Of a DNA stretch of 64,000 nt, positions 1 to 64,000 are shown in pieces. A program made the translations under genes and the position numbers. The notes under the pieces are model-generated. The model worked only from the letters and a program-made list of their open reading frames with translations, searched no databases and was not told the DNA's origin. Numbering within the stretch: the first letter of the stretch is position 1; each line of letters begins with the position of its first letter. Source of the DNA: Streptomyces sp. I6 (GTDB lineage: Bacteria > Actinomycetota > Actinomycetes > Streptomycetales > Streptomycetaceae); contig RHDP01000001.1 in assembly GCA_003725745.1 (NCBI GenBank), positions 1,767,501 through 1,831,500 of the forward strand. The letters are read 5' to 3'.

Positions 1-2
1 AC

Positions 3-230
3 TACGTGGAGTGGGCGGTGAAGCTGTCCCGCCCGGGCAGCGTCATCGTCGTGGACAACGTCGTACGCGACGGCTCGGTCCTCGACGCGACCAGCGAGGA
101 CCCCGCCGTCGTGGGCACCCGCCGGATGTTCGAGGTGGTCTCGGACCACCCGCGGCTCACGGCGACCGCCTTCCAGACGGTGGGCGCGCGGGGGTACGAC
201 GGCCTGCTGCTGGCCCGCGTCACGGGCTGA
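3..230 (+). CDS. O-methyltransferase, C-terminal part (5' end outside window)
   Basis: The frame is open from the window edge and ends at a TGA, giving the last 75 residues of a class I SAM-dependent O-methyltransferase of the Methyltransf_3 (caffeoyl-CoA/catechol type) family. The visible stretch has the late Rossmann strand followed by VVDNVVRDG; in this family the Asp-Asn pair binds the catalytic metal and contacts the acceptor hydroxyl. The SAM-binding half lies upstream of the window, so substrate cannot be judged. A strong hairpin 66 bases downstream ends the transcript. Confidence 0.85.
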   Translation, partial: YVEWAVKLSRPGSVIVVDNVVRDGSVLDATSEDPAVVGTRRMFEVVSDHPRLTATAFQTVGARGYDGLLLARVTG

Positions 231-295
231 ACCGCCCGGCTCCGCCACGGTGGCGCCGCCGCGACAGGGGCGCGACCTGGCTCCCGGACGGGACG

Positions 296-338
296 GAGGG
301 CGGACGTACGGCCCGCGGCGGGCCGTACGTCCGCCCTC
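296..338 (+). terminator. Strong intrinsic-type hairpin after the methyltransferase
   Basis: A perfect 19-bp inverted repeat (arms 296-314 and 320-338) encloses a 5-base loop. It has no T-run, as is usual for Streptomyces terminators. It separates the methyltransferase from the regulator relic that begins immediately after it. Confidence 0.8.
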
Positions 339-344
339 ACATCC

Positions 345-638
345 GACTACGCCGTTCCCTGGTGGCGGGTCAACGTCTTCATCTCCCTGCTCGCCGCCCG
401 GCTCGGGGACGAAGCGACGGCCGTCGCGGCGCAGGAAGCGGCGCGGGCCGAACTTCCGTCCTCCCTGCCACGCTTCGCAACCCATCTGGAGATTCATCGG
501 GGGCTGATGCTGGCCCGCTCCGGCGACGTGCCCGGCGGCACCGCCTACGCACGTGCAGCACTGGACGCCCTGCCACCGGAAAAGCACTCCCTGACCCTCC
601 GTCTCCTCATGGCAGAAGTCGAACAGTCCTGGGCCCTG
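345..638 (+). pseudogene. Relic of an XRE-type regulator (C-terminal TPR part only)
   Basis: One frame reads as a helical repeat stretch containing YAVPWWRVNVFISLLAARLG, then LEIHRGLMLARSGDVPGG and AALDALPPEKHSLTLRLLMA. This resembles the C-terminal TPR-like half of the helix-turn-helix regulators that Streptomyces carries in many copies. No helix-turn-helix half and no start codon with a ribosome site precede it: the preceding 50 bases are the methyltransferase terminator. After about base 640 the frame stops looking like protein. I read it as a truncated, decayed gene. Family assignment is from pattern memory and is moderate. Confidence 0.5.
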
Positions 639-828
639 TCCGGGCGACTACGAGGGTGCCCGTCGTGGCGGACGTGGCGGATACGCAGGCCGACTTCATA
701 TCGCGCCGCGCCATGGGTGACGCCTGCGAGTCGTCCTCACGACGCTTTGACTGGCGGATGTAGGAGACTGCTCGCACGTGGTCAAGGCTAGGTGCAGTGC
801 CCGGCCTGAGATTCCTGAGAGGTGTCAT

Positions 829-1184
829 GTGCCTAGCGTCGTGAAGATCAATGTGCTGACCGTCCCGGCCGAGCAGCGGGAAACCCTGGAGCAGCGGTTC
901 GCCGCGCGAGCGGGGCCGTGGAGTCCTCGGACGGCTTCGAGTGGTTCGAGCTGCTCCGCCCGCTGGAGGGCACCGACGACTACCTCGTCTACACCCGCTG
1001 GCGCAGCGAGGAGGACTTCCAGAACTGGATGTCCGGCCCGATGCAGGCCGCTCACCGGGGCGAGGGCGGTGGGAGCGGCGGGAGCGGCGGGAGCGGCGAG
1101 GGTGAACGCCCGAAGCCCGCGGCGACGGGTTCCACCCTGTGGTCCTTCGAGGTGGTCCAGCAGGCGTCGCCCAAGAAGGGCTGA
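829..1184 (+). CDS. Antibiotic biosynthesis monooxygenase (ABM) family protein, frameshifted as given
   Basis: The start GTG at 829 follows GAGAGG at a normal distance; a second GTG at 841 is also possible. The first frame gives VVKINVLTVPAEQRETLEQR, then the match jumps to the next frame at about 905-918 and continues VESSDGFEWFELLRP and DYLVYTRWRSEEDFQNWMSG. Joined, this is a dimeric ferredoxin-like alpha/beta barrel of about 118 residues, the usual ABM/YgiN length. The total lacks exactly one base, best placed in the GGGG run near 911. A Gly/Ser-rich insert (GGSGGSGGSG) follows the core. ABM proteins are small cofactor-free monooxygenases or heme-degrading-like proteins; no specific substrate can be named. 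Confidence 0.75.
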
Positions 1185-1326
1185 CGCCGGGCAGCCGACC
1201 GCACCGGCCACCGGCCACCGGGAACGGGCGCCGGGCGCGACAGCGGCACCGACACCGGCACCGCGCGACGTCGGCGGCGCCGACGGCCGGGAGGGCCGAC
1301 GGCACCGGAACTCCGGGGCCGGTGCG

Positions 1327-2481
1327 TCACTCCCCCGGCGCCGGGTCGCCCGCCGGGGCGGTCGACTGCCAGGCGGCGAAGAGCGGGAGCCGCCCGGAGG
1401 CGTCGAGTACGACGATGCCGAAGGGGCGGTCGTAGGCGAGTCGGAGGGACCGGACGGGGCGGGGCGCGCCGCCCGCGCGGGTGAGGACCGCCGTCGCGGC
1501 CGCCGCCTCCACGCCGAGTTCCGCGATCCTGAGGACGGCCTCCTGGACGACCATCGAGATCGCCAGCGGCTCGGGTGACAGCCCGGAGAAGTCGGCGACC
1601 GCGGTGGTGGCCTGCCGTACGCCGAGAGCGGGCAGTCGGGGCGTGACGTCCGTCGTCGTCCGCAGGGCGAGGCGGGGCACGGCGAGGTCGACGGCCTCCG
1701 CGTCGACGGGTGCGCACGCCTCACGGGGCGCCCAGGCGGCGGGCAGCACCTCCTCGGGGCCGGCGCCCGGCGAGCCGAGGACGAGGCGGACCGACGCGCC
1801 GGCGGCACCGCCCTGGCAGCGCAGCTGGGCGACCTGCGCCGGGCCAGCGGTCCACGCGTCGCCGGGAGCCAGCCTCCGGTGCATCGTCGGCACCCGGTGC
1901 ACGGTCCCCGAAGCGTCCGTGAACGGCGCGGGGACGGTCAGGTGGCCGGGGAACGGCGTCTCCCAACGGCCTTTCAGTGCAAGGACGCTGACCAGGGCGA
2001 GGAGTGTGTCCGAGGGGACGGGGACCGGCAGCTCCCCGATCAGCCCGCCGGTCGCCTCCCGCACCCAGGCGTCGATGTCGTCCCGGCCGTCGCCGAGCCG
2101 GCCGAACCCGATACCGGGAAGTGCCTCGCGGTAGGCCCGGTTGACCGGGACCCGGCTCCACACGCGGGTGGCGACGGCCAGCGCGTCCGTGCCGGCGAGT
2201 TCCCGCGCCGCCGAGGTGACGGCCGCGGCCGCGTCCTCCCCGGCGGCGCCGAGCAGGGCCCGGAGTTCCCCGGCGGTGCCGCCGCGTGCGCCCGCTGCCA
2301 CGGCACCCAGTGCCAGCCACAGCCCGGCGGGCGAGCAGACGAAGTCGCCCCGCCCGTCGAACTGCCGCAGCCACCGCTCCCCGACGGCCTGGACTGCTTC
2401 CGCGTGTCCGGGCCTGCGGCCGGGCCCGCCCGATGGCCCCGGTACCGCCCGCGTGGCGTCCGTCCTCGCGCTGCCGTCCAC
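1327..2481 (-). CDS. Serpin family serine protease inhibitor
   Basis: The product is 384 residues, the normal serpin core length. Serpin landmarks are visible in order: the helix B region FVCSPAGLWLALGAV (about 47-61), the strand segment ALKGRWETPF (about 168-177) ahead of MHRR, the Ala-rich hinge IAELGVEAAAATA (about 319-331) and the distal DRPFGIVVLDASGRLPLF (351-368). The hinge has the small residues needed for the inhibitory loop-to-sheet insertion, so this is probably an inhibitor rather than a non-inhibitory relative. The P1 residue cannot be fixed; the Arg in LTRAG is a candidate. No signal peptide is evident, which suggests an intracellular target. It follows gdhA in the same direction. 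Confidence 0.85.
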   Translation of the reverse strand: MDGSARTDATRAVPGPSGGPGRRPGHAEAVQAVGERWLRQFDGRGDFVCSPAGLWLALGAVAAGARGGTAGELRALLGAAGEDAAAAVTSAARELAGTDALAVATRVWSRVPVNRAYREALPGIGFGRLGDGRDDIDAWVREATGGLIGELPVPVPSDTLLALVSVLALKGRWETPFPGHLTVPAPFTDASGTVHRVPTMHRRLAPGDAWTAGPAQVAQLRCQGGAAGASVRLVLGSPGAGPEEVLPAAWAPREACAPVDAEAVDLAVPRLALRTTTDVTPRLPALGVRQATTAVADFSGLSPEPLAISMVVQEAVLRIAELGVEAAAATAVLTRAGGAPRPVRSLRLAYDRPFGIVVLDASGRLPLFAAWQSTAPAGDPAPGE

Positions 2482-2501
2482 CGCAACCGCCCCCTGTCAC
2501 C

Positions 2502-2546
2502 CGCGTCTCCCGCGTCTTCCGCGTCTTCCGCGTCTTCCGCGTCTTC
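2502..2546. repeat. 9-bp tandem repeat upstream of the serpin gene
   Basis: Four perfect copies and one near-copy of CGCGTCTTC lie between the serpin start and the gdhA stop, only 21 bases upstream of the serpin start codon. Copy-number change here would alter the leader or promoter spacing of the serpin gene. Confidence 0.85.
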
Positions 2547-2621
2547 CGCTTCCGGGTGCAGTGTGCCAGGGGCGGCCGGGGTGGTACGGAGGTGAGGCTC
2601 ACCGACGAGGAGCGGTATGCG

Positions 2622-4205
<1,584 letters not shown>

Positions 4206-4284
4206 TCATACGGACGCGGGGCCCCATATCGTCGATCATGGTGCCGCCGGGGATCCCGGCCGGCCCGGGACGGGCTTTCCCGGT

Positions 4285-4330
4285 GCCGGTCCGTGAACGG
4301 GCGACGGTGCACGCCCGTTCACGGACCGGC
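4285..4330. repeat. 18-bp inverted repeat heading a tandem array
   Basis: Perfect arms of 18 bp (4285-4302 and 4313-4330) around a 10-base loop. The right arm is also the first part of the 27-bp tandem unit that follows, so the hairpin and the array share sequence. It lies in the 491-bp spacer between the divergent gdhA and DUF1737 genes, so a terminator role is unlikely; it resembles a REP-like element. Confidence 0.8.
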
Positions 4331-4424
4331 CCTGTACGCCCCCGTTCGCGGACCGGCCCTGTACGCCCCCGTTCACGGACCGGCCCTGTACGCCCCCGTT
4401 CGCGGACCGGTCGTGCACCGCCCG
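4317..4424. repeat. 27-bp tandem repeat array
   Basis: Three full copies and one partial copy of a 27-bp unit that begins GTTCRCGGACCGGCCCTGTA, alternating GTTCACGG and GTTCGCGG. The rest of the 4002-4492 spacer shows no gene; it must hold the gdhA promoter near 4002-4150 and the DUF1737 promoter near 4440-4490. Confidence 0.85.
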
Positions 4425-4492
4425 GCGGCCGTGGGAGGGATCGAGCCTGGGGCGCCCATGGACACCCGGTGCCTGCATGAGATTCTTCACCC

Positions 4493-4678
4493 ATGAGCAC
4501 ACCGCCTGACGGATTGCCCGTCTACCGGGTTCTGACCGGGCCGGACGATGCCGCGTTCTGCCGCCGTGTGAGCGAGTTGATGGGTCTCGGCTACGAGCTG
4601 CACGAAGGCCCCGCGGTCACGTTCAACGGGGAGAGCGTCATCGTCGCCCAGGCGCTGGTCTGGCCGACGCGACCGTAG
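4493..4678 (+). CDS. DUF1737 domain protein
   Basis: A 61-residue protein carrying the complete DUF1737 pattern: YRVLTGPDDAAFCRRVSELM, LGYELHEGPAVTF and NGESVIVAQALVW. The domain is small, cytoplasmic and of unknown function. The ATG at 4493 is the only sensible start because the domain begins about residue 10. No operon partner is obvious; the next gene starts 176 bases later on the same strand. Confidence 0.9.
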   Translation: MSTPPDGLPVYRVLTGPDDAAFCRRVSELMGLGYELHEGPAVTFNGESVIVAQALVWPTRP

Positions 4679-4853
4679 GGGGCCCGGACAGCCGCGGTGA
4701 TCGCGGCCGGCCCGTGGCGCGGGAAGCTCGGCGCGGGCGGCGCGGTCTGCCGCACGCGGCGCTTGCCGGGTCGTACGGGGTGGACCGCTCCACCCGCCCG
4801 CGGGCCGGTAAACCGTTCGCGGTGCGCCGGGCCGGTCGGATACAGCTGACGGC

Positions 4854-5360
4854 ATGACGCGATGGACCGTGCTCCCCGAGCGCTTCGACAGCCCTGACGC
4901 CACCGCCCTTCGGCGCGACTACTACGCCGATGTGGCCGGGAGCTACTGGCGGCGGCACATCACCGACGCGGAGATCGACGAGGGACTCGCGGACGACGAT
5001 GCGGCGCTGCTCACCGCCCCCACCGGCGAGTTCGCCGTCGGACGGCATGGCGGGGAGGCGGCGGCCTGCGGCGGGGTGCTGCTGCTCGACGCCGAACGGG
5101 CCGAGCTGACCCGGGTGTTCGTGCGCCCCGTGTTCCGCGGAACGGGCGGCGGCCCGGCTCTGCTCACGGCGCTGGAGGACGCCGCCCGGCGGCTCGGGGC
5201 GCGGCAGATGGTGCTCAACACCCGGCTCGACCTGGTCGGGGCACGCACCCTCTACACACGCCACGGCTACCGGGAGATCCCCGCGTACTGCGAGGGACCG
5301 TACATGGACGTCTGGTACGGGAGGGAGCTGGTGCACGGGGCGGATGGCGCGGCAGCCTGA
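4854..5360 (+). CDS. GNAT family N-acetyltransferase
   Basis: A 168-residue GCN5-related acetyltransferase. The acetyl-CoA binding region reads VFVRPVFRGTGGGPALLTAL (about 89-108), in place of the usual Q/RxxGxG/A, and ends with RTLYTRHGYREIPAY, the typical GNAT C-terminal strand and loop with Tyr. Strand AELTRVFVRP pairs with it. The substrate is unknown. The N-terminal 40 residues are not covered by the domain. The start ATG at 4854 fits the domain length. Confidence 0.85.
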   Translation: MTRWTVLPERFDSPDATALRRDYYADVAGSYWRRHITDAEIDEGLADDDAALLTAPTGEFAVGRHGGEAAACGGVLLLDAERAELTRVFVRPVFRGTGGGPALLTALEDAARRLGARQMVLNTRLDLVGARTLYTRHGYREIPAYCEGPYMDVWYGRELVHGADGAAA

Positions 5361-5382
5361 GCCGCTCCCGCGCCCGGCGGTC

Positions 5383-5442
5383 CCGGTCCAGGTTCCAGCC
5401 CCAGACCCGGTCCAGGTCCCAGACCCGGTCCAGGTCCCGGTC
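5383..5442. repeat. 18-bp tandem repeat in a convergent spacer
   Basis: Two exact copies of CCAGACCCGGTCCAGGTC (5401-5436) flanked by degenerate copies, in the spacer between the acetyltransferase and the MFS gene that run toward each other. Confidence 0.8.
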
Positions 5443-5516
5443 CCGGAGTCCCCGCCCGGCCCGGGGTCCGCCCCGCCCGGGGTCCGCTCGGCGCGGCCGG
5501 GCGGGTTCCGGCTCCC

Positions 5517-7595
5517 TCAGTGCGAGGGGAAGCGCCAGGCCTGGTGGTCCCGGTGCGGTTCACCGCCGTCGGGGCGCTCGCCGTCGGAGCCGGACAGCTC
5601 GGCGGTCAGCTCCCTCACCAGCTGGACGAGGTCGGTGGGCCGGTCCGGTCCCCACCAGTCGCCCAGCAGCTCCGCGAGCGACTCCTCCCGTGCCGCGGAC
5701 AGCTTCGCCGTCGCGTCCACGCCCGTGTCGGTGAGCATCAGCGACAGGCCCTCCCGCCGGGCGAGCCCGCGCTCCTCCACCTCACGTGACGCGTCGGTGA
5801 CGGCCTTGACCGGCACATGGGTCGCCTCGGCGAGCCTGGCCGGTTCCACCAGCCCGTGGCGCTTGATGCGCAGCAGCAGCCAGCTGGCCGCCGGGCTGAG
5901 GTCGAGCCCGGCCCTGGCGGTGATCTTGACGTAGACCGCCTTGCGGCCCTCGCGCGAGCCGAGGAGGGACAGCGCTCGGGCGCACTCGTCGTACGAGGAG
6001 CGCTGGACCGGGTTGGGGGCGATGGTCTGGCTGGTCTCGGGCGCGGTGACGGAACCGCGCAGCGTGTCCTCCCGCAGGAAGAAGGCGAGGACGAAGCCGA
6101 CGGCGACGACCGGGGCCGCGTACAGGAAGACGTCCGTGATGGAGGTCGAGAACGCCTGGACGGCCACGGGGCGCAGCCCAGGGGGGAGCAGGGTGATCGC
6201 GCGGGAGTCGTCGGCGAGCTGCTCGGGGCTGGCCCCGGGCGGCAGCGTGCGGCCGGCGAACGCTTCGCCGAGGAGTTCGCGCAGCCGTCCGGTGAAGAGC
6301 GTCCCGAAGAGCGCGACGCCGAACGAGGCGCCGATGGAGCGGAAGAAGGTGGCGCCGGACGTGGCGACGCCGAGGTCCTCGTATCCGACCGCGTTCTGCA
6401 CCGCCAGCACCAGCACCTGCATGACCAGGCCGAGTCCGGAGCCGAAGACGAAGAGGTAGGCGCCCACCTCCCAGGTCGGGGTGCCCGGCTCCAGCTGGTG
6501 CAGCAGCAGGAGCCCGACGGCGGTCACGGCGGTGCCGGCCACGGGGAAGACCTTCCAGCGGCCGGTACGGCTGACGATCTGGCCGGACGCGGTGGAGGTG
6601 ATCAGGAGTCCGATCACCATCGGGAGCATGTGGACGCCGGAGATGGTGGGAGTGACGCCCTGGACGACCTGGAGGAACATCGGCAGATAGGTCAGTGCGC
6701 CGAACATCGCGAACCCGACGATGAAGCTGATGGCGGAGACGACGGCGAAGGTGCGGTTCCGGAAGAGCTTCAGCGGCAGTACGGGCTCGGCCGCGCGGCG
6801 CTCGACGCGGACGAAGGCGACGAGGAGCAGGGCCCCGAGCACCAGCAGGGCGATGATCTGCGGCGAGCCCCAGGCCCAGGTGGTGCCGCCGAGCGAGGCG
6901 GCGAGGACCAGGCAGGTGGCGACGGCCGCGATCAGGACCGTGCCCAGGTAGTCGATGGTGTGCCGGCTCTGCCGGACCGGGATGTGCAGTACGGCGGCGA
7001 TCACGAAGAGCGCGACCACGCCGATGGGCAGATTGACGTAGAACACCCAGCGCCAGCTGAGGTGCTGGGTGAACAGGCCGCCGAGCAGCGGCCCGAGCAC
7101 ACTGGTCGCCCCGAAGACGGCGCCGAACAGCCCCTGGTAGCGGCCTCGTTCGCGCGGGGAGACGATGTCGCCGACGATCGCCATCGACAGCACGATGAGG
7201 CCGCCGCCGCCGAGGCCCTGGACGGCGCGGTAGGCGATGAGCTGCGGCATGTTCTGCGCGATGCCGCACAGCGCGGAGCCGATCAGGAAGATGACGATCG
7301 CCGTCTGGAAGAGCTTCTTGCGGCCGTACTGGTCACCGAGCTTGCCCCAGAGCGGAGTGGCCGCGGTGGAGGCGAGGATGTACGCGGTGACCACCCAGGA
7401 CAGGTGCTCGAGGCCGCCGAACTCGCTCACGATCGTCGGCAGTGCGGTGGCCACGATCGTCTGGTCGAGCGCGGCGAGCAGCAGACCCAGCAGCAGCGCG
7501 CCGATCGCCACGCGGACGCTCCGGCGGTTCGGGCTCTCACCGGGCCGGGGTGTCGTTCCCATGCCGGAGGCCGGCGTGCTCGCTTCCCGCGCCAT
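5517..7595 (-). CDS. DHA2-type (EmrB/QacA) MFS exporter with a C-terminal helical extension
   Basis: A 692-residue major facilitator protein with the 14-helix drug:H+ antiporter-2 layout. Motif A appears as PLWGKLGDQYGRKK, the helix-1 motif as LDQTIVATALPTIV, and motif C as GATSVLGPLLGGLFT. After the last helix, about 170 cytosolic residues resemble a MarR-like winged-helix fold (AASWLLLRIKRHGLVEPARL, then DASREVEERGLARREGLSLM); this extension is common in Streptomyces DHA2 exporters. Substrate is unknown. I chose the ATG at 7595, preceded by GGAGGG, over an internal ATG 33 bases later; the frame extends further 5' without similarity. It is divergent from the next gene across 148 bp. Confidence 0.92.
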   Translation of the reverse strand: MAREASTPASGMGTTPRPGESPNRRSVRVAIGALLLGLLLAALDQTIVATALPTIVSEFGGLEHLSWVVTAYILASTAATPLWGKLGDQYGRKKLFQTAIVIFLIGSALCGIAQNMPQLIAYRAVQGLGGGGLIVLSMAIVGDIVSPRERGRYQGLFGAVFGATSVLGPLLGGLFTQHLSWRWVFYVNLPIGVVALFVIAAVLHIPVRQSRHTIDYLGTVLIAAVATCLVLAASLGGTTWAWGSPQIIALLVLGALLLVAFVRVERRAAEPVLPLKLFRNRTFAVVSAISFIVGFAMFGALTYLPMFLQVVQGVTPTISGVHMLPMVIGLLITSTASGQIVSRTGRWKVFPVAGTAVTAVGLLLLHQLEPGTPTWEVGAYLFVFGSGLGLVMQVLVLAVQNAVGYEDLGVATSGATFFRSIGASFGVALFGTLFTGRLRELLGEAFAGRTLPPGASPEQLADDSRAITLLPPGLRPVAVQAFSTSITDVFLYAAPVVAVGFVLAFFLREDTLRGSVTAPETSQTIAPNPVQRSSYDECARALSLLGSREGRKAVYVKITARAGLDLSPAASWLLLRIKRHGLVEPARLAEATHVPVKAVTDASREVEERGLARREGLSLMLTDTGVDATAKLSAAREESLAELLGDWWGPDRPTDLVQLVRELTAELSGSDGERPDGGEPHRDHQAWRFPSH

Positions 7596-7743
7596 GCAGT
7601 GGCCCTCCGGTCCGCAGCGCACACGTCTGCTCCTCCCATCGTGGGCGTTTCGTACGGTTATGGCCCGCCGAGCGGAGGCATGCCGTCCGGGTACTGGACA
7701 GGGGCTGCATAATCGCTGGCAGCGCGAGGGGAGGGAACCCACG

Positions 7744-8790
7744 ATGACGGGACACGTCTGCCCTGGATGCGGCAGGCAGGACGGCACCGGCGGCGGATCC
7801 GGCGGGGTCGGGGACTGCCGCTGCGGACCGGGCGCGACGGCGGAGGGATTCGACCCGCTGAGAGTGAGGCCGTATGTGGCCCTTCCGGATCCGGCGGGCA
7901 CCGCGGACGCCGCCCCGGCCGGGCCGCCGCCCGAGCTGACGCACGTGCTGCGGCCCGGGGCCGGCGGCGCCGGGCAGAACGCCGCAGCCGGGCAGGAGGG
8001 CGCTCCCGAGGCACCGTCCGGTGCGCCGCCCACGCCACGGCACGGGGGTACGTACGACCACCGGTACGGGCACGGCCTCGCGTACGACATGACCGGGGCG
8101 GAGCCGGATCCCGCGCCCGCAGGGCTCCGGCGGGGACGCGGCCGGAGCGGGCGGCACATGGCGGTGGCCGCCGGCGCCGTGGCGGCGGTGCTGCTGACCG
8201 CGGCCTACGCGAGCGGGCTGCTGACGAAGGACGGTGGCGGGGACGACCGGGCGCTGCCCGACGGCGAGACGACGGCCCCCTTCGTGTCGGCCGCGCCCGA
8301 GGCGCCCGAAGCACCGCTGCCCGCCTCGCCGTCCCGGACGCGGAGCGTGTCGCCCTCCGTGCCGCCGTCACCGTCGGAGCCGGCCCCGGCCTCGGCCCCG
8401 GCACCGTCCGCCACGGGCCAGTCGTCGCCGGTTCCGCTCGCCGCGGGCCCGACGCCCGCGCAGGCGACGGCCACCCCGACGGGCGCGACCCCGCCCGGCC
8501 CCTCCTCCCCCGTCCCGGGGGTCACCCTGCGGCGCGGAGACGACGGCCCCGAGGTCGTCGAGTTGCAGGAAAGGCTGGAGCAGGCCGGCTTCTACCGCGG
8601 ACGTCACGACGGCCGCTACAACCGCCGCGTCGAGGACGCGGTGGCGGCCTACCAGTACGACAACGGCATCCAGGACGACCCCGAGGGCGTCTACGGCCCG
8701 GCGACCCGCCGCGCCCTGGAGGCCGAGACGGGCCATCCCGGTGACGGCCAGGACCGCGGCGACGGCGACGGCGGCTGGGACGGATGGTGA
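7744..8790 (+). CDS. Membrane-anchored peptidoglycan-binding domain protein
   Basis: A 348-residue protein. A short Cys-rich N-terminus (CPGCGRQD, then DCRCG) looks like a small zinc ribbon. A single membrane helix MAVAAGAVAAVLLTAAYASG lies near residue 140, followed by a Pro/Ser/Thr-rich spacer of about 100 residues and a C-terminal PG_binding_1 domain: LRRGDDGPEVVELQERL, then YNRRVEDAVAAYQ and GVYGPATRRALE. The layout predicts a cytosolic N-terminus, a wall-crossing linker and a domain that binds peptidoglycan. No catalytic domain is visible. Start ATG 7744 follows GGGAGGG. Confidence 0.88.
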   Translation: MTGHVCPGCGRQDGTGGGSGGVGDCRCGPGATAEGFDPLRVRPYVALPDPAGTADAAPAGPPPELTHVLRPGAGGAGQNAAAGQEGAPEAPSGAPPTPRHGGTYDHRYGHGLAYDMTGAEPDPAPAGLRRGRGRSGRHMAVAAGAVAAVLLTAAYASGLLTKDGGGDDRALPDGETTAPFVSAAPEAPEAPLPASPSRTRSVSPSVPPSPSEPAPASAPAPSATGQSSPVPLAAGPTPAQATATPTGATPPGPSSPVPGVTLRRGDDGPEVVELQERLEQAGFYRGRHDGRYNRRVEDAVAAYQYDNGIQDDPEGVYGPATRRALEAETGHPGDGQDRGDGDGGWDGW

Positions 8791-9042
8791 CGGCGAAGCC
8801 GACGGGGACGGACGGTGACCGCCGCCGCTGAGCACGGCGCCCCCGGCGGGCGCCTGCCGCGGCGACCGGGACGACGCCCGGAACGGCGACCGCCGCACCC
8901 GAACACCGCGCCCGCCACACGACGCGGGCGGCGCGTGTGGCCCGGTGGCGGCCCAGTGGCGGCGCCGCGCCGGCGCGCGTGACTCGGCACGGCGGGCCCT
9001 CCCGGCACCCGCTCCACGCGACGCCGAGAGCCGGCCGCCGAA

Positions 9043-9753
9043 TCAGTCCTGGCGCACGGGCGCGAACGCCAGCGCGCCCGACGCGTCGGCCCGGACATCG
9101 ACGCCGGTGAGGTCGGGCGCGTGGGCGTCCGGGGCGAAGGCGGCGGCACGGGGGCCGATGCCGAGAACCCGCATTCCCGCGGCACGCGCGGCCGCCATAC
9201 CGGCCTGGGAGTCCTCGAGCACCACGCAGTCCTCCGGAGCGAAGCCGAGCTCCGCCGCGCCCTTGAGGAAACCCTCCGGGTCCGGCTTGCTCGCTCCGAC
9301 GCACTCGGCGGTGATCCGAACGTCCGGCATGCGCAGCCCCGCCGCGGTCATCCGGGCCGTCGCGAGCGCCGCGTCCGCGGAGGTGACCAGCGCGTGCGGC
9401 AGTGCGGCGATGGTGTCAAGGAAGGCGGGCGCCCCGGCGATCGGCACGACGCCGTCCAGATCGGCCGTCTCCTGCGCGAGCAACTGCCGGTTCTCGGCGT
9501 GGTTCTCCTCCATCGGCCGGTCCGGGAGCAGCACGGCCATGGTCGCGTACCCCTGCCGTCCGTGGACGACCTTGAGCGCCTCGTCCGGGTCGAGGCCGTG
9601 ACCGGTCGCCCAGGAGCGCCAGACGCGCTCCACGACGGCGTCCGAGTTGACGAGCGTGCCGTCCATGTCGAGCAGCAGCGCCTTGAAGGCGCCGATGGTC
9701 TCGGGTCGGGATCCCGGGTCGACGGTCGCTGCGGGCGTCTCGGAGCTGGGCAT
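9043..9753 (-). CDS. HAD family phosphatase (sugar-phosphatase type)
   Basis: A 236-residue HAD hydrolase with motif I LLLDMDGTLVNS (nucleophile Asp29), motif II HALVTSADAAL, motif III Lys in GASKPDPEGFL and motif IV VVLEDSQAGMAAARAAGM. The four-helix cap insert between motifs I and II and the sequence style match the sugar-phosphatase/beta-phosphoglucomutase-like subfamily. It is cytosolic; substrate is unknown. The ATG at 9753 places motif I at the usual 20-30 residues from the start; the open frame further upstream is not protein-like. Confidence 0.9.
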   Translation of the reverse strand: MPSSETPAATVDPGSRPETIGAFKALLLDMDGTLVNSDAVVERVWRSWATGHGLDPDEALKVVHGRQGYATMAVLLPDRPMEENHAENRQLLAQETADLDGVVPIAGAPAFLDTIAALPHALVTSADAALATARMTAAGLRMPDVRITAECVGASKPDPEGFLKGAAELGFAPEDCVVLEDSQAGMAAARAAGMRVLGIGPRAAAFAPDAHAPDLTGVDVRADASGALAFAPVRQD

Positions 9754-9960
9754 CTGGCCGTCCTGGGAAGTCGGTGCGGAGGGCCGGGCCGCCGACGGCA
9801 GACCGGGGCCATGGGTGCAGAGCGGCCTCCACCCGCCGGTCAGGGGGTGCGGGCGGAGGCCACTTTGTTCCTTCACGATACAAATCAAATCGCTTCCGCG
9901 CCAATCCGAGTCCCGGGACCCCCACGGCGTGGACGGCCGCCGGCACCGGGCACCCGGGCG

Positions 9961-10021
9961 GAACCCGCGCACGGAACCCGCGCACGGGAAGCGCGCACGG
10001 AACCCGCGCACGGGAAGCGCG
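9961..10021. repeat. 25-26 bp tandem repeat
   Basis: Two copies of a unit beginning ACGGAACCCGCGCACGGGAA sit next to a shorter copy, in the 390-bp spacer between the HAD gene and the GDT1 gene. Apart from this and the duplication at 10117-10168 I see no gene or RNA in that spacer. Confidence 0.8.
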
Positions 10022-10116
10022 GACGAGCGACGCGGACGGGATGCGCTGGTGGAAGGGGCGGGTGGAAGGCGCGGTCTCCGCCGGGCCCGCATACCGGGCC
10101 GTACCGCCGCGTGCGG

Positions 10117-10168
10117 CTCAACCCGCGATCGCCCCGTGCAGGCTCAACCCGCGATCGCCTCGTACAGG
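10117..10168. repeat. 26-bp tandem duplication across a stop codon
   Basis: Two copies (10117-10142 and 10143-10168) of a 26-bp unit that begins CTCAACCCGCGATCGCC, with two mismatches and a partial third copy. The right copy contains the stop and last codons of the GDT1-like gene, so the left copy is a duplicated gene end lying just beyond the stop. Confidence 0.85.
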
Positions 10169-10728
10169 CTCAACCCGGCGAGCACCAGCATCAGCCCGGC
10201 CGCGATCCTCGTGATCAGCTTCAACGGCAGGTACTTGAGGAGCGTCCGGCCGCCCACAATGCCCAGTCCGGCCACCGCCCACAGCGCCAGTACCGCGCCG
10301 AGGCCGACGGAGAGCGGATTGTCGTAGCGGGCCGCGAGGTTGGCGGTCATGATCTGGGTCAGATCGCCGAACTCCGCGACCAGGATCAGCATGAACCCCG
10401 CACCGGAGACCTTCCAGAAGGACTGGTCGGACGGGGCCTTGATGCTCTCGTCGTCGCCGTCGGGCTTCTTCAGCAGCAGCAACGCCGCGCCCGCGAGGAA
10501 GAGCACGCCGACGACCGCCTGCACCAGCCGCTGTGGCAGCAGGGTCAGCACACTGCCCGCCGCGATCGCCAGCGCGACGTGGACGGCGAAGGCGGCGGCG
10601 ACTCCGACGAAGACGTACGAGGCGCGGTAGCGGGTGCCGAGCACCAGTCCGGCCATGGCCGTCTTGTCGGGAAGCTCGGCGAGAAAGACGACGCCGAAGG
10701 TGATCGCCATGGTCGTGATACTGAACAC
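10144..10728 (-). CDS. TMEM165/GDT1 family Mn2+/Ca2+ exporter
   Basis: A 194-residue six-helix membrane protein of the GDT1/TMEM165 (UPF0016) family, which moves Mn2+ or Ca2+ out of the cytoplasm in exchange for protons. Both signature motifs are present: FLAELPDKT (Glu18-Asp21-Lys22-Thr23) and LVAEFGDLTQ in the second half, forming the inverted-repeat transport site. A charged cytosolic loop (KKPDGDDESIKAP) joins the halves. I chose the GTG at 10728, which has GAGGAA 8-9 bases upstream and puts motif 1 in helix 1; an earlier in-frame start would lie inside the upstream riboswitch. The yybP-ykoY element upstream predicts induction by Mn2+. Confidence 0.92.
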   Translation of the reverse strand: MFSITTMAITFGVVFLAELPDKTAMAGLVLGTRYRASYVFVGVAAAFAVHVALAIAAGSVLTLLPQRLVQAVVGVLFLAGAALLLLKKPDGDDESIKAPSDQSFWKVSGAGFMLILVAEFGDLTQIMTANLAARYDNPLSVGLGAVLALWAVAGLGIVGGRTLLKYLPLKLITRIAAGLMLVLAGLSLYEAIAG

Positions 10729-10849
10729 GGGTAGAGATTCCTCGATCGGTCGGGCCCTGCCGCGCCGAGAGACCTGAGCGAGAGCGTTCCAGGGGTCGCT
10801 TCGGCACGGCAGCGGCCATGGACGTCCTGGACGGTCATGGTCACTGCTT

Positions 10850-10952
10850 GCCGAAGGTCTCACCGGCGGACCGCTGCGCGACCGCCTCCGGGCGCCGGCC
10901 GGGCGAGCCCGGCAGTATGTCGACGTTCCGGCGTAGGGCTACTCCCCTTCTG
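10850..10952 (-). ncRNA. yybP-ykoY (Mn2+) riboswitch
   Basis: Read on the minus strand, the element opens with AGAAGGGGAGUAGCCC (10938-10953) and closes with GGUGAGACCUUCGGC (about 10850-10864). These are the two conserved loop-docking segments of the yybP-ykoY aptamer: the GGGGAGUAGC 5' signature and the GAGACCUU 3' signature that forms the Mn2+ site. The roughly 70 bases between them form the two coaxial GC-rich stems. It ends 122 bases before the start of a GDT1-type exporter, a gene family typically controlled by this riboswitch. A downstream GCCGAAG (minus strand, 10799-10805) can pair with the 3' CUUCGGC of the aptamer, a possible switching helix. Confidence 0.9.
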
Positions 10953-11134
10953 CTGCGTACAGAGTACGGGACGCCGATGGGAGACGTCGGGGACCGGTCG
11001 CCGACGCCGTCACGTACCCGATCCCGGTGACCATGACCGATCCGGTCCCGGCCGGTGTCAAGGCCGACCGGTCCCGGCCGGCGCCGCGCACCCGGTCCCG
11101 GCCGGTGCCGCGTACACCGATCCCGCCTCGCCCG

Positions 11135-11914
11135 TCACGAACCCGGTTCCGCGCCCTTCGCCGACGCGGCCGGGGGATCCCGGTGCAGCCGTCCGCGCGA
11201 CACCAGTTCCAGCACCACCGCGACCGCCACGGCCTGCACCGCCATCAGCGCGACGAGGACGAACAGCTGCACCGCACCCGCCTGGAGCGGTGACGCCCCG
11301 CCGAGCAGCATCCCGACGAACGCACCCGGGAGCGTGACCAGCCCCACCGTCCTGGTCTGGTCGAGTCCCGGCAGCAGCGCGTCGGCGGCCGCGTCCCTGA
11401 CCACCTCGAGCCGGGCGTCGCGGTCGGACAACCCGATCGCCATTCCGGCCTCGACCTCCCCGTGCCGGGTGGCGAGTTCGTCGAGTGCGCGCCGTCCGGC
11501 GAGCACCGTCGCGGTCAGCCCGCCGCCGATGAGGATGCCGGTCACCGGGATGAGTGCGATGCCCTTCACCGGGACGAGGCCGGTGAGCAGCAGGGCGGCG
11601 ACGACCGGCACGACGCCCGCGCCGATCGGCAGGGCCGTGAGCCACCAGGTGCCGTTCGGGGTGACGCGCCGGCCCGCGGTGCGTACGGCCACGGCGTACA
11701 TCACCAGCAGGAAGGCGAGCAGCAGCGGGACGGAGCGGACAGCCCAGCCGATGACGAGCGAGACCGCGCCCAGCTGGACCGCGGCGCGCAGACCCGCCAC
11801 CACCATCTCGCGGGCGCGGCCCGGCCCGAGGTGGGCGACGGCCGCGACACAGGCGGCGGCGGCCAGGAGCACGGCGAGGACGACCCCGAACGTCACGTTG
11901 ACCGGCAGCAGCAC
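11135..11914 (-). CDS. FetB/UPF0014 family ABC transporter permease
   Basis: A 259-residue membrane protein with about seven helices. It carries the family signatures IALIPVTGILIGGGLTATV and QTRTVGLVTLPGAFVGMLLG, and a cytosolic loop (ALDELATRHGEVEAGMAIGL) typical of the FetB (YbbM) group. In E. coli FetAB exports iron and lowers peroxide stress. No ATPase partner (FetA) is adjacent, so it may pair with one elsewhere. The GTG at 11914 is the first start in frame. It is next to a Mn exporter on the same strand, but separated by the riboswitch promoter region, so the two are not one operon. Confidence 0.85.
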   Translation of the reverse strand: MLLPVNVTFGVVLAVLLAAAACVAAVAHLGPGRAREMVVAGLRAAVQLGAVSLVIGWAVRSVPLLLAFLLVMYAVAVRTAGRRVTPNGTWWLTALPIGAGVVPVVAALLLTGLVPVKGIALIPVTGILIGGGLTATVLAGRRALDELATRHGEVEAGMAIGLSDRDARLEVVRDAAADALLPGLDQTRTVGLVTLPGAFVGMLLGGASPLQAGAVQLFVLVALMAVQAVAVAVVLELVSRGRLHRDPPAASAKGAEPGS

Positions 11915-12096
11915 GCGCCAACCCTAAGCCTGCCGAAGTGAATTGCCGGTGCCACGAACCCTTGAAGTGACGTGTTCATGTCGTCACTCTGTTACCTGGC
12001 GCCCATCCCCAGGCAATCCGGCGCCGCAACCATGGCGCGGGCCCGGCCCTTCAGGGCCCGGTCCGGGCAACGCCCCCCACTCTCCAAGGAGTTCGC

Positions 12097-12750
12097 ATGT
12101 CAGGTCTCTACGCGCGTCGAGCCACCCGGACCGCCGTGTTCGCCGCGTCCGCCGCCCTCGCGTCGGCCACCGCGCTGCTCACCGCGCCCGAGGCCCAGGC
12201 CGCCCCGCCCACGCCGGTCAGCGCGGCCACCGCCCGCACCTACCTGGGCCAGCTCACGGTCAAGGCGGAAGGTTCCTCCTCCGGCTACAGCCGCGACAAG
12301 TTCCCCCACTGGATCACCCAGTCGGGCGCCTGCAACACGCGCGAGGTGGTCCTCAAGCGCGACGGTTCCCAGGTCGTCCAGGACTCCGGCTGCGCCGCCG
12401 TCAGCGGAAGCTGGTACTCCCCGTTCGACGGCGCCACCTGGTACGCCGCCTCGGACGTCGACATCGACCACATCGTGCCGCTCGCGGAGGCCTGGCGCTC
12501 CGGGGCCAGCTCGTGGTCCACCTCCTCGCGCCAGGCGTTCGCCAACGACCTGACCCGGCCGCAGCTGATAGCCGTCACCGACGACGTGAACCAGTCCAAG
12601 GGCGACCGGGACCCCGCCGAATGGATGCCGCCGAGCAGCTCCTACCACTGCGTGTACGCCCGTATGTGGGTGCACACCAAGCACTACTGGAGCCTGTCCG
12701 TCGACTCCGCCGAGAAGTCCGCCCTGCAGTCCGTCCTCAACGGCTGCTGA
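12097..12750 (+). CDS. Secreted HNH-type nuclease (DUF1524/GmrSD-like)
   Basis: A 217-residue exported protein. A Sec signal peptide with a twin-Arg-poor basic head (MSGLYARRATRT), an Ala-rich core and an AQA-A cleavage site near residue 35 precede the mature domain. The catalytic signature VDIDHIVPLAEAW (about 121-133, His125) and the metal-binding partner DDVNQSKGDRDPAEWMP (Asn165, Lys168) fit the beta-beta-alpha-metal HNH fold of the DUF1524 group. Four Cys residues probably form disulfides outside the cell. Such enzymes are extracellular DNases used for nutrient recovery. It has its own terminator downstream. Confidence 0.92.
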   Translation: MSGLYARRATRTAVFAASAALASATALLTAPEAQAAPPTPVSAATARTYLGQLTVKAEGSSSGYSRDKFPHWITQSGACNTREVVLKRDGSQVVQDSGCAAVSGSWYSPFDGATWYAASDVDIDHIVPLAEAWRSGASSWSTSSRQAFANDLTRPQLIAVTDDVNQSKGDRDPAEWMPPSSSYHCVYARMWVHTKHYWSLSVDSAEKSALQSVLNGC

Positions 12751-12760
12751 CCCACCGACG

Positions 12761-12804
12761 GCCGGCCGGAGGAAGCAACCACCCGCCCAACCCCTCCGGC
12801 CGGC
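12761..12804 (+). terminator. Hairpin after the secreted nuclease gene
   Basis: Perfect 12-bp arms GCCGGCCGGAGG and its complement (12761-12772 and 12793-12804) around a 20-base loop, 10 bases past the nuclease stop. The remaining spacer to 13067 is low-complexity (CCACGA and TCGCCC runs) with no gene. Confidence 0.7.
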
Positions 12805-13067
12805 CACGGCCGCGGATGACCACGACCACGACCAAGACCACAACCTCGCCCTCGCCCTCGCCCAGGACCACGACCGCGGAGAGACACCGTCACCGGCACC
12901 CGTATCCGCACCGGCACCGGTACCGGCCGGAGGCACCGATGCGTCCAGGGGCCCCGGACACCCGACCGGCCCACGGCTGGCACCGGCCGAATCGCCCTCC
13001 GGCATGGAACCGCGCCGCCTTCCCCCGTCGTTCCGTACCGTACGGGTGGGGCGACGGAGGAGGGCAC

Positions 13068-14945
13068 ATGGCAGCGGGGCTGCGCCTGGGACCGCTACTG
13101 CGGTACGTGGACTGGGAGACCGGTGAGCACGCGACCGTCTGGATCGAGGCGGACCGGCCGTGCACGGCCGAGGTGCGGTGCCTCGGCGCGCCCTCCGGAG
13201 AGGGCCCCGGTGAGGCCGCCGCGCCGACCGCCGGGGACGCCGGAGCGAGCGGTGCCCCCGGCGGCGCGGGCGCCCAGAGTGCCGAGGGCGCCGAGGACGC
13301 CCGAAGTGCAGAGGGTGCAGAGGACACCAGGAGCACCCAGGACACCCGGGACACCCAGAGCACCCAGAGCACCGGCTCTCCGGGCGGCCCGCCTGCCGTC
13401 TCGTCGAAGGGCGCGGGCGGCTCGGCCCGCACGTTCCGGATCGAGGGCCACCACTACGCCCTGATCCCGGTCTCCGGCCTCTCCCCCGCCTCGTCGACGG
13501 AGTACGAGGTACTGCTCGACGGCCGCCGGGTCTGGCCGCCGGCCGACTCGCCGTACCCGCCGAGCGTGATCCGCACGCCGGCCATCCCCGCCGAGGCGGT
13601 ACGGGTCGCCTTCGGCTCCTGCCGGTGGTCCGCGCCACCGGCCCGCAAGCACGATCCGATCGGACCGGACGCGCTGGACACCCTGGCCGCGCGGATGGCG
13701 GCCGAGCCGGAGGGCGAGCGCCCCGACCTGCTGGTACTGCTGGGCGACCAGGTGTACGCGGATGCGACCTCGCAGGAGACCCAGCGGTGGCTCGCGACCC
13801 GGCGGGATCTCGGCCGGCCGCCCGGGACCCAGGTGGCGGACTACGAGGAGTACCACCGGCTGTACGAGGAGTCCTGGCTGGACCCACAGGTGCGGTGGCT
13901 GCTGTCCACCGTCCCCAGCTGCATGATCTTCGACGACCACGACGTCATCGACGACTGGAACACCAGCGCCTCCTGGGTCTCCGAGATGCGGGCGACGCCC
14001 TGGTGGCGGGAGCGCATCCTCAGCGGCCTGATGTCCTACTGGGTCCACCAGCACCTGGGCAACCTCTCCCCGGCCGAGCTGGCCGGCGACCCGGTCTACG
14101 CGGCCGTGCGGGACGCCCCGGACGGCACCGAGGCCCTCCGGGCGTTCGCGGCCCGGGCGGACGCCGACCCCGCCTCGGTCCGCTGGAGCTACCGGCGCGA
14201 CTTCGGCAGGACCCGGCTGCTGATGATCGACACCCGTGCCGCCCGAGTCCTCGACGAGCAGCACCGGGCGATGCTCGACGACGAGGAGGCGTGCTGGCTG
14301 CGCGACCAGGCGCTTCAGGCGCCGGGCTCGTACGACCACCTGCTCATCGGGACCTCGCTGCCCTGGCTGCTGCCCCCGGCCATCCACGACGTGGAGAGCT
14401 GGAACGCGGCGCTGTGCCGGGGGGATCGGGGCGCGCGCTGGGCACGCGTCGGGGAGAACCTGCGAAGACGGGCGGACCTGGAGCACTGGGCGGCCTTCCC
14501 GTCCTCGTTCGAGGAGCTGGCCGCCCTGATCAGGGAGGTGGGCAGCGGCCCGCTGGCGCCCTCGACGGTCTGCGTGCTGTCCGGGGACGTGCACCACGCC
14601 TATGTGGCGGAGCCCCGATGGCCGGACCCGGCGCCCTCCGCCCGGGTGTTCCAGCTGACCTGCTCCCCCGTGCACAACGCCATCCACGCCTCGGTGCGGG
14701 TCGGCTTCCGCTTCGGGTGGAGCCGCGCGGGGCGGCGGCTCGGCCAGGTCATGGCCCGGCACGGCGGGACCGGGCGGCCGACGGTCCGATGGGACAAGAG
14801 CGGCGGCCCCTGGTTCGGGAACCAGCTGATGACCCTGACCCTGAACGGGCGTTCGGCCGAACTCCGGCTGGACCAGACCGGCACGGATCGTACGGGTACG
14901 CGGCTCCTGACCGTGGACGAGCGGAACCTCACGCATGGTCCGTGA
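13068..14945 (+). CDS. PhoD-like alkaline phosphatase/phosphodiesterase
   Basis: A 625-residue metallophosphatase of the PhoD family. Key segments in order: VRVAFGSCRWSAPP with the metal-site Cys, LLVLLGDQVYADA, MIFDDHDVIDDWNTS, RTRLLMIDTRAARVL, LLIGTSLPWLLPP and VCVLSGDVHHAYVAEP. These supply the Fe/Ca-binding Cys, Asp, Asn and His ligands of the family. Unlike classical PhoD there is no twin-arginine signal peptide, so this copy is probably cytoplasmic. Residues about 65-105 are an unusual low-complexity insert made of AEGAEDARS and TQDTRDTQST repeats inside the N-terminal beta domain. ATG 13068 follows GGAGGAGGG. Confidence 0.9.
   Translation: MAAGLRLGPLLRYVDWETGEHATVWIEADRPCTAEVRCLGAPSGEGPGEAAAPTAGDAGASGAPGGAGAQSAEGAEDARSAEGAEDTRSTQDTRDTQSTQSTGSPGGPPAVSSKGAGGSARTFRIEGHHYALIPVSGLSPASSTEYEVLLDGRRVWPPADSPYPPSVIRTPAIPAEAVRVAFGSCRWSAPPARKHDPIGPDALDTLAARMAAEPEGERPDLLVLLGDQVYADATSQETQRWLATRRDLGRPPGTQVADYEEYHRLYEESWLDPQVRWLLSTVPSCMIFDDHDVIDDWNTSASWVSEMRATPWWRERILSGLMSYWVHQHLGNLSPAELAGDPVYAAVRDAPDGTEALRAFAARADADPASVRWSYRRDFGRTRLLMIDTRAARVLDEQHRAMLDDEEACWLRDQALQAPGSYDHLLIGTSLPWLLPPAIHDVESWNAALCRGDRGARWARVGENLRRRADLEHWAAFPSSFEELAALIREVGSGPLAPSTVCVLSGDVHHAYVAEPRWPDPAPSARVFQLTCSPVHNAIHASVRVGFRFGWSRAGRRLGQVMARHGGTGRPTVRWDKSGGPWFGNQLMTLTLNGRSAELRLDQTGTDRTGTRLLTVDERNLTHGP
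13262..13382 (+). repeat. In-frame degenerate tandem repeat inside the phosphatase gene
   Basis: Imperfect 9-30 bp units (GAGGGCGCCGAGGACGCC, then GACACCCAGAGCACCCAG) encode AEGAEDARS/T and TQDTRDTQSTQST. All changes keep the reading frame. The neighbouring coding sequence is not repetitive, so the insert is probably a recent expansion on a surface loop. Confidence 0.75.
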
Positions 14946-15074
14946 CCTTTCACACGGCGGGAGGCGATCCTCACCGCCACCCCCCGGACCCCTCACACGG
15001 CAACGTGCATGATGAGGCGGACGATCCCCTTCCCGCGCCGCCGTGCGCCCCATCTCGACCCGGGAGTCAGTGTC

Positions 15075-17099
15075 TTGCCCGCGTTCCCCCCGGCTCCCTC
15101 CGCCATAGCCCTCGTCGGCGCGGGTCCCCGCGGCACCTCGGTCCTCGAAAGACTCTGCGCCTCCGCTCCCGAGCTGGCCCCGGACACGCCGCTGACCGTG
15201 CATGTGATCGACCCCGCCCCGGCCGGCCCGGGGCAGGTGTGGCGTACGGACCAGCCCCGCGAACTGCTGATGAACACGGTCGCCTCGCAGGTGACGCTGT
15301 TCACCGACGAGAGCGTGGCCTGCGAGGGGCCGGTGCGGACGGGCCCCAGCCTCTACGCCTGGGCGGCAGCCGGCGGCGACCCGGCGCTGGGCCCCGACGA
15401 CTACCCGACCCGGGCCTGCTACGGGCGCTATCTGGCCTGGGCGTTCCGCACCACCGCCGAGAACGCCCCGGACGGCGTCCGGGTGGAGGCGCACCGCGCG
15501 CGTGCGGTACGCATCGACGACGCAGCGGACGGCTCGCAGCAACTCGTACTGGACGACGGGACGGTGTTGTCCGGGCTGAGCGCCGTGGTGCTGGCGCAGG
15601 GTCATCTGCCCGTGGCGCCCGGTGCGGCCCCGGCCGGGCTCGGGGCGTACGCGCGGCGGCACGGTCTGCGCCACTTCCCCCCGGCCAACCCCGCCGATCT
15701 GGACCTCTCCGGGATCGCACCGGGCGAACCGGTGCTGCTGCGCGGACTCGGCCTCAACTTCTTCGACCACATGGCGCTGCTGACGACGGGCCGCGGCGGC
15801 TCGTACCTACGGCAGGGCACCCCGGACGGCGGGGAGCGGCTGGTGTACCGGCCCTCCGGCCGCGAGCCGAGACTCCACGCGGGTTCGCGGCGCGGCATCC
15901 CGTACCAGGCGCGCGGGGACAACGCGAAGGGCGCCTCCGGCCGGCACCACCCGCTGGCCCTCACCCCCGATGTGATCACACGCTTCCGCAGGCGCGCGGA
16001 CGCGGGCGATCCGCCGGACTTCCTCGGTGAGATATGGCCGATGATCGCCAAGGAAGTGGAGACGGTCTACTACGAGACGCTGCTCGGCCCCTCCGCCGCC
16101 CCGGACTCCGGTTTCCGCGCCGCGTTCCTCGCCACCGCGCACGGCAGCGCCGAAGAGGCGGCGGTCCTGGACTCCCACGGATGCCCGCAGTCCGCGCGCT
16201 GGTCCTGGGAGCGGATCTGCCGGCCGTACGCGGGCGAGGCGTTCGGCGGCCCGGACGCCTTCCGCGACTGGCTGCTCGGCCATCTCCGGCGGGACGCGGG
16301 GCACGCCGCGCTCGGCAATGTGGACGGGCCCGTCAAGGCGGCCCTCGACGTGCTGCGGGACGTCCGGAACGAGGTACGGCGGATCGTCGACCACCGCGGG
16401 CTGTCCGGGATGTCGCGGCGGGACCATCTGGACCGCTGGTACACGCCGTTGAACGCCTTCCTCTCCATCGGGCCCCCGCGCCGCCGGATCGAGGAGATGG
16501 CGGCACTGATCGAGGCCGGGGTGCTGAAGGTGGTCGGCCCGAGGACGGCCGTCCGGGCGGAGGGCGGGGTCTTCGTGGCCGAGTCGCCCGATGTGCCCGG
16601 TTCCGCGGTGACGGCGACGACCCTGATCGAGGCCCGGCTGCCGGAGCCCGATCTGCGCCGCAGCCGGGACGAGCTGCTGGCCAGGATGCTGCGGACCGGC
16701 CAGTGCAGGCCGCACGCGGTCGACGGTTACGAGACGGGCGGCCTCGACGTGACCGGGCGCCCCTACCACGTGATTGACCGTCAGGGACGCCCGCATCCGG
16801 GAAGGTTCGCCGTCGGGGTGCCCACCGAGGGAGTGCACTGGGTGACGGCCGCCGGGGCACGGCCGGGGGTGGACTCCGTGACGCTCTCGGACGCCGACGC
16901 GGTGGCCCGCGCCGTGCTCCGCGTGAGCGCGCGGCCTGGACTCCCGGCAACGGACGATCGCCCCCCGAGCAGTGAACCGGAGGGCACGGACTGGTTCCGC
17001 CCTACCGACACCTCACCGGTTCATGCCCCCGGACCGGAGGAGACCCCCGACGCGCCCGCTCGGCGGATCACCGCACGACCGGGCCGGGCCCGTCCGTAG
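15075..17099 (+). CDS. FAD/NAD(P)-binding domain protein (NAD_binding_9 family)
   Basis: A protein of about 674 residues starting with an FAD-binding Rossmann motif IALVGAGPRGTSVLERL, followed by ELLMNTVASQVTLFTDES and AWAFRTTAENAPDG. A middle GLGLNFFDHMALLTTGRGG and a C-terminal FAVGVPTEGVHWVTAAGARP are typical of the large actinobacterial FAD/NAD(P)-binding proteins of this family, thought to be N-hydroxylase- or oxidoreductase-like flavoproteins; no reaction is established. I prefer the TTG at 15075 because GGGAG lies 8 bases upstream and the Rossmann motif then starts near residue 11; an ATG at 15009 is in frame but has no ribosome site. The last 70 residues are Pro/Arg-rich. Confidence 0.82.
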   Translation: MPAFPPAPSAIALVGAGPRGTSVLERLCASAPELAPDTPLTVHVIDPAPAGPGQVWRTDQPRELLMNTVASQVTLFTDESVACEGPVRTGPSLYAWAAAGGDPALGPDDYPTRACYGRYLAWAFRTTAENAPDGVRVEAHRARAVRIDDAADGSQQLVLDDGTVLSGLSAVVLAQGHLPVAPGAAPAGLGAYARRHGLRHFPPANPADLDLSGIAPGEPVLLRGLGLNFFDHMALLTTGRGGSYLRQGTPDGGERLVYRPSGREPRLHAGSRRGIPYQARGDNAKGASGRHHPLALTPDVITRFRRRADAGDPPDFLGEIWPMIAKEVETVYYETLLGPSAAPDSGFRAAFLATAHGSAEEAAVLDSHGCPQSARWSWERICRPYAGEAFGGPDAFRDWLLGHLRRDAGHAALGNVDGPVKAALDVLRDVRNEVRRIVDHRGLSGMSRRDHLDRWYTPLNAFLSIGPPRRRIEEMAALIEAGVLKVVGPRTAVRAEGGVFVAESPDVPGSAVTATTLIEARLPEPDLRRSRDELLARMLRTGQCRPHAVDGYETGGLDVTGRPYHVIDRQGRPHPGRFAVGVPTEGVHWVTAAGARPGVDSVTLSDADAVARAVLRVSARPGLPATDDRPPSSEPEGTDWFRPTDTSPVHAPGPEETPDAPARRITARPGRARP

Positions 17100-17240
17100 C
17101 CGCTCGGTGCCTTCCGCTGCCTCGCCGGCCGGCTGTTCACCTGCCACGGAACGCGAGCGCTCCCGGCGTACCGGCGGCGAACGACACGGTGGCCGCTCCT
17201 ACCGGCCCGGCGGTCCGCCGTCCGCCGGACCGCCCGCCAC

Positions 17241-17440
17241 CGATCCGTGCGCGACCGGACCGCCCGCCGCAGGTCCCGCCCGCCACGATCCGTGCGCCAC
17301 CGATCCGTGCGTCACCGATCCGTGCGCGACCGGACCGCCCGCCGCAGGTCCCGCCCGCCACGATCCGTGCGCCACCGATCCGTGCGTCACCGATCCGTGC
17401 GTCACCGATCCGTGCGCGACCGGACCGCCCGCCGCAGGTC
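17241..17440. repeat. Higher-order tandem repeat (15-bp units in 75/90-bp blocks)
   Basis: Blocks beginning GCGACCGGACCGCCCGCC recur at 17251, 17326 and 17416 (spacing 75 then 90). Each ends in a run of the 15-bp unit CACCGATCCGTGCGT, and the larger block simply has one extra unit. The array fills most of the 384-bp spacer between the flavoprotein and SOD-like genes, which converge here. No gene is visible in it. Confidence 0.85.
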
Positions 17441-17483
17441 CCAGGCCCACCGTCCCACGGGCGTCCCCGAGACGGGTCGGGGC

Positions 17484-18239
17484 TCACGGCGCGCCGTAGC
17501 CGCCGAACGGGACCGTGAAACAGGCCACCCGGGTGCCCGCGCCGCCCTGCTCGGCGTGCAGGACGACCGACTGCGCCCCACCGCGCCGCAGCCCCCGGTC
17601 GTGCCGGGTCTCGGCGTTGCCCTCCCCTGCGGCGTCGGCGGTGAAGTCCAGCCACAGTTCGTTCGCGGGATCGGCGCCCGGCGCGGGCCGGTGCTGGTAG
17701 TGCGGCCCCGCCCCTGCGGGATCCGCGTCGCACGGCGCGGTGTGCACATGGGCGCCGAAGGCGTGCCCCGGCCTCAGCCCGCCCACGCGGGCCCGCACCA
17801 CGGTCCCCGAGCGTTCGGTCGACTGCTCCACCACGATCCACGCCCCCGCCGGCACGAGCGCCCGATCGTAGGTGAGCGCCGTCGACGGAACGAAGGAACC
17901 GGGCGGCGTGAACCGCCCGTAGGCGCGCAGCGCCACCCCCTCGCCCCCGGTCGGCGCCCCGCCGGAACCGGAGAAGCGGTCCTCGCCGGAACCGGAGAAG
18001 AGGTCCCCGTCTGCCAGCGGGCTCGCGTCCGACGGCTGGACTCCACCGGAGCGGGCCCCGCCGGGCGGGCCGCCGAGCAGGGGGACGCCACCGGACGGGA
18101 CCGCTCCCCCGGTCCCGGCGACGGGGCCATGCCGGTCGCCGTCCCGGGGCCCGTCGCCCGCTCCGTAAGCCGCGCCCAGGACCCCTGCGGCCAGTGCCAC
18201 CAGGGCCGCCGCTCCCGCCAGTGCGCCTGCCGCCGCCAT
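17484..18239 (-). CDS. Cu/Zn superoxide dismutase-like exported protein
   Basis: A 251-residue protein with an N-terminal hydrophobic segment (AGALAGAAALVALAAGVLGA), a Gly/Ser/Asp-rich linker and a C-terminal SodC-type domain. The copper-site signature GAHVHTAPC, the bridging/zinc region GPHYQH and the late QSVVLHAEQGG are visible, with a pair of Cys (in TAPC and VACF) placed for the family's disulfide. It would act outside the membrane against superoxide, but Streptomyces also has NiSOD/FeSOD, and catalytic competence of this group is unproven. ATG 18239 follows GAGGAG. Confidence 0.85.
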   Translation of the reverse strand: MAAAGALAGAAALVALAAGVLGAAYGAGDGPRDGDRHGPVAGTGGAVPSGGVPLLGGPPGGARSGGVQPSDASPLADGDLFSGSGEDRFSGSGGAPTGGEGVALRAYGRFTPPGSFVPSTALTYDRALVPAGAWIVVEQSTERSGTVVRARVGGLRPGHAFGAHVHTAPCDADPAGAGPHYQHRPAPGADPANELWLDFTADAAGEGNAETRHDRGLRRGGAQSVVLHAEQGGAGTRVACFTVPFGGYGAP

Positions 18240-18253
18240 GTGCCACTCCTCGT

Positions 18254-18299
18254 TTCCCGGTGCTCGCGGTCCGCTCGCTTCCCGGTGCTCGCGGTCCGC
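18254..18299. repeat. Direct repeat in the SOD-like gene leader
   Basis: Two exact 21-bp copies (18254-18274 and 18279-18299) starting TTCCCGGTGCTCGCGGTCC at 25-bp spacing, 15 bases upstream of the SOD-like start codon. Confidence 0.8.
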
Positions 18300-18534
18300 G
18301 TGCGCGCCGACCCGGCCCGCACGAGGCCCTCGTACCGCGAGCGGACCGGCGGTGTCCCGAGCCGCGCCCGGCACGGGGCGACGACCGGGCGGACTGCACT
18401 CGTACGGCGGTGTCCGGCTTCACCCCGACCCTGGTGATCTCCCCGATCTGTACCGGCGTACGCTCTATGGCTGTCAAGCCGCCCCTGCCGCTCCCCTGCG
18501 ACGTCGCGGCGTTGTCATCCAGTGGGGAGACGTG

Positions 18535-19200
18535 GTGTTCGAGGCTGTGGGGCTGCTGCTCGGCAGCCCGTGGATCTACGCGGTCGTGGCGCTCTCCGTG
18601 CTCCTCGACGTGTTCCTGCCCGTGCTGCCGAGCGGTGCGCTGGTGATCACCGCCGCGACGGCAGCGGCGGCCGGGACGACGGCCGCGGCGGGACCGAGCG
18701 GGATGACCGGATCGACCGCGTTCGCGTCGGCTGCGGTCCCGGCGTCCGGCGACGCTCCCTCGGTGCCGGCGCTGCTGCTGTGCGCGGCGACGGCGTCCGT
18801 GCTCGGCGATCTGGTCGCCTACCGGCTGGCCCGACGCGGCGGGGAGCGGCTGGACCGTGCCATCGCCCGCTCCCGGCGGCTGGTGACAGCGCGGGAACGG
18901 CTCGGCACGGCGCTGAGCCGGGGCGGTGGACTGCTCGTCGTCATCGCCCGGTTCGCACCGGCCGGCCGTTCCGTGGTCTCCCTCGGCGCGGGCGCGGCGC
19001 ACCGCAGGGTGCGCGAGTTCCTTCCCTGGTCGGCGCTGGCCGCCGTGGCATGGGCGGGCTACAGCGTCGGCCTCGGCTGGTTCGGCGGGCAGTGGCTGGG
19101 CGCGACATGGGTCGGCGTGGCGGTGTCCGTCGCCGCCCTCTTCGCCGCCGGGTCCGTCGCGGCCTACGTCATGCGGCGTCCGGCGGCGAAGGCTGCGTAG
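18535..19200 (+). CDS. DedA family membrane protein
   Basis: A 221-residue polytopic membrane protein of the DedA/SNARE-associated family. The N-terminal re-entrant region SPWIYAVVALSVLLDVFLPV, then DLVAYRLARRGGERL and the basic IARFAPAGRSVVSLGAG segment match DedA landmarks (the F/Y-x-R-x-x-P-x-x-R type motif). DedA proteins are proposed polyprenyl-phosphate or lipid scramblases needed for envelope homeostasis. Two adjacent GTG codons (18532, 18535) are possible starts; the second has better spacing from GGGGAG. Its 3' end overlaps the convergent DUF2277 gene by 32 bases. Confidence 0.85.
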   Translation: MFEAVGLLLGSPWIYAVVALSVLLDVFLPVLPSGALVITAATAAAAGTTAAAGPSGMTGSTAFASAAVPASGDAPSVPALLLCAATASVLGDLVAYRLARRGGERLDRAIARSRRLVTARERLGTALSRGGGLLVVIARFAPAGRSVVSLGAGAAHRRVREFLPWSALAAVAWAGYSVGLGWFGGQWLGATWVGVAVSVAALFAAGSVAAYVMRRPAAKAA

Positions 19201-19429
19201 CCTTCCGCCCGGCCCCTGCGCCGCCGCGCACCTCCAGCCCGTCGAGGAGCTTCCGCGTCGCTTCCGCCACCTCGTCCACGGCCCGGTCGAACACCTCCCG
19301 GTTGTGCGCGGCGGGCGCCCGGAACCCGGACACCTTCCGTATGAACTGCAGGGCAGCTGCCCTGATGTCCTCCTCGGTGGCTTCTTCGGGGAGGACCGGC
19401 GGTCGAAGAGTCCTGATACTGCGGCACAT
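19169..19429 (-). CDS. DUF2277 domain protein
   Basis: An 86-residue protein with the full DUF2277 pattern: MCRSIRTLRPP at the N-terminus, then ATEEDIRAAALQFIRKVSGF and AHNREVFDRAVDEVAEAT. The domain is a small helical, probably DNA- or protein-binding unit of unknown role. The invariant MCRSI start fixes the ATG at 19429. It overlaps the 3' end of dedA on the opposite strand. Confidence 0.92.
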   Translation of the reverse strand: MCRSIRTLRPPVLPEEATEEDIRAAALQFIRKVSGFRAPAAHNREVFDRAVDEVAEATRKLLDGLEVRGGAGAGRKATQPSPPDAA

Positions 19430-19629
19430 GGGTCCAGTGTGGGCCACGCCACTGACAGACGGGCTCCGAGAAGGCCATCGGTCACGGCAGCGGAGGCAGT
19501 CCGTCACGGCGCGGGCCGTCGCACGGCCTGGGCGGCACCGCCCTCCGCCCCGGTGGTCACCGGGGCGGAGGGCGGCAACGGACGGGCGCTGCACCCGCGC
19601 GGGTCAGGCGGCGCAGGTCACACGGCGGT

Positions 19630-19893
19630 TCAGGCGGCGCGGGCCAGCCGAAGGACCGCACCCGCGCGGGGGGCCCCGGCCGTGGTGCCGGCCGCCCCGG
19701 GCTCCTCGTCGGCCTCGTCGGCCTCGTCGCGCTCGGCGGCCACGGCCGCGGCCCACTCCACGAGCAGCTGCTGGTACCTCGCCTCGTCCGCGGTGGACAG
19801 CCGGCTCCCGGACTTCTCCCACAACGCACGAATCGCCGCATTCACCACGGCTGCGGACCGCACGGAACCAAGCTCGCGAAGGGATGGGGACAT
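19630..19893 (-). CDS. Small conserved actinobacterial protein of unknown function
   Basis: An 87-residue acidic helical protein: MSPSLRELGSVRSAAVVNAA, then ALWEKSGSRLSTADEARYQQ and LLVEWAAAVAAERDEADEAD. I recognise it as a conserved Streptomyces hypothetical but know no function. The C-terminal third is low-complexity (Glu/Asp, then Ala/Gly). Start ATG 19893 matches where the conserved part begins. The sequence TCAGGCGGCGC around its stop recurs about 27 bases downstream. Confidence 0.75.
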   Translation of the reverse strand: MSPSLRELGSVRSAAVVNAAIRALWEKSGSRLSTADEARYQQLLVEWAAAVAAERDEADEADEEPGAAGTTAGAPRAGAVLRLARAA

Positions 19894-20144
19894 GGGCACA
19901 AGGTTACGCGGCGGCACCGACACCCGTGACCCGCCGAGCCGCCGCGGTGACCCGCACCACCGGCCCGCGTACCGCGATCGTGGCTGGTGGGGACGCCCGG
20001 CACCCCCGCTCGACGTGTCCTCTCTCACACCCTCTCAACACCTCCGCTCCCGCCCGGACTTTACGAAAACATTGATCCGGCGTTCACCAGGACCGCCGCC
20101 GTCCCCTCCCCTCCCCCTGGGGAGGGGGCCCTTGGGGGTTCCCC

Positions 20145-20591
20145 ATGGCAGAGCGGCCGGCAGAACCCTGGCCACCGGCCGCGGCCGGTGTCCTCCGCCT
20201 TCCCTCAGGACGGCTGGTACGAGGACGCGGCCTGCGGTATCCGCCACCGGACGGGCCCGTTCCCGCGTACGCGCTGTATCTGCTGGACCGGCGGCCTCCC
20301 GACGTTCCCTGGGATGCCGAGTGGCTGCGCTGGCCGGACTTCCGGCTCCCCCGCGACCGGGACCGCGCGCACGCCGCCCTGCGGGAGGTCTGGGCGCGCG
20401 CGGCCACGGAGCGGGTAGAAGTCGCCTGCGGGGGCGGTCGCGGGCGTACCGGCACGGCACTGGCGTGCCTCGCCGTCCTCGACGGCGTACCGGCTGCCGC
20501 GGCGGTGGCCTTCGTCCGGCGCCACTACGACCGCCGTGCGGTCGAAACCCCCTGGCAGCGCCGGTACGTTCGCCGCTTCCCGACTCCGTGA
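20145..20591 (+). CDS. Protein-tyrosine phosphatase family protein
   Basis: A 148-residue protein with the Cys-X5-Arg phosphatase loop in VEVACGGGRGRTGTALACLA (nucleophile Cys95, Arg101), preceded by a strand and followed by the P-loop helix. The usual His before the nucleophile is Ala here, which is typical of this compact actinobacterial group. A general-acid candidate is the Asp in WPDFRLP, the WPD-loop equivalent. The C-terminal YVRRFPTP is conserved in the group. Substrate is unknown. It lies alone, after a spacer holding a short G/C-rich hairpin near 20105-20135. Confidence 0.85.
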   Translation: MAERPAEPWPPAAAGVLRLPSGRLVRGRGLRYPPPDGPVPAYALYLLDRRPPDVPWDAEWLRWPDFRLPRDRDRAHAALREVWARAATERVEVACGGGRGRTGTALACLAVLDGVPAAAAVAFVRRHYDRRAVETPWQRRYVRRFPTP

Positions 20592-20852
20592 GCCCGACTC
20601 CATGAGCCCGCCTTCCATGAGCCCGCCTTCCATGAGCCCGGCGCGGGGAGGGTGACACGGCCGGGAGCGCGCCGCTCCCGGCCGGGAGCGACCTCGGCGC
20701 GGGGACGCTCGAGGAGGCGAGGGGACCGCGGACGCGCACGGCGCTCGGGCCGGATGCCCCGGTCCGGTCCCCCGTCCGGGTGGCGGCACCGGGTCCGCGC
20801 CACCGGCCGGACCCCGAGGCACCACGCTGGAGCGGACCTGAAGGAGAGTCGC

Positions 20853-21050
20853 ATGGTGCCGAAGCCTCCGTCGTGCCCGCAGTGCCCTTCCCGTCCGCCA
20901 CTCTGGAAGGACACCACCCGCACCGCTCCCGGCTCCGAGGACCGGTGGCGCTGGTACTGCACGTACTGTGCGAGGCGCTGGGCCCCCACGCCGGAACACC
21001 GGCTCACGTTCACGGTCTTCCCGCGCGTACCGCAGCACCCCCCACGATGA
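20853..21050 (+). CDS. Small zinc-ribbon protein, unknown function
   Basis: A 65-residue protein with two Cys pairs, CPQC near residue 8 and CTYC near 36, a four-Cys zinc ribbon. Start ATG 20853 follows a clear AAGGAG six bases away. No other domain is visible and I do not recognise a family with confidence; the Trp-rich middle (DRWRWYCTYCARRW) resembles transposase- or IS-type ribbons but nothing around it is a mobile element. Confidence 0.6.
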   Translation: MVPKPPSCPQCPSRPPLWKDTTRTAPGSEDRWRWYCTYCARRWAPTPEHRLTFTVFPRVPQHPPR

Positions 21051-21119
21051 CCTCTCACCGGCCGGCCACCGCACGGTGGGCTCAGCGGCGGGCCCGACGG
21101 CTCGCGCCCGGAGAGCGGA

Positions 21120-21641
21120 TCACTGCTTCAGGGCGACCTTGAACGCCACGATCAGCAGGCCGAGGACCAGATTGACCGCCCCGGCCGCGAGCACGATGCG
21201 CACCGACGCCCCGGCTCTGAACGCCGCCAGGACCGCCCAGCCGACCTGCCCCGCCACCGCGACGCCGAGCGCCAGCCACACCGTCCCCTCCAGGTCCAGC
21301 CCCAGCAGCGGGCTGGCGGCGACCGCGAGGGCCGGTGGGACGGCCGCCTCGAGGATCGGCCGCTCAGACAGGCAGATGCGCCGGATCTCCTGCCCGTTGG
21401 GTGACACATAGGCGATGCGCTGCCCGAAGAGCCGGGCGAAGACGTGCGCGGCCCAGAAGACCACCCCGGTGCCGAGCAGAAGCAGGATGAGCTGCAGCCT
21501 CGGGAACGAGCCGAGCGCCCCCGCGCCGACCACCACGGAAGCGGCGAGCAGCGAACCGTACACGGCGCCGGTGTAGTCGCCTCGCCCGGCAACGGCCGCG
21601 GGGGCCGCCCCGGGGCGCTCGGCAGGGGTCTGGGCCGTCAT
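21120..21641 (-). CDS. Conserved membrane protein, unknown function
   Basis: A 173-residue protein with four predicted membrane helices (YGSLLAASVVVGAGAL, LQLILLLLGTGVVFWAAHVF, ILEAAVPPALAVAASPLLGL and the C-terminal GAVNLVLGLLIVAFKVAL). I recognise it as a widespread actinobacterial hypothetical membrane protein but know no function. A cytosolic loop reads FGQRIAYVSPNGQEIRRI. ATG 21641 is the start at which the conserved part begins; the open frame continues 5' through repeats. Confidence 0.75.
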   Translation of the reverse strand: MTAQTPAERPGAAPAAVAGRGDYTGAVYGSLLAASVVVGAGALGSFPRLQLILLLLGTGVVFWAAHVFARLFGQRIAYVSPNGQEIRRICLSERPILEAAVPPALAVAASPLLGLDLEGTVWLALGVAVAGQVGWAVLAAFRAGASVRIVLAAGAVNLVLGLLIVAFKVALKQ

Positions 21642-21754
21642 GCCTTCAGTGTCGCGGGACACTCCGCACCCCGCGCGGCCGCACGAGGCCGATCGCTCCC
21701 GGTGCCGGGGACGTACGGCCCGCGGCAGGCCGGTCCACGGCCCGCCGAGAGCCC

Positions 21755-21808
21755 TGGACCGGTCCGGGACGCCGAGGGCCGTGGACCGGTCCGGGACGCT
21801 GAGGGCCG
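21755..21808. repeat. 27-bp tandem duplication
   Basis: Two copies (21755-21781, 21782-21808) of a 27-bp unit beginning TGGACCGGTCCGGGACGC with one mismatch, upstream of the membrane protein gene. Confidence 0.85.
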
Positions 21809-21999
21809 TCGGCCGGGCGGCTCCCGGCCCGGGCCAGCCCCACCCCGCGGTTCCGCGGACCACCGCCTTCCGGCCCCTCCAGGCGCTGACCGGGTGGCCG
21901 CACCGGACGGAGGCCGCACGGACGGCCCGGGGCCGGACCGGCGCGGGCCCTGCACACCGGCCCGGCGCAGGTGGGGCCCGAATGCCGGGTCAGCAGCGC

Positions 22000-22262
22000 G
22001 GCTTGCGGCCTGCCGCCGGAGGAGTTCGAACGGACCATCACCGCGGCACGCAAGAAGAGCGACCAGAGGTGCCAGGCCGCATAGGAGAGGTCTCTACGAA
22101 ACCAGGGGATTGACAATCCCAACTTCCCCTGCAATCACGGGCTCCACGCCACGAGGGGATGGTCACTTGGTGAACGGCCGTGACCACGCCATCGCCGCGC
22201 ACGTCGACGAGCAGATCAGGAGGGTGCGGCCGGCAGAGTCCGACGAGCCATCTGGCACGTAA
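22000..22262 (+). other. Possible relic of an integrated element next to tRNA-Val
   Basis: Two short non-overlapping reading ends are visible: PPEEFERTITAARKKSDQRC ending at 22083, and VNGRDHAIAAHVDEQIRRVR ending at 22262. Their composition is lower in GC than the neighbours, they have no starts or ribosome sites, and they sit about 100 bases from the 3' end of a tRNA gene, the usual position of an integrase gene end. I cannot assign a family; a decayed integrative element is an inference only. Confidence 0.3.
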
Positions 22263-22304
22263 CTGGCACGGCGCCCCCTGTACCGCCTCCGCGGCTGGGG
22301 AGCG

Positions 22305-22352
22305 AACAAGGCCCAGGCTTCCGGAATCCGCCGGATGACCTGGGCCCTTGTT
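22305..22352 (-). terminator. Terminator of tRNA-Val
   Basis: Inverted arms AACAAGGCCCAGG (22305-22317) and CCTGGGCCCTTGTT (22339-22352) with one bulged base, 13 bases beyond the tRNA 3' end on the minus strand. The minus-strand transcript would end in a short pyrimidine/U-rich tail (TTGTTCGC). Confidence 0.75.
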
Positions 22353-22364
22353 GTGCCTCTGGGC

Positions 22365-22439
22365 TGGTGGGCGCGGACGGTTTCGAACCGCCGACATCTG
22401 CTTTGTAAGAGCAGCGCTCTACCCCTGAGCTACGCACCC
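22365..22439 (-). tRNA. tRNA-Val (anticodon UAC)
   Basis: Minus-strand sequence folds as a full tRNA. Acceptor arm GGGTGCG pairs with CGCGCCC (one G-U), the D arm has GCTC..GAGC with AGGGGTA in the loop, the anticodon stem CTGCT/AGCAG surrounds loop CTTACAA (anticodon UAC) and the T arm has GTTCGAAAC. The 3' CCA is encoded (22365-22367). It is the only RNA gene of this kind in the window. Confidence 0.95.
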
Positions 22440-22999
22440 GAGAATGAGGCATCAGCCTACATGGACCCGGGGTGGGTGCCGCAAACCAGATCACATGGGA
22501 CCTCCATGGTGAGCGGAGGTGGGCGGGCCCCGGGGGGCGTCCGGCGCGAGCCGCCGGATGGCACTGCGGCGGGGAGGCGGAAGCACGGTCGGTCACCCCG
22601 CGGGTGGGGAGCGGCCGGGGTCACGGCCGAGGGCAGGCCGGGGCGGCAAAGCCGGCGCCCGGTGCAGCGGCGGGACTCCGGTAGAAGGGGGGTAGTCGCG
22701 GGGACGGAGCAGCCGCCCCCGCCCGCCCGGGCCGTGGTTCTTACGGGATCGAGGCCGCGGGCCCTGCAGCGCGGCACCGTCAGAGGCCCCGTGGGCCGGG
22801 TCGGACTGGGCGCCTGGCCGGTCGCGCGCTCGAGACGCCGGTCAGCGGCGCCGCCCCGCCCACCGGAAGCCACGAGCCTCGCGGTGCGCGGGCGCGTCCG
22901 CAGGCTTGTCACGTGAAGTGTGAACTAACAGGCTCGTGTGTTCGTCCTTACCCAGTGGGAGAATGAACCGGCAGAGCGGACACGGCACGGGAGAGGGAT
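22440..22999. other. Spacer without recognisable gene
   Basis: About 560 bases between tRNA-Val and the coiled-coil gene. No reading frame has the third-position bias or similarity of a gene. The last 90 bases (22910-22990) are AT-richer and should contain the promoter of the downstream gene; the tRNA promoter must lie just above 22440. Confidence 0.5.
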
Positions 23000-24370
23000 G
23001 TGACGGCGACACACGCACGGCCGCGCGCAGGAGCGAGGGCGAGAGCGGGAGTCGTGCGTGACGTGGCCGCACTGGTGCTGATGCCGTTGCCGCTGGTGGT
23101 CGCGGCACTCCCGGCCGCGTTCGCCGGAGGCGGGACGCGGCGGTGGTTCGGCGGCCGCGGCGAGAGCCAGCGGGCCGACGCGCAGGCCGCGAAGGACGCC
23201 GCCGCGGCGGCGTTCTACGAACTGGACACCGCCCAGCGCGACCTCCGCATCTCCATCGAGACCATCGCGGCCGTGGACAACTCGCCCGGCGCCCGGCGCG
23301 CGGTCGAGGAGTTCACCGCGCTGGGACACCGGATCGACGAGGTCAGCCACACGTACATCACCGCCGTCGACGCGCACGACCTCGACCGGGACGACCTGGA
23401 CCCCTCGGTGGCGGTGCGTGCGCGCAGGGACCTGGCCGGGGCGAAGGACGCGCTGGTCCGGGTCAGGGGCGAGCTGGACCGGTTCGCGCAGGGCCTCGGG
23501 CCACTGCTGGAGAAGGCTGAGACCCAGCTGGCCCGCCTCGCCCCCGCCGTCGAGCGGGCCCGGCAGGCACTGCTCGCGGCGAGCAACGCCCTCGACGCGG
23601 TGCGCGCCTCGGGTATGCGCGCCGACGACCTGGCGGCCCGGCTCGCCGCCCTCGCCCCCGAGCTGACCAGGCTCAACGAGGGTGCCGGCCGGCACGGCGT
23701 GTCCGAGACACTGCAGCGCGCCGACCGGGTGGTACGCGAGGCCGAGACGATACGGGCCGAGGCCGGGCGGCTTCCGGAACGGGCGGCCGAGATCGACAAA
23801 CGCCTGGTGTCGCTGCGTACCCGCGCCCAAGCGCTCACCACGCGCACGGAGGGCGTCGAGCCCGTCCTCAGCGAGCTGCGCCGCCGCTTCACCGCCGCCT
23901 GCTGGCAGGATCTGCAGCCTGTTCCCGCCCGGGCCGGTGAGGACGTACGCCGCGCCGAGGAGAAGCTCAAGGAAGCCGCCAAGGCACGCGACGAGCAGCG
24001 CTGGCCCGATGCCACGGCCCTCCTCACCACCGTGCGGGCCCTGCTGAACAGCATCGACGAGGCCGTCTCGGCCGCCGGTGACCGGCTGCGGCGGCTCGAC
24101 GCCGTCGCCAAGGACCCTGAGCAGGAGATCCAGCGCACCCGGTTCGCCATCCGCGACGCCCAGCGCCTCGCCATGGCGGGCCGCAACACCCCGGATCCGC
24201 GGCACGCCCGCCCCCTGGACGACTCCGTCGCCCGGCTCGATCGGGCTGTCGCCGGTCTCGAGGGACGCCACCCCGACTACTGGCACTTCCTGACCGAGCT
24301 GGAAGCGGTTCGGCAGACCGTGGCCCGCGTCGTGGGCCTCATCCGCAGCGAGCGCGGCCCGGCGGCGTGA
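23000..24370 (+). CDS. Membrane-anchored coiled-coil protein, unknown function
   Basis: A 456-residue protein with one N-terminal membrane helix (ALVLMPLPLVVAALPAAFAG, about 23-42) followed by about 390 residues that are almost entirely helical and coiled-coil: AKDAAAAAFYELDTAQRDLR, QRADRVVREAETIRAEAGRL, and DVRRAEEKLKEAAKARDEQR. No enzymatic motif is present. I recognise it as a conserved Streptomyces hypothetical; its layout resembles structural or septum-type spacer proteins, but that is only an analogy. GTG 23000 follows GAGAGGG. Confidence 0.8.
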   Translation: MTATHARPRAGARARAGVVRDVAALVLMPLPLVVAALPAAFAGGGTRRWFGGRGESQRADAQAAKDAAAAAFYELDTAQRDLRISIETIAAVDNSPGARRAVEEFTALGHRIDEVSHTYITAVDAHDLDRDDLDPSVAVRARRDLAGAKDALVRVRGELDRFAQGLGPLLEKAETQLARLAPAVERARQALLAASNALDAVRASGMRADDLAARLAALAPELTRLNEGAGRHGVSETLQRADRVVREAETIRAEAGRLPERAAEIDKRLVSLRTRAQALTTRTEGVEPVLSELRRRFTAACWQDLQPVPARAGEDVRRAEEKLKEAAKARDEQRWPDATALLTTVRALLNSIDEAVSAAGDRLRRLDAVAKDPEQEIQRTRFAIRDAQRLAMAGRNTPDPRHARPLDDSVARLDRAVAGLEGRHPDYWHFLTELEAVRQTVARVVGLIRSERGPAA

Positions 24371-24780
24371 CCGCCTCGCGGCAGTCGCCCCGTGCGGACC
24401 ACAGCCCGCGAGCCCGCCCCCGGCCCTCGGCCTCGCCCCCGGTCTCGCGGCCGGCCGGGCGCAGCGCGCTCACCAGCTGAAACGCCCACCCGCCGGGTAG
24501 CCGCTGCACGTGGTGCCCGGCCGCACCCGCGGCCAGGCACCCGCCTGCCCCTGTCCGGCAGCGTCCGCGCCCCAGGAACGCCCCGGCCCGCCCACGGCCC
24601 TTCCAGGAACTGTCTCCGATACCGCCGCTCACCGCGCGCGGGCACGCGGGCTAAGGGCTCCGCTGGTGACGGTCTGCGCCTGCGCCGGCACGCCATCCCA
24701 CCCGTGCGCGGGTCCCGTTTGTCCGGGTGCCGCAGCGGGCGGATCCTGTAGGGAGGTACGCACGGCCAAGGGAGGCCGCA
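24371..24780. other. Spacer without recognisable gene
   Basis: About 410 bases of GC-rich sequence with no convincing coding frame or large hairpin. The ribosome site of the next gene (AAGGGAGGCCGCA) ends it. Confidence 0.5.
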
Positions 24781-25395
24781 ATGGCATCCACCAACGCGTC
24801 GCAGGACACGAGGCACCGCGGAGGCGGGCACGTCGCACTGAACGAGCACCTGCCCGTGGACCACAAGCTCAACCAGGTCTACCGCTATGGCGCGGGGCTC
24901 ATGGGTCTGATCCTGCTGGCGTTCGGGGTCCTCGGGCTGACGCACAACCTGGGCTTCTTCGACACGGGCAACGACACCGTCGCGGGCCTCAACACCAACG
25001 GCGCGCTGAGCGTGCTGTCCATCTGCGTCGGGCTGCTGCTGTTCGTCGGCATGGTCATCGGTGGCAACTTCGCCTCCACGCTGAACATGGTGCTCGGCAT
25101 CCTCTTCATCTTCAGCGGCTTCGTGAACCTGGGCCTGCTGGACACCGACGCCAACTTCCTCAACTTCCGCATCCAGAACGTCCTCTTCAGCTTCGTCGTG
25201 GGAATCATGCTGATGTGGTTCGGCATGTACGGACGGGTGAGCAGCACGCTCCCCCACGACAACCCCTACTGGAAGGCCCGCCACCCGGAGGAGGCTGCGA
25301 GGGAGGAACGGGCGCGGGCGGAGCGGATTCAGGCGGGACGGATGCTCCCGCGCGAGGGTTCGGAGTCCGGTCGCCAGGACCGACGGCCCGGCTAA
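24781..25395 (+). CDS. DUF4383 family membrane protein
   Basis: A 204-residue protein with four membrane helices and the DUF4383 hallmarks HKLNQVYRYGAGLMGLIL, NNLF-like LTHNLGFFDTG, NMVLGILFIFSGFVNLGLL and the C-terminal half helix FSFVVGIMLMWFGMYG. A charged cytosolic tail (EEAAREERARAERIQAGRM) follows. Function is unknown; relatives are often stress or sporulation associated. ATG 24781 follows GGGAGG. The FmdB gene follows 9 bases downstream, so the two are probably cotranscribed. Confidence 0.9.
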   Translation: MASTNASQDTRHRGGGHVALNEHLPVDHKLNQVYRYGAGLMGLILLAFGVLGLTHNLGFFDTGNDTVAGLNTNGALSVLSICVGLLLFVGMVIGGNFASTLNMVLGILFIFSGFVNLGLLDTDANFLNFRIQNVLFSFVVGIMLMWFGMYGRVSSTLPHDNPYWKARHPEEAAREERARAERIQAGRMLPREGSESGRQDRRPG

Positions 25396-25404
25396 CCTGT
25401 CCCC

Positions 25405-25626
25405 ATGCCCCGTTACGAGTACCGCTGCCGTACCTGCGACAACACCTTCGAGCTGAGCCGGCCCATGGCCGAGTCCTCCGCTCCCGCGCCCTGCCCCGCG
25501 GGACACGACGACACCGTGAAGCTCCTCTCGGCGGTCTCCGTGGGGGGGACGAGCATGGGGTCGGCCCCTGCGCCGACCGGGGGCGGCGGTGGTGGTGGTT
25601 GCTGTGGCGGCGGGTGCTGTGGCTGA
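25405..25626 (+). CDS. FmdB-type zinc ribbon protein
   Basis: A 73-residue protein beginning MPRYEYRCRTCDNTFELSRP, the FmdB/CxxC_CXXC_SSSS ribbon signature, with the second metal pair supplied by CPAGHDD. The C-terminus is a Gly/Cys-rich tail (GGGGGGGCCGGGCCG) that could bind additional metal. FmdB proteins are described as putative regulators but no mechanism is proven. It follows DUF4383 closely on the same strand. Confidence 0.9.
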   Translation: MPRYEYRCRTCDNTFELSRPMAESSAPAPCPAGHDDTVKLLSAVSVGGTSMGSAPAPTGGGGGGGCCGGGCCG

Positions 25627-25660
25627 GCGACGGACGACTGACACCCGACGACGGACGACG

Positions 25661-25706
25661 GACAGCTGACAGCTGACAGCTGACAGCTGACAAAATGTGT
25701 CAGCTG
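25661..25706. repeat. 7-bp tandem repeat ending in a hairpin
   Basis: Four copies of ACAGCTG run into a perfect 9-bp hairpin, CAGCTGACA (25684-25692) and TGTCAGCTG (25698-25706) with loop AAATG. It lies 35 bases after the FmdB stop and may end that transcript. Confidence 0.7.
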
Positions 25707-25850
25707 GTACTCACTCGAGGCCATTCCGGCCCTCATCCCGGACAGTCCGGACGTCTTCAGCCCGCCGCCAGCCGCCTACCGCCCACCGCCCACCCGGTGT
25801 CCCCGGTTCGACGCCAGAACGGCCATCCGCCCGTCTGCCCGTCCACCCTT

Positions 25851-26816
25851 CTACGGCGCGGCCGGCGCCTCCACCCCACCAGACGCCGGGAGCGTGGCTG
25901 CGGCAACCGGCGTGGCGTCGGCGGACGCGGTACCGCCCTGCGCACCGGAAGCCGTACCCGTCCCCCCCTCCCCGTCCACTCCCTGTGCCACTTGCGTCAC
26001 TCCCTGTCCCGCTCCGGTCACCGCCGCCGCGAACCGGCGCAGGATCTCCTCGCCCGCCGCGATCCCCCGCTCCTGGAGGGCGGTCACCTGCCGGGGCGCC
26101 CAGCCGGTGTCGGCGAGTTCGCCGTGACCAGGGCGCCAGGCGTGGTCGGCGGCCAGCAGCAGATCGGCGTCGAGGAGTGAGTCGCCCGCCGCGAGCACGC
26201 GCTCGGCTCCGGTGCGCCGCACGAGTTCACGAACGGCCGCGCTCTTGGTGAGCGGCTTCGGCACGGCGTAGACCTTGCGCCCCTGCAGGGAGACCGTCCA
26301 GCCCTTCGTGTCCGCCCAGGCGGAGAGTTCCCCGATCCAGTCGTCCGGGAGGAGCGAGCGCTCCACGACGAGATAGGCGAAGAGGTCCTCGGCGACCCGC
26401 TCCTTGAGCAGCCAGGCCGGGTCAGCCGCGTCGAGCAGATGGGCGCGGACCTCGGCGAGGGAGGCGCACTCGCCGGCGAGTCTGGCGGCCACCGTGCGCT
26501 GCCAGGCGGGGTCGGACTCGCCGTCGACCAGCAGATGGCCGCCGTTGGCGCAGATCGCGTACCGGGGGGCGGGGCCGGGCAGCCGGATCCTGGCGTACTG
26601 CTCGCGGGTACGGGTCGTCGCCGGTACGAAGACCGCGTCGCCGGCGAGTTCGCCGAGCAGTGCGGCGGCGGCCTCCGTCATGTACGACAGCGGCTTGCTC
26701 TCGTACACCTCGACGCACAGCAACCGGGGCGCCATGGCGTCGGGCACGGTCAGCTGCAGTGCGGCCGCGGAGTAGATGAGCGTCCGGTCGAGGTCGCTGG
26801 TGATCAAGGAGGTCAC
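25851..26816 (-). CDS. HAD family hydrolase of the Ter-linked biosynthetic operon
   Basis: A 321-residue HAD phosphatase. Motif I is LITSDLDRTLIYS (nucleophile Asp8, Asp10), a Cof-type cap follows, and the late motifs are PKPLTKSAAVRELVRR (catalytic Lys) and AERVLAAGDSLLDADLLLAA (Asp pair). The last 50 residues are low-complexity. The GTG at 26816 overlaps the stop of the upstream gene (GTGA), which implies translational coupling. In Ter-linked modules a HAD phosphatase is proposed to remove phosphate from the nucleotide-like product made by the phosphoribosyltransferases; that role is inferred from context. Confidence 0.88.
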   Translation of the reverse strand: MTSLITSDLDRTLIYSAAALQLTVPDAMAPRLLCVEVYESKPLSYMTEAAAALLGELAGDAVFVPATTRTREQYARIRLPGPAPRYAICANGGHLLVDGESDPAWQRTVAARLAGECASLAEVRAHLLDAADPAWLLKERVAEDLFAYLVVERSLLPDDWIGELSAWADTKGWTVSLQGRKVYAVPKPLTKSAAVRELVRRTGAERVLAAGDSLLDADLLLAADHAWRPGHGELADTGWAPRQVTALQERGIAAGEEILRRFAAAVTGAGQGVTQVAQGVDGEGGTGTASGAQGGTASADATPVAAATLPASGGVEAPAAP

Positions 26817-29710
26817 TGCGTCGCCACCGCCTTTCCGTCGGCGCCGGTCGCTCCGCGGGTGAAACGGGGGTGGATCAGGCCGACGCAGCTGTAGGGCAGG
26901 TCGTCGGCCTCCTCGACGGGTACGCCCCGCTGCTCGGCGAGCAGGCGTACGTGGTCCAGGTCGGCGCCTGTGCCACGCCTGGCCAGGATCCTCCAGGGGA
27001 CGCGGCGCAGCAGCACCCGGGTGGTCTCGCCGACGCCGGGCTTGACGAGGTTGACGTCGTGGATGCCGTAGTCCTCGCTGATCCGCTCCACCGCCGCCCA
27101 GCCGGCCCAGGTGGGGGCGCGGTCCGCGGCGAGCAGGTTCTTCACTTCGGCGTCGACGGCCCCGGCCACCTCGTCGAAGCAGGCCTCGACGGTGTCGAGG
27201 AAGCGTCCGGACACGTCGGCGGCGGACAGTTCGCGGTAGTACTTCGCGCCGTGGAAGTCGTGCGGCCCGACCAGGTCGGTGCGCAGGACGGTGCGCGAGA
27301 CCAGCCCCGACACCGTGGAGTTGAGGCAGGCGGAGGGGATGAGGAAGTCCTCGCGGGTGCCGTACGTCCGGACGCAGCCTCCGGGGTCGGCGAGCACCGC
27401 GATCTCCGGGACGAAGCCGTCGAACCCGCCGAGTGCGGCGGTGAGTTCGCGGGTGATGGCTCCCTTGCCGGTCCAGCCGTCGACGAACACGACGTCGGCC
27501 GGGTCGTGGTGGGCCGCGAGCCAGCGCAGCGCGTTGGCGTCGATGCCGCGGCCGCGCACGATGGAGACGGCGTAGTGGGGCAGGTCCAGGCCGTGGCGGC
27601 GTCGGGCCCAGCGGCGCATCAGCACGCCGACGGGTGTACCGGCGCGGGCCAGCGAGACGAGGACGGGGCGGCGCTCGTGGGGCGGGGTGCCGGGACGGTG
27701 CCGCTGCGGGTGCTCGGCGAGGACGATGTCGGTGACGGCTCCCACGGCGCGGGCGATCCGGGCTGCGGAGGTCTCCAGGGCGGCATGGAACAGTGCCTGG
27801 TACGCGTCGCTGGGCTGGTACTCGACGGGCAGCGATTCGGCGTAGTGCGCGCCGCCGCTCTGTATCGCCTCCTCGCGCTCCTCCGTGGGCGCCTCGAGTT
27901 CGACGTCCGAGAGGTCCTGGAGCAGCCAGCCGACCTCGTCGGGCGCGTAGGAGGAGAAATCGGGTCCGCGGAGCGGCTCGGGCAGCATGGGTTCCGTTTC
28001 GGGAGCGGGTACGCAGTCGGCAGGTGCGCTGCCGGCGGGTACGTAGTCGGCAGGTGCGCTGCCGGCGGGCAGGTAGCTGGGGACGACGGCGAGCACGACG
28101 TGCGGTACGTGCGCGGCGAGCTGTGCGAGCAGTCCGTCCGGGGCGTGCAGGGCCGCCGTGTCGGCGGCCGAGTCCACGACGGCGACGACCGCGTCGAAGC
28201 CTCCGCCGGCGACGTTGTAGGCGTACCGCTCGCCGGGCCCGTCGGCCGGTTCGTCGTGGGCGGGGAAGACCAGCCGGGTGCGTATGGCGTAGCCGGGGTC
28301 GTCGACGGCGAGGACGGGGGACCTCGTGGTCGTCGAGTAGCGCACCTCGCGCGCGCCGCCGCTGCGCTCCAGTTCGAGCGCCAGCCGCAGCGGCGCGTAC
28401 ATCAGCTCCTCGAAGCCGAGTACGAGGACACGCGGGGAGCCGTTCGTTTCCGGCGCCGCGGCTGCCCCGGCCGTCTCCGGCCGGGCTTCGCCGGACTTCG
28501 CCGGGCGGCTGCCCGCCAGGGCTTCGGCGACGCGGTGTGCCATGGAGGGCAGGGCCGCCTCCAGCTCGGCGCGGTGCGCGGGGGTGAAGCCGTGCCGGCC
28601 TCCGTCGGGGACGCCCGTGGGCCAGCCCAGGTCCACCCGTACGACGTGCGGGGCGTTCGGGGCATGCGGCGCGCGCCCGGCGGGGCTGTACGCGCCGTCC
28701 GAACCGGGCCCGCCTTCCCCTACCGCACCCACCGCACCCACGGCTCCCGTCGGGCCATGCGCCGAGCCGGGCCCGCCCTCCCCCTCCGCACCCTCCGCAC
28801 CCACCGCGCCCTCCGCCCGGTGCGGGGTGTGCCGCGTGCCGGAAGGGCAGCCGGAAGGGCGGTACGTCGCTGCGCGGGAGGTCCCGGCGGCCGCGGCCGG
28901 CCCGGTACCAGGTACGGCGGCCGCTCCGGTTCGTCTCGCGGCCGGCCCGGCGGGCACCGGACCGGCCGCGGGTGCGGGGGCCGTCCCTTCGGTCTCGTGG
29001 GCCGCGACCAGGGCCCGGCCCTTCTCGAGGACGTCCTCCGGGAGGCTGACAGTGCCGCCGGCGTGGGCCACCAGGTCGATGCGGGCGCCGATCTCCCGGG
29101 CGAAGCCGTCCAGCCGGCCCAGGTCCTCGGCCGAGCGCATGTCGACGAGGGCGACGACGACATACCGGCCGCGCGGATGGCGGGTGTGGAGGTCGCGGAT
29201 GGTGTTCAGCACGGTGTTGCCGGTGGAGAACTCGTCGTCCACGAGGACCAGCGGCCCCTCTCCGGCCAGCAGCTCCGGGTCCTCGGGCAGCAGCAGATGC
29301 GAGGTGGCGTGCGAGTGGGACTCCTCGAAGCCGCCGGCCCGGCCGACACCGTCGACGGGGCGGCGCGTGGAGTGGAGGTACGGCGCGACGGCCAGGCCGT
29401 CGGCGACCGAGTGGCCGAGGCCGGTCGCCGTCTCCGCGTAGCCGAGGACGACGGCCCGCGCGGCCTCGTCGCGACCGAGGATGTCGCGGACGCGCAGGCC
29501 GAGCCGGTACCCGTGGCCGTACACGACGGACGGCTTCTGCGGCACGTGCTTGCCGAGCACGTGCGACACCAGCAGGTGCGCGCGCTTCGGGTTGCGCCGC
29601 AGGGCCAGGCCGAGCAGCTCCTTCAGCCCGTCGTCGCCGACGAGCTCCACGCCCAGTCGCTGGGAGACCCAGCTGCCCGACCACACCACTTCTTCGTCTT
29701 CCTCCCTCAT
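26813..29710 (-). CDS. Double phosphoribosyltransferase: PRTase_2-TRSP fused to StiP/PRTase_1-PELOTA
   Basis: A 965-residue fusion. Residues about 1-240 form a type I phosphoribosyltransferase with PRPP loop VLVDDEFSTGNTVLN (about 155-169). A long Ala/Gly/Pro linker (240-350) precedes a TRSP domain (about 355-545) with its namesake TTTRSP near 460. After a second linker containing the repeat VPAGSAPAD, residues about 580-860 form a second transferase (StiP/PRTase_1 family) with loop VVFVDGWTGKGAI (about 740-752). The last 75 residues, from GVGETTRVLLRRVPW to DLPYSCVGLIHPRF, match the PELOTA RNA-binding unit. These domains occur in Ter-linked operons and are predicted to build a nucleoside-like compound. 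Start ATG overlaps the upstream stop (ATGA). Confidence 0.88.
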   Translation of the reverse strand: MREEDEEVVWSGSWVSQRLGVELVGDDGLKELLGLALRRNPKRAHLLVSHVLGKHVPQKPSVVYGHGYRLGLRVRDILGRDEAARAVVLGYAETATGLGHSVADGLAVAPYLHSTRRPVDGVGRAGGFEESHSHATSHLLLPEDPELLAGEGPLVLVDDEFSTGNTVLNTIRDLHTRHPRGRYVVVALVDMRSAEDLGRLDGFAREIGARIDLVAHAGGTVSLPEDVLEKGRALVAAHETEGTAPAPAAGPVPAGPAARRTGAAAVPGTGPAAAAGTSRAATYRPSGCPSGTRHTPHRAEGAVGAEGAEGEGGPGSAHGPTGAVGAVGAVGEGGPGSDGAYSPAGRAPHAPNAPHVVRVDLGWPTGVPDGGRHGFTPAHRAELEAALPSMAHRVAEALAGSRPAKSGEARPETAGAAAAPETNGSPRVLVLGFEELMYAPLRLALELERSGGAREVRYSTTTRSPVLAVDDPGYAIRTRLVFPAHDEPADGPGERYAYNVAGGGFDAVVAVVDSAADTAALHAPDGLLAQLAAHVPHVVLAVVPSYLPAGSAPADYVPAGSAPADCVPAPETEPMLPEPLRGPDFSSYAPDEVGWLLQDLSDVELEAPTEEREEAIQSGGAHYAESLPVEYQPSDAYQALFHAALETSAARIARAVGAVTDIVLAEHPQRHRPGTPPHERRPVLVSLARAGTPVGVLMRRWARRRHGLDLPHYAVSIVRGRGIDANALRWLAAHHDPADVVFVDGWTGKGAITRELTAALGGFDGFVPEIAVLADPGGCVRTYGTREDFLIPSACLNSTVSGLVSRTVLRTDLVGPHDFHGAKYYRELSAADVSGRFLDTVEACFDEVAGAVDAEVKNLLAADRAPTWAGWAAVERISEDYGIHDVNLVKPGVGETTRVLLRRVPWRILARRGTGADLDHVRLLAEQRGVPVEEADDLPYSCVGLIHPRFTRGATGADGKAVATQ
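28007..28074 (-). repeat. 30-bp in-frame repeat in the linker between the two transferases
   Basis: Two copies and a partial copy of a 30-bp unit (plus strand GTACGTAGTCGGCAGGTGCG and onward) encode the decapeptide VPAGSAPADY/C. The repeat lies exactly at the junction between the TRSP half and the StiP half of the fused protein, where two separate genes would have their stop and start. Confidence 0.75.
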
Positions 29711-30873
29711 CAGCCTGCCAGACCCGCGGTCAGCAGCTCCACGAAGCCGACGTCCTCGCGTGCGACGCCGAAGGCCTCGGCGCGCCGGAGCGTGCGTTCC
29801 GCCCAGGCGCGGTGCGGCTTCACCTCGTTCATCTTGTTCGTGTAGGCCGAACGCATCACTCCGCCGCCTCCCCGCTCCGGGCGGAGGATGTCCTGCGCGT
29901 CGCTGAACTCCTCGTGGCTGACCACCGACAGAGCGTGGACGGGCAGCACATGCGAGGGGTGGATGCAGGTCTTGCCGAGGAGGCCGTTGGCGCGGTCCAG
30001 CTCGATCTCGCGCAGCAGGCCGTCGAGGTCGTGCTCGATCAGTGCCGTGCGCAGCTTCTCGGCCTGCACCTCCATGAAGGGGCTGCGGCGCAGCTGCGGT
30101 TTGAAGATGCGCTCCTGGAGGCGGAAGTACTCCCAGACGGGGCCGGTGATGGTGAAGCCGGTGCCGTCGGAGCGGCCCAGGACGTTGACCACGTCCGCGA
30201 TGACGCCGGCGACGATCTGGACGTCGTAGGCCGTCATGTCGGGGGAGCGGCGGAGCCCGTAGGCGGAGCAGAAGTCGGTGACCCCGAGGCGCAGGGCGAG
30301 GATCCGGTCGCGGTGGCGGCCGACGGAGCGGGCGATACCGGTCAGGGTCTCGTGCCGGGTCTCCAGGTGGAGGAGCTCGGGCGATTCGAGCACCGGCATC
30401 ACGTAGAGCATGCGATCGGTCATGGACTCGGCGGCGGAGACGGCCTCCATGAAGGGGCCGCAGCGCCCCTCGGTGAATTTGGGGAGTACGAAACCGGACA
30501 ACAGCCGGCTCGCCGGACCGAGACGCCGCACGAGGTCCTCGATCTGGCCGGGTTCACGCACCCGGATGAACAGCAGCGGGAGCTCGGCGCCGGGTGCACC
30601 GAGGTCGGCGAATTGGCGGACGAGGTTTTCCTCGGCTGCGCAGACTTCGGCGTCGTCGATGGAGTCCTCCAGGCAGAGCACCATGGAGACCACTCCGCGC
30701 GCGGCCTGCTTGAGGACGTCGTCGGCGAGGTGGGGCCGGGTCGCGGGGCTGTAGAGCGTGGCGCCGAGCGCCACGGAGAGCAGGCCCGCGGGAGAGCCGG
30801 CGTCGAACTCCGCCGGCTCCTGATGGAACAGTTCCTTCCGGGCAATGGCCGGGATATGACCGAAATGCCGCAT
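29710..30873 (-). CDS. HpcH/HpaI aldolase / citrate lyase beta-like protein (CitE-like)
   Basis: A 387-residue TIM-barrel enzyme of the HpcH/HpaI-CitE superfamily. Visible features: VVSMVLCLEDSIDDAEV with acidic metal ligands, LLFIRVREPGQIEDL with the substrate-phosphate Arg, LYVMPVLESPELLHL with the catalytic/metal Glu, LALRLGVTDFCSAYGLRRSP and NGLLGKTCIHPSHVLPVHAL. It is longer than true CitE and matches the variant found in Ter-linked operons, where it is predicted to catalyse a C-C bond step on the nucleoside-like intermediate. ATG 30873 has GGGGGA five bases before it. It is the first gene of the coupled operon. Confidence 0.88.
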   Translation of the reverse strand: MRHFGHIPAIARKELFHQEPAEFDAGSPAGLLSVALGATLYSPATRPHLADDVLKQAARGVVSMVLCLEDSIDDAEVCAAEENLVRQFADLGAPGAELPLLFIRVREPGQIEDLVRRLGPASRLLSGFVLPKFTEGRCGPFMEAVSAAESMTDRMLYVMPVLESPELLHLETRHETLTGIARSVGRHRDRILALRLGVTDFCSAYGLRRSPDMTAYDVQIVAGVIADVVNVLGRSDGTGFTITGPVWEYFRLQERIFKPQLRRSPFMEVQAEKLRTALIEHDLDGLLREIELDRANGLLGKTCIHPSHVLPVHALSVVSHEEFSDAQDILRPERGGGGVMRSAYTNKMNEVKPHRAWAERTLRRAEAFGVAREDVGFVELLTAGLAG

Positions 30874-31341
30874 ATGAATCCCCCGTACTGCCTGGGCGGC
30901 ACTGTGGTGTGGGTGGCCGGTAATAGTACGTAGGGACAGATGTCGCGAGTTCCCCGGCCGTATGAACTCCAGGTTTCGCACGCTTCGGTCCCCCGACTCA
31001 GCCTGCCCTCCGCCCCCGCGGGACATGCCCGGCCGGTCCCCCTCCGCGCGTGCGGCGGGTCCACGCGCTTGAGCGGCGCGTGAACGGGTGCCTGGACGTC
31101 CCCTCCGCGCGTGCGGCGGGTCCACACCGCAGTCCGTGAGGCAGGCCCGTGCGGGCGGGCCCACGCCGCAGTCCACGCGCCCGGCCTCGCGACAGGCCCG
31201 ACCGGGGACCGTGGGGCGGGTGGGGGCCGCCGTCCAGCGGTGCCGTACGGGCCGGAGCCGAGCCGGAGCCGGGCCGGGCACGGTGCGCGGCGCCCGGAAG
31301 AGGCGGCCCCGCGTTGTCCGCACGGGCCGTGGGAGGGCAGG
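30874..31341. other. Divergent spacer between the aldolase operon and a TerD gene
   Basis: About 468 bases with no gene. The minus-strand promoter of the aldolase operon is expected near 30900-30960, which is AT-richer (TACTATTACC on the minus strand). The rest has short direct repeats such as CCCTCCGCGCGTGCGGCGGG at 31044 and 31098. Confidence 0.5.
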
Positions 31342-32226
31342 ATGACGGGCATGACGCACGCGATGCTGAAGGGCTCCAACGTTCCGCTCGGAGCGACCTC
31401 GATCCGGGCCGTGCTGCGCTGGACTCCCGGCGCGGGAGTCCCGGACGTGGACGCCTCGGCGCTGCTTCTGGGCACTGACGGCCGTGTGCGCGCCGACGAG
31501 GACTTCGTCTTCTACAACCAGCCCCGGCACCCCTCCGGCTTCGTGCGGCTGCTGCCCAAGAAACGCACCGCCGAGGGGCTCACCGACACGGTGCAGGCGG
31601 ATGTCGGCTCCCTCGACGCCTCCGTGGACCAGGTGGTGCTCGCGGCGTCGTCCGACGGGGGCACGTTCTCCGGGGTCCCCGATCTGCGGATCGTGCTGTA
31701 CGACGCAGCGGTGCCGGACGGCGAGCCGCTGGCAGTGTTCGACGTGCGGGCGGAGACGGGCGAGGAGACCGCGGTCATCTGCGGTGAGCTGTACCGGCGC
31801 GGCGACGGCTGGAAGTTCCGCGCGGTGGGGCAGGGCTATCCCACCGGGCTGATCGGTCTGGCCACGGCCTTCGGTATCTCGGTGGACGACAGCGAGCCGT
31901 CCCCCGGCACGTCCGCACCCGAACCCGCGGCACCGGCACCGGCACCGGCACCGGCACCGGCGCAGACACAGGCACCACACACACCGGCACACACACCGGC
32001 GCAGGCGCAGACACAGGTGCAGACTCCGTCGCGGCCCGGGCCCCCGTCGGTGGACCAGACGCCGCGGCGGCCCGATCCGCACGCCGAGCCGTCGTACGGG
32101 TACCCCCAGCCGGCCTCTCCGGCGGCGCAGCCCGCATACGGCTACCCGCAGCCCGCAGCCGCGGCCGGTCCCGCGCCCGACCCCGACTTCCGGCTGCCGC
32201 CGATGGGGCCGCAGTTCATCTCGTAG
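31342..32226 (+). CDS. TerD family protein with Pro/Ala/Gln-rich tail
   Basis: A 294-residue protein. Residues about 5-190 are a TerD domain: [56 protein letters not shown], and the conserved [20 protein letters not shown]. TerD domains bind Ca2+ through acidic loops and are part of the tellurite/stress (Ter) systems. The last 100 residues are low-complexity, with [14 protein letters not shown] and two copies of YGYPQPA, and would be disordered. ATG 31342 follows GGGAGGG; an ATG at 31351 is possible. It runs opposite to the enzyme operon. Confidence 0.9.
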
Positions 32227-32230
32227 CGAT

Positions 32231-32410
32231 GTGTGCCCGCGGGGCCCGCGGCGGCGCGGCCGGCGCCCCGCGGAGGACGGGGAGACCGGCCGGGGCTCAG
32301 GTCTTGGTCTTGCAGCCGGCGTGTGTGCCCGCGGGGCCCGCGGCGGCGCGGCCGGCGCCCCGCGGAGGGCGGGGAGACCGGCCGGGGCTCAGGTCTTGGT
32401 CTTGTAGCCG
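32231..32410. repeat. 92-bp tandem duplication spanning the stop codon of the TerA-like gene
   Basis: Copies 32231-32318 and 32323-32410 agree except for two bases. The right copy contains the stop and last codons of the TerA-like gene (ending ..YKTKT); the left copy preserves the same end as CKTKT plus stop. The unit also includes the GC-rich hairpin just past the gene, so the convergent spacer with the TerD gene now has two copies of it. Confidence 0.9.
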
Positions 32411-33126
32411 CGGCCCCACTGAAGGCCCCAGCCGTACAGCCGGTCCAGCTCCGCCTGGAAGCCGTACACGAACTTCACCTCGCGGCGCACGATCAGCTCG
32501 CCCTTGACGTTCTCGACCATGAACACGGCGCACGAGCGTGCCTGCGGGGCGCGCTCGTCGAGTTCGATCTCCACCCGCGGCCCGTTGCTGGGGTACAGCG
32601 TCACCTTCGCGTGCGTGCGGTCGAACGCGGGCGTCCGGTCGTAGATGTAGACGAAGAACAGCAGACGCCTGATCTCGTCCCGGTGGTCGAGGTTGACGAA
32701 GAGCGTCTCGCCGGACGGTGCGCCGAAGCGGTCGTCCCCGCTGAGGCGGACGTACGGCACCTCGTTCAGGCTGCCGAAGAAGCCGCCCAGCGGCTGCACC
32801 ACGCCCTTGCTGCCGTCGGCCATCTCGTAGAGGCAGCCGAGGTCGAGGTCCACGTTGACGACGCCCTGGGTGTGCGCCTGGACCACCTCGGGGCGGAAGA
32901 GCTTGGACGGATTGCGCAGCAGGCGCCCGCTCTGGCGCGACCGCCCCTCGATGTCGGAGGTCCGCATCCGCCAGGAGAGGTTGACCCGGAGGTTGCCCGT
33001 GGCGGCGCTCTGCTTGGAGAGGGAGACCTGGGGGCGGCGCCTGGTCAGCTCGATGGAGTTGGCCGAGGAGCTGCCCGCGTCGAACTGCGCTGCCCTGCCG
33101 CGCCGCAAACCGTCCCAGAAGGCCAT
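32389..33126 (-). CDS. TerA-like tellurium-resistance family protein
   Basis: A 245-residue protein of the TerD/TerA-related superfamily. Recognisable parts: MAFWDGLRRGRAAQFDAGSS, LTRRRPQVSLSKQ, LRVNLSWRMRTSD, VNVDLDLGCLYEMADGSKGV, then RLLFFVYIYDRTPAFDRTHA and FMVENVKGELIVRREVKFVY. It has no N-terminal helical TerA part, so it is the short actinobacterial form. Cytosolic, probably Ca2+-binding and partner of the TerC-like membrane protein encoded 146 bases upstream. ATG 33126 is the conserved start. Confidence 0.85.
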   Translation of the reverse strand: MAFWDGLRRGRAAQFDAGSSSANSIELTRRRPQVSLSKQSAATGNLRVNLSWRMRTSDIEGRSRQSGRLLRNPSKLFRPEVVQAHTQGVVNVDLDLGCLYEMADGSKGVVQPLGGFFGSLNEVPYVRLSGDDRFGAPSGETLFVNLDHRDEIRRLLFFVYIYDRTPAFDRTHAKVTLYPSNGPRVEIELDERAPQARSCAVFMVENVKGELIVRREVKFVYGFQAELDRLYGWGLQWGRGYKTKT

Positions 33127-33272
33127 GTCCCCACCCCTGACTGCCGCCGGCTCCCTCCCGGAGCCGGTCCGGATACACCGCGCGGCCCCGTGCCCCGGCA
33201 GCGCGCGGGGCGGCCCGGAGACCCTGTGCCTCCCGGCCGCCCCGCTGAGAGCGTTCCTCAAACCCGGCGGTG

Positions 33273-34406
33273 TCACACTTCGTTTGCCGCGAGTGCCACT
33301 TCCTTCTCCTCGTGCGCCCTCAGGCGCTGGTTGCGCCGCACGGAGGACCAGAAGGACCAGGCGATCAGGGCCACGCCGATGAGGCCGGTGACGACCTCGG
33401 GGACCTCGTACTGGATGGTGACCAGCAGGATCACGGCCAGTGCGCCGATCGCGTAGTGGGCGCCGTGCTCCAGGTATACGTAGTCGTCGAGGGTGCCCTG
33501 GCGGACCAGGTAGACCGTGAGGGACCGGACGTACATGGCTCCGATGCCGAGGCCGAGCGCGATGACCACGGGGTCGTTGCTGACCGCGAAGGCGCCGATG
33601 ACGCCGTCGAAGGAGAAGGACGCGTCCAGCACCTCGAGGTACATGAACATGAAGAACGCGGCCTTGCCGACGAGCTTGGTGGCCGAGACCGGCTTCCCGG
33701 TCCTGCGGGCCTCCTCCTCGGCCTCCTGCTCGCGTTCCTCGTCCTCTTCGAGCTTCTCCTCGAAGAAGCCGGAGAGGCCGCCCACGACCATGTACGTGAC
33801 CACGCCGGCGACACCGGCGAGCAGTACCGTGGACGACTTGTCGACGTACACGCCGCCGTACTGGTGGGCGTTGACGGCGAAGGTGGTCGCGGTGATCAGC
33901 AGGATGATCAGCGCGACGCAGGCGGCCAGCATGTCGATCTTGCCCAGCTTGGCCAGGGGCCGCTCCAGCCAGGCGAGCCACCGGATGTCCCGGTCCTCGA
34001 AGATGAAGTCGAGGAAGATCATGAGCAGGAACATGCCGCCGAACGCCGCGATGGCGGGGTGGGCGTCGGTGACGAGTTCCTCGTAGCGGGCGTGGTCGTT
34101 CAGGGCGAGGTCGACGGCCTCGATGGGGCCGAGCTGCGCGGTGATCGAGACGATCACGACGGGGAACACCAGCCGCATGCCGAAGACGGCGATCAGGATG
34201 CCGATGGTGAGGAAGATCTTCTGCCAGAACTCGCTCATCTTCTTCAGCACGCCGGCGTTGACCACGGCGTTGTCGAAGGAGAGCGAGACCTCCAGGATGG
34301 TCAGGATCGCGACGAGCCCGAAGGCCGTCCATCCCCCGTAGAACACCGCAGCGACCAGGCCGAGCGCAGTGACTGCGAACGACCAGCCGAAGGTTTTCAG
34401 TACCAC
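33273..34406 (-). CDS. DUF475 / TerC-like integral membrane protein
   Basis: A 377-residue protein with about nine membrane helices. It carries the TerC/YkoY-type acidic helix motifs ILEVSLSFDNAVVNAGVL and LEVLDASFSFDGVIGAFAVS, two symmetry-related copies with buried acidic and Asn residues that form a metal pathway. A large charged cytosolic loop (EEKLEEDEEREQEAEEEARR) separates the halves. TerC-family proteins are linked to Mn/metal efflux and to metalation of exported proteins, and complex with TerD/TerA-type proteins. Start is GTG 34406. It lies between TerA-like and TerD genes on the same strand. Confidence 0.92.
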   Translation of the reverse strand: MVLKTFGWSFAVTALGLVAAVFYGGWTAFGLVAILTILEVSLSFDNAVVNAGVLKKMSEFWQKIFLTIGILIAVFGMRLVFPVVIVSITAQLGPIEAVDLALNDHARYEELVTDAHPAIAAFGGMFLLMIFLDFIFEDRDIRWLAWLERPLAKLGKIDMLAACVALIILLITATTFAVNAHQYGGVYVDKSSTVLLAGVAGVVTYMVVGGLSGFFEEKLEEDEEREQEAEEEARRTGKPVSATKLVGKAAFFMFMYLEVLDASFSFDGVIGAFAVSNDPVVIALGLGIGAMYVRSLTVYLVRQGTLDDYVYLEHGAHYAIGALAVILLVTIQYEVPEVVTGLIGVALIAWSFWSSVRRNQRLRAHEEKEVALAANEV

Positions 34407-34594
34407 TGGCTACCCAATCGTTGTGTACGGAGCTCCCCCGCAGAGAGCGGGATTCCCCCCGCGCCGCACGCGGCGTCGCGCTGCATTGTCCCCCGGGGGC
34501 CGGTGCCGGGCCCCGGCGGGGTCCCAGGGCCCGCTGGCTCCGGCTCCGGCTCTTTCGGGCCCGGCTCAGGCCGGAACAGTGCGTGAGCAGTGCT

Positions 34595-35170
34595 TCAGGA
34601 GACGTTGACCCCGAAGTCTAGAGCGATGCCGCGGAGCCCCGACGCGTACCCCTGGCCCACCGCCCGGAACTTCCATTCACCCCCGTAGCGGTACAGCTCA
34701 CCGAAGATCATCGCCGTCTCGGTGGAGGCGTCCTCGCTCAGGTCGTACCGGGCCAGCTCCTCGCCGTCGGCCTGGTTCACCACGCGGATGAACGCGTTGG
34801 CGACCTGGCCGAAGGTCTGGCCGCGGCTGTCCGCTTCGTGGATCGAGACCGGGAAGACGATCTTGTCGCAGTGCGGTGGGACCCGGGTGAGGTCGACGAT
34901 CAGGGACTCGTCGTCCCCGTCCCCCTCACCCGTGAGGTTGTCGCCGGTGTGCTCCACCGAGCCCTCCGGGCTCGTCAGGTTGTTGTAGAAGACGAAGAAC
35001 TCGTCCCCCAGTACCCGCCCCGACTGGCAGAGCAGTGCGCTGGCGTCGAGGTCGAAGGGTGCTCCGGTGGTGGAGCGCGCGTCCCAGCCGAGCCCGACGA
35101 GGACCTGGGTGAGGTTGGGTGCGGCCTTGGAGAGGGAGACGTTGCCTCCCTTGGCGAGCGTGACGCCCAT
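34595..35170 (-). CDS. TerD family protein (191 aa)
   Basis: A complete TerD protein: [72 protein letters not shown] and [20 protein letters not shown]. The DLDAS and EGDGDDE acidic loops are the Ca2+ sites. Length equals the family norm. ATG 35170 follows GGGGAGGA. It is about 72% similar by eye to the next TerD gene and looks like a tandem paralogue; a terminator between them shows separate transcripts. Confidence 0.95.
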
Positions 35171-35207
35171 GTCGGTGTCCTCCCCTGAACGTACGGAACT
35201 GCAGGCG

Positions 35208-35242
35208 CGTCCGGCGCCGCACGGTGTGTGCGGCGCCGGACG
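35208..35242 (-). terminator. Hairpin between the two tandem TerD genes
   Basis: Perfect 15-bp arms CGTCCGGCGCCGCAC (35208-35222) and complement (35228-35242) with a 5-base loop, 18 bases past the stop of the upstream TerD gene. Confidence 0.85.
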
Positions 35243-35260
35243 CTTCAGGTGCTGTCGGGC

Positions 35261-35836
35261 TCAGACGTTGACGCCGAAGTCCTGCGCGATGCCGCGCAGG
35301 CCCGAGGCGTAGCCCTGGCCGATGGCACGGAACTTCCACTCCGCGCCGTTGCGGTACAGCTCGCCGAAGACCATGGCGGTCTCGGTGGAGGCGTCCTCGC
35401 TCAGGTCGTACCGGGCGAGTTCCTCGCCGTTGGCCTGGTTCACCACGCGGATGAACGCGTTGCGGACCTGGCCGAAGGACTGCTGGCGGGTCTCGGCGTC
35501 GTAGATCGACACCGGGAAGACGATCTTCTGGACGTCGGCGGGGACCCCGGCCAGATTGACCTTGATCTGCTCGTCGTCGCCCTCGCCCTCGCCGGTGAGG
35601 TTGTCGCCTGTGTGTTCCACCGAGCCGTCGGGGCTCTTCAGGTTGTTGAAGAACACGAAGTTGCCGTCGGCTGCAACCTTGCCCTCGTCGTTCGTCAGCA
35701 GGGCGCTGGCGTCGAGGTCGAAGTCGGTGCCGGTGGTGGTGCGGACGTCCCAGCCCAGACCGACGGTGACCGCGGTCAGGTTGGGGGCGGCCTTGGTCAG
35801 CGAGACGTTGCCGCCCTTGCTGAGGCTGACTCCCAC
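35261..35836 (-). CDS. TerD family protein (191 aa)
   Basis: A second complete TerD protein with the same signatures ([73 protein letters not shown]). I chose GTG 35836 because GGGAGGA lies just upstream and all relatives start M-G-V-S-L; an ATG 12 bases earlier has no ribosome site. Cytosolic, Ca2+-binding, part of the stress-responsive Ter complex. Its upstream spacer to 35969 also contains its promoter. Confidence 0.95.
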
Positions 35837-35969
35837 GAGTCCTCCCATGTGGTTTCAGGGGCAGCGCCCCCGTCGTGCGTTGGCATTCGGATCAACGACT
35901 GGATCCTAGTGACGGGTTCCCGGGCGGGACACATGGTCGCGCCGAGGGGTCACAGGGTGTCGGGCTCCG

Positions 35970-36428
35970 TCACAGGGTGTCCAGTGCCTTGACGTAGTCG
36001 TTCAGGTCGCGGGCGTCGGGGAGGCCGTTGACGACGGTCCAGCGCACCACGCCCTCCTTGTCGATGATGAAGGTGCCGCGCACCGCGCAGCCCTTCTCCT
36101 CGTCGAACACGCCGTACGCCCTGGAGGTCTCGCCGTGCGGCCAGAAGTCCGACAGCAGCGGGTACTCGAGGCGCTCCTGCTCGGCGAAGACGCGCAGGGT
36201 GGGGACGGAGTCGTTGGAGACGGCGAGCAGCTGGGTGTCGTCGTTGACGAACGTCGGGAGTTCGTCGCGGAGCGCGCAGAGCTCGCCCGTGCACACTCCG
36301 GTGAAGGCGAAGGGGTAGAAGAGCAGCACCACGTTCTTCTCGCCGCGGAACCCGGCGAGGGTCACGGTCCGTCCGTGGTTGTCCCTCAGCTTGAAGTCCG
36401 GGGCCCGGGTGCCGACCTCGATCGCCAT
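35970..36428 (-). CDS. AhpE-type peroxiredoxin
   Basis: A 152-residue thiol peroxidase. The active-site segment is FYPFAFTGVCTGELCALRDE with the peroxidatic Cys46 (P-x3-T-x2-C) and a second Cys51; a third Cys sits in EKGCAVRGTF. The supporting Arg is in AVRGTFIID. It reduces H2O2 and organic peroxides in the cytoplasm, reloaded by a mycoredoxin or mycothiol as in actinobacterial AhpE. ATG 36428 is the conserved start (MAIEVGTRAPDF). It lies 204 bases downstream of DUF3052 on the same strand. Confidence 0.93.
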   Translation of the reverse strand: MAIEVGTRAPDFKLRDNHGRTVTLAGFRGEKNVVLLFYPFAFTGVCTGELCALRDELPTFVNDDTQLLAVSNDSVPTLRVFAEQERLEYPLLSDFWPHGETSRAYGVFDEEKGCAVRGTFIIDKEGVVRWTVVNGLPDARDLNDYVKALDTL

Positions 36429-36583
36429 GACTGGTGCTTCCCTCCGTTGGCCGCTTCGGCGCCGGAGCGGTGCCTCGGCCGGGGGCCGCCGCGGCTCCGG
36501 CGCCGCTGATGCCGCCCAGCCTACGCACCGGCACCCGCGCACCGGGAGCCGCACACCGGGAGCCGTACATCGGGACCCGCGCA

Positions 36584-36620
36584 CCGGGCCCCCGCCGGCG
36601 GTGCGCCTGCGGGGGCCCGG
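36584..36620 (-). terminator. Hairpin after the DUF3052 gene
   Basis: 12-bp arms CCGGGCCCCCGC (36584-36595) and complement (36609-36620), loop 13 bases, starting 13 bases past the DUF3052 stop. It separates DUF3052 from the peroxiredoxin gene. Confidence 0.75.
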
Positions 36621-36632
36621 GTCAGCTGCGGA

Positions 36633-37061
36633 TCAGCGCTTGGCCTTGGGCGTGGCCAGCCTGCTGCCGGTCCAGTCCTTGCCCGCGTTGATGCTCTTGG
36701 TCTGCGAGAGCCCCGCCGTCTGGGAGGCCTCGTTGATGTCACTGGGCTCGACGTAGCCGTCACGGCCGGTCTTCGGCGTCATGAGCCAGACCAGTCCGCC
36801 CTCGTCGACGAGGCCGATGGCGTCCACGAGCGCGTCCGTGAGGTCGCCGTCCTCGTCGCGGAACCACAGCAGGACGACGTCCGCGACGTCGTCGTAGTCC
36901 TCGTCGACGAGTTCCTGGCCGATGACGGCTTCGATACCCTCACGGAGCTCGTGCTCGACGTCATCGTCGTAGCCGATCTCCTGGACCACCTGTCCGGGCT
37001 CGAACCCCAGCCTCGCCGCCGGGTTGGTCCGCTCCTCCGCGTGGTCCGCGGTCGCGCTCAC
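36633..37061 (-). CDS. DUF3052 domain protein
   Basis: A 142-residue very acidic protein with the complete DUF3052 pattern: AARLGFEPGQVVQEIGYDDD, DDVADVVLLWFRDEDGDL, DALVDAIGLVDEGGLVWLMT and GYVEPSDINEASQTAGL. The family is actinobacterial and has no assigned activity; relatives are commonly next to aceE, as here (divergent, 338 bases). GTG 37061 has AGGAGG seven bases upstream. Confidence 0.93.
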   Translation of the reverse strand: MSATADHAEERTNPAARLGFEPGQVVQEIGYDDDVEHELREGIEAVIGQELVDEDYDDVADVVLLWFRDEDGDLTDALVDAIGLVDEGGLVWLMTPKTGRDGYVEPSDINEASQTAGLSQTKSINAGKDWTGSRLATPKAKR

Positions 37062-37399
37062 GGCTTGCCTCCTGATCTTGTTTCGGAAAGTGCTTCAGCC
37101 GCGCGCGTACGCGAGGCATTGGCCGTAGTCCACACGGGCGGGACGGATCGCGCAAGTACCCGGCCGCCGAGACCGCCGAAACGGTGACGTTTGCGGCCGT
37201 GTCGCCCCAACTCCGGGGCGGGCCTCCGTCCGCCCTGGTGAGTCGGACTCACCCCTTCGCACCCTTTGTACGCTTCCGTGCCGCCGGTTCGCCAATCGGG
37301 GCCGGTTGGTTACCGTTCGGTAGAGATGACGTTTTGCTCCCCGGGGGTACACGATGGGGAGCGCGTGACGACATACCAACCGACCAGCGAAGGAACAGC
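37062..37399. promoter_or_regulatory. Divergent DUF3052/aceE promoter region
   Basis: The 338-base spacer has AT-richer stretches at 37090-37110 and 37290-37340. The segment GCCGGTTGGTTACCGTTCGG (37301-37320) and a complementary ACCAACCG at 37375-37382 could form a long-range pairing ahead of aceE. No specific operator can be named. Confidence 0.4.
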
Positions 37400-40147
37400 G
37401 TGGCTTCCGGATCAGATCGCAACCCGATCATCATTGGCGGCCTTCCGAGCCAGGTCCCGGACTTCGATCCGGAGGAGACCCGGGAGTGGCTCGACTCGCT
37501 CGACGCCGCCGTCGACGAGCGCGGCCGTGAGCGGGCCCGCTACCTCATGCTGCGACTGATCGAGCGGGCCCGCGAGAAGCGCGTGGCCGTGCCCGAGATG
37601 CGCAGCACGGACTACGTGAACACCATCGCGACCAAGGACGAGCCGTTCTTCCCGGGCAACGAGGAGATCGAGCGGAAGATCCTCAACGCCACCCGCTGGA
37701 ACGCCGCGGTAATGGTGTCCCGCGCCCAGCGTCCCGGGATCGGCGTCGGCGGCCACATCGCCACCTTCGCCTCCTCCGCCTCCCTCTACGACGTGGGCTT
37801 CAACCACTTCTTCCGCGGCAAGGACGAGGGCGACGGCGGCGACCAGATCTTCTTCCAGGGCCATGCCTCGCCCGGCGTCTACGCCCGCGCGTTCCTGCTG
37901 GACCGGCTGAACGAGACCCAGCTCGACGGCTTCCGCCAGGAGAAGTCGAAGTTCCCCGACGGTCTGTCGTCGTACCCGCACCCTCGGCTGATGCCGGACT
38001 TCTGGGAGTTCCCGACCGTCTCGATGGGCCTCGGCCCGATCGGGGCGATCTACCAGGCGCGGATGAACCGCTACATGGAGGCGCGCGGTATCGCCGACAC
38101 CTCCCGCTCCCACGTGTGGGCCTTCCTCGGCGACGGCGAGATGGACGAGCCCGAGTCGCTCGGCCAGCTCTCGATCGCCGCCCGCGAGGGCCTGGACAAC
38201 CTGACCTTCGTGGTGAACTGCAACCTGCAGCGGCTCGACGGCCCGGTGCGCGGCAACGGCAAGATCATCCAGGAACTGGAGTCGATCTTCCGCGGCGCCG
38301 GCTGGAACGTGATCAAGCTGATCTGGGACCGCACCTGGGACCCGCTGCTCGCGCGGGACCGCGACGGAGTGCTGGTCAACAAGCTGAACACCACGCCGGA
38401 CGGCCAGTTCCAGACGTACGCCACGGAGACGGGCGACTACATCCGCCGGCACTTCTTCGGCGACGACCAGCGGCTGCGCGCCATGGTCGAGAACATGACC
38501 GACCACCAGGTCCTGATGCTGGGCCGCGGCGGCCACGACCACCGGAAGATCTTCGCCGCGTACTCCGCGGCCCGCGCCCACAAGGGCCAGCCGACGGTGA
38601 TCCTCGCCCAGACGGTCAAGGGCTGGACGCTGGGACCGAACTTCGAGGGCCGCAACGCGACCCACCAGATGAAGAAGCTGACGGTCGACGACCTCAAGGG
38701 CTTCCGCGACCGGCTGCACCTCCCGATCAGCGACCGCGAGCTGGAGTCCGGCCTGCCGCCGTACTACCACCCGGGCCGCGACTCGGAGGAGATCCAGTAC
38801 ATGCACGACCGCCGCAAGGGCCTGGGCGGGTACGTGCCGACCCGCGTGGTGCGGTCGCAGCCGCTGGCCCTGCCCGGCGACAAGACGTACGCGGCCGTGA
38901 AGAAGGGCTCGGGGCAGCAGTCGATCGCCACCACCATGGCGTTCGTCCGGCTGCTGAAGGACCTCATGCGGGACAAGGAGATCGGCAAGCGGTTCGTGCT
39001 GATCGCTCCGGACGAGTACCGCACGTTCGGCATGGACTCGTTCTTCCCGAGCGCCAAGATCTACAACCCGCTCGGCCAGCAGTACGAGGCCGTGGACCGC
39101 GAGCTGCTCCTCGCGTACAAGGAGTCGCCGACCGGGCAGATGCTGCACGACGGCATCTCGGAGGCGGGCTGCACCGCCTCGCTGATCGCGGCCGGCTCGG
39201 CCTACGCCACCCACGGCGAGCCGCTGATCCCGGTCTATGTCTTCTACTCGATGTTCGGTTTCCAGCGGACCGGTGACCAGTTCTGGCAGATGGCGGATCA
39301 GCTCTCGCGCGGATTCGTCCTCGGTGCGACCGCCGGGCGCACGACCCTGACCGGTGAGGGCCTGCAGCACGCGGACGGCCACTCCCAGCTGCTGGCCTCC
39401 ACCAACCCGGCCTGCGTCGCGTACGACCCGGCGTTCGGCTTCGAGATCGCGCACATCGTCCAGGACGGCCTGCGCCGGATGTACGGGGGCGACGCCGAGC
39501 ACCCGCACGGCGAGGACGTCTTCTACTACCTGACCGTCTACAACGAGCCGATCCAGCACCCGGCCGAGCCCGAGAACGTCGACGTGGACGGCATCCTCAA
39601 CGGCATCCACCGCTTCCGGGAAGGCGGGGCGGGACGGATCCCGGCGCAGATCATGGCGTCCGGTGTCGCCGTCCCCTGGGCCCTGGAGGCCCAGCGGATC
39701 CTCGCCGAGGAGTGGGACGTCAAGGCCGGCGTCTGGTCGGCGACCTCCTGGAACGAGCTGCGGCGCGAGGCCGTGGCGGCCGAGGAGTACAACCTGCTCC
39801 ACCCCGAGGAGGAGCAGCGCGTCCCGTATGTGACGCGGAAGCTCGGCAGCGCCGAGGGACCGTACGTGGCCGTGTCCGACTGGATGCGCAGCGTCCCGGA
39901 CCAGATCGCCCGCTGGGTGCCCGGCCGCTACACCTCGCTGGGTGCGGACGGCTTCGGCTTCGCGGACACCCGGGGCGCGGCCCGCCGGTACTTCCACATC
40001 GACGCGCAGTCGATCGTGCTGGCGGTGCTCACCGAGCTCGCCCACGAGGGCAAGGTCGACCGCTCGGTGCTGAAGCAGGCCGTGGACCGCTACCAGCTGC
40101 TGGACGTGGCGGCGGCCGACCCGGGCCCCGCGGGCGGCGACGCGTAG
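37400..40147 (+). CDS. aceE: Pyruvate dehydrogenase E1 component, homodimeric type
   Basis: A 915-residue E1 subunit that decarboxylates pyruvate and transfers the acetyl group to E2 lipoyl domains. The thiamine-diphosphate motif starts [20 protein letters not shown] and ends [11 protein letters not shown]. The N-terminal E2-binding part reads [20 protein letters not shown], the phosphate-binding/active-site His region [20 protein letters not shown] is present as [12 protein letters not shown], and the transketolase-like C-terminal half has ITMLG-type SVVTGTA-like [20 protein letters not shown]. Length fits the single-chain E1. GTG 37400 has AAGGA six bases before. It is a monocistronic unit with its own terminator. 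Confidence 0.97.
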
Positions 40148-40182
40148 CGTCCCCGGCGCACCTCCCCGGGCGCACCTCCCCG

Positions 40183-40218
40183 GGCGGGTGCGGAGCGAGG
40201 GCCCGCTCCGCACCCGCC
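40183..40218 (+). terminator. Terminator of aceE
   Basis: Perfect 15-bp arms GGCGGGTGCGGAGCG (40183-40197) and complement (40204-40218) with a 6-base loop, 36 bases after the aceE stop and 14 bases before the next start codon. Confidence 0.85.
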
Positions 40219-40231
40219 TACCATCCCGGAC

Positions 40232-41011
40232 ATGAAAGAACGAACGGCGCAGATGCGCTGGGAGGCCCGCACCCAGGGTCCGCTGCTGGTGCTCGCCGTG
40301 GTGTTCGGGCTCGCGTACGCGGTGCCGATCGTGCTGCCGGCCGCCCCCGCGTGGGTGCACCGGGGCTCCCAGCTCGTGGAGTGGGTCGTCTGGATCGCCT
40401 TCGCCGGCGACTACCTGGTACGGCTGCGGCTGGCCCCGCACAAGTGGCTCTTCGTGCGCAGGCATCCGCTGGACCTGCTCGCGGTGCTCCTGCCTCTGGT
40501 GCAGCCGCTGCGGCTGCTGCGGGTGGTGTCCACGCTCCTCCTGGCCGGACGGCGGGCCCGGATGGCACCGCAGGTCACACTCACCACCTACGTGGCCGGC
40601 GCGGTGGCGGGGCTGATGATGTTCGGCTCGCTCGCGGTGCTGGCCGTCGAGCGGGACGCACCCGATGGGAACATCCGCACCCTGGGTGACGCCGTGTGGT
40701 GGTCGTTCACCACGATGACGACCGTCGGCTACGGCGACCATGCGCCGACGACCGGCCTGGGGCGGGTGCTCGCGGTCGGGCTGATGCTCTCGGGTATCGC
40801 ACTGCTGGGTGTCGTGACCGCCAACATCGCGGCCTGGTTCATCTCCCGCTTCGAACGCGACGACGCCGAGGAGCGCCGCCAGACGGCCCTGCTGGAGGCC
40901 CTGACCCACGAGGTCAGGGAACTGCGGGCGGAGGTCGCACGGCTGTCGGCGGCACCGGCGGCCGCGCCGGAGCAGCCCGCCGTGCCACCGCCTAGTTCTC
41001 CCACACCTTGA
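40232..41011 (+). CDS. Voltage-gated-like potassium channel family protein
   Basis: A 259-residue channel subunit. The selectivity filter is SFTTMTTVGYGDHAP (TVGYGD at about 164-169) between two pore helices. The first 115 residues hold a voltage-sensor-like S1-S4 part, with an Arg-rich S4 segment LRLLRVVSTLLLAGRRARM. After the pore, a helical cytoplasmic tail (ERDDAEERRQTALLEALTHE) would form a tetrameric coiled coil. ATG 40232 is close to the aceE terminator, so the promoter must lie within or before it. The 3' end overlaps the convergent inhibitor gene by 20 bases. Confidence 0.93.
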   Translation: MKERTAQMRWEARTQGPLLVLAVVFGLAYAVPIVLPAAPAWVHRGSQLVEWVVWIAFAGDYLVRLRLAPHKWLFVRRHPLDLLAVLLPLVQPLRLLRVVSTLLLAGRRARMAPQVTLTTYVAGAVAGLMMFGSLAVLAVERDAPDGNIRTLGDAVWWSFTTMTTVGYGDHAPTTGLGRVLAVGLMLSGIALLGVVTANIAAWFISRFERDDAEERRQTALLEALTHEVRELRAEVARLSAAPAAAPEQPAVPPPSSPTP

Positions 41012-41570
41012 CCGCCCGCACCCGGTAGGGGGTCTGGGGCACCCAGGTCCCGCCGCCCGGGTACGTCTCGAACTCACCGGTCTCCGCGCACTCGGCCGAC
41101 TGGTAGGCGGTGACGGGACGCCCGGTGCGGTTGGCGAGGGCCTGGGCGCCGGCGGCGGCCGGGAGCGGGACGCAGGACTCGATGTCGATGCCGGACAGCT
41201 CGTGGACGTGGCGCGTCCCGGTGAAGCCCGGCTTCGCCCAGAGGCAGAGTTCACCAGGGCCGCAGCGGCCGAGTCGCGGCTGCGGTGGCGCGGACCGGGC
41301 CCGGGCAGCCGGGGTGGCGGGGGAGAGCGGGGCGGGCGAGGCCAGGGCGGCGGAGGCGGCTGGGGCGGCAGAGGTGGCCAGGGTGACCGCAGGGGCAGCA
41401 GAGGCCGCAGAGGCCGCAGTGGGCGCAGAGAGCGCAGAGGGCAGGGAAACCGCAGAGGCCACGGAAGCCGCAGAGGCCGCGGGGGCCAGGGAGGCCGGGG
41501 CAGCGGCGGAAGCCGTTGCCGACAGGCACAGAGTGGCCAGTACAGCGGTGGTGAGAACGGTCGTGCGCAT
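40992..41570 (-). CDS. Secreted peptidase inhibitor family I36-like protein
   Basis: A 192-residue exported protein. Signal peptide MRTTVLTTAVLATLCLSATA with a cleavage site near SASAAAP; then about 70 residues of Ala/Ser/Pro low complexity; then a beta-gamma-crystallin-like I36 domain: LGRCGPGELCLWAKPGFTG, CVPLPAAAGAQALANRTGRP and a C-terminal YRVRAVKVWEN. Cys residues pair as in the SMI-type metalloprotease inhibitors of Streptomyces. Its target is unknown. ATG 41570 starts the signal peptide; an in-frame TTG nine bases earlier is possible. Confidence 0.85.
   Translation of the reverse strand: MRTTVLTTAVLATLCLSATASAAAPASLAPAASAASVASAVSLPSALSAPTAASAASAAPAVTLATSAAPAASAALASPAPLSPATPAARARSAPPQPRLGRCGPGELCLWAKPGFTGTRHVHELSGIDIESCVPLPAAAGAQALANRTGRPVTAYQSAECAETGEFETYPGGGTWVPQTPYRVRAVKVWEN
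41250..41530 (-). repeat. Ala/Ser-coding microsatellite tract inside the inhibitor gene
   Basis: On the minus strand many near-copies of GCSKCYGCG-type hexamers (GCAGAGGCC on the plus strand) encode ASAASVASAVSLPSALSAP and similar. The tract separates the signal peptide from the inhibitor domain and looks like repeat expansion that stays in frame. Confidence 0.6.
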
Positions 41571-41949
41571 GAGGATCAACCCCCGTGTCGGTGTGCCGGC
41601 AGGGGCCCGTACGGGTTCCGCGGCCGGTCCGTGCACACCGGTCCGGTCCCGGGTCTCCGTCGTGGACCACCTGCCCGCACCCTGACCGGTGGCACGGACG
41701 CGCCGGAAGACCCGCCGGACCGGTTCACCCTGATAGGCGACAGCCCCGGTGGGACCGCCCGGTGGATCCCGGCACGCGCCCCGGCAGGGGTCGGCCCGCG
41801 GCAGGGGCCGGCCGGCGACACATGCCGCCCGGCCGGCACCCGCAGCGGTTCCGCCGGCCTCGGCGCACGGCCGGCGGAACCTTTGCGGGTACCGGCACCG
41901 GCGGGGGACCGGTACCGGTACCGCTATCGGCGGGGGAGGACGGGCCGGG
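41571..41949. other. Spacer without recognisable gene
   Basis: About 379 bases. It contains the promoter of the inhibitor gene at its left end and short CCGGTACCGG-type palindromic repeats at 41895-41930, but no coding frame. Confidence 0.45.
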
Positions 41950-42401
41950 TCAGGAGGTGGCGCACGTGCGGCCGGTGATCACTTCCAGCTCGTAGAGGCC
42001 GCCCTCCGACTCGGTGCTGACCACGCGGATCTGGCCGCGGGCCTCGCAGTACTTGCCGGTTCCCCCGGTGATGGCGATGAGAAAGGGGGGATCCGAGTCG
42101 CGTGTGGCGTTCTGCCAGGTGATCTCGCCGTCCTTGAGGACATAGGACCCGTAGCAGGTGGTGGTCGTGGGGTGGAATCGGCGAAGACGCAGTTGGTCGT
42201 GACGAAGCCGACGTTCTCGCCCTTCCGGTTCAGCAGGTCGGCGGTGACGTTGGGGAAAGTGCCCTGTGAGTTGGTGGTGGTGAGGGTGAACTCCTTCACC
42301 CGGTCCTTGTCGTTGCCGGTGTCCGCTTGGGCCAGCGGTGCGGCGAGCACGGCGGGGGCGAGAACCAGCGCGCACAGCGGCAGCGCGAGTGAGGTCTTCA
42401 T
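41950..42401 (-). CDS. Small secreted protein (AOC-barrel-like), frameshifted as given
   Basis: ATG 42401 begins a signal peptide (MKTSLALPLCALVLAPAVLA, cleavage near AQA-D) followed by KDRVKEFTLTTTNSQGTFPN and FVTTNCVFADS. Near 42175 similarity moves to another frame, continuing CYGSYVLKDGEITWQNATRD, LIAITGGTGKYCEARGQIRV and LYELEVITGRTCATS. The joined product is about 150 residues and resembles the allene-oxide-cyclase-like/dirigent-like small secreted barrels of Streptomyces (AITGGTGKY is typical). Exactly one base is missing, most simply in the GGGG at 42170-42173. Function unknown. Confidence 0.65.
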
Positions 42402-42648
42402 GCGGGTGTCCGTTCTGCGGGAGGGAGTCCTTCCGTAAGTGATCCAACGTGGGGCCGGGCCGTTCTTCCTGCTGTGCACGGCCGAACGGGTGGGCCTCGT
42501 CACCCACCGGAAAGTGAGCGCGGCGCGCACAGGGAGTAGCCGTACGGCTGTCCGTGTGCCTCCGGACGCGTGATCTCCCTCACGGTCGCCGTGACCTCCC
42601 TCACGGTCGCCCCGAGCGCCCCCCGGCTCGGCCTAGGCTGTCCCCTCA

Positions 42649-43869
42649 GTGACTGCTCTGCACCCCTCCCCCACACCGAACGTCCGGCGCACCCTCCTCG
42701 CTCTCGCCGTGGTGTTCGTGCTGCTCGCGACCACCGGTTGGACCGCCGTGCGGCAGCAGAACGGTCCCGTCGAGCCCCGGGCGGCCGCGCTGGCCGCATG
42801 GGAGCAGGCCCGTATCGGGCACCGCGCACTGCCGGACCCGACGTCGCCTCCCGGCGTCCTGGCCCGGTTCTTCTCCTCCCTCGGAGCCGGGCAGGCGGCC
42901 TCCCTGGCGGAGCGCCATCCGCTCGTCGTGGGCAATCTCAACGGTGCGCCGGTGACGCTGCGCTACCGCGCCAACCGGATCGCGCTGGCCCAGGAGCGGC
43001 GGGTGGAGCAGTGGCGGGCCCGCGACGGAAGGCTCTCCGCCGCGGGCCGCGACGACGCGAGCCGGCGCGTGCACCGGTACCAGTCGCTGCTCCGGCCCGG
43101 CCGCCAGATCCTCGCCTTCGACCCGACCGGGAAGGGCCGGGTCGCCGAGGTCTTCGGCGACCTCGACCGGGCCCAGCGGGTGTCCGTGATCGTCCCCGGC
43201 GTCGACACCGACGTCCTGACCTTCGAGCGGAGCCGGCGCAGGTACTCCGCCCCGGTGGGCATGGCGCAGTCGCTCTACACCGCGGAGCGCGCCGCCGCGC
43301 CCTCCGTGCGTACGGCCGTCATCGCCTGGGCCGACTACACCTCGCCCTCGGGCGTCGGGCTCGACGCCTCCACCGGCCGGCTCGCCGCCGGCGGCGCGGA
43401 CCGCCTGGTCGCCCTGACGGGAGCACTGCCCGGCCGGGCCGAGGTGTCGCTGTTCTGCCACAGCTACGGCTCCGTGGTCTGCGGCGTCGCCGCGCGTGAA
43501 CTTCCCCGGCGGGTCCGCGACATGGCGGTCGCCGGCAGCCCCGGCATGCGCGCGGAGAACGCCGCCGGGCTCGGCACGGACGCGCGGGTGTGGGCGATGC
43601 GTGACGCCGACGACTGGATCAAGGACGTCCCGTATCTGAAGGTCGGCGGGCTCGGCCACGGCGCCGATCCGATGGCCCCGGGCTTCGGGGCGCGGGTGCT
43701 GTCGGCGGCGGGAGCGGTCGGCCACACCGGGTACTTCGAGCCGGGCACGGAGAGCCTCAGCAACTTCGCCGAGATAGGCGTCGGTTCGTACCGGACGGTC
43801 AGCTGCCAGGACGGCAACTCCGCGTGCCGCAGTGGAATTTACGGTGCGGAAGGGGCCCGACGCGCGTAG
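42649..43869 (+). CDS. DUF1023 alpha/beta hydrolase, membrane-anchored
   Basis: A 406-residue protein. One N-terminal membrane helix (TLLALAVVFVLLATTGWTAV) precedes the DUF1023 catalytic part: HPLVVGNLNGAPVTLRYRAN, AQRVSVIVPGVDTDVLTFER, AVIAWADYTSP and nucleophile elbow SLFCHSYGSVVCGVA (Ser in HSYGS). The late GHTGYFEPGTESL carries the likely catalytic His. Substrate is unknown, probably a lipid or ester outside the membrane. GTG 42649 is the start. A second DUF1023 protein is encoded at 47520 with the same block order. Confidence 0.87.
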   Translation: MTALHPSPTPNVRRTLLALAVVFVLLATTGWTAVRQQNGPVEPRAAALAAWEQARIGHRALPDPTSPPGVLARFFSSLGAGQAASLAERHPLVVGNLNGAPVTLRYRANRIALAQERRVEQWRARDGRLSAAGRDDASRRVHRYQSLLRPGRQILAFDPTGKGRVAEVFGDLDRAQRVSVIVPGVDTDVLTFERSRRRYSAPVGMAQSLYTAERAAAPSVRTAVIAWADYTSPSGVGLDASTGRLAAGGADRLVALTGALPGRAEVSLFCHSYGSVVCGVAARELPRRVRDMAVAGSPGMRAENAAGLGTDARVWAMRDADDWIKDVPYLKVGGLGHGADPMAPGFGARVLSAAGAVGHTGYFEPGTESLSNFAEIGVGSYRTVSCQDGNSACRSGIYGAEGARRA

Positions 43870-43946
43870 AGCACTGTGGCGAGGTGCATATGACCGTCTT
43901 GTTCACGGGGGCGACGCGCGGGCGCACGCCGCATACGATGAGCCGC

Positions 43947-44816
43947 ATGGGTGATGTGCTGGCCGGAATACATGCCGCCTGGGAGTTCGCACCGGACTCC
44001 GTGCTCATCCGCTTCACTCGGGGGAACCGCGGTACGCCGAAGCTGTTCCAGGTGCTGGGCGAACGGCACATTCCCCTCGAAGCGCTCGAGTCGGTGACGG
44101 TCTCCCCGGGCAAACGCGGCACCGTGGTGCTGCACGCGGTGCCGAGGCCGGGCGCCGATCCACTGATGGACGCGGCGGCGGGGCAGCTGAAGGAAGCCGC
44201 GGACCCGTACCGGCTGGTGCTGCCCGCGGAGCGCGCAACACTCGCCGAGTACCACGCCGGCGAGCTGCGCGCGGTACTGCCGGGTCCGGGCGCCGGACCC
44301 GCGGCCCGCCGTCTGGTCTCGTCCGTCGGCGCGCCGCTTCAGTTCAAGGCGTATGACGGCAAGGCCTCGTTCGACGGGGAGAAGGTGTCCTTCCGCTGGT
44401 CGTGGACCGGTGCGTCGTCCGCGAAGTGGAAGGCCGGAGACCAGAGTTACACCGTCTCCGAGCTGGCAGGGGTCGAGTGGCACTCTCCCGAGGCCCCCGA
44501 CGGCCATCTGCGCCTGCTGTTCCGCGGCGGCGCCCCGGGCGGTGCCGGGGAGCGGCCGGCGCGGGCCGACCAGGACCCGGCGGCGGTCGTCTTCGGCCTC
44601 GGCTACGGACCGGTGCACGAGTCGCTGCCGTTCGCCGCGGCGGTCCTGGAGGCGGTGCGCGAGGCCGCGCCCGCGGTGCCGGCCGCCGCGGTGCCTCCGC
44701 GCGACCCGGCGGGCGTCGCGGAGCGGATCCGCCACCTCGGCGAGCTGCACAGCGCCGGCCTGGTCACCGACGAGGAGTTCCGCAACAAGAAGGCCGAACT
44801 CCTCGCGGAGCTGTAG
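43947..44816 (+). CDS. DUF4429 domain protein with SHOCT tail
   Basis: A 289-residue cytosolic protein with two DUF4429 repeats: MGDVLAGIHAAWEFAPDSVL then HIPLEALESVTVSPGKRGTV, and in the second half LQFKAYDGKASFDGEKVSFR then SYTVSELAGVEWHSPEAPDG. The C-terminus IRHLGELHSAGLVTDEEFRN is a SHOCT helix-hairpin. The family resembles PH-like beta domains; no function is established. ATG 43947 gives the conserved start; an ATG nine bases earlier is possible. Confidence 0.9.
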   Translation: MGDVLAGIHAAWEFAPDSVLIRFTRGNRGTPKLFQVLGERHIPLEALESVTVSPGKRGTVVLHAVPRPGADPLMDAAAGQLKEAADPYRLVLPAERATLAEYHAGELRAVLPGPGAGPAARRLVSSVGAPLQFKAYDGKASFDGEKVSFRWSWTGASSAKWKAGDQSYTVSELAGVEWHSPEAPDGHLRLLFRGGAPGGAGERPARADQDPAAVVFGLGYGPVHESLPFAAAVLEAVREAAPAVPAAAVPPRDPAGVAERIRHLGELHSAGLVTDEEFRNKKAELLAEL

Positions 44817-44865
44817 GGGGCGACCGGCACCCGGCACGGAGCCCGGTGCCCGCGGGCTTGGTTGT

Positions 44866-44912
44866 CACGGTCCTCGCACCACCCGCGATCCGCGGGGGTT
44901 GCGAGGACCGTG
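44866..44912 (+). terminator. Terminator of the DUF4429 gene
   Basis: Perfect 13-bp arms CACGGTCCTCGCA (44866-44878) and complement (44900-44912) plus an inner CCCGCG/CGCGGG stem, 50 bases after the stop. Confidence 0.8.
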
Positions 44913-44942
44913 GGCGTTGAGCGGGCTGCCGCACCGCGGGAT

Positions 44943-44960
44943 GTCATACCGGGGTATGAC
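44943..44960. promoter_or_regulatory. Palindrome upstream of the two-component operon
   Basis: GTCATACCGGGGTATGAC has perfect 8-bp arms and a 2-base centre, 63 bases before the kinase start codon and about 20 bases before a TAGGAC -10-like element. The core recurs upstream of the hydrolase gene at 47413. The position and symmetry fit an operator for the dimeric response regulator encoded next. Confidence 0.65.
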
Positions 44961-45022
44961 CTCACGCCCGGCCCCCGGGTAGGACGCGGCCGCCCGGCCG
45001 GGACGCCTACGCTGAAGCGGCC

Positions 45023-46633
45023 ATGACCACCACGCCCCCCGCCGCCGGGAACGGCGGTCCGCGACCGGCCCCGGCAGGGGCCTCCCGGCCGCGGGACCTG
45101 CTGCTGACCGCCGCCCGCTCGGCTCCCGTACGGCACGCCCGTTCCGCCGCACGGGAGGGACTGCGCACACTCGGCACCGCGCTGACCTCGCCCGCCCCGT
45201 CGTCCGGTCCCCCGCTGCCGAGGACGTCCCCGCGCGTCCGGCGGTGGCTGCCGTACCTGCTGGGGCTGGCCGCGGTGAGCGCCCTGCTGCCCGTCACGAT
45301 CACCGTCCTGACCCAGGACTACCGGCTGGGCGGGGCCCTCGCCGGGGCCCTGGCCACGGCCCAGACCGCTCCGCTGCTGCAGGCCGCGACCCGGCCGCTG
45401 CAAGCATGGTGGATCGTCTTCGCCGCCGATGTGCTCGGCGCGCTCGCCCTGCTGGGCGCGGACGGCACGGAGGGCAGGAGCTGGCCGTGGACACCGATGG
45501 CCGTCGTCGGCTACCTGCTGCTGATGCTGTGCCTGGGGCTGCGCGAACGGCGCCGCACCCTGGTGGCCGTCTGGCTGGTGACGGGCGCGGCGGGCTTCGC
45601 CCTCGAGCTGGTCTCGCCGCGCCCCGGCGACGGCGTCCATGTGCTGCTCTTCGTCCTGAGCGGCGTCGTCCTGCTGGTCGCGGACACCCTGCGCACCCGC
45701 GGCGAGGTCCAGCGCAGGCTCGCCGAGCAGGAGACCATCAGTGAGGCCGAACGGGCCCGGCGCACCCTGCTGGAGGAGCGCGCCCGCATCGCCCGCGAAC
45801 TGCACGACGTGGTCGCCCACCATATGTCGGTGATCACCGTGCAGGCCGACTCGGCGCCGTACCGGATCGAGGGGCTGCCCCACGCCGCCCGGGAGGAGTT
45901 CGCCACGATCGCGGCCGGGGCCCGGGAGTCCCTGACCGAGATGCGGCGGCTGCTCGCGGTACTGCGCAGCGAGGGCTCCGCGGGTGAGCGTGCCCCGCAG
46001 CCGGGCCTCGGCCGGCTGCCGCAGCTGGTGGAGGCGACGGTACGGGCCGGGGTGCCGGCGGAGCTGTCGCTCCCGTCGGGCCTGGGCGACGTGCCGCAGG
46101 CCGTGGACCTCTCCGCGTACCGCATCGTGCAGGAGGCGCTGGCGAACGTGGTACGGCACGCGCCCGGTGCGGCGACCCGGGTGTCGGTCGGCGCGGGCGA
46201 CGGCCATCTCATGGTGCTCGTCGTCAACGGCCCCGCCGCGGAGCCCCTTTCACCGCTGGAGACCTCCGGGACCGGGCACGGGCTCGTCGGGATGCGTGAA
46301 CGCGTACGGTTGACCGGCGGCACCCTGGACACCGGGCCGCTGCCGGACGGCGGCTTCCGGGTCGCCGCACGTCTCCCCCTGGCGCCCACCAGCCCGCCGG
46401 GCACGGCGCCCGGCACCACCGGCTCGACCACCCCGACGCCCGACACCACCGGCTCGACCACCCCGACGCCCGGCACCACCGGCTCGACCACCCCGACGCC
46501 CGGCACCACCGGCTCGACCACCCCGACGCCCGGCACCACCGGCTCGACCACCGCGACGCCCGGCACCACCGGCTCGACCACCCCGACCGCTACGACCGCT
46601 ACGACCGCTACGACCGAGAAGGAACCCCGTTGA
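45023..46633 (+). CDS. Two-component sensor histidine kinase (NarL-type partner)
   Basis: A 536-residue kinase. An N-terminal cytosolic part is followed by about five membrane helices (75-225) with no large extracellular sensor loop. The HisKA_3 dimerisation motif is RIARELHDVVAHHMSVITVQ with phospho-acceptor His261; the ATPase domain shows IVQEALANVVRHAPGAATRV (N box) and GTGHGLVGMRERVRLTGGTL (G boxes). The C-terminus carries six 10-residue GSTTPTPGTT-type repeats after the ATPase domain, which is odd for a kinase. Stop overlaps the regulator start (TTGA). Confidence 0.93.
   Translation: MTTTPPAAGNGGPRPAPAGASRPRDLLLTAARSAPVRHARSAAREGLRTLGTALTSPAPSSGPPLPRTSPRVRRWLPYLLGLAAVSALLPVTITVLTQDYRLGGALAGALATAQTAPLLQAATRPLQAWWIVFAADVLGALALLGADGTEGRSWPWTPMAVVGYLLLMLCLGLRERRRTLVAVWLVTGAAGFALELVSPRPGDGVHVLLFVLSGVVLLVADTLRTRGEVQRRLAEQETISEAERARRTLLEERARIARELHDVVAHHMSVITVQADSAPYRIEGLPHAAREEFATIAAGARESLTEMRRLLAVLRSEGSAGERAPQPGLGRLPQLVEATVRAGVPAELSLPSGLGDVPQAVDLSAYRIVQEALANVVRHAPGAATRVSVGAGDGHLMVLVVNGPAAEPLSPLETSGTGHGLVGMRERVRLTGGTLDTGPLPDGGFRVAARLPLAPTSPPGTAPGTTGSTTPTPDTTGSTTPTPGTTGSTTPTPGTTGSTTPTPGTTGSTTATPGTTGSTTPTATTATTATTEKEPR
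46411..46615 (+). repeat. 30-bp tandem repeat at the 3' end of the kinase gene
   Basis: Six 30-bp copies (46411-46590) of a unit beginning CGGCACCACCGGCTCGACCA, each encoding GTTGSTTPTP, then three copies of the 9-mer TACGACCGC. All units are multiples of three, so copy number can vary without breaking the frame. Confidence 0.92.
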
Positions 46634-47310
46634 CCATCCGCGTGATCATCGTCGACGACCAGGCCATGGTGCGCGCGGGGTTCGCCGCCCTGCTGGCCGC
46701 GCAGGCGGACATCGACGTCGTCGGCGAGGCCCCGGACGGCAGCCGGGGCGTCGAGGTCGCCCGCGCCGCGCTCCCCGACGTGGTGCTGATGGACGTGCGG
46801 ATGCCTGAGCTGGACGGGCTCGCCGCGGCCCGCCGGATCCTGTCCCCACCGCCGGGGGTGCAGCGGGTGCCGAAGGTGCTCATGCTGACCACCTTCGACG
46901 TGGACGACTACGTGTACGAGGCGCTGCGCGCGGGCGCGTCCGGTTTCCTGCTGAAGGACGCCCCACCGGCCGATCTGATCTCCGCGGTCCGCGTGGTGGC
47001 CGCCGGCGAGGCGCTGCTGGCGCCGTCCGTGACCCGGCGGCTCATCGCCGAATTCGCGGCCCAGCGCCCCGCCCCCCGCAAGGACGGCGTCTCGCTGCGG
47101 CTGGGCGGGCTCACCCCGCGCGAGACGGAGGTCCTGGAGCTGATCGCCCGCGGGCTGTCCAACCAGGAGATCGCCGGCCGGCTCGTCCTCGCCGAGCAGA
47201 CGGTGAAGACGCACATCGGCCGGGTGCTGTCGAAGCTCGGGCTGCGCGACCGCGCCCAGGCCGTGATCTTCGCCTACGAGTCGGGCCTGGTGGCACCGGG
47301 CGACCGCTGA
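46630..47310 (+). CDS. NarL/LuxR-family response regulator
   Basis: A 226-residue regulator. Receiver domain: IRVIIVDDQAMVRAGFAALL, phospho-acceptor Asp55 in VVLMDVRMPELDG, Thr in VLMLTTFDVDDYVYEAL and Lys in FLLKDAPPADLI. The LuxR helix-turn-helix is LTPRETEVLELIARGLSNQE through TVKTHIGRVLSKLGLRDRAQ. The TTG start overlaps the kinase stop by TTGA and is served by AAGGA inside the kinase gene, so the two proteins are translationally coupled. Confidence 0.95.
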   Translation: MTIRVIIVDDQAMVRAGFAALLAAQADIDVVGEAPDGSRGVEVARAALPDVVLMDVRMPELDGLAAARRILSPPPGVQRVPKVLMLTTFDVDDYVYEALRAGASGFLLKDAPPADLISAVRVVAAGEALLAPSVTRRLIAEFAAQRPAPRKDGVSLRLGGLTPRETEVLELIARGLSNQEIAGRLVLAEQTVKTHIGRVLSKLGLRDRAQAVIFAYESGLVAPGDR

Positions 47311-47412
47311 CCGCGGGTGGCCGCCCGGTGGGTGGCCGGCCGCCGCCGAGTTCCGGGGCGCCGCTCGCCGGCGGTACGCGGACGGCACACCCCCCACCCC
47401 GGTGCCATGCCG

Positions 47413-47429
47413 GAGTACCGGGGTATCAC
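47413..47429. promoter_or_regulatory. Second TACCGGGGTAT site, upstream of the hydrolase-acyltransferase pair
   Basis: GAGTACCGGGGTATCAC repeats the 11-base core of the palindrome at 44943 with weaker outer arms, 91 bases before the hydrolase start codon. A further ACCGGGG-like half-site occurs at 47440-47452 (CTCCCCGGTGTGAC). Confidence 0.55.
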
Positions 47430-47519
47430 AAGGGAGTTGGCTCCCCGGTGTGACGCTCCCCCGCCCTTCCCGTTCCTACCTTCCTCACCGTCGGCAGGAC
47501 GGACGAGGAAGAGGGGATC

Positions 47520-48848
47520 ATGCGACGGTTCAGCAGGGCCGCGGTCACAGCGGCGGTCGCGACGGCCGTGGTCACCGGAACGGCGGGATGGGCCTCGGAT
47601 ACCGCCCAGAGACCCGTCACCGGGCCGCCGCCGGGTACGGAGGCGTGGCGGTCGGACCGCTCACTGGGACGCGCCCTGCCCGACCCGGGCAGCGCCTCAC
47701 CGGGTGAAGTCGCCGCGTTTTTCAAGAACCTGACGGAGGTTCAGCGACAACGACTGTCCGCGCGGCACCCGTTCGTCGTGGGCAATCTGGACGGGGCGCC
47801 GGTCTCCCTGCGGTACCGGGCCAACGCCCTCGCGCGGGGAGCGCTGGGATCCGGTTCGGACGGACGGCAGATCCTCGTGTACGACCCGCGCGGCCGCGGC
47901 CAGCTCGCCGAGGTCTTCGGGGACCTCGCCCGCGCCCGCCGCGTCGCCGTCGTCGTCCCGGGCTCGGACATCGACGCCGGGACCTTCGACCGTACGCGCG
48001 AGATGGCCCGGTCGCTGTACGAGGCCGCGAACGATCCCGGCGATCGCGACGGGGGCGCCGCCTCGCCGGACCGGGCGAGCAGCGGCGCGTGGACCGGCGC
48101 CGGGGACGACCGGGCCGAGGACGGCCCCGCGAACGCCGTGAACCCCAAGGACACAAGCAACATCGGCAACACCGGGAAGGCCGGGAAGGCCGCGAGCCCT
48201 GAGGACACCGGCACCGGCCACGCCGGGCGCACCCTCACGGCCGGCCGCACCCCGGACAGCCGCACCGCGGACGGCCGCACCCCGGACAGCCGCACCACGG
48301 AAGGCCGCACCGGGAAGGACTCGGCCGGAAGCGTCCCGGCCGGGAACGGCCCCAACGGGACCGTCGCCGTGATCGCCTGGGCCGGCTACACCACTCCCGT
48401 CGGGGTGGGCCTCGACGCCGCCGCCGGAGACCTGGCCGAGGCCGGGGCCGAGCGACTGGCCAGGTTCACCCGCGGCGTCGCCGCGACCGGCGCGGCCCGC
48501 CCCGCCCTGTTCTGCCACAGCTACGGGTCCGTCGTCTGCGGCCTCGCCGCGGAACGGGCCGGCGCCACGGACATCGTTGCGCTGGGCTCGCCCGGGATGC
48601 GCGCGGACACCGTCGCCGACCTGCACACCGGCGCACGTGTCTGGGCGGCCAAGGCCCCGTCCGACTGGATCTCCAAGGTGCCGAACGTCGAGTTCGCAGG
48701 ACTCGGCCACGGAACCGACCCCACCGCACCGGAGTTCGGCGCCCGGCGGGTGCCGGCCGGCGACACCGCCGGCCACGCCGGCTACTTCGCGCCCGGCACC
48801 TCGTCGCTGCGTGCGTTCGCCTCGATCGCCCGGGGAGCGGCCCGATGA
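47520..48848 (+). CDS. DUF1023 alpha/beta hydrolase, exported
   Basis: A 442-residue paralogue of the protein at 42649. A signal-type N-terminus (MRRFSRAAVTAAVATAVVTG) leads to the same blocks: HPFVVGNLDGAPVSLRYRAN, RRVAVVVPGSDIDAGTFDRT, AVIAWAGYTTPVGVGLD, nucleophile ALFCHSYGSVVCGLA and HAGYFAPGTSSLRAF. Between the first and second halves is a Gly/Asp/Arg-rich insert of about 90 residues including TAGRTPDSRTADGRTPDSRT. ATG 47520 follows GAGGAAGAGGGG. Its stop overlaps the acyltransferase start (ATGA), so both are coupled. Confidence 0.88.
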   Translation: MRRFSRAAVTAAVATAVVTGTAGWASDTAQRPVTGPPPGTEAWRSDRSLGRALPDPGSASPGEVAAFFKNLTEVQRQRLSARHPFVVGNLDGAPVSLRYRANALARGALGSGSDGRQILVYDPRGRGQLAEVFGDLARARRVAVVVPGSDIDAGTFDRTREMARSLYEAANDPGDRDGGAASPDRASSGAWTGAGDDRAEDGPANAVNPKDTSNIGNTGKAGKAASPEDTGTGHAGRTLTAGRTPDSRTADGRTPDSRTTEGRTGKDSAGSVPAGNGPNGTVAVIAWAGYTTPVGVGLDAAAGDLAEAGAERLARFTRGVAATGAARPALFCHSYGSVVCGLAAERAGATDIVALGSPGMRADTVADLHTGARVWAAKAPSDWISKVPNVEFAGLGHGTDPTAPEFGARRVPAGDTAGHAGYFAPGTSSLRAFASIARGAAR

Positions 48849-50047
48849 GCACGCTCGCCCCTCTCGTCGCGAGGATCGACGCCTCGACCCCTCCCCACCG
48901 CGACCGCGCGATCGACGGACTGCGCGCCCTCGCCCTGGCGGCCGTGCCGACCGGGCACTGGCTGCTCGGGGGCTTCACCCTCGACCCGGACGGCGCGATC
49001 CACAACGCGAGCCCGCTGTCGGCCTTCGGCGCGTTGGCGCCCGTCAGCTGGGTGCTGCAGATGCTGGGGATCTTCTTCCTGGTGGGCGGCCGCGCCTCGG
49101 CGCTCTCCTACCGGCGTCGGACGGCCGGTACCGCTGCCTGGCTGAAGGGCCGCGTGGCGCGGCTCGGACGCCCCGTGGTGGGGGTGACCGCCGTGTGGGC
49201 GGTGCTGATCGCGGTGCTGACGGCGGCGGGCGTGCCGGGGGACACCCTGCGGACCGCGGCGACGCTCGTCGTGCAGCCGCTGTGGTTCGTGGGCGTGTAC
49301 GCCGCCGTCACCGCCCTGACGCCGCTCTGCGTACGGGCCGCCCGGCGCCTCGGCGGATGGGCCGCCGCACCGCTGCTGCTGTGCGTCGCCACCGTCGACC
49401 TGCTGCGGTACGGGCCGTACTCGGACGCCGTGCCGTCCTGGCTGAGCGTGCTGAACATCCTTCCCGGCTGGCTCTTCGCCTACCAACTGGGCGTTTCCTG
49501 GGGCGAGAAGCGCATCGGCCGGAGGGGCGCCCTGCTGCTGGCGGTCGGCGGTGCCGCGCTGTTCGCCGTGCTGGTGGCCGTCTTCCACTACCCGGCGTCG
49601 ATGGTCGGAGTTCCCGGCGCGGCCCGCACCAATTCCCACCCCCCGTCCCTGCTGGTCCTCGCACTCGCCTCGGCGCAGAGCGGCGCGGCGATCCTCCTTG
49701 CCGGGCGCCTCGCCCGGCTGCTGGCCCGGCCCGCGCTGTGGGCGCCGGTCGTGGTCGTCAACCTCTCGGCGATGACGGTCCTGTGCTGGCATCAGACGGC
49801 GATGCTGGCCGCGGGGGTACCGGCGTCGTACGCGGGTGCGGTCCCGGGGCTGACGACGGCGCCCGACACGCCGGGCTGGGTGGCCGCGCGCATGGCCTGG
49901 CTGCCGGTGTTCGCCGTTCTGCTGGTCGTGATCGGCCGGTACGCACGGGCCTTCGAGTCTCCGTGGCATGGCGTGAGCGCGGCCCGCCGCGCGGCGGCCG
50001 GGGTCCTCGCCCTGGGCTTCACGGCGTTCGCCCTGGGGCTGACGTAG
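48845..50047 (+). CDS. Acyltransferase 3 family membrane protein
   Basis: A 400-residue protein with about ten membrane helices. The family signature is RDRAIDGLRALALAAVPTGHW, with the His expected near the active site at the membrane face, then GIFFLVGGRASALSYRRR, whose Arg is conserved. Such proteins transfer acetyl or succinyl groups from cytoplasmic acyl-CoA to sugars or lipids outside. It overlaps the hydrolase gene by 4 bases, suggesting the pair put on and remove an acyl group, which is an inference. Confidence 0.9.
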   Translation: MSTLAPLVARIDASTPPHRDRAIDGLRALALAAVPTGHWLLGGFTLDPDGAIHNASPLSAFGALAPVSWVLQMLGIFFLVGGRASALSYRRRTAGTAAWLKGRVARLGRPVVGVTAVWAVLIAVLTAAGVPGDTLRTAATLVVQPLWFVGVYAAVTALTPLCVRAARRLGGWAAAPLLLCVATVDLLRYGPYSDAVPSWLSVLNILPGWLFAYQLGVSWGEKRIGRRGALLLAVGGAALFAVLVAVFHYPASMVGVPGAARTNSHPPSLLVLALASAQSGAAILLAGRLARLLARPALWAPVVVVNLSAMTVLCWHQTAMLAAGVPASYAGAVPGLTTAPDTPGWVAARMAWLPVFAVLLVVIGRYARAFESPWHGVSAARRAAAGVLALGFTAFALGLT

Positions 50048-50182
50048 CCGCCTGCGGACTCGGTCGGCACGACGCCCCCGGTCGGCCGCCCGTGGTCCGG
50101 CGTCGCGTCGGCGCCCGTGCAGCAGTACGTCGCCGCGCGTTCGTACGGCGGGGCGCCGCGCTCCGGGGGCGCGGATCCTCCC

Positions 50183-50234
50183 GGGAGGCCGAGATGCCGC
50201 CGCGCCGTCCCCCGCGGCGGCGTCTCGGCCTCCC
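50183..50234. terminator. Long bidirectional hairpin between convergent genes
   Basis: 22-bp arms (50183-50204 and 50213-50234, one mismatch) with an 8-base loop. It lies between the acyltransferase and the aldo/keto reductase genes, which run toward each other, and can terminate both. Confidence 0.85.
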
Positions 50235-50280
50235 CCGGCCGCGGACGCCCCGCCCGGCCCGCCGCCCCGCCCGGCCCGCC

Positions 50281-50430
50281 GCCCCGCCGGAGCGCGTGAT
50301 CCGGGCGCACACCCCGCCGGAGCGCGTGATCCGCCGTCAGGCCCCGCCGGAGCGCGTGATCCGCCGTCAGGCCCCGCCGGGGCGCGTGACCCGCCGTCAG
50401 GCCCCGCCGGAGCGGGTGACCCGCCGCCGG
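50281..50430. repeat. 30-bp tandem repeat, five copies
   Basis: Five back-to-back 30-bp units beginning GCCCCGCCGGAGCGCGTGAT. The copies differ at a few positions and the phase is exact. The array ends 14 bases before the aldo/keto reductase stop. Confidence 0.92.
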
Positions 50431-50444
50431 GCCCCGTGAGCGTG

Positions 50445-51458
<1,014 letters not shown>

Positions 51459-51464
51459 CGGGGC

Positions 51465-51920
51465 TCAGGCCCTCTCCGGCGCCCGCCGGGCGCCCGCATA
51501 GAAATCGATCTTGTAGTCCAGCACGGCGAGCGTGCCCTGGAGTTCGGCGATCCGTGCGCGGACGTCGCGCCTGGTCGACTCCAGCAGTTCCCGCCGCTGC
51601 TCATGGGTGTGGTCCCCCTCGCGCGCCAGCTCGGCGTAGCGGACCATGTCCGCCACCGGCATACCGGTCCGCCGGAGCTTGCCGACGAAGACCAGCCAGT
51701 CCAGGTCGCGGTTGCTGAAGCGCCGCTGCCCGGTGTGCGAGCGGTCGATGTGCGGCGTCAGGCCGATCCGCTCGTACCAGCGCAGCGTGTGCGCGCTCAG
51801 GCCGGTCCAGTCGGCGACCTCGCCGATGGTGTACTGGTCCTGCCCGTCGGGCCGCGGATGGGCGGAGGACGCCGATGCCCGGCCTTCGGCCGCCGCGGAT
51901 GGGGTCTCCGGCACCGTCAT
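51465..51920 (-). CDS. MerR family transcriptional regulator
   Basis: A 151-residue regulator. The winged helix is YTIGEVADWTGLSAHTLRWY (about 30-49) followed by RRFSNRDLDWLVFVGKLRRT; the dimerisation helix runs RRELLESTRRDVRARIAELQ. No Cys metal-sensing motif is present at the C-terminus, so an aldehyde or small-molecule signal is likelier, as for AdhR/YcgK-type MerR proteins that control aldo/keto reductases. ATG 51920 coincides with the expected transcription start (leaderless). Confidence 0.92.
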   Translation of the reverse strand: MTVPETPSAAAEGRASASSAHPRPDGQDQYTIGEVADWTGLSAHTLRWYERIGLTPHIDRSHTGQRRFSNRDLDWLVFVGKLRRTGMPVADMVRYAELAREGDHTHEQRRELLESTRRDVRARIAELQGTLAVLDYKIDFYAGARRAPERA

Positions 51921-51926
51921 GCCTCC

Positions 51927-51957
51927 ACGCTAGAAGGTTGGAGTGCACTCCAGGCAA
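51927..51957 (-). promoter_or_regulatory. MerR-type promoter with 19-bp spacer and palindromic operator
   Basis: On the minus strand, -35 TTGCCT (51952-51957) and -10 TAGCGT (51927-51932) are 19 bp apart, the over-long spacer that MerR proteins correct by twisting DNA. Inside lies the perfect palindrome TGGAGTGCACTCCA (51939-51952). The -10 ends six bases before the ATG of the MerR gene, so the mRNA is predicted to start at the A of the ATG. Confidence 0.85.
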
Positions 51958-52008
51958 GCGAGAACCCGGCGGTTACGCCCCGGGCGGCGGCTGGTTACCC
52001 TCGTGACC

Positions 52009-52823
52009 ATGCAGAGCCTGGCGTTGATCGAGAACTGGCCCGTCCCGACCGCGGCCGCCGCCGTCGTGCGCGCGGACGGCACCGTCGCCGGTGCCCACGG
52101 CCCCACGGGGCACCGCTTCCCGCTGGCCTCGGTCACGAAGCCGCTCGCGGCCTACGCCGCGCTCGTCGCCTGCGAGGAGGGCGCGGTGGAGCTGGACGAG
52201 CCGGCCGGGCCCGACGGATGCACCGTGCGGCACCTGCTCGCGCACACCAGCGGGCTCGCGTTCGACGAGCACCGGGTCGCCGCGCCCCCGGGACCCGCCG
52301 GCTGTACTCCAACGCCGGTTTCGAGGTGCTCGGCGACCACATCGCGAAGGCCACCGACATCCCGTTCGCCGAGTATCTGCGCCAGGGCGTTCTGGAGCCG
52401 CTGGGCATGGCGTCGACGTCGCTCGACGGCTCGCCCGCGAAGGACGGCGTGTCGACGGTCGACGACCTCGTGCGCTTCGCGGCCGAGGTGCAGGCACCGC
52501 GGCTGCTCGACCCGAGGACCGTGCGGGAGGCGATGTCGGTCGTACATCCCGGCCTGCCCGGCGTCCTGCCCGGCTACGGCCACCAGAAGCCGAACGACTG
52601 GGGACTCGGCTTCGAGATCCGCGACGGCAAGTCCCCGCACTGGACCGGCGCGGCCTCCTCGCCCCGTACCTTCGGCCACTTCGGCCAGTCCGGCACGTTC
52701 CTGTGGATCGATCCGGAGGCCGGTGCCGCGTGCGTGGCGCTGACCGACCGCGCCTTCGGGCCCTGGGCGGTCGAGGCATGGCCGCCGTTCACCGACGCGG
52801 TCCTCGCCGAACTGCGCCGCTGA
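52009..52823 (+). CDS. Beta-lactamase-like serine hydrolase, frameshifted as given
   Basis: Starting at ATG 52009 the first frame gives FPLASVTKPLAAYAALVACE with the S-x-x-K active-site motif and HLLAHTSGLAFDEHRVA. Near 52285-52295 the match changes frame and continues RRLYSNAGFEVLGDHIAKAT with the Y-x-N motif, then GMASTSLDGSPAKDGVST and HFGQSGTFLWIDPEAG with the H-x-G-like third motif. Joined length is about 271 residues, normal for the family. One base is missing, most simply a G in the CCCCCGGGACC tract. Probable esterase or D-Ala carboxypeptidase-like enzyme, cytosolic. Confidence 0.8.
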
Positions 52824-52947
52824 GGGCCCTGCGGGGAATCAAGCTGTTGCTTCCCCGCAAGCCCTCGGTGCCCTGACCGGCAGGGGTCCGCCCGGCAGTC
52901 GGCGGCGTCCGCGCGGTACGCGGCACGGCGGGGCACCGCGCTCCGCA

Positions 52948-53003
52948 CCGGATGTACGTGGGTGGCCGCGGATGTACGCGCCGGATGTACGCGCCGGATG
53001 TAC
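52948..53003. repeat. 13-bp tandem repeat GCGCCGGATGTAC
   Basis: Two exact units (52978-53003) and two variants of GATGTACG sit in the 376-bp spacer between the hydrolase and the TetR gene, which converge. The rest of that spacer (52824-53199) has no gene. Confidence 0.8.
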
Positions 53004-53199
53004 ACGGGTGACGCCACGACGGGATGACGCGGCGAGGCGGCGACGGTGCCACGGGGCGAGGCGCCGCCGCGGACGCCGCGGACGCCGCGAGCCGGTGGAG
53101 CCCCGCGGTCCCGGCAACGGTCCCGGGACCGTACGGGGCCGTGCTCGCGGTGCGCGGCAGTTCCCGGCGCCGAGGGCCCCGCCGACGAGGGCCGCCGCC

Positions 53200-53850
53200 T
53201 CAGGAGCCGTGCCCCTCGTCGCCGTCCTCGTCCGCCGTACCGTCCGACGCCCCGTCCCCGATCCCGTCCGGGGCGTCGGCCGCCGCCACCAGGCGTGCCA
53301 CCGCCGCGACGACGGCGGCGCGATGGCGCGCCCGGCGCCCTTCGCGCCACGCGGTGCCGTCCGCGTCGGTGGCGGGACCGCCCGGGGCACTGAACCAGGA
53401 CTGGGCGAGGGCCAGGACGAGCGTGAGGACGTCGGCGGGCTCGAAGTCCGCCGTGATCGTCCCCGCCCGCTGCCCGGCGGCCACCGCCTCGGTCTTGCGC
53501 CGGTACGCCTCGGCACCCACGGCGGTGACGCCGGGCCGCTCGAGCTGCTTCCAGGCGACGAGCCGCATCAACGCGGGCCGGTCCGTCAGGTGGTCGAACA
53601 GCGCGCCGGCATAACCGGGGAGGTCCGTGGCGTCGAACGGGACCGACTCCGCGCCCAGTTCCAGGGCGCGCTGCAGCACCAGGTCGAAGAGCTGCTCCTT
53701 GTTGCCGAAGTACACGTAGATGAGGCGCTTGTTGGCCCCGGCCGCCTCCGCGATCCGGTCGACCCGGGCGCCCGCGATGCCGTGCTCGGCGAATTCGGCG
53801 AAGGCCGCGTCGAGCAGACGTGCCTTGGTTGCGCTGGAGTCCCGTGCCAT
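53200..53850 (-). CDS. TetR family transcriptional regulator
   Basis: A 216-residue regulator. DNA-binding helices: ATKARLLDAAFAEFAEHGIA then VDRIAEAAGANKRLIYVYFG (about 18-48). The ligand domain includes LMRLVAWKQLERPG and AYRRKTEAVAAGQRAGTI. The Asp/Gly-rich last 25 residues are disordered. It is divergent from an aldo/keto reductase gene across 98 bases holding two inverted repeats, so it probably represses both genes. Signal unknown. Confidence 0.93.
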   Translation of the reverse strand: MARDSSATKARLLDAAFAEFAEHGIAGARVDRIAEAAGANKRLIYVYFGNKEQLFDLVLQRALELGAESVPFDATDLPGYAGALFDHLTDRPALMRLVAWKQLERPGVTAVGAEAYRRKTEAVAAGQRAGTITADFEPADVLTLVLALAQSWFSAPGGPATDADGTAWREGRRARHRAAVVAAVARLVAAADAPDGIGDGASDGTADEDGDEGHGS

Positions 53851-53866
53851 ACGGGCACCCTACCCT

Positions 53867-53882
53867 GTAACTATCCAGTTAT
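53867..53882. promoter_or_regulatory. Candidate TetR operator 1
   Basis: GTAACTATCCAGTTAT contains inverted 5-bp arms TAACT/AGTTA around ATCC, 17 bases from the TetR start codon. Immediately downstream is TTGACA (53883-53888), a possible -35 for the aldo/keto reductase gene. Confidence 0.6.
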
Positions 53883-53913
53883 TGACAAAGGAGGGAGGGC
53901 ACCCCACACTCGC

Positions 53914-53927
53914 ACTAACGAGTTAGT
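53914..53927. promoter_or_regulatory. Candidate TetR operator 2
   Basis: ACTAACGAGTTAGT is a perfect 6-bp-arm palindrome with a 2-base centre and shares the AGTTA half-site with operator 1. It lies 22 bases before the aldo/keto reductase start, where a bound repressor would block transcription. Confidence 0.65.
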
Positions 53928-53948
53928 TACTTCGAGGACGGAGAACAC

Positions 53949-54931
53949 GTGGAGCAGCGCGCACTGGGGTCCCAGGGTCTGACCGTCGCGGCCGAGGGGC
54001 TCGGCTGCATGGGGATGAGCACCGCCTACGGCGCGATCGACGAGGCCGAGGCCCTGGCCACCATCGACCGGGCCCTGGAACTCGGCGTCACCATGCTCGA
54101 CACCGCCGAGGGATACGGCCCCTTCGCCAACGAACAGCTGATCGCCCGGGCGGTCGCCGGCCGCCGCCAGAACGCGGTGATCGCGACCAAGACCGGCATC
54201 GAGTTCACCGACGAGGGCGCCGCCGTGGGTCTCAACGGCCGGCCCGAGTACATCCACCGGGCCGCGGACCGCTCCCTGCGCCACCTCGGCACGGACCACA
54301 TCGACCTCTACTACCTGCACCGGGTCGACCCCGCCGTGCCCGTCGAGGAGAGCGTGGGGGCCATGGCGGACCTCGTCACCGCCGGCAAGGTCCGCTACCT
54401 GGGCCTCAGCGAGGCAGCGGCGGCGACCATCCGCCGCGCCCACGCCGTCCATCCGCTGACCGCCGTGCAGACCGAGTACTCCCTCTTCGAGCGCGGCCTC
54501 GAGAGCGACGGCGTCCGGGCGACGCTGACCGAACTCGGCATCGGCCTCGTCGCCTACTCGCCCCTCGGCCGAGGATTCCTGTCCGGTGCGGTCACCTCCC
54601 CGGCCGACTTCGCCGAGGACGACTACCGCCGCACCGACCCCCGCTTCCAGGGGAGAACTTCGCCCGGAACCTCGCCGTCGTCGACGAGGTGCGGCGGCTG
54701 GCCGGGGAGAAGTCGGTCACCCCGTCCCAGCTGGCACTGGCCTGGGTACTGCGCCAGGGCGCGGTGCCGATCCCCGGCACCAAGCGCCGCCGCTACCTGG
54801 AGGAGAACATCGCCGCCCTGGACGTGGCCCTGACCGCCGACGACCTCGCGGCCGTCGAGGCCGTGGCGCCCCGCGGGGTCGCCTCCGGTGACCGCTACCC
54901 GCCCACGTTCATGCGGATGCTCAACGGCTGA
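53949..54931 (+). CDS. Aldo/keto reductase, frameshifted as given
   Basis: The GTG at 53949 opens an [23 protein letters not shown] with Asp and Tyr, [11 protein letters not shown] with Lys, and [20 protein letters not shown] with His. At about 54650 the frame changes after PRFQG and continues [20 protein letters not shown] (partly by joining) and [20 protein letters not shown]. Joined length is about 327 residues, normal for the family. One base is missing, best placed in the GGGG run of CCAGGGGAGAAC. The protein is a paralogue of the reductase at 50445 and sits under divergent TetR control. Confidence 0.85.
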
Positions 54932-54995
54932 CCCGCCCCGCCCGCGGCGGGCCGCCGGCGCCCGTCGGCGCGGCCCCTCCCGCCGGCCGTACCGG

Positions 54996-55649
54996 TCAGC
55001 GGGACAGCTCCCACATCAGCACCTCCGCGGGCGCGGCCGCGGCGAGTTCGAGGCCGCCGGCGTCCGTGACCCGGGCGGCGTCCCCGGGGCCGAGGGCCTC
55101 ACCGCCGATCCTGACGACGCCGCGGACGACGTGGACGTACACGAAGGGGGCGTCCGGCACGGCGGTCCGGTCGTCACCGGCGAGGCGGCGCACGTGGAGC
55201 ATCGCCCCGGCCTCCGGGAGGGCGTAGGGCGTCGCGTCGGCGATACCGCGGACGATCTCGTACGACGGCTCACCGCCCGGGTCCTTCGGCGCGAGCCACA
55301 TCTGCACGAACGTGAGCGGTACGTCGGCGTCGTTGCGCTCGACGTGCCGCACCCCGCCCGCCGAGCTGAGCCGCTGGACGTCACCGTGCCGCACGACGGT
55401 GGCATGGCCCGCGGAGTCCCGGTGGGTCAACTCGCCGTCCACCACCCACGTCACGATCTCGGTGTGGCTGTGCGGGTGCTCGTCGAACCCGGCGCCGGGG
55501 GCGAGGCGCTCCTCGTTGCAGGCGATGACCGCACCGAAGCGCAGGTTGTCCGGGTCGTAGAAGCGCCCGAACGAGAAGGCGTGCAGGGACTCGATTCCGG
55601 CGGACGCGTCCCCTCCGCGGTAGCGCTCGCCGGCGCGCCGTATGGACAT
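54996..55649 (-). CDS. Pirin family bicupin
   Basis: A 217-residue cupin. The metal site of the first cupin is visible as FDEHPHSHTEIVTWVVDGEL (His-x-His and Glu/His) with GDVQRLSSAGGVRHVERN following; the second cupin is the shorter VYVHVVRGVVRIGGEAL half. Pirins of the YhhW group can act as quercetin 2,3-dioxygenase; others are regulators. The start ATG 55649 has GGAGG five bases upstream and RRAGERY begins the family similarity. Confidence 0.9.
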   Translation of the reverse strand: MSIRRAGERYRGGDASAGIESLHAFSFGRFYDPDNLRFGAVIACNEERLAPGAGFDEHPHSHTEIVTWVVDGELTHRDSAGHATVVRHGDVQRLSSAGGVRHVERNDADVPLTFVQMWLAPKDPGGEPSYEIVRGIADATPYALPEAGAMLHVRRLAGDDRTAVPDAPFVYVHVVRGVVRIGGEALGPGDAARVTDAGGLELAAAAPAEVLMWELSR

Positions 55650-55869
55650 CACGCCTCCACCGTAGACGCCGGACCGGTCGGCCCGCGTCCCCGTGCCCGG
55701 CGGCCGTGCCGCCCGGTCGCGCCCGGTCGCGCCCCGTCCCGCCCGGTCGCGCCCGCCCGGTCGTGCCCGCGGGGCGGAGCCTGCCGCCGGGCGGCCTCCC
55801 GGCGGATCCGGGGCCCCGTCCCGGACCCGCGTCTCCGCCGCGGCGCCCGGATAAGGCACTCTTGTCCCC

Positions 55870-57066
55870 GTGCCCCATCCCGAACCGGTTCTGCCCCCGA
55901 ACGCCGCCCATCCGCACTCCGCGACCCTGAAGCGCCTGGAGCAGTCGTCCGGACGCCTCGCCGCGAACGCCATCGCGCGCATGGACGAGACGCTGCCGTG
56001 GTACCGGGCGATGCCCCCGGAGAACCGGTCGTGGATCGGCCTGGTCGCCCAGGCCGGAATCGCCGCGTTCACCGAGTGGTTCCGGCACCCCGAGACTCCG
56101 CAGGCGATCTCGACCGACGTCTTCGGCACGGCCCCCCGCGAGCTGACCCGTGCGATCACCCTGCGCCAGACCGTGGAGATGGTGCGGACGACCATCGAGG
56201 TCATGGAGTCCGCCATCGAGGAGGTCGCCGCCCCGGGCGACGAGTCCGTGCTCCGCGAGGCGCTGCTGGTGTACGCGCGGGAGATCGCCTTCGCGACCGC
56301 CCAGGTGTACGCGCAGGCCGCGGAGGCCCGGGGCGCCTGGGACGCCCGGCTGGAGTCGCTCGTGGTGAACGCCGTGCTGTCGGGCGAGGCCGACGAGGGG
56401 GCCGTCAGCCGCGCGGCGGCGCTCGGCTGGAACGCTCCGGAGCATGTGTGCGTGGTGCTCGGCACCGCGCCCGACGGCGACAGCGAGCTGACGGTGGACG
56501 CGATCCGGCGCGCCGCCCGGCACGCCAAGCTCCAGGTGCTGACCGGCGTGCTCGGCGACCGGCTGGTCGTGATCGCGGGTGGCAGCGACAACCCGCTGCA
56601 GGTGGCGAAGGCCCTGATCGGCCCGTACGCGGCCGGCCCGGTGGTCGCGGGTCCCGTGGTTCCGGACCTGCTGGCGGCGACGAGGTCGGCGCAGGCCGCG
56701 GCGGCCGGACTGAAGGCCTGCTCCGCGTGGCAGGACGCGCCCCGCCCGGTACTGGCGGATGATCTCCTTCCGGAGCGTGCGATCGCGGGTGATCCGTCCG
56801 CGCGGGAACAACTGGTGGAGGAGATCTACAGACCGCTGGAGGAGGCGGGCTCGGCCCTTCTGGAGACCCTGAGTGTGTATCTGGAGCAGGCAAGCAGTCT
56901 GGAGGGAGCGGCACGGATGCTGTTCGTGCACCCCAATACCGTCCGCTACCGGCTTCGACGTGTGACTGACGTCACCGGCTGGTCACCCTCCGATGTCCGC
57001 TCCGCGTTCACTCTGCGGATCGCGCTCATCCTCGGGCGTCTGGTAGACGGCGATCAGCAACCCTAG
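55870..57066 (+). CDS. fasR: FasR: PucR-type activator of the fatty-acid synthase operon
   Basis: A 398-residue regulator directly upstream of fabD. The N-terminal half (RMDETLPWYRAMPPENRSWI, then FTEWFRHPETPQAISTDVFG) matches the actinobacterial FasR ligand region, and the C-terminal PucR helix-turn-helix is LSVYLEQASSLEGAARMLFV, then HPNTVRYRLRRVTDVTGWSP. In S. coelicolor FasR binds the fabD promoter and is required for normal fatty-acid synthesis. GTG 55870 lies just after a short spacer. Gene order fasR-fabD-fabH-acpP-fabF supports the call strongly. Confidence 0.95.
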   Translation: MPHPEPVLPPNAAHPHSATLKRLEQSSGRLAANAIARMDETLPWYRAMPPENRSWIGLVAQAGIAAFTEWFRHPETPQAISTDVFGTAPRELTRAITLRQTVEMVRTTIEVMESAIEEVAAPGDESVLREALLVYAREIAFATAQVYAQAAEARGAWDARLESLVVNAVLSGEADEGAVSRAAALGWNAPEHVCVVLGTAPDGDSELTVDAIRRAARHAKLQVLTGVLGDRLVVIAGGSDNPLQVAKALIGPYAAGPVVAGPVVPDLLAATRSAQAAAAGLKACSAWQDAPRPVLADDLLPERAIAGDPSAREQLVEEIYRPLEEAGSALLETLSVYLEQASSLEGAARMLFVHPNTVRYRLRRVTDVTGWSPSDVRSAFTLRIALILGRLVDGDQQP

Positions 57067-57155
57067 GATTTTGTCGGACACCAACAATTCCCCTGACGGT
57101 TCTTGGTCCCTGTCCCCACGGGCGGGCGGGACCATCGACAAGAGAGAGTGTGAGG
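57067..57155 (+). promoter_or_regulatory. fabD operon promoter and expected FasR-binding region
   Basis: This 89-base gap is the only non-coding DNA between fasR and fabD and is AT-rich for this genome (GATTTTGTCGGACACCAACA). By homology FasR should bind here. I see no strong palindrome and cannot place the operator exactly. Confidence 0.6.
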
Positions 57156-58093
57156 GTGCTCGTACTCGTCGCTCCCGGCCAAGGCGCTCAGGCGCCCGGC
57201 TTCCTGACCCCCTGGCTCGAACTCCCCGGCGCCTCCGACCGCATCGCGGCCTGGTCCGACGCCATCGGCCTGGACCTCGCCCACTACGGCACGAAGGCCG
57301 ACGCGGACGAGATCCGCGACACGGCCGTGGCGCAGCCGCTGCTCGTCGCGGCCGGACTGCTGTCCGCCTCCGCGCTCGGTGACGCGGTCCCGGACGCCGT
57401 CGCCGGTCACAGCGTCGGTGAGATCACGGCCGCGGTGTTCGCGGGCGTCCTCGAGCCCACCGCCGCGCTGCGTCTCGTGCGCACCCGCGGTCTGGCGATG
57501 GCCGAGGCCGCCGCCGTCACGGAGACCGGCATGTCGGCCCTGCTCGGGGCGACCCCGAGGTGAGCGTCGCACACCTGGAGAAGCTGGGCCTGACCGCCGC
57601 GAACGTCAACGGCGCCGGGCAGATCGTCGCCGCCGGCACCAGGGAGCAACTCGCCGCGCTGGAGGCGGACAAGCCCGAGGGAGTGCGCAAGGTCGTCGCG
57701 CTCAAGGTCGCCGGGGCGTTCCACACGCACCACATGGCCCCCGCGGTCGCACGCCTGGAGGAGGCCGCGACGTCGCTCGCGCCGGCCGACCCTAAGGTGC
57801 CGTACGTCTCCAACAAGGACGGGCGCACCGTCTCCACCGGTGACGAGGTCGTGTCCCGGCTGGTCGGACAGGTCGCCAACCCGGTCCGGTGGGACCTGTG
57901 CATGGAGACCTTCAAGGAGCTCGGAGTGACCGCCCTGGTCGAGGTGTGCCCGGGCGGCACCCTCACCGGCCTCGCCAAGCGGGCGCTGCCCGGCGTCGCG
58001 ACACTCGCGCTGAAGACCCCCGACGACCTCGACGCGGCCCGCACGCTGCTCGCCGAGGCCGGTTCACCCGCCGCCGACGCGGCGGGCGCCTGA
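57156..58093 (+). CDS. fabD: Malonyl-CoA:ACP malonyltransferase, frameshifted as given
   Basis: FabD loads malonyl units on ACP for fatty-acid synthesis. The first frame gives VLVLVAPGQGAQAPGFLTPW, the active-site GHSVGEITAAVFAG (Ser nucleophile) and MAEAAAVTETGMSALLG; then a TGA closes it at 57563. The next frame continues PEVSVAHLEKLGLTAANVNG, the catalytic His in VAGAFHTHHMAPAV and VEVCPGGTLTGLAKRALPGV. One G is missing from the GGGG at about 57546-57549: with five G's it reads LLGGDPEV as in close relatives, giving 312 residues. I prefer GTG 57156; GTG 57150 is also possible. An intact enzyme is expected. Confidence 0.95.
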
Positions 58094-58110
58094 CAAGGAG
58101 CCGAGACAGC

Positions 58111-59111
58111 ATGTCGAAGATCAAGCCCAGCAAGGGCGCCCCGTACGCACGCATCATGGGTGTCGGCGGCTACCGCCCGACCCGGATCGTGCCCAACGAG
58201 GTGATCCTCGAGACGATCGACTCCTCCGACGAGTGGATCCGCTCCCGCTCGGGCATCGCCACCCGTCACTGGGCGAACGACGAGGAGACCGTCACGGCCA
58301 TGTCGGTCGAGGCGGCGGGCAAGGCCATCGCCGACGCCGGGCTCACCCCGAGCAGATCGGCGGCGTGATCGTCTCGACCGTGTCGCACTTCAAGCAGACC
58401 CCGGCCGTCGCCACCGAGATCGCGGACAAGATCGGCGCGACCAGGCCCGCCGCGTTCGACATCTCCGCCGGCTGTGCGGGCTTCGGCTACGGCCTGACCC
58501 TCGCCAAGGGCATGGTCGTCGAGGGCTCGGCGGAGTACGTGCTGGTCATCGGCGTCGAGCGGCTCAGCGACCTGACCGATCTGGAGGACCGCGCCACGGC
58601 GTTCCTCTTCGGTGACGGCGCGGGTGCGGTCGTCGTCGGTCCCGCCAAGGAGCCCCGGATCGGCCCCACCGTGTGGGGTTCCGAGGGCGACAAGTCGGAG
58701 ACCATCAAGCAGACCGTGCCGTGGACGGACTACCGCGACGGCGCCGTCGAGCGGTTCCCCGCCATCACCCAGGAAGGCCAGGCGGTGTTCCGCTGGGCCG
58801 TGTTCGAGATGGCGAAGGTCGCCCAGCAGGCGCTGGACGCGGCCGGGATCACCGCGGACGAACTGGACGTCTTCATCCCGCACCAGGCGAACATGCGGAT
58901 CATCGACTCGATGGTGAAGACTCTGAAACTGCCGGAGCACGTCACGGTCGCCCGTGACGTGGAGACCACCGGCAACACCTCGGCCGCCTCGATTCCGCTC
59001 GCCATGGAGCGGCTTCTGGCGACCGGGCAGGCGAAGAGCGGCGACACCGCGCTCGTCATCGGCTTCGGGGCGGGTCTCGTCTACGCCGCGACGGTCGTTA
59101 CCCTCCCCTAG
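58111..59111 (+). CDS. fabH: 3-oxoacyl-ACP synthase III, frameshifted as given
   Basis: FabH starts fatty-acid chains from acyl-CoA and malonyl-ACP. ATG 58111 begins MSKIKPSKGAPYARIMGVGG, followed by IDSSDEWIRSRSGIATRHWA. After GLTP the frame changes at about 58348 and continues IGGVIVSTVSHFKQTPAVAT, active-site Cys in FDISAGCAGFGYGLTLAKGM, His in DVFIPHQANMRIIDSMVKTL and Asn in VETTGNTSAASIPLAMERLL. One C is missing from CACCCCGAG; restoring it gives 333 residues, the family length. RBS AAGGAG precedes the start, 17 bases after fabD. Confidence 0.95.
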
Positions 59112-59191
59112 GCAAGCACCCGGATCCTCCGGATTTCCGGTCCTCCGGGCAAGCCCGTCCAACCCTCTGCTACACACCGAAGGAGCGCCAC

Positions 59192-59440
59192 ATGGCCGCC
59201 ACGCAGGAAGAGATCGTCGAAGGTCTCGCCGAGATCGTCAACGAGATCGCCGGTATCCCGGCGGAGGACGTCCAGCTGGACAAGTCCTTCACCGACGACC
59301 TGGACGTCGACTCGCTGTCCATGGTCGAGGTCGTCGTCGCCGCCGAGGAGCGCTTCGACGTCAAGATCCCGGACGAGGACGTCAAGAACCTCAAGACCGT
59401 CGGGGACGCTGCCGAGTACATCCTGAAGCACCAGGCCTGA
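59192..59440 (+). CDS. acpP: Acyl carrier protein
   Basis: An 82-residue acidic ACP of the type II synthase. The phosphopantetheine site is DDLDVDSLSMVEVVVAAEER with Ser41, followed by FDVKIPDEDVKNLKTVGDAA. Net charge is strongly negative, helical throughout. AAGGAG lies before the ATG. It is 80 bases downstream of fabH in the operon and carries all intermediates between the Fab enzymes. Confidence 0.97.
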   Translation: MAATQEEIVEGLAEIVNEIAGIPAEDVQLDKSFTDDLDVDSLSMVEVVVAAEERFDVKIPDEDVKNLKTVGDAAEYILKHQA

Positions 59441-59519
59441 TCCAGGCCGATCAGGTACGCCACCCAGCGGTGGCGCCGCTGATTCACGAACCCTCATAGA
59501 CCGTGGAGAAAGAATTCCT

Positions 59520-60782
59520 GTGAGCTCGACCAATCGCACCGTGGTCGTCACCGGTATCGGCGCAACCACACCGCTGGGTGGCGACTCCGCTTCGACCTGG
59601 GAAGGTCTGATCGCCGGGCGTTCCGGCGTCAGGCCCCTCGAAGGCGAGCGCTTCGAGGAGCTGCCCGTCCGCATCGCCGCCCCGGCGGCGGTCGACCCGG
59701 GCGAGGTACTGCCCCGGCCGCAGGCGCGCAAGCTGGACCGCTCGGCCCAGTTCGCGCTGATCGCCGCCCGTGAGGCGTGGGCCGACGCCGGCTTCACCGC
59801 TCCGGCCGGCGAAGACGGCAGCATCCAGCCCGACCGCCTCGGCGCGGTCATCGCCTCCGGCATCGGCGGCGTCACCACCCTGCTCGACCAGTACGACGTG
59901 CTGAAGGAGAAGGGCGTACGCCGGGTCTCCCCGCACACCGTGCCGATGCTGATGCCCAACGGCCCCTCCGCCAACGTCGGCCTGGAGGTGAACGCCCAGG
60001 CCGGCGTGCACACCCCGGTCTCCGCCTGCGCGTCGGGCGCCGAGGCGATCGGCTACGCCGTGGAGATGATCCGCAGCGGCCGCGCCGACGTCGTGGTCGC
60101 GGGCGGCACCGAGGCCGCGATCCACCCGCTGCCGATCGCCGCGTTCGCCAACATGATGGCGATGTCCAAGAACAACGACGAGCCCGAGCGGGCATCGCGG
60201 CCGTACGACAAGGCCCGTGACGGGTTCGTGCTGGGCGAGGGCGCGGGCGTCGTCGTCCTGGAGTCCGCGGAGCACGCGGCCGCCCGGGGCGCACGCGTCT
60301 ACTGCGAGGCGCTGGGCCAGGGCCTGTCCGCGGACAGCCACCACATCGCGCAGCCCGAGCCGACCGGCCGCGGTGTCGCGGCGGCGATGCAGAACCTGCT
60401 GGACAACACCGGCCTGAAGCCCTCCGAGGTGGTCCACCTCAACGCCCACGCCACGTCCACCCCGCAGGGCGACATCGCCGAGATCAAGGCGCTGCGCAAG
60501 GTGCTGGGCGACGACCTCGACCATGTCGCGATCTCCGCGACGAAGTCGATGACGGGCCATCTGCTCGGCGGTGCCGGCGGTATCGAGACCGTCGCCACGG
60601 TCCTGGCGCTGCACCACCGCCAGGCCCCGCCGACCGTGAACGTCGACGACATGGACGACGAGATCGAGGCGGACGTCGTCCGCGGTGGGCCGCGTGCGCT
60701 GCCGGAGGGCACGATCGCCGCGATCAACAACTCGTTCGGTTTCGGCGGCCACAACGTGGTGCTGGCCTTCCGTACCGTCTGA
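59520..60782 (+). CDS. fabF: 3-oxoacyl-ACP synthase II
   Basis: A 420-residue condensing enzyme that elongates acyl-ACP. Nucleophile Cys170 is in HTPVSACASGAEAIGYAVEM, and the two catalytic His residues lie in HLNAHATSTPQGDIAEIKAL and KSMTGHLLGGAGGIETVATV. The C-terminus INNSFGFGGHNVVLAFRTV is typical. GTG 59520 is the start. It is the last fab gene and is followed by a strong hairpin. Confidence 0.97.
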   Translation: MSSTNRTVVVTGIGATTPLGGDSASTWEGLIAGRSGVRPLEGERFEELPVRIAAPAAVDPGEVLPRPQARKLDRSAQFALIAAREAWADAGFTAPAGEDGSIQPDRLGAVIASGIGGVTTLLDQYDVLKEKGVRRVSPHTVPMLMPNGPSANVGLEVNAQAGVHTPVSACASGAEAIGYAVEMIRSGRADVVVAGGTEAAIHPLPIAAFANMMAMSKNNDEPERASRPYDKARDGFVLGEGAGVVVLESAEHAAARGARVYCEALGQGLSADSHHIAQPEPTGRGVAAAMQNLLDNTGLKPSEVVHLNAHATSTPQGDIAEIKALRKVLGDDLDHVAISATKSMTGHLLGGAGGIETVATVLALHHRQAPPTVNVDDMDDEIEADVVRGGPRALPEGTIAAINNSFGFGGHNVVLAFRTV

Positions 60783-60819
60783 CGCGCCGTCTGACGTACC
60801 GTCTGCCACACGACGACGA

Positions 60820-60864
60820 GAAGCGAGCCCCGCCTCCCCCGCTTGGGTTGGCGGGGCTCGCTTC
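60820..60864 (+). terminator. Terminator of the fab operon
   Basis: Perfect 15-bp arms GAAGCGAGCCCCGCC (60820-60834) and complement (60850-60864) with a 15-base loop, 37 bases after the fabF stop. Confidence 0.85.
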
Positions 60865-60920
60865 GTGTGCCGGTCTCGTGGCAGACGGGGCCTCCGGCGG
60901 CAGTACGGGCTGCCGGTACG

Positions 60921-61000
60921 GGGGTGCGGATACGGGACCGCCTGCAGGACCGCCGGCACGGGGGTGCGGATACGGGACCGCCTGCAGGACCGCCGGCACG
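60921..61000. repeat. 40-bp tandem duplication
   Basis: Two exact 40-bp copies (60921-60960, 60961-61000) beginning GGGGTGCGGATACGGGACCG, with a degraded third start after them. They lie in the 420-bp convergent spacer between fabF and DUF3145, which has no other gene. Confidence 0.9.
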
Positions 61001-61202
61001 GGCATGCGGGTACGTACATGCAGGGGCCGCCCGGTCTTGCGACGCCCCGGCTCCGGGACCTCCCACCGCACCGGGCGAAACGCGCGACCGCCGCCCCAGG
61101 AACGGCACACCGAGCGGAGGGGGCGGCCGCGGCCTCCAGAGGGAGCACACCCGGCGGAGCGAGGGACGGGGCGGTGCTGTTGCCGCCCGGGGGAACCGGT
61201 GG

Positions 61203-61697
61203 TCAGACCACCTGGTGGAGCCAGCGGACCGGGGCACCCTCGCCCGCGTACCTGAACGGCTCGAGTTCGTCGTCCCAGGGCTTGCCGAGCAGCTTGGAGA
61301 TCTCCGCCTCGAGCTCCGTCTCGCCCTGGGTCGAGCGCGCGAGGGCCGCGCGGAGGCGGTCCTCAGGGATGAGGATGTCACCGTGGATGCCGGTGACGGC
61401 GTGGAAGATGCCCAGGTCGGGAGTGGCGCTGTAGCGCTCTCCCTCCGCGGAGGCGCAGGGCTCCGCGGTGACCTCGAAGCGCAGCAGCTGCCAGCCGCGC
61501 AGCGCGGACGCCAGCTTGGAGGCCGTGCCGCTCTCGCCCTGCCAGGAGAACTCGGCTCTCCAGGTGCCGGGGGACGCGGGCTGGCGGATCCAGTCGAGCT
61601 GGACCCGTACGCCGAGCACGCCCGCGACCGCCCATTCGACGTGCGGGCACAGCGCGCGTGGTGCGGAGTGGACGTAGAGAACGCCGCGTGTCGTCAC
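61203..61697 (-). CDS. DUF3145 domain protein
   Basis: A 164-residue protein with the whole DUF3145 pattern: RGVLYVHSAPRALCPHVEWA, VRVQLDWIRQPASPGTWRAE, WQLLRFEVTAEP and ILIPEDRLRAALARSTQGET with a conserved C-terminal WDDELEPFRYAGEGAPVRWL. It is restricted to actinobacteria, of unknown function, and typically lies next to the fab cluster as here. GTG 61697 has TGGAGG six bases upstream. Confidence 0.93.
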   Translation of the reverse strand: MTTRGVLYVHSAPRALCPHVEWAVAGVLGVRVQLDWIRQPASPGTWRAEFSWQGESGTASKLASALRGWQLLRFEVTAEPCASAEGERYSATPDLGIFHAVTGIHGDILIPEDRLRAALARSTQGETELEAEISKLLGKPWDDELEPFRYAGEGAPVRWLHQVV

Positions 61698-62480
61698 CGG
61701 GACCTCCAGTGTGGGACGAGGATCACCCTCCCAGCGGCCTCAGTAAACAACATCAAGTACGCACTCCCGGCAAGAAGCAGGAAGCGGACAACATATGACG
61801 TGATGTAACTTACTGGAGCCGGCGAGCCGGGTGCCTCTGGTTCGACGTGGGCAAAGCTACCGTGCGACGGGGCCCAGTTGTGTCGGACCGCCCCTCCCGG
61901 GCCCCGTACGCATCAAGCATTCACCCGCCAGGACGCCTTGGGGGAAGGCACACGCGTGAAATCCGGCGACGCGCCGTCACCGGTGCCCCGGCCGCGGCGC
62001 AGCCGGTGGCGATCACCGCGGGTCGCGAAGCGGCTGCGGGCATCCGCATCTCGGTGCCGGGGTGCCGGGGTGCCGGGGCGGTACGGGCCGGGCGGACCGG
62101 AAGCACCGGGCAGCCCGGAAGGGCCAGGCCCTCGCGTACGGCGATGCCGTCTTCCGCAGTCGGGTGCGGATACGCCCGCTCGAAGGTCAGAACTGCCGGA
62201 ACGCCACCGCGCCGCGGCCCCTGGCGCAGACCGGGCCCCGGGCGGCTGTCAGGGACCGCCCCGGGGGATGGGAGCCCCGGGTGTCAGCGAGCGCGGTGGC
62301 AGCCGGGCGGCCGGGCCGCGTGGAGCGACGCGGGAACCGGGGACGGATCTCCAGGATGCCGGTTTCCCGTCATGCGTCCTGCAGGCGCGCCGAACCGCGC
62401 GGGGTCCGCATCACGGAGACCCCGTTCGCCGCCGCGCACTCCCCGGATCCCGCCGGGCCTCCGCTTCGGCCGCATCGAAT
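61698..62480. other. Non-coding region upstream of DUF3145
   Basis: The first 120 bases (61735-61815) are AT-rich and should carry the DUF3145 promoter. Open frames exist across this stretch on both strands, but none has G/C third-position bias, recognisable domains or a ribosome site. I see only short direct repeats such as GGTGCCGGGGTGCCGGGG at 62055-62072. Confidence 0.5.
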
Positions 62481-62487
62481 CATCCCC

Positions 62488-62525
62488 TTTCCTCATTGAC
62501 TTTCCTCATTGGCTTTCCTCCTTGG
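62488..62525. repeat. 13-15 bp AT-rich repeat CTTTCCTCATTG
   Basis: Three near-copies of CTTTCCTCATTGA/G at 62488, 62501 and 62513. On the minus strand each copy reads as GAGGAAAG followed by CAATG, like repeated ribosome sites with start codons, but the frames that follow are not protein-like. Confidence 0.7.
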
Positions 62526-62633
62526 CCGCGTCTCCAACTCCGCTTCCCTGGTGTCCGGTTCGGGCGGAGTGCACTGCGGAGGGACGCGGTGTGCGGCGGA
62601 CAGCCGGGGTGTCTCCGGACGGGGCGAAAGCGA

Positions 62634-62900
62634 ACGTCTCGCGCAGGGAGACCGTGCCGGCGGCCGGGCCCGCCGGACAGCCGCAGTGGGCGTCGACACC
62701 CCTGCCGTACAAGGCCTTCACGGCCGCGGAGACCGGCCGCTCCCCGGTGTACGACGACACCTCCGTGACCGGGACGCCGGAGGGCGGCACCCGGGTGGTC
62801 CGCCCCGACGGGCCCGCCCCGGCTCGACGGCCCGCGCGGGAGGCGGCGGGAGCTACCTGTACAACGAGGTCGCCTACGGGCGACGCTGCGCGGCCGTCCC
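62634..62900 (+). pseudogene. Possible gene remnant of unknown family
   Basis: Within a long gene-poor region, one frame regains strong G/C third-position bias: NVSRRETVPAAGPAGQPQWA, TPLPYKAFTAAETGRSPVYD and VTGTPEGGTRVVRPDGPAPA. It then appears to continue in a second frame as GGGSYLYNEVAYGRRCA. There is no start codon with a ribosome site and no recognisable domain. It may be a broken gene or another one-base error in a gene I do not know. Confidence 0.35.
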
Positions 62901-63236
62901 GGCCTGCGCGGCACGCTGCCCGGAGGCCCTGTGCACACACCGGTGCTTCCGTGCGGTGGGGCAGCGCGGACCTGGCGACGGGTACCGTGGCCGATCCCGG
63001 GTCCGTACGCGGCCGGCCTGACATCATCGCCCAGGTGCGGTCCATCGTGGCGGTGGCGGCGGCCGCTGACCGGTCCCGGCGACGGCTGTCGTGTCACGCC
63101 GGCGCACGACCGCCGCAGTATCCCGGCCGATCCGGCCTTTCCGGTCGGCTTCCGATCGGCTTCCGGTCGGCTTACAGCCGGTCGCGGCACGGGGCGACGT
63201 CCTGGCCGGGGGCCCCGCAACCGGCCGATCCCGCGT

Positions 63237-64000
63237 CTAGGAGCGGGCCTGGTCCTTGCCGAGGTCGTAGGATCCGGCGGGCCGGCCCTGGTCGCGGCCG
63301 GCGTACGGGTCCTGACCGTCCGGCCGGTGCCCGCGGGGGCCGGGCTCCGGGTCCGTGTGCCCGGTGTCCTCGTCCTCCCCACCCCGATCCTCCGCCAGGT
63401 CGCGCACCAGGAGCGTGGCGCCGGCGACCGCGCCCGGCATCAGCAGCACCGCGACGAACGGGACGAGGAAGGCCAGCGCCAGCGGAACGCCGAAGCCGAG
63501 GGTGAGCATGCGCCGGCCGCGCAGCAGCGCGAGACGCTCCCCGAGTTCCATCCGCCGCCGTTGGAGGGCCACGGCAGTGAGTTCCTCGGCGAGGAAGAAG
63601 CCGGTGACACAGAACCCGAGTACGGGGACGACGGTCTGGCCGAGGACCGGGACGAACCCGAGCGCGAAGAGCAGCACACCGCAGACCGCGACACGGAGCA
63701 GGATCCGCAGGCTGTCCCGCGCGGAGATCCACAGCTCGCGCCAGAGCGGCAGCCCGGACTGGGGAACCTCACCGCCCTCGGCCCGGTCGACGGCCTCGGA
63801 GAGCGACTCGTAGAACGGCTGGCCCACCAGCAGCGTCACGGCGGTGAAGGTGATCACGGCGAGGAAGAGGCCGAACACCCACACCAGTGCCGTCAGGAAG
63901 CCGCGGAACCCTCCCTGCCACGGCGACGACCAGTCGTCCGCGAACGGGGTGGCCCAGCCGACCAGGTCGTCGGCGCCGTAGGCGAGCCCGACGAGGGCTC
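63237..64000 (-). CDS. EI24 domain membrane protein, 5' end outside window
   Basis: The frame is open to the right edge of the window and covers at least 254 residues. It carries EI24/CysZ-type features: WQGGFRGFLTALVWVFGLFL, TLLVGQPFYESLSEAVDRAE, the amphipathic LWRELWISARDSLRILLRVA, and LGFGVPLALAFLVPFVAVLL. Family members are about 250-270 residues, so only a few N-terminal residues are missing. CysZ relatives move sulfate, but actinobacterial EI24 proteins are not characterised. The last 55 residues are Asp/Gly/Arg-rich and disordered. Confidence 0.85.
   Translation of the reverse strand, partial: ALVGLAYGADDLVGWATPFADDWSSPWQGGFRGFLTALVWVFGLFLAVITFTAVTLLVGQPFYESLSEAVDRAEGGEVPQSGLPLWRELWISARDSLRILLRVAVCGVLLFALGFVPVLGQTVVPVLGFCVTGFFLAEELTAVALQRRRMELGERLALLRGRRMLTLGFGVPLALAFLVPFVAVLLMPGAVAGATLLVRDLAEDRGGEDEDTGHTDPEPGPRGHRPDGQDPYAGRDQGRPAGSYDLGKDQARS

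Follow-up and report, generated by a model that had tools for sequence, protein, structure and literature searches.

An actinobacterial variant of the Ter biosynthetic module in Streptomyces sp. I6

Beside several ter genes, the genome of Streptomyces sp. I6 (assembly of 7.05 Mb, 87% complete) carries a compact operon of enzymes, which raises the question of whether these genes form a system of their own or belong to a known one, and what they would make. The first-pass annotation of the window (the whole 64,000-nucleotide stretch of DNA analysed here) ranked them as the best candidate for an undescribed system. That is too strong, because the module class has already been described: the block is an actinobacterial form of the known Ter biosynthetic module, and a distinct variant of it. 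Its best explanation, at a probability of about 0.6, is a Ter module with PRPP-based synthesis of a ribosyl or nucleoside-like compound and with TerD/TerC partners at the membrane.

Gene content of the block

The enzyme operon consists of three tightly packed genes on the minus strand (30873-25851), with the following features:

29710..30873, minus strand: C-C bond lyase of 387 aa, a CitE-like TIM barrel, heading the operon (PF15617 C-C_Bond_Lyase, 401 bits)
26813..29710, minus strand: fusion protein PRTase_2-TRSP-StiP-PELOTA_1, 965 aa (Pfam)
29054..29617, minus strand: PRTase_2 domain of the fusion, residues 32-219 (Pfam, 219 bits), with the PRPP-loop-like motif LVLVDDEFSTGNT at residue 154
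28121..28606, minus strand: TRSP domain of the fusion, residues 369-530 (Pfam, 125 bits)
27188..27955, minus strand: StiP domain of the fusion (PF11202), residues 586-841 (344 bits), with SLARAGTPVG at residue 686 and VFVDGWTGKGAI at residue 741
26870..27109, minus strand: PELOTA_1 / L7Ae-like domain of the fusion, residues 868-947 (Pfam, 119 bits), with KPGVGETTR at residue 890
25851..26816, minus strand: HAD-superfamily phosphatase, last gene of the operon (motifs DLDRTLIY, PATTR, KPLTKSA and AGDSLLDAD; PDB match)

Pfam bears out the CitE-like enzyme and the PRTase_2, TRSP, StiP and PELOTA domains of the protein that the first-pass annotation had read as a double phosphoribosyltransferase (PRTase), and motifs plus a PDB relative bear out the HAD enzyme. 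The four families whose absence would have spoken against that reading, PRTase_2, TRSP, StiP and PELOTA_1, are matched at 219, 125, 344 and 119 bits; PF03328, also expected, is absent among the matches, the lyase falling into PF15617 instead. Against the PDB, the lyase gives a partial match to an acyl-CoA lyase beta chain (E 1.1e-6). Of the two gene overlaps claimed, GTGA at the PRTase/HAD junction is correct, whereas the supposed ATGA at the CitE/PRTase junction is in fact TGATG, a 1-base overlap. Among the PADLOC defence families, none matches the module enzymes, the TerA-like protein or the DUF475 protein.

The ter genes adjoining the operon are:

31342..32226, plus strand: TerD protein with a Pro/Ala-rich tail (TerD, 147 bits)
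32389..33126, minus strand: TerA-like protein (alignment of 9 members; weak TerD-domain match, E 0.014)
33273..34406, minus strand: DUF475/TerC-family membrane protein (PF04332, 462 bits; PF03741, 72 bits)
34595..35170, minus strand: TerD (PF02342, 274 bits)
35261..35836, minus strand: TerD (PF02342, 287 bits)

All five had been named at the outset and all are present, four by Pfam and the TerA-like protein by alignment, five of whose nine members match the TerD domain at E<=1 (best 3e-21). Since TerD is a multi-copy gene in Streptomyces sp. I6, with 11 copies in the genome, proximity to TerD is by itself weak evidence.

Conservation and relation to known Ter modules

Within the bacterial family, 55 of 61 genomes have a PRTase_2 match above the family cut-off; across the phylum, 14 of 296 do. 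Stretches of 20 kb, chosen for holding PRTase_2, were compared for 35 of the 54 further family copies, as well as for five copies from outside the family. StiP, PELOTA and HAD matches occur in all 35 family loci and CitE in 34; in the exception, L057, the CitE gene is gone from between the PRTase gene and the plus-strand TerD gene while the rest of the block is retained. The TerA-like and DUF475 genes are found in 34 of the 35, the remaining locus (L081) being cut by a contig end. Three of the five loci from outside the family have the enzymes together with TerD and DUF475. The other two, L062 and L063, show no tblastn match to the PRTase_2 of the window; called genes of L062 nonetheless match PRTase_2 and StiP beside TerD genes, and in L063 TerD genes alone are matched.

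The linkage extends to the class. StiP is above cut-off in 43 of 197 genomes, a count that leaves out one match below the cut-off, and 42 of these 43 also have DUF475. In 39 of the 43, DUF475 lies on the StiP contig at a distance of 4.1-17.6 kb; of the four left over, three are drafts with DUF475 on a different contig, and no DUF475 turned up in the fourth. Of the 154 genomes that lack StiP, 13 match DUF475 strongly; a Fisher test on this co-occurrence ignores relatedness. A scan of genome contigs yields at least 591 StiP relatives, and the best 80 of these have the same gene set as far as each stretch extends: 24 are from Streptomyces and 56 from Nocardia, Rhodococcus, Rhodococcoides, Williamsia, Gordonia, Mycolicibacterium, Tsukamurella and Nakamurella. 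The co-occurrence of these genes, mostly in one order across the loci examined, is not due to chance, and the linkage of the three enzyme genes with TerD genes, on which the first-pass annotation had made its proposal depend, is conserved.

Genes may also stay together as an old syntenic block whose members share no pathway, and AhpC, DUF3052 and AceE, which lie in the block of the window's family in 33, 34 and 33 of 35 loci, look like housekeeping neighbours. Such a block is nevertheless the least probable of the alternatives considered here: StiP and DUF475 are on one contig within 17.6 kb in six families of the class (f1, f3, f7, f85, f94 and f96) whose gene orders differ, and a further gene described below, up2, accompanies them in four of the six.

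The modules of family f85 seemed Ter-free when judged from 20-kb loci, a view that was dropped: DUF475 and TerD are on the same contig, with DUF475 11-18 kb off in 12 genomes and 4 kb off in one. In seven of nine f85 loci (L170-L177 and L188), a large gene upstream of CitE (1187-1507 aa as called) occupies the position that TerD/DUF475 has in other families. Two such genes were scanned, with no Pfam family match for that of L174 and no NCBIfam family match for those of L174 and L170. Both f85 loci scanned for neighbours (L170 and L174) have HSP70-family genes, and L170 has a GH26-like gene; AMP-binding and phosphorylase genes stand on the other side of the f85 module. Many modules of Nocardia and some of Rhodococcus have AIM24-family genes close by (L088, L094-L101 and others).

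The Ter biosynthetic module was reportedly proposed by Anantharaman in 2012, from Aravind's group, and the module class was thereby described. The block has PRTase_2 with TRSP, StiP with PELOTA_1, the PF15617 lyase, the HAD enzyme and the linkage to TerD/TerC that mark this class; the ATP-grasp family PF15632, another of its marks, is not found convincingly in the same genome. A Ter ATP-grasp enzyme is often listed for the module and is not always present, so its absence does not exclude membership. Passages on the Ter system in PMC7824862, PMC5512222 and PMC8115787 likewise describe the class, and there the product of the enzymes is still a prediction; those in the first two propose that the PRTases and the HAD enzyme make a nucleoside- or nucleotide-type signal.

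As in the block described here, the Ter modules of enterobacterial and Pseudomonas plasmids (L084, L086) have PRTase_2, HAD, StiP and CitE-like genes beside TerD/TerA/TerC-type genes, in the order ATP-grasp, PRTase_2, HAD, StiP, CitE. The window differs from them in having no linked ATP-grasp gene, a fused PRTase_2 and StiP, a TerC of the DUF475 type, CitE first and HAD last, and up2 nearby. More generally, the actinobacterial form has another order than the plasmid form, usually no linked ATP-grasp gene, and often the fusion. Among the loci compared, the StiP domain of the window is nearest to those of Streptomyces, at no more than 84% identity. Ter loci of Mycolicibacterium, Nocardia and Rhodococcus share TerD, DUF475, CitE, PRTase_2-TRSP, StiP-PELOTA, HAD and up2 with the window; there up2 precedes CitE and is co-directional with it, PRTase and StiP are separate in some loci and fused in others, and AIM24 is often near.

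The first-pass annotation was right that no ATP-grasp gene accompanies the others in the block. Elsewhere in the genome, the best PF15632 match reaches 28.8 bits in a 762-aa frame, or 29.5 with its neighbours against a cut-off of 29.1; 12 of 14 control genomes also exceed the cut-off in this search, which is therefore unspecific. The genome matches the ATP-grasp profile A8 at E 1e-4. Going by these profile scores, the 87%-complete assembly appears to hold no convincing Ter ATP-grasp; the organism may do without the step or have it supplied from elsewhere, or the gene may have escaped the incomplete assembly. Nine of 16 genomes of the genus have a strong but unlinked ATP-grasp relative (E below 1e-50), and in four of the nine (L209-L211 and L214) it is PF15632-like and stands in a different neighbourhood (Pfam was run on L209). 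By tblastn with two plasmid ATP-grasps, a linked gene occurs in 2 of 141 actinobacterial loci, L133 and L180, in the latter together with TelA. In one further genome (G405), an ATP-grasp gene stands beside TerD and DUF475 (L213), while StiP is on a different contig. Two side observations concern the surroundings of such genes: in L133, from Nakamurella, the ATP-grasp match is on the opposite strand between up2 and CitE, and in L212:288-3156 a Ter-type ATP-grasp gene adjoins a GT20 (OtsA-like) gene.

By gene order, the S. coelicolor TerD gene SCO2368 presumably marks the orthologous locus. Daigle 2015 is said to have tied this gene to calcium homeostasis. A passage of PMC6767563 gives SCO2368 as a sigma-E target whose protein level is higher under vancomycin. 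Because of these two links, to sigma-E and to calcium homeostasis, a role in envelope or ion stress would fit by analogy. A sigma-E site like that of SCO2368 was sought in the window and rejected: neither of two tested patterns lies in the block, the closer one is absent from the whole window, and the other is at chance level (6 found against 3.9 expected), all its occurrences being outside the block. The presence of PRTase_2 in 55 of 61 genomes of the family, with both PRTase-type parts in one protein in this Streptomyces, offers a tractable handle on the system.

A candidate extra component

The gene block had been described correctly as far as it was listed, small details aside, but the wider conserved block was overlooked, and with it a gene that lies past the HAD end of the region then covered:

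23063..24370, plus strand: up2, an all-helical protein without a named family, start codon uncertain (AF2 model, synteny, co-occurrence with StiP)

Among the best 80 of the at least 591 StiP relatives, 51 of the 56 Nocardia/Rhodococcus-type loci have up2 ahead of CitE and in the same direction. The gap to CitE is shorter than 60 bases in 43 of the 51, seven of these 43 being 4-base overlaps. In the other five, L102, L131, L135, L141 and the cut locus L144, up2 was not found upstream of CitE. In the family of the window it stands at the opposite end, past the HAD gene, and was seen in 29 of the 35 fetched loci.

In the survey of 197 genomes, 26 of the 43 with StiP have a strong up2 match, against none of the 154 others (with up to nine candidates scored per genome, and two weak matches, E 8e-5 and 3.5e-4, left out). 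All 26 are on the StiP contig, 2.8-11.0 kb from StiP; they fall in four families and so are not fully independent. The other 17 StiP genomes are without a strong match. This distribution makes up2 a likely new component of the module.

The AF2 model of up2 consists entirely of helices (mean pLDDT 89.3). Foldseek gives no significant PDB match, the best natural chain being EzrA (4uxv, E 0.17), and no Pfam family scores above its cut-off. Membership of the EzrA family was rejected, the score being 22.4 bits against a Pfam cut-off of 39.6; in an alignment of 12 up2 proteins, 11 match EzrA at E<=1 (best 4.4e-7). Kinship with TelA was also rejected, hhalign against a TelA alignment giving a probability of 0.2. 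NCBIfam returns coiled-coil matches alone, far below cut-off, PADLOC a single 17-bit MukB-like coiled-coil match, and a Mycolicibacterium copy is annotated as hypothetical. As a new candidate component, up2 is open to deletion and localisation. Between up2 and the HAD gene (24781-25395), the window encodes a small membrane-type protein, which we take to be DUF4383 and which is near up2 in a number of family loci too.

Predicted chemistry and competing readings

In the preferred reading, the CitE-like lyase would make or trim an acceptor, the two PRTase-type sites would use PRPP to put phosphoribosyl groups on it, and the HAD enzyme would then take off phosphate; the product is most likely ribosyl or nucleoside-like. 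The TerD, TerA-like and DUF475/TerC proteins would be metal binders that work at the membrane, either responding to the product or acting jointly with it, and up2 would be a helical structural partner coupling the enzymes to the membrane part.

PRTase_2 and StiP share one open frame in 80 of 137 loci and are separate in 57 (a non-random sample of the loci where both parts could be placed; L153 was left out as a likely frameshift). On a FastTree tree of StiP, there are at least 13 switches between the two states. Such repeated joining and splitting suggests that PRTase_2 and StiP work together, and the occurrence of PRTase_2-TRSP and StiP-PELOTA fused in some relatives and separate in others is expected of partners in one complex. 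The AF2 model of the 965-aa fusion (mean pLDDT 77.7) matches adenine (APRT) and other phosphoribosyltransferases in Foldseek (best E 1.9e-6); the matched region of the model is not stated, so that at least one PRTase fold is supported, not two. The most conserved stretches of StiP, SLxRAGxPxG and FVDGWTGKG, look like loops of PRTases or other PRPP enzymes. From the model and these motifs, we infer that the StiP domain is a second PRTase-like site. A profile comparison of StiP with ordinary PRTases failed, as did its PRTase_2 positive control; StiP and PRTase_2 profiles align in register, but at E 0.032 (probability 1.6).

The Pfam title of PF11202 and RefSeq names instead present StiP as a cysteine protease, which would turn the module from synthesis to regulatory proteolysis. 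The alignment of 17 StiP sequences does contain two invariant His columns, and its best Cys column is occupied by Cys in 14 of them, while two of the three exceptions carry a Cys two columns away. No Cys column is invariant, however, and the phage copy L085 has no Cys at the best one. With motifs that resemble PRPP-enzyme loops, small-molecule enzymes as operon partners, and a passage of PMC5512222 that speaks of two PRTases in the Ter system, a proteolytic role is very unlikely.

The PELOTA/L7Ae-like domain suggests another possibility, in which it would bind structured RNA, the PRTase sites would ribosylate that RNA and the HAD enzyme would remove the phosphate. In its favour are the PELOTA_1 score of 119 bits, the match of the StiP-PELOTA profile to L7Ae chains of kink-turn proteins across the KPG..E.TR region (best E 0.0011), and the invariance of E and R of this motif in 17 aligned sequences. 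L7Ae-like folds need not bind RNA, though; the published proposals favour a free metabolite, and no RNA partner was found, a single tRNA being all that Rfam reports for the window at gathering scores. An RNA substrate is accordingly rated unlikely, nearly on a par with the sugar phosphate discussed next.

The HAD protein of the window has no Pfam or NCBIfam match at E<=0.001, and S6PP (E 0.012) is all that Pfam gives at E<=1; it is therefore identified by the HAD motifs and by its PDB match. The latter is to the chains 6CJ0 and 6D3V, deposited as trehalose phosphatase (phmmer E 1.5e-12, 50.6 bits), a solved relative that the first-pass annotation missed although its call of a phosphatase was right. 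The protein is 26% identical to the HAD enzyme of the classic Ter module, and that of L084 matches the PDB trehalose phosphatase at E 2.8e-48. In the plasmid module of L086, the HAD gene lies between those of PRTase_2 and StiP, and its protein aligns with 6D3V over 251 residues at E 2e-158, with 21 differences counted by eye, or about 92% identity. Because of this near-identity, the Ter HAD family probably has a solved and assayed member under another name.

These matches allow a reading in which a glycoside phosphate is made or turned over by the module: the HAD enzyme would act on a disaccharide phosphate resembling trehalose-6-phosphate, and a sugar derivative would be formed instead of a nucleoside. 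Besides the deposited names and the near-identical gene of L086, it can draw on the phosphatase activity reported below for the P. aeruginosa enzyme and on the OtsA-like gene next to the Ter-type ATP-grasp of L212. Yet OtsA-like genes occur in none of 147 other loci, HAD enzymes are often promiscuous, the window HAD is a distant relative at 50.6 bits, and two PRTase-type domains speak for PRPP chemistry. A sugar product is thus improbable, if the least so among the alternatives. A direct link to trehalose synthase was sought in the same 147 loci and discarded, with no instance.

An elaboration of the ribosyl reading would account for the trehalose-6-phosphate phosphatase label in another way: two ribosyl phosphates might be added in turn to one acceptor, giving a disaccharide-like ribosyl-ribose product, with up2 as a spectrin/EzrA-like scaffold tying the enzymes to the DUF475/TerD membrane complex. 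This combination is speculative and rates as quite unlikely, somewhere between the RNA and protease readings.

From the name and the plasmid match, we infer that 6D3V and 6CJ0 are the P. aeruginosa extra-chromosomal trehalose-6-phosphate phosphatase (TPP), whose phosphatase activity a passage of PMC6838324, citing Cross 2018 for the enzyme, reports from a TPP panel. The passage names trehalose-6-phosphate as substrate of the nematode enzymes and none for the bacterial panel; it treats the P. aeruginosa protein as a trehalose enzyme and does not mention Ter. By title and abstract, a literature search for trehalose-6-phosphate phosphatase together with tellurite returned no paper on this link. 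The P. aeruginosa enzyme (PDB 6D3V, 6D3W, 6CJ0) is related to the HAD protein of the window, yet distant; tying the Ter HAD enzymes to a phosphatase that is probably both solved and assayed would give a direct experimental entry to the module.
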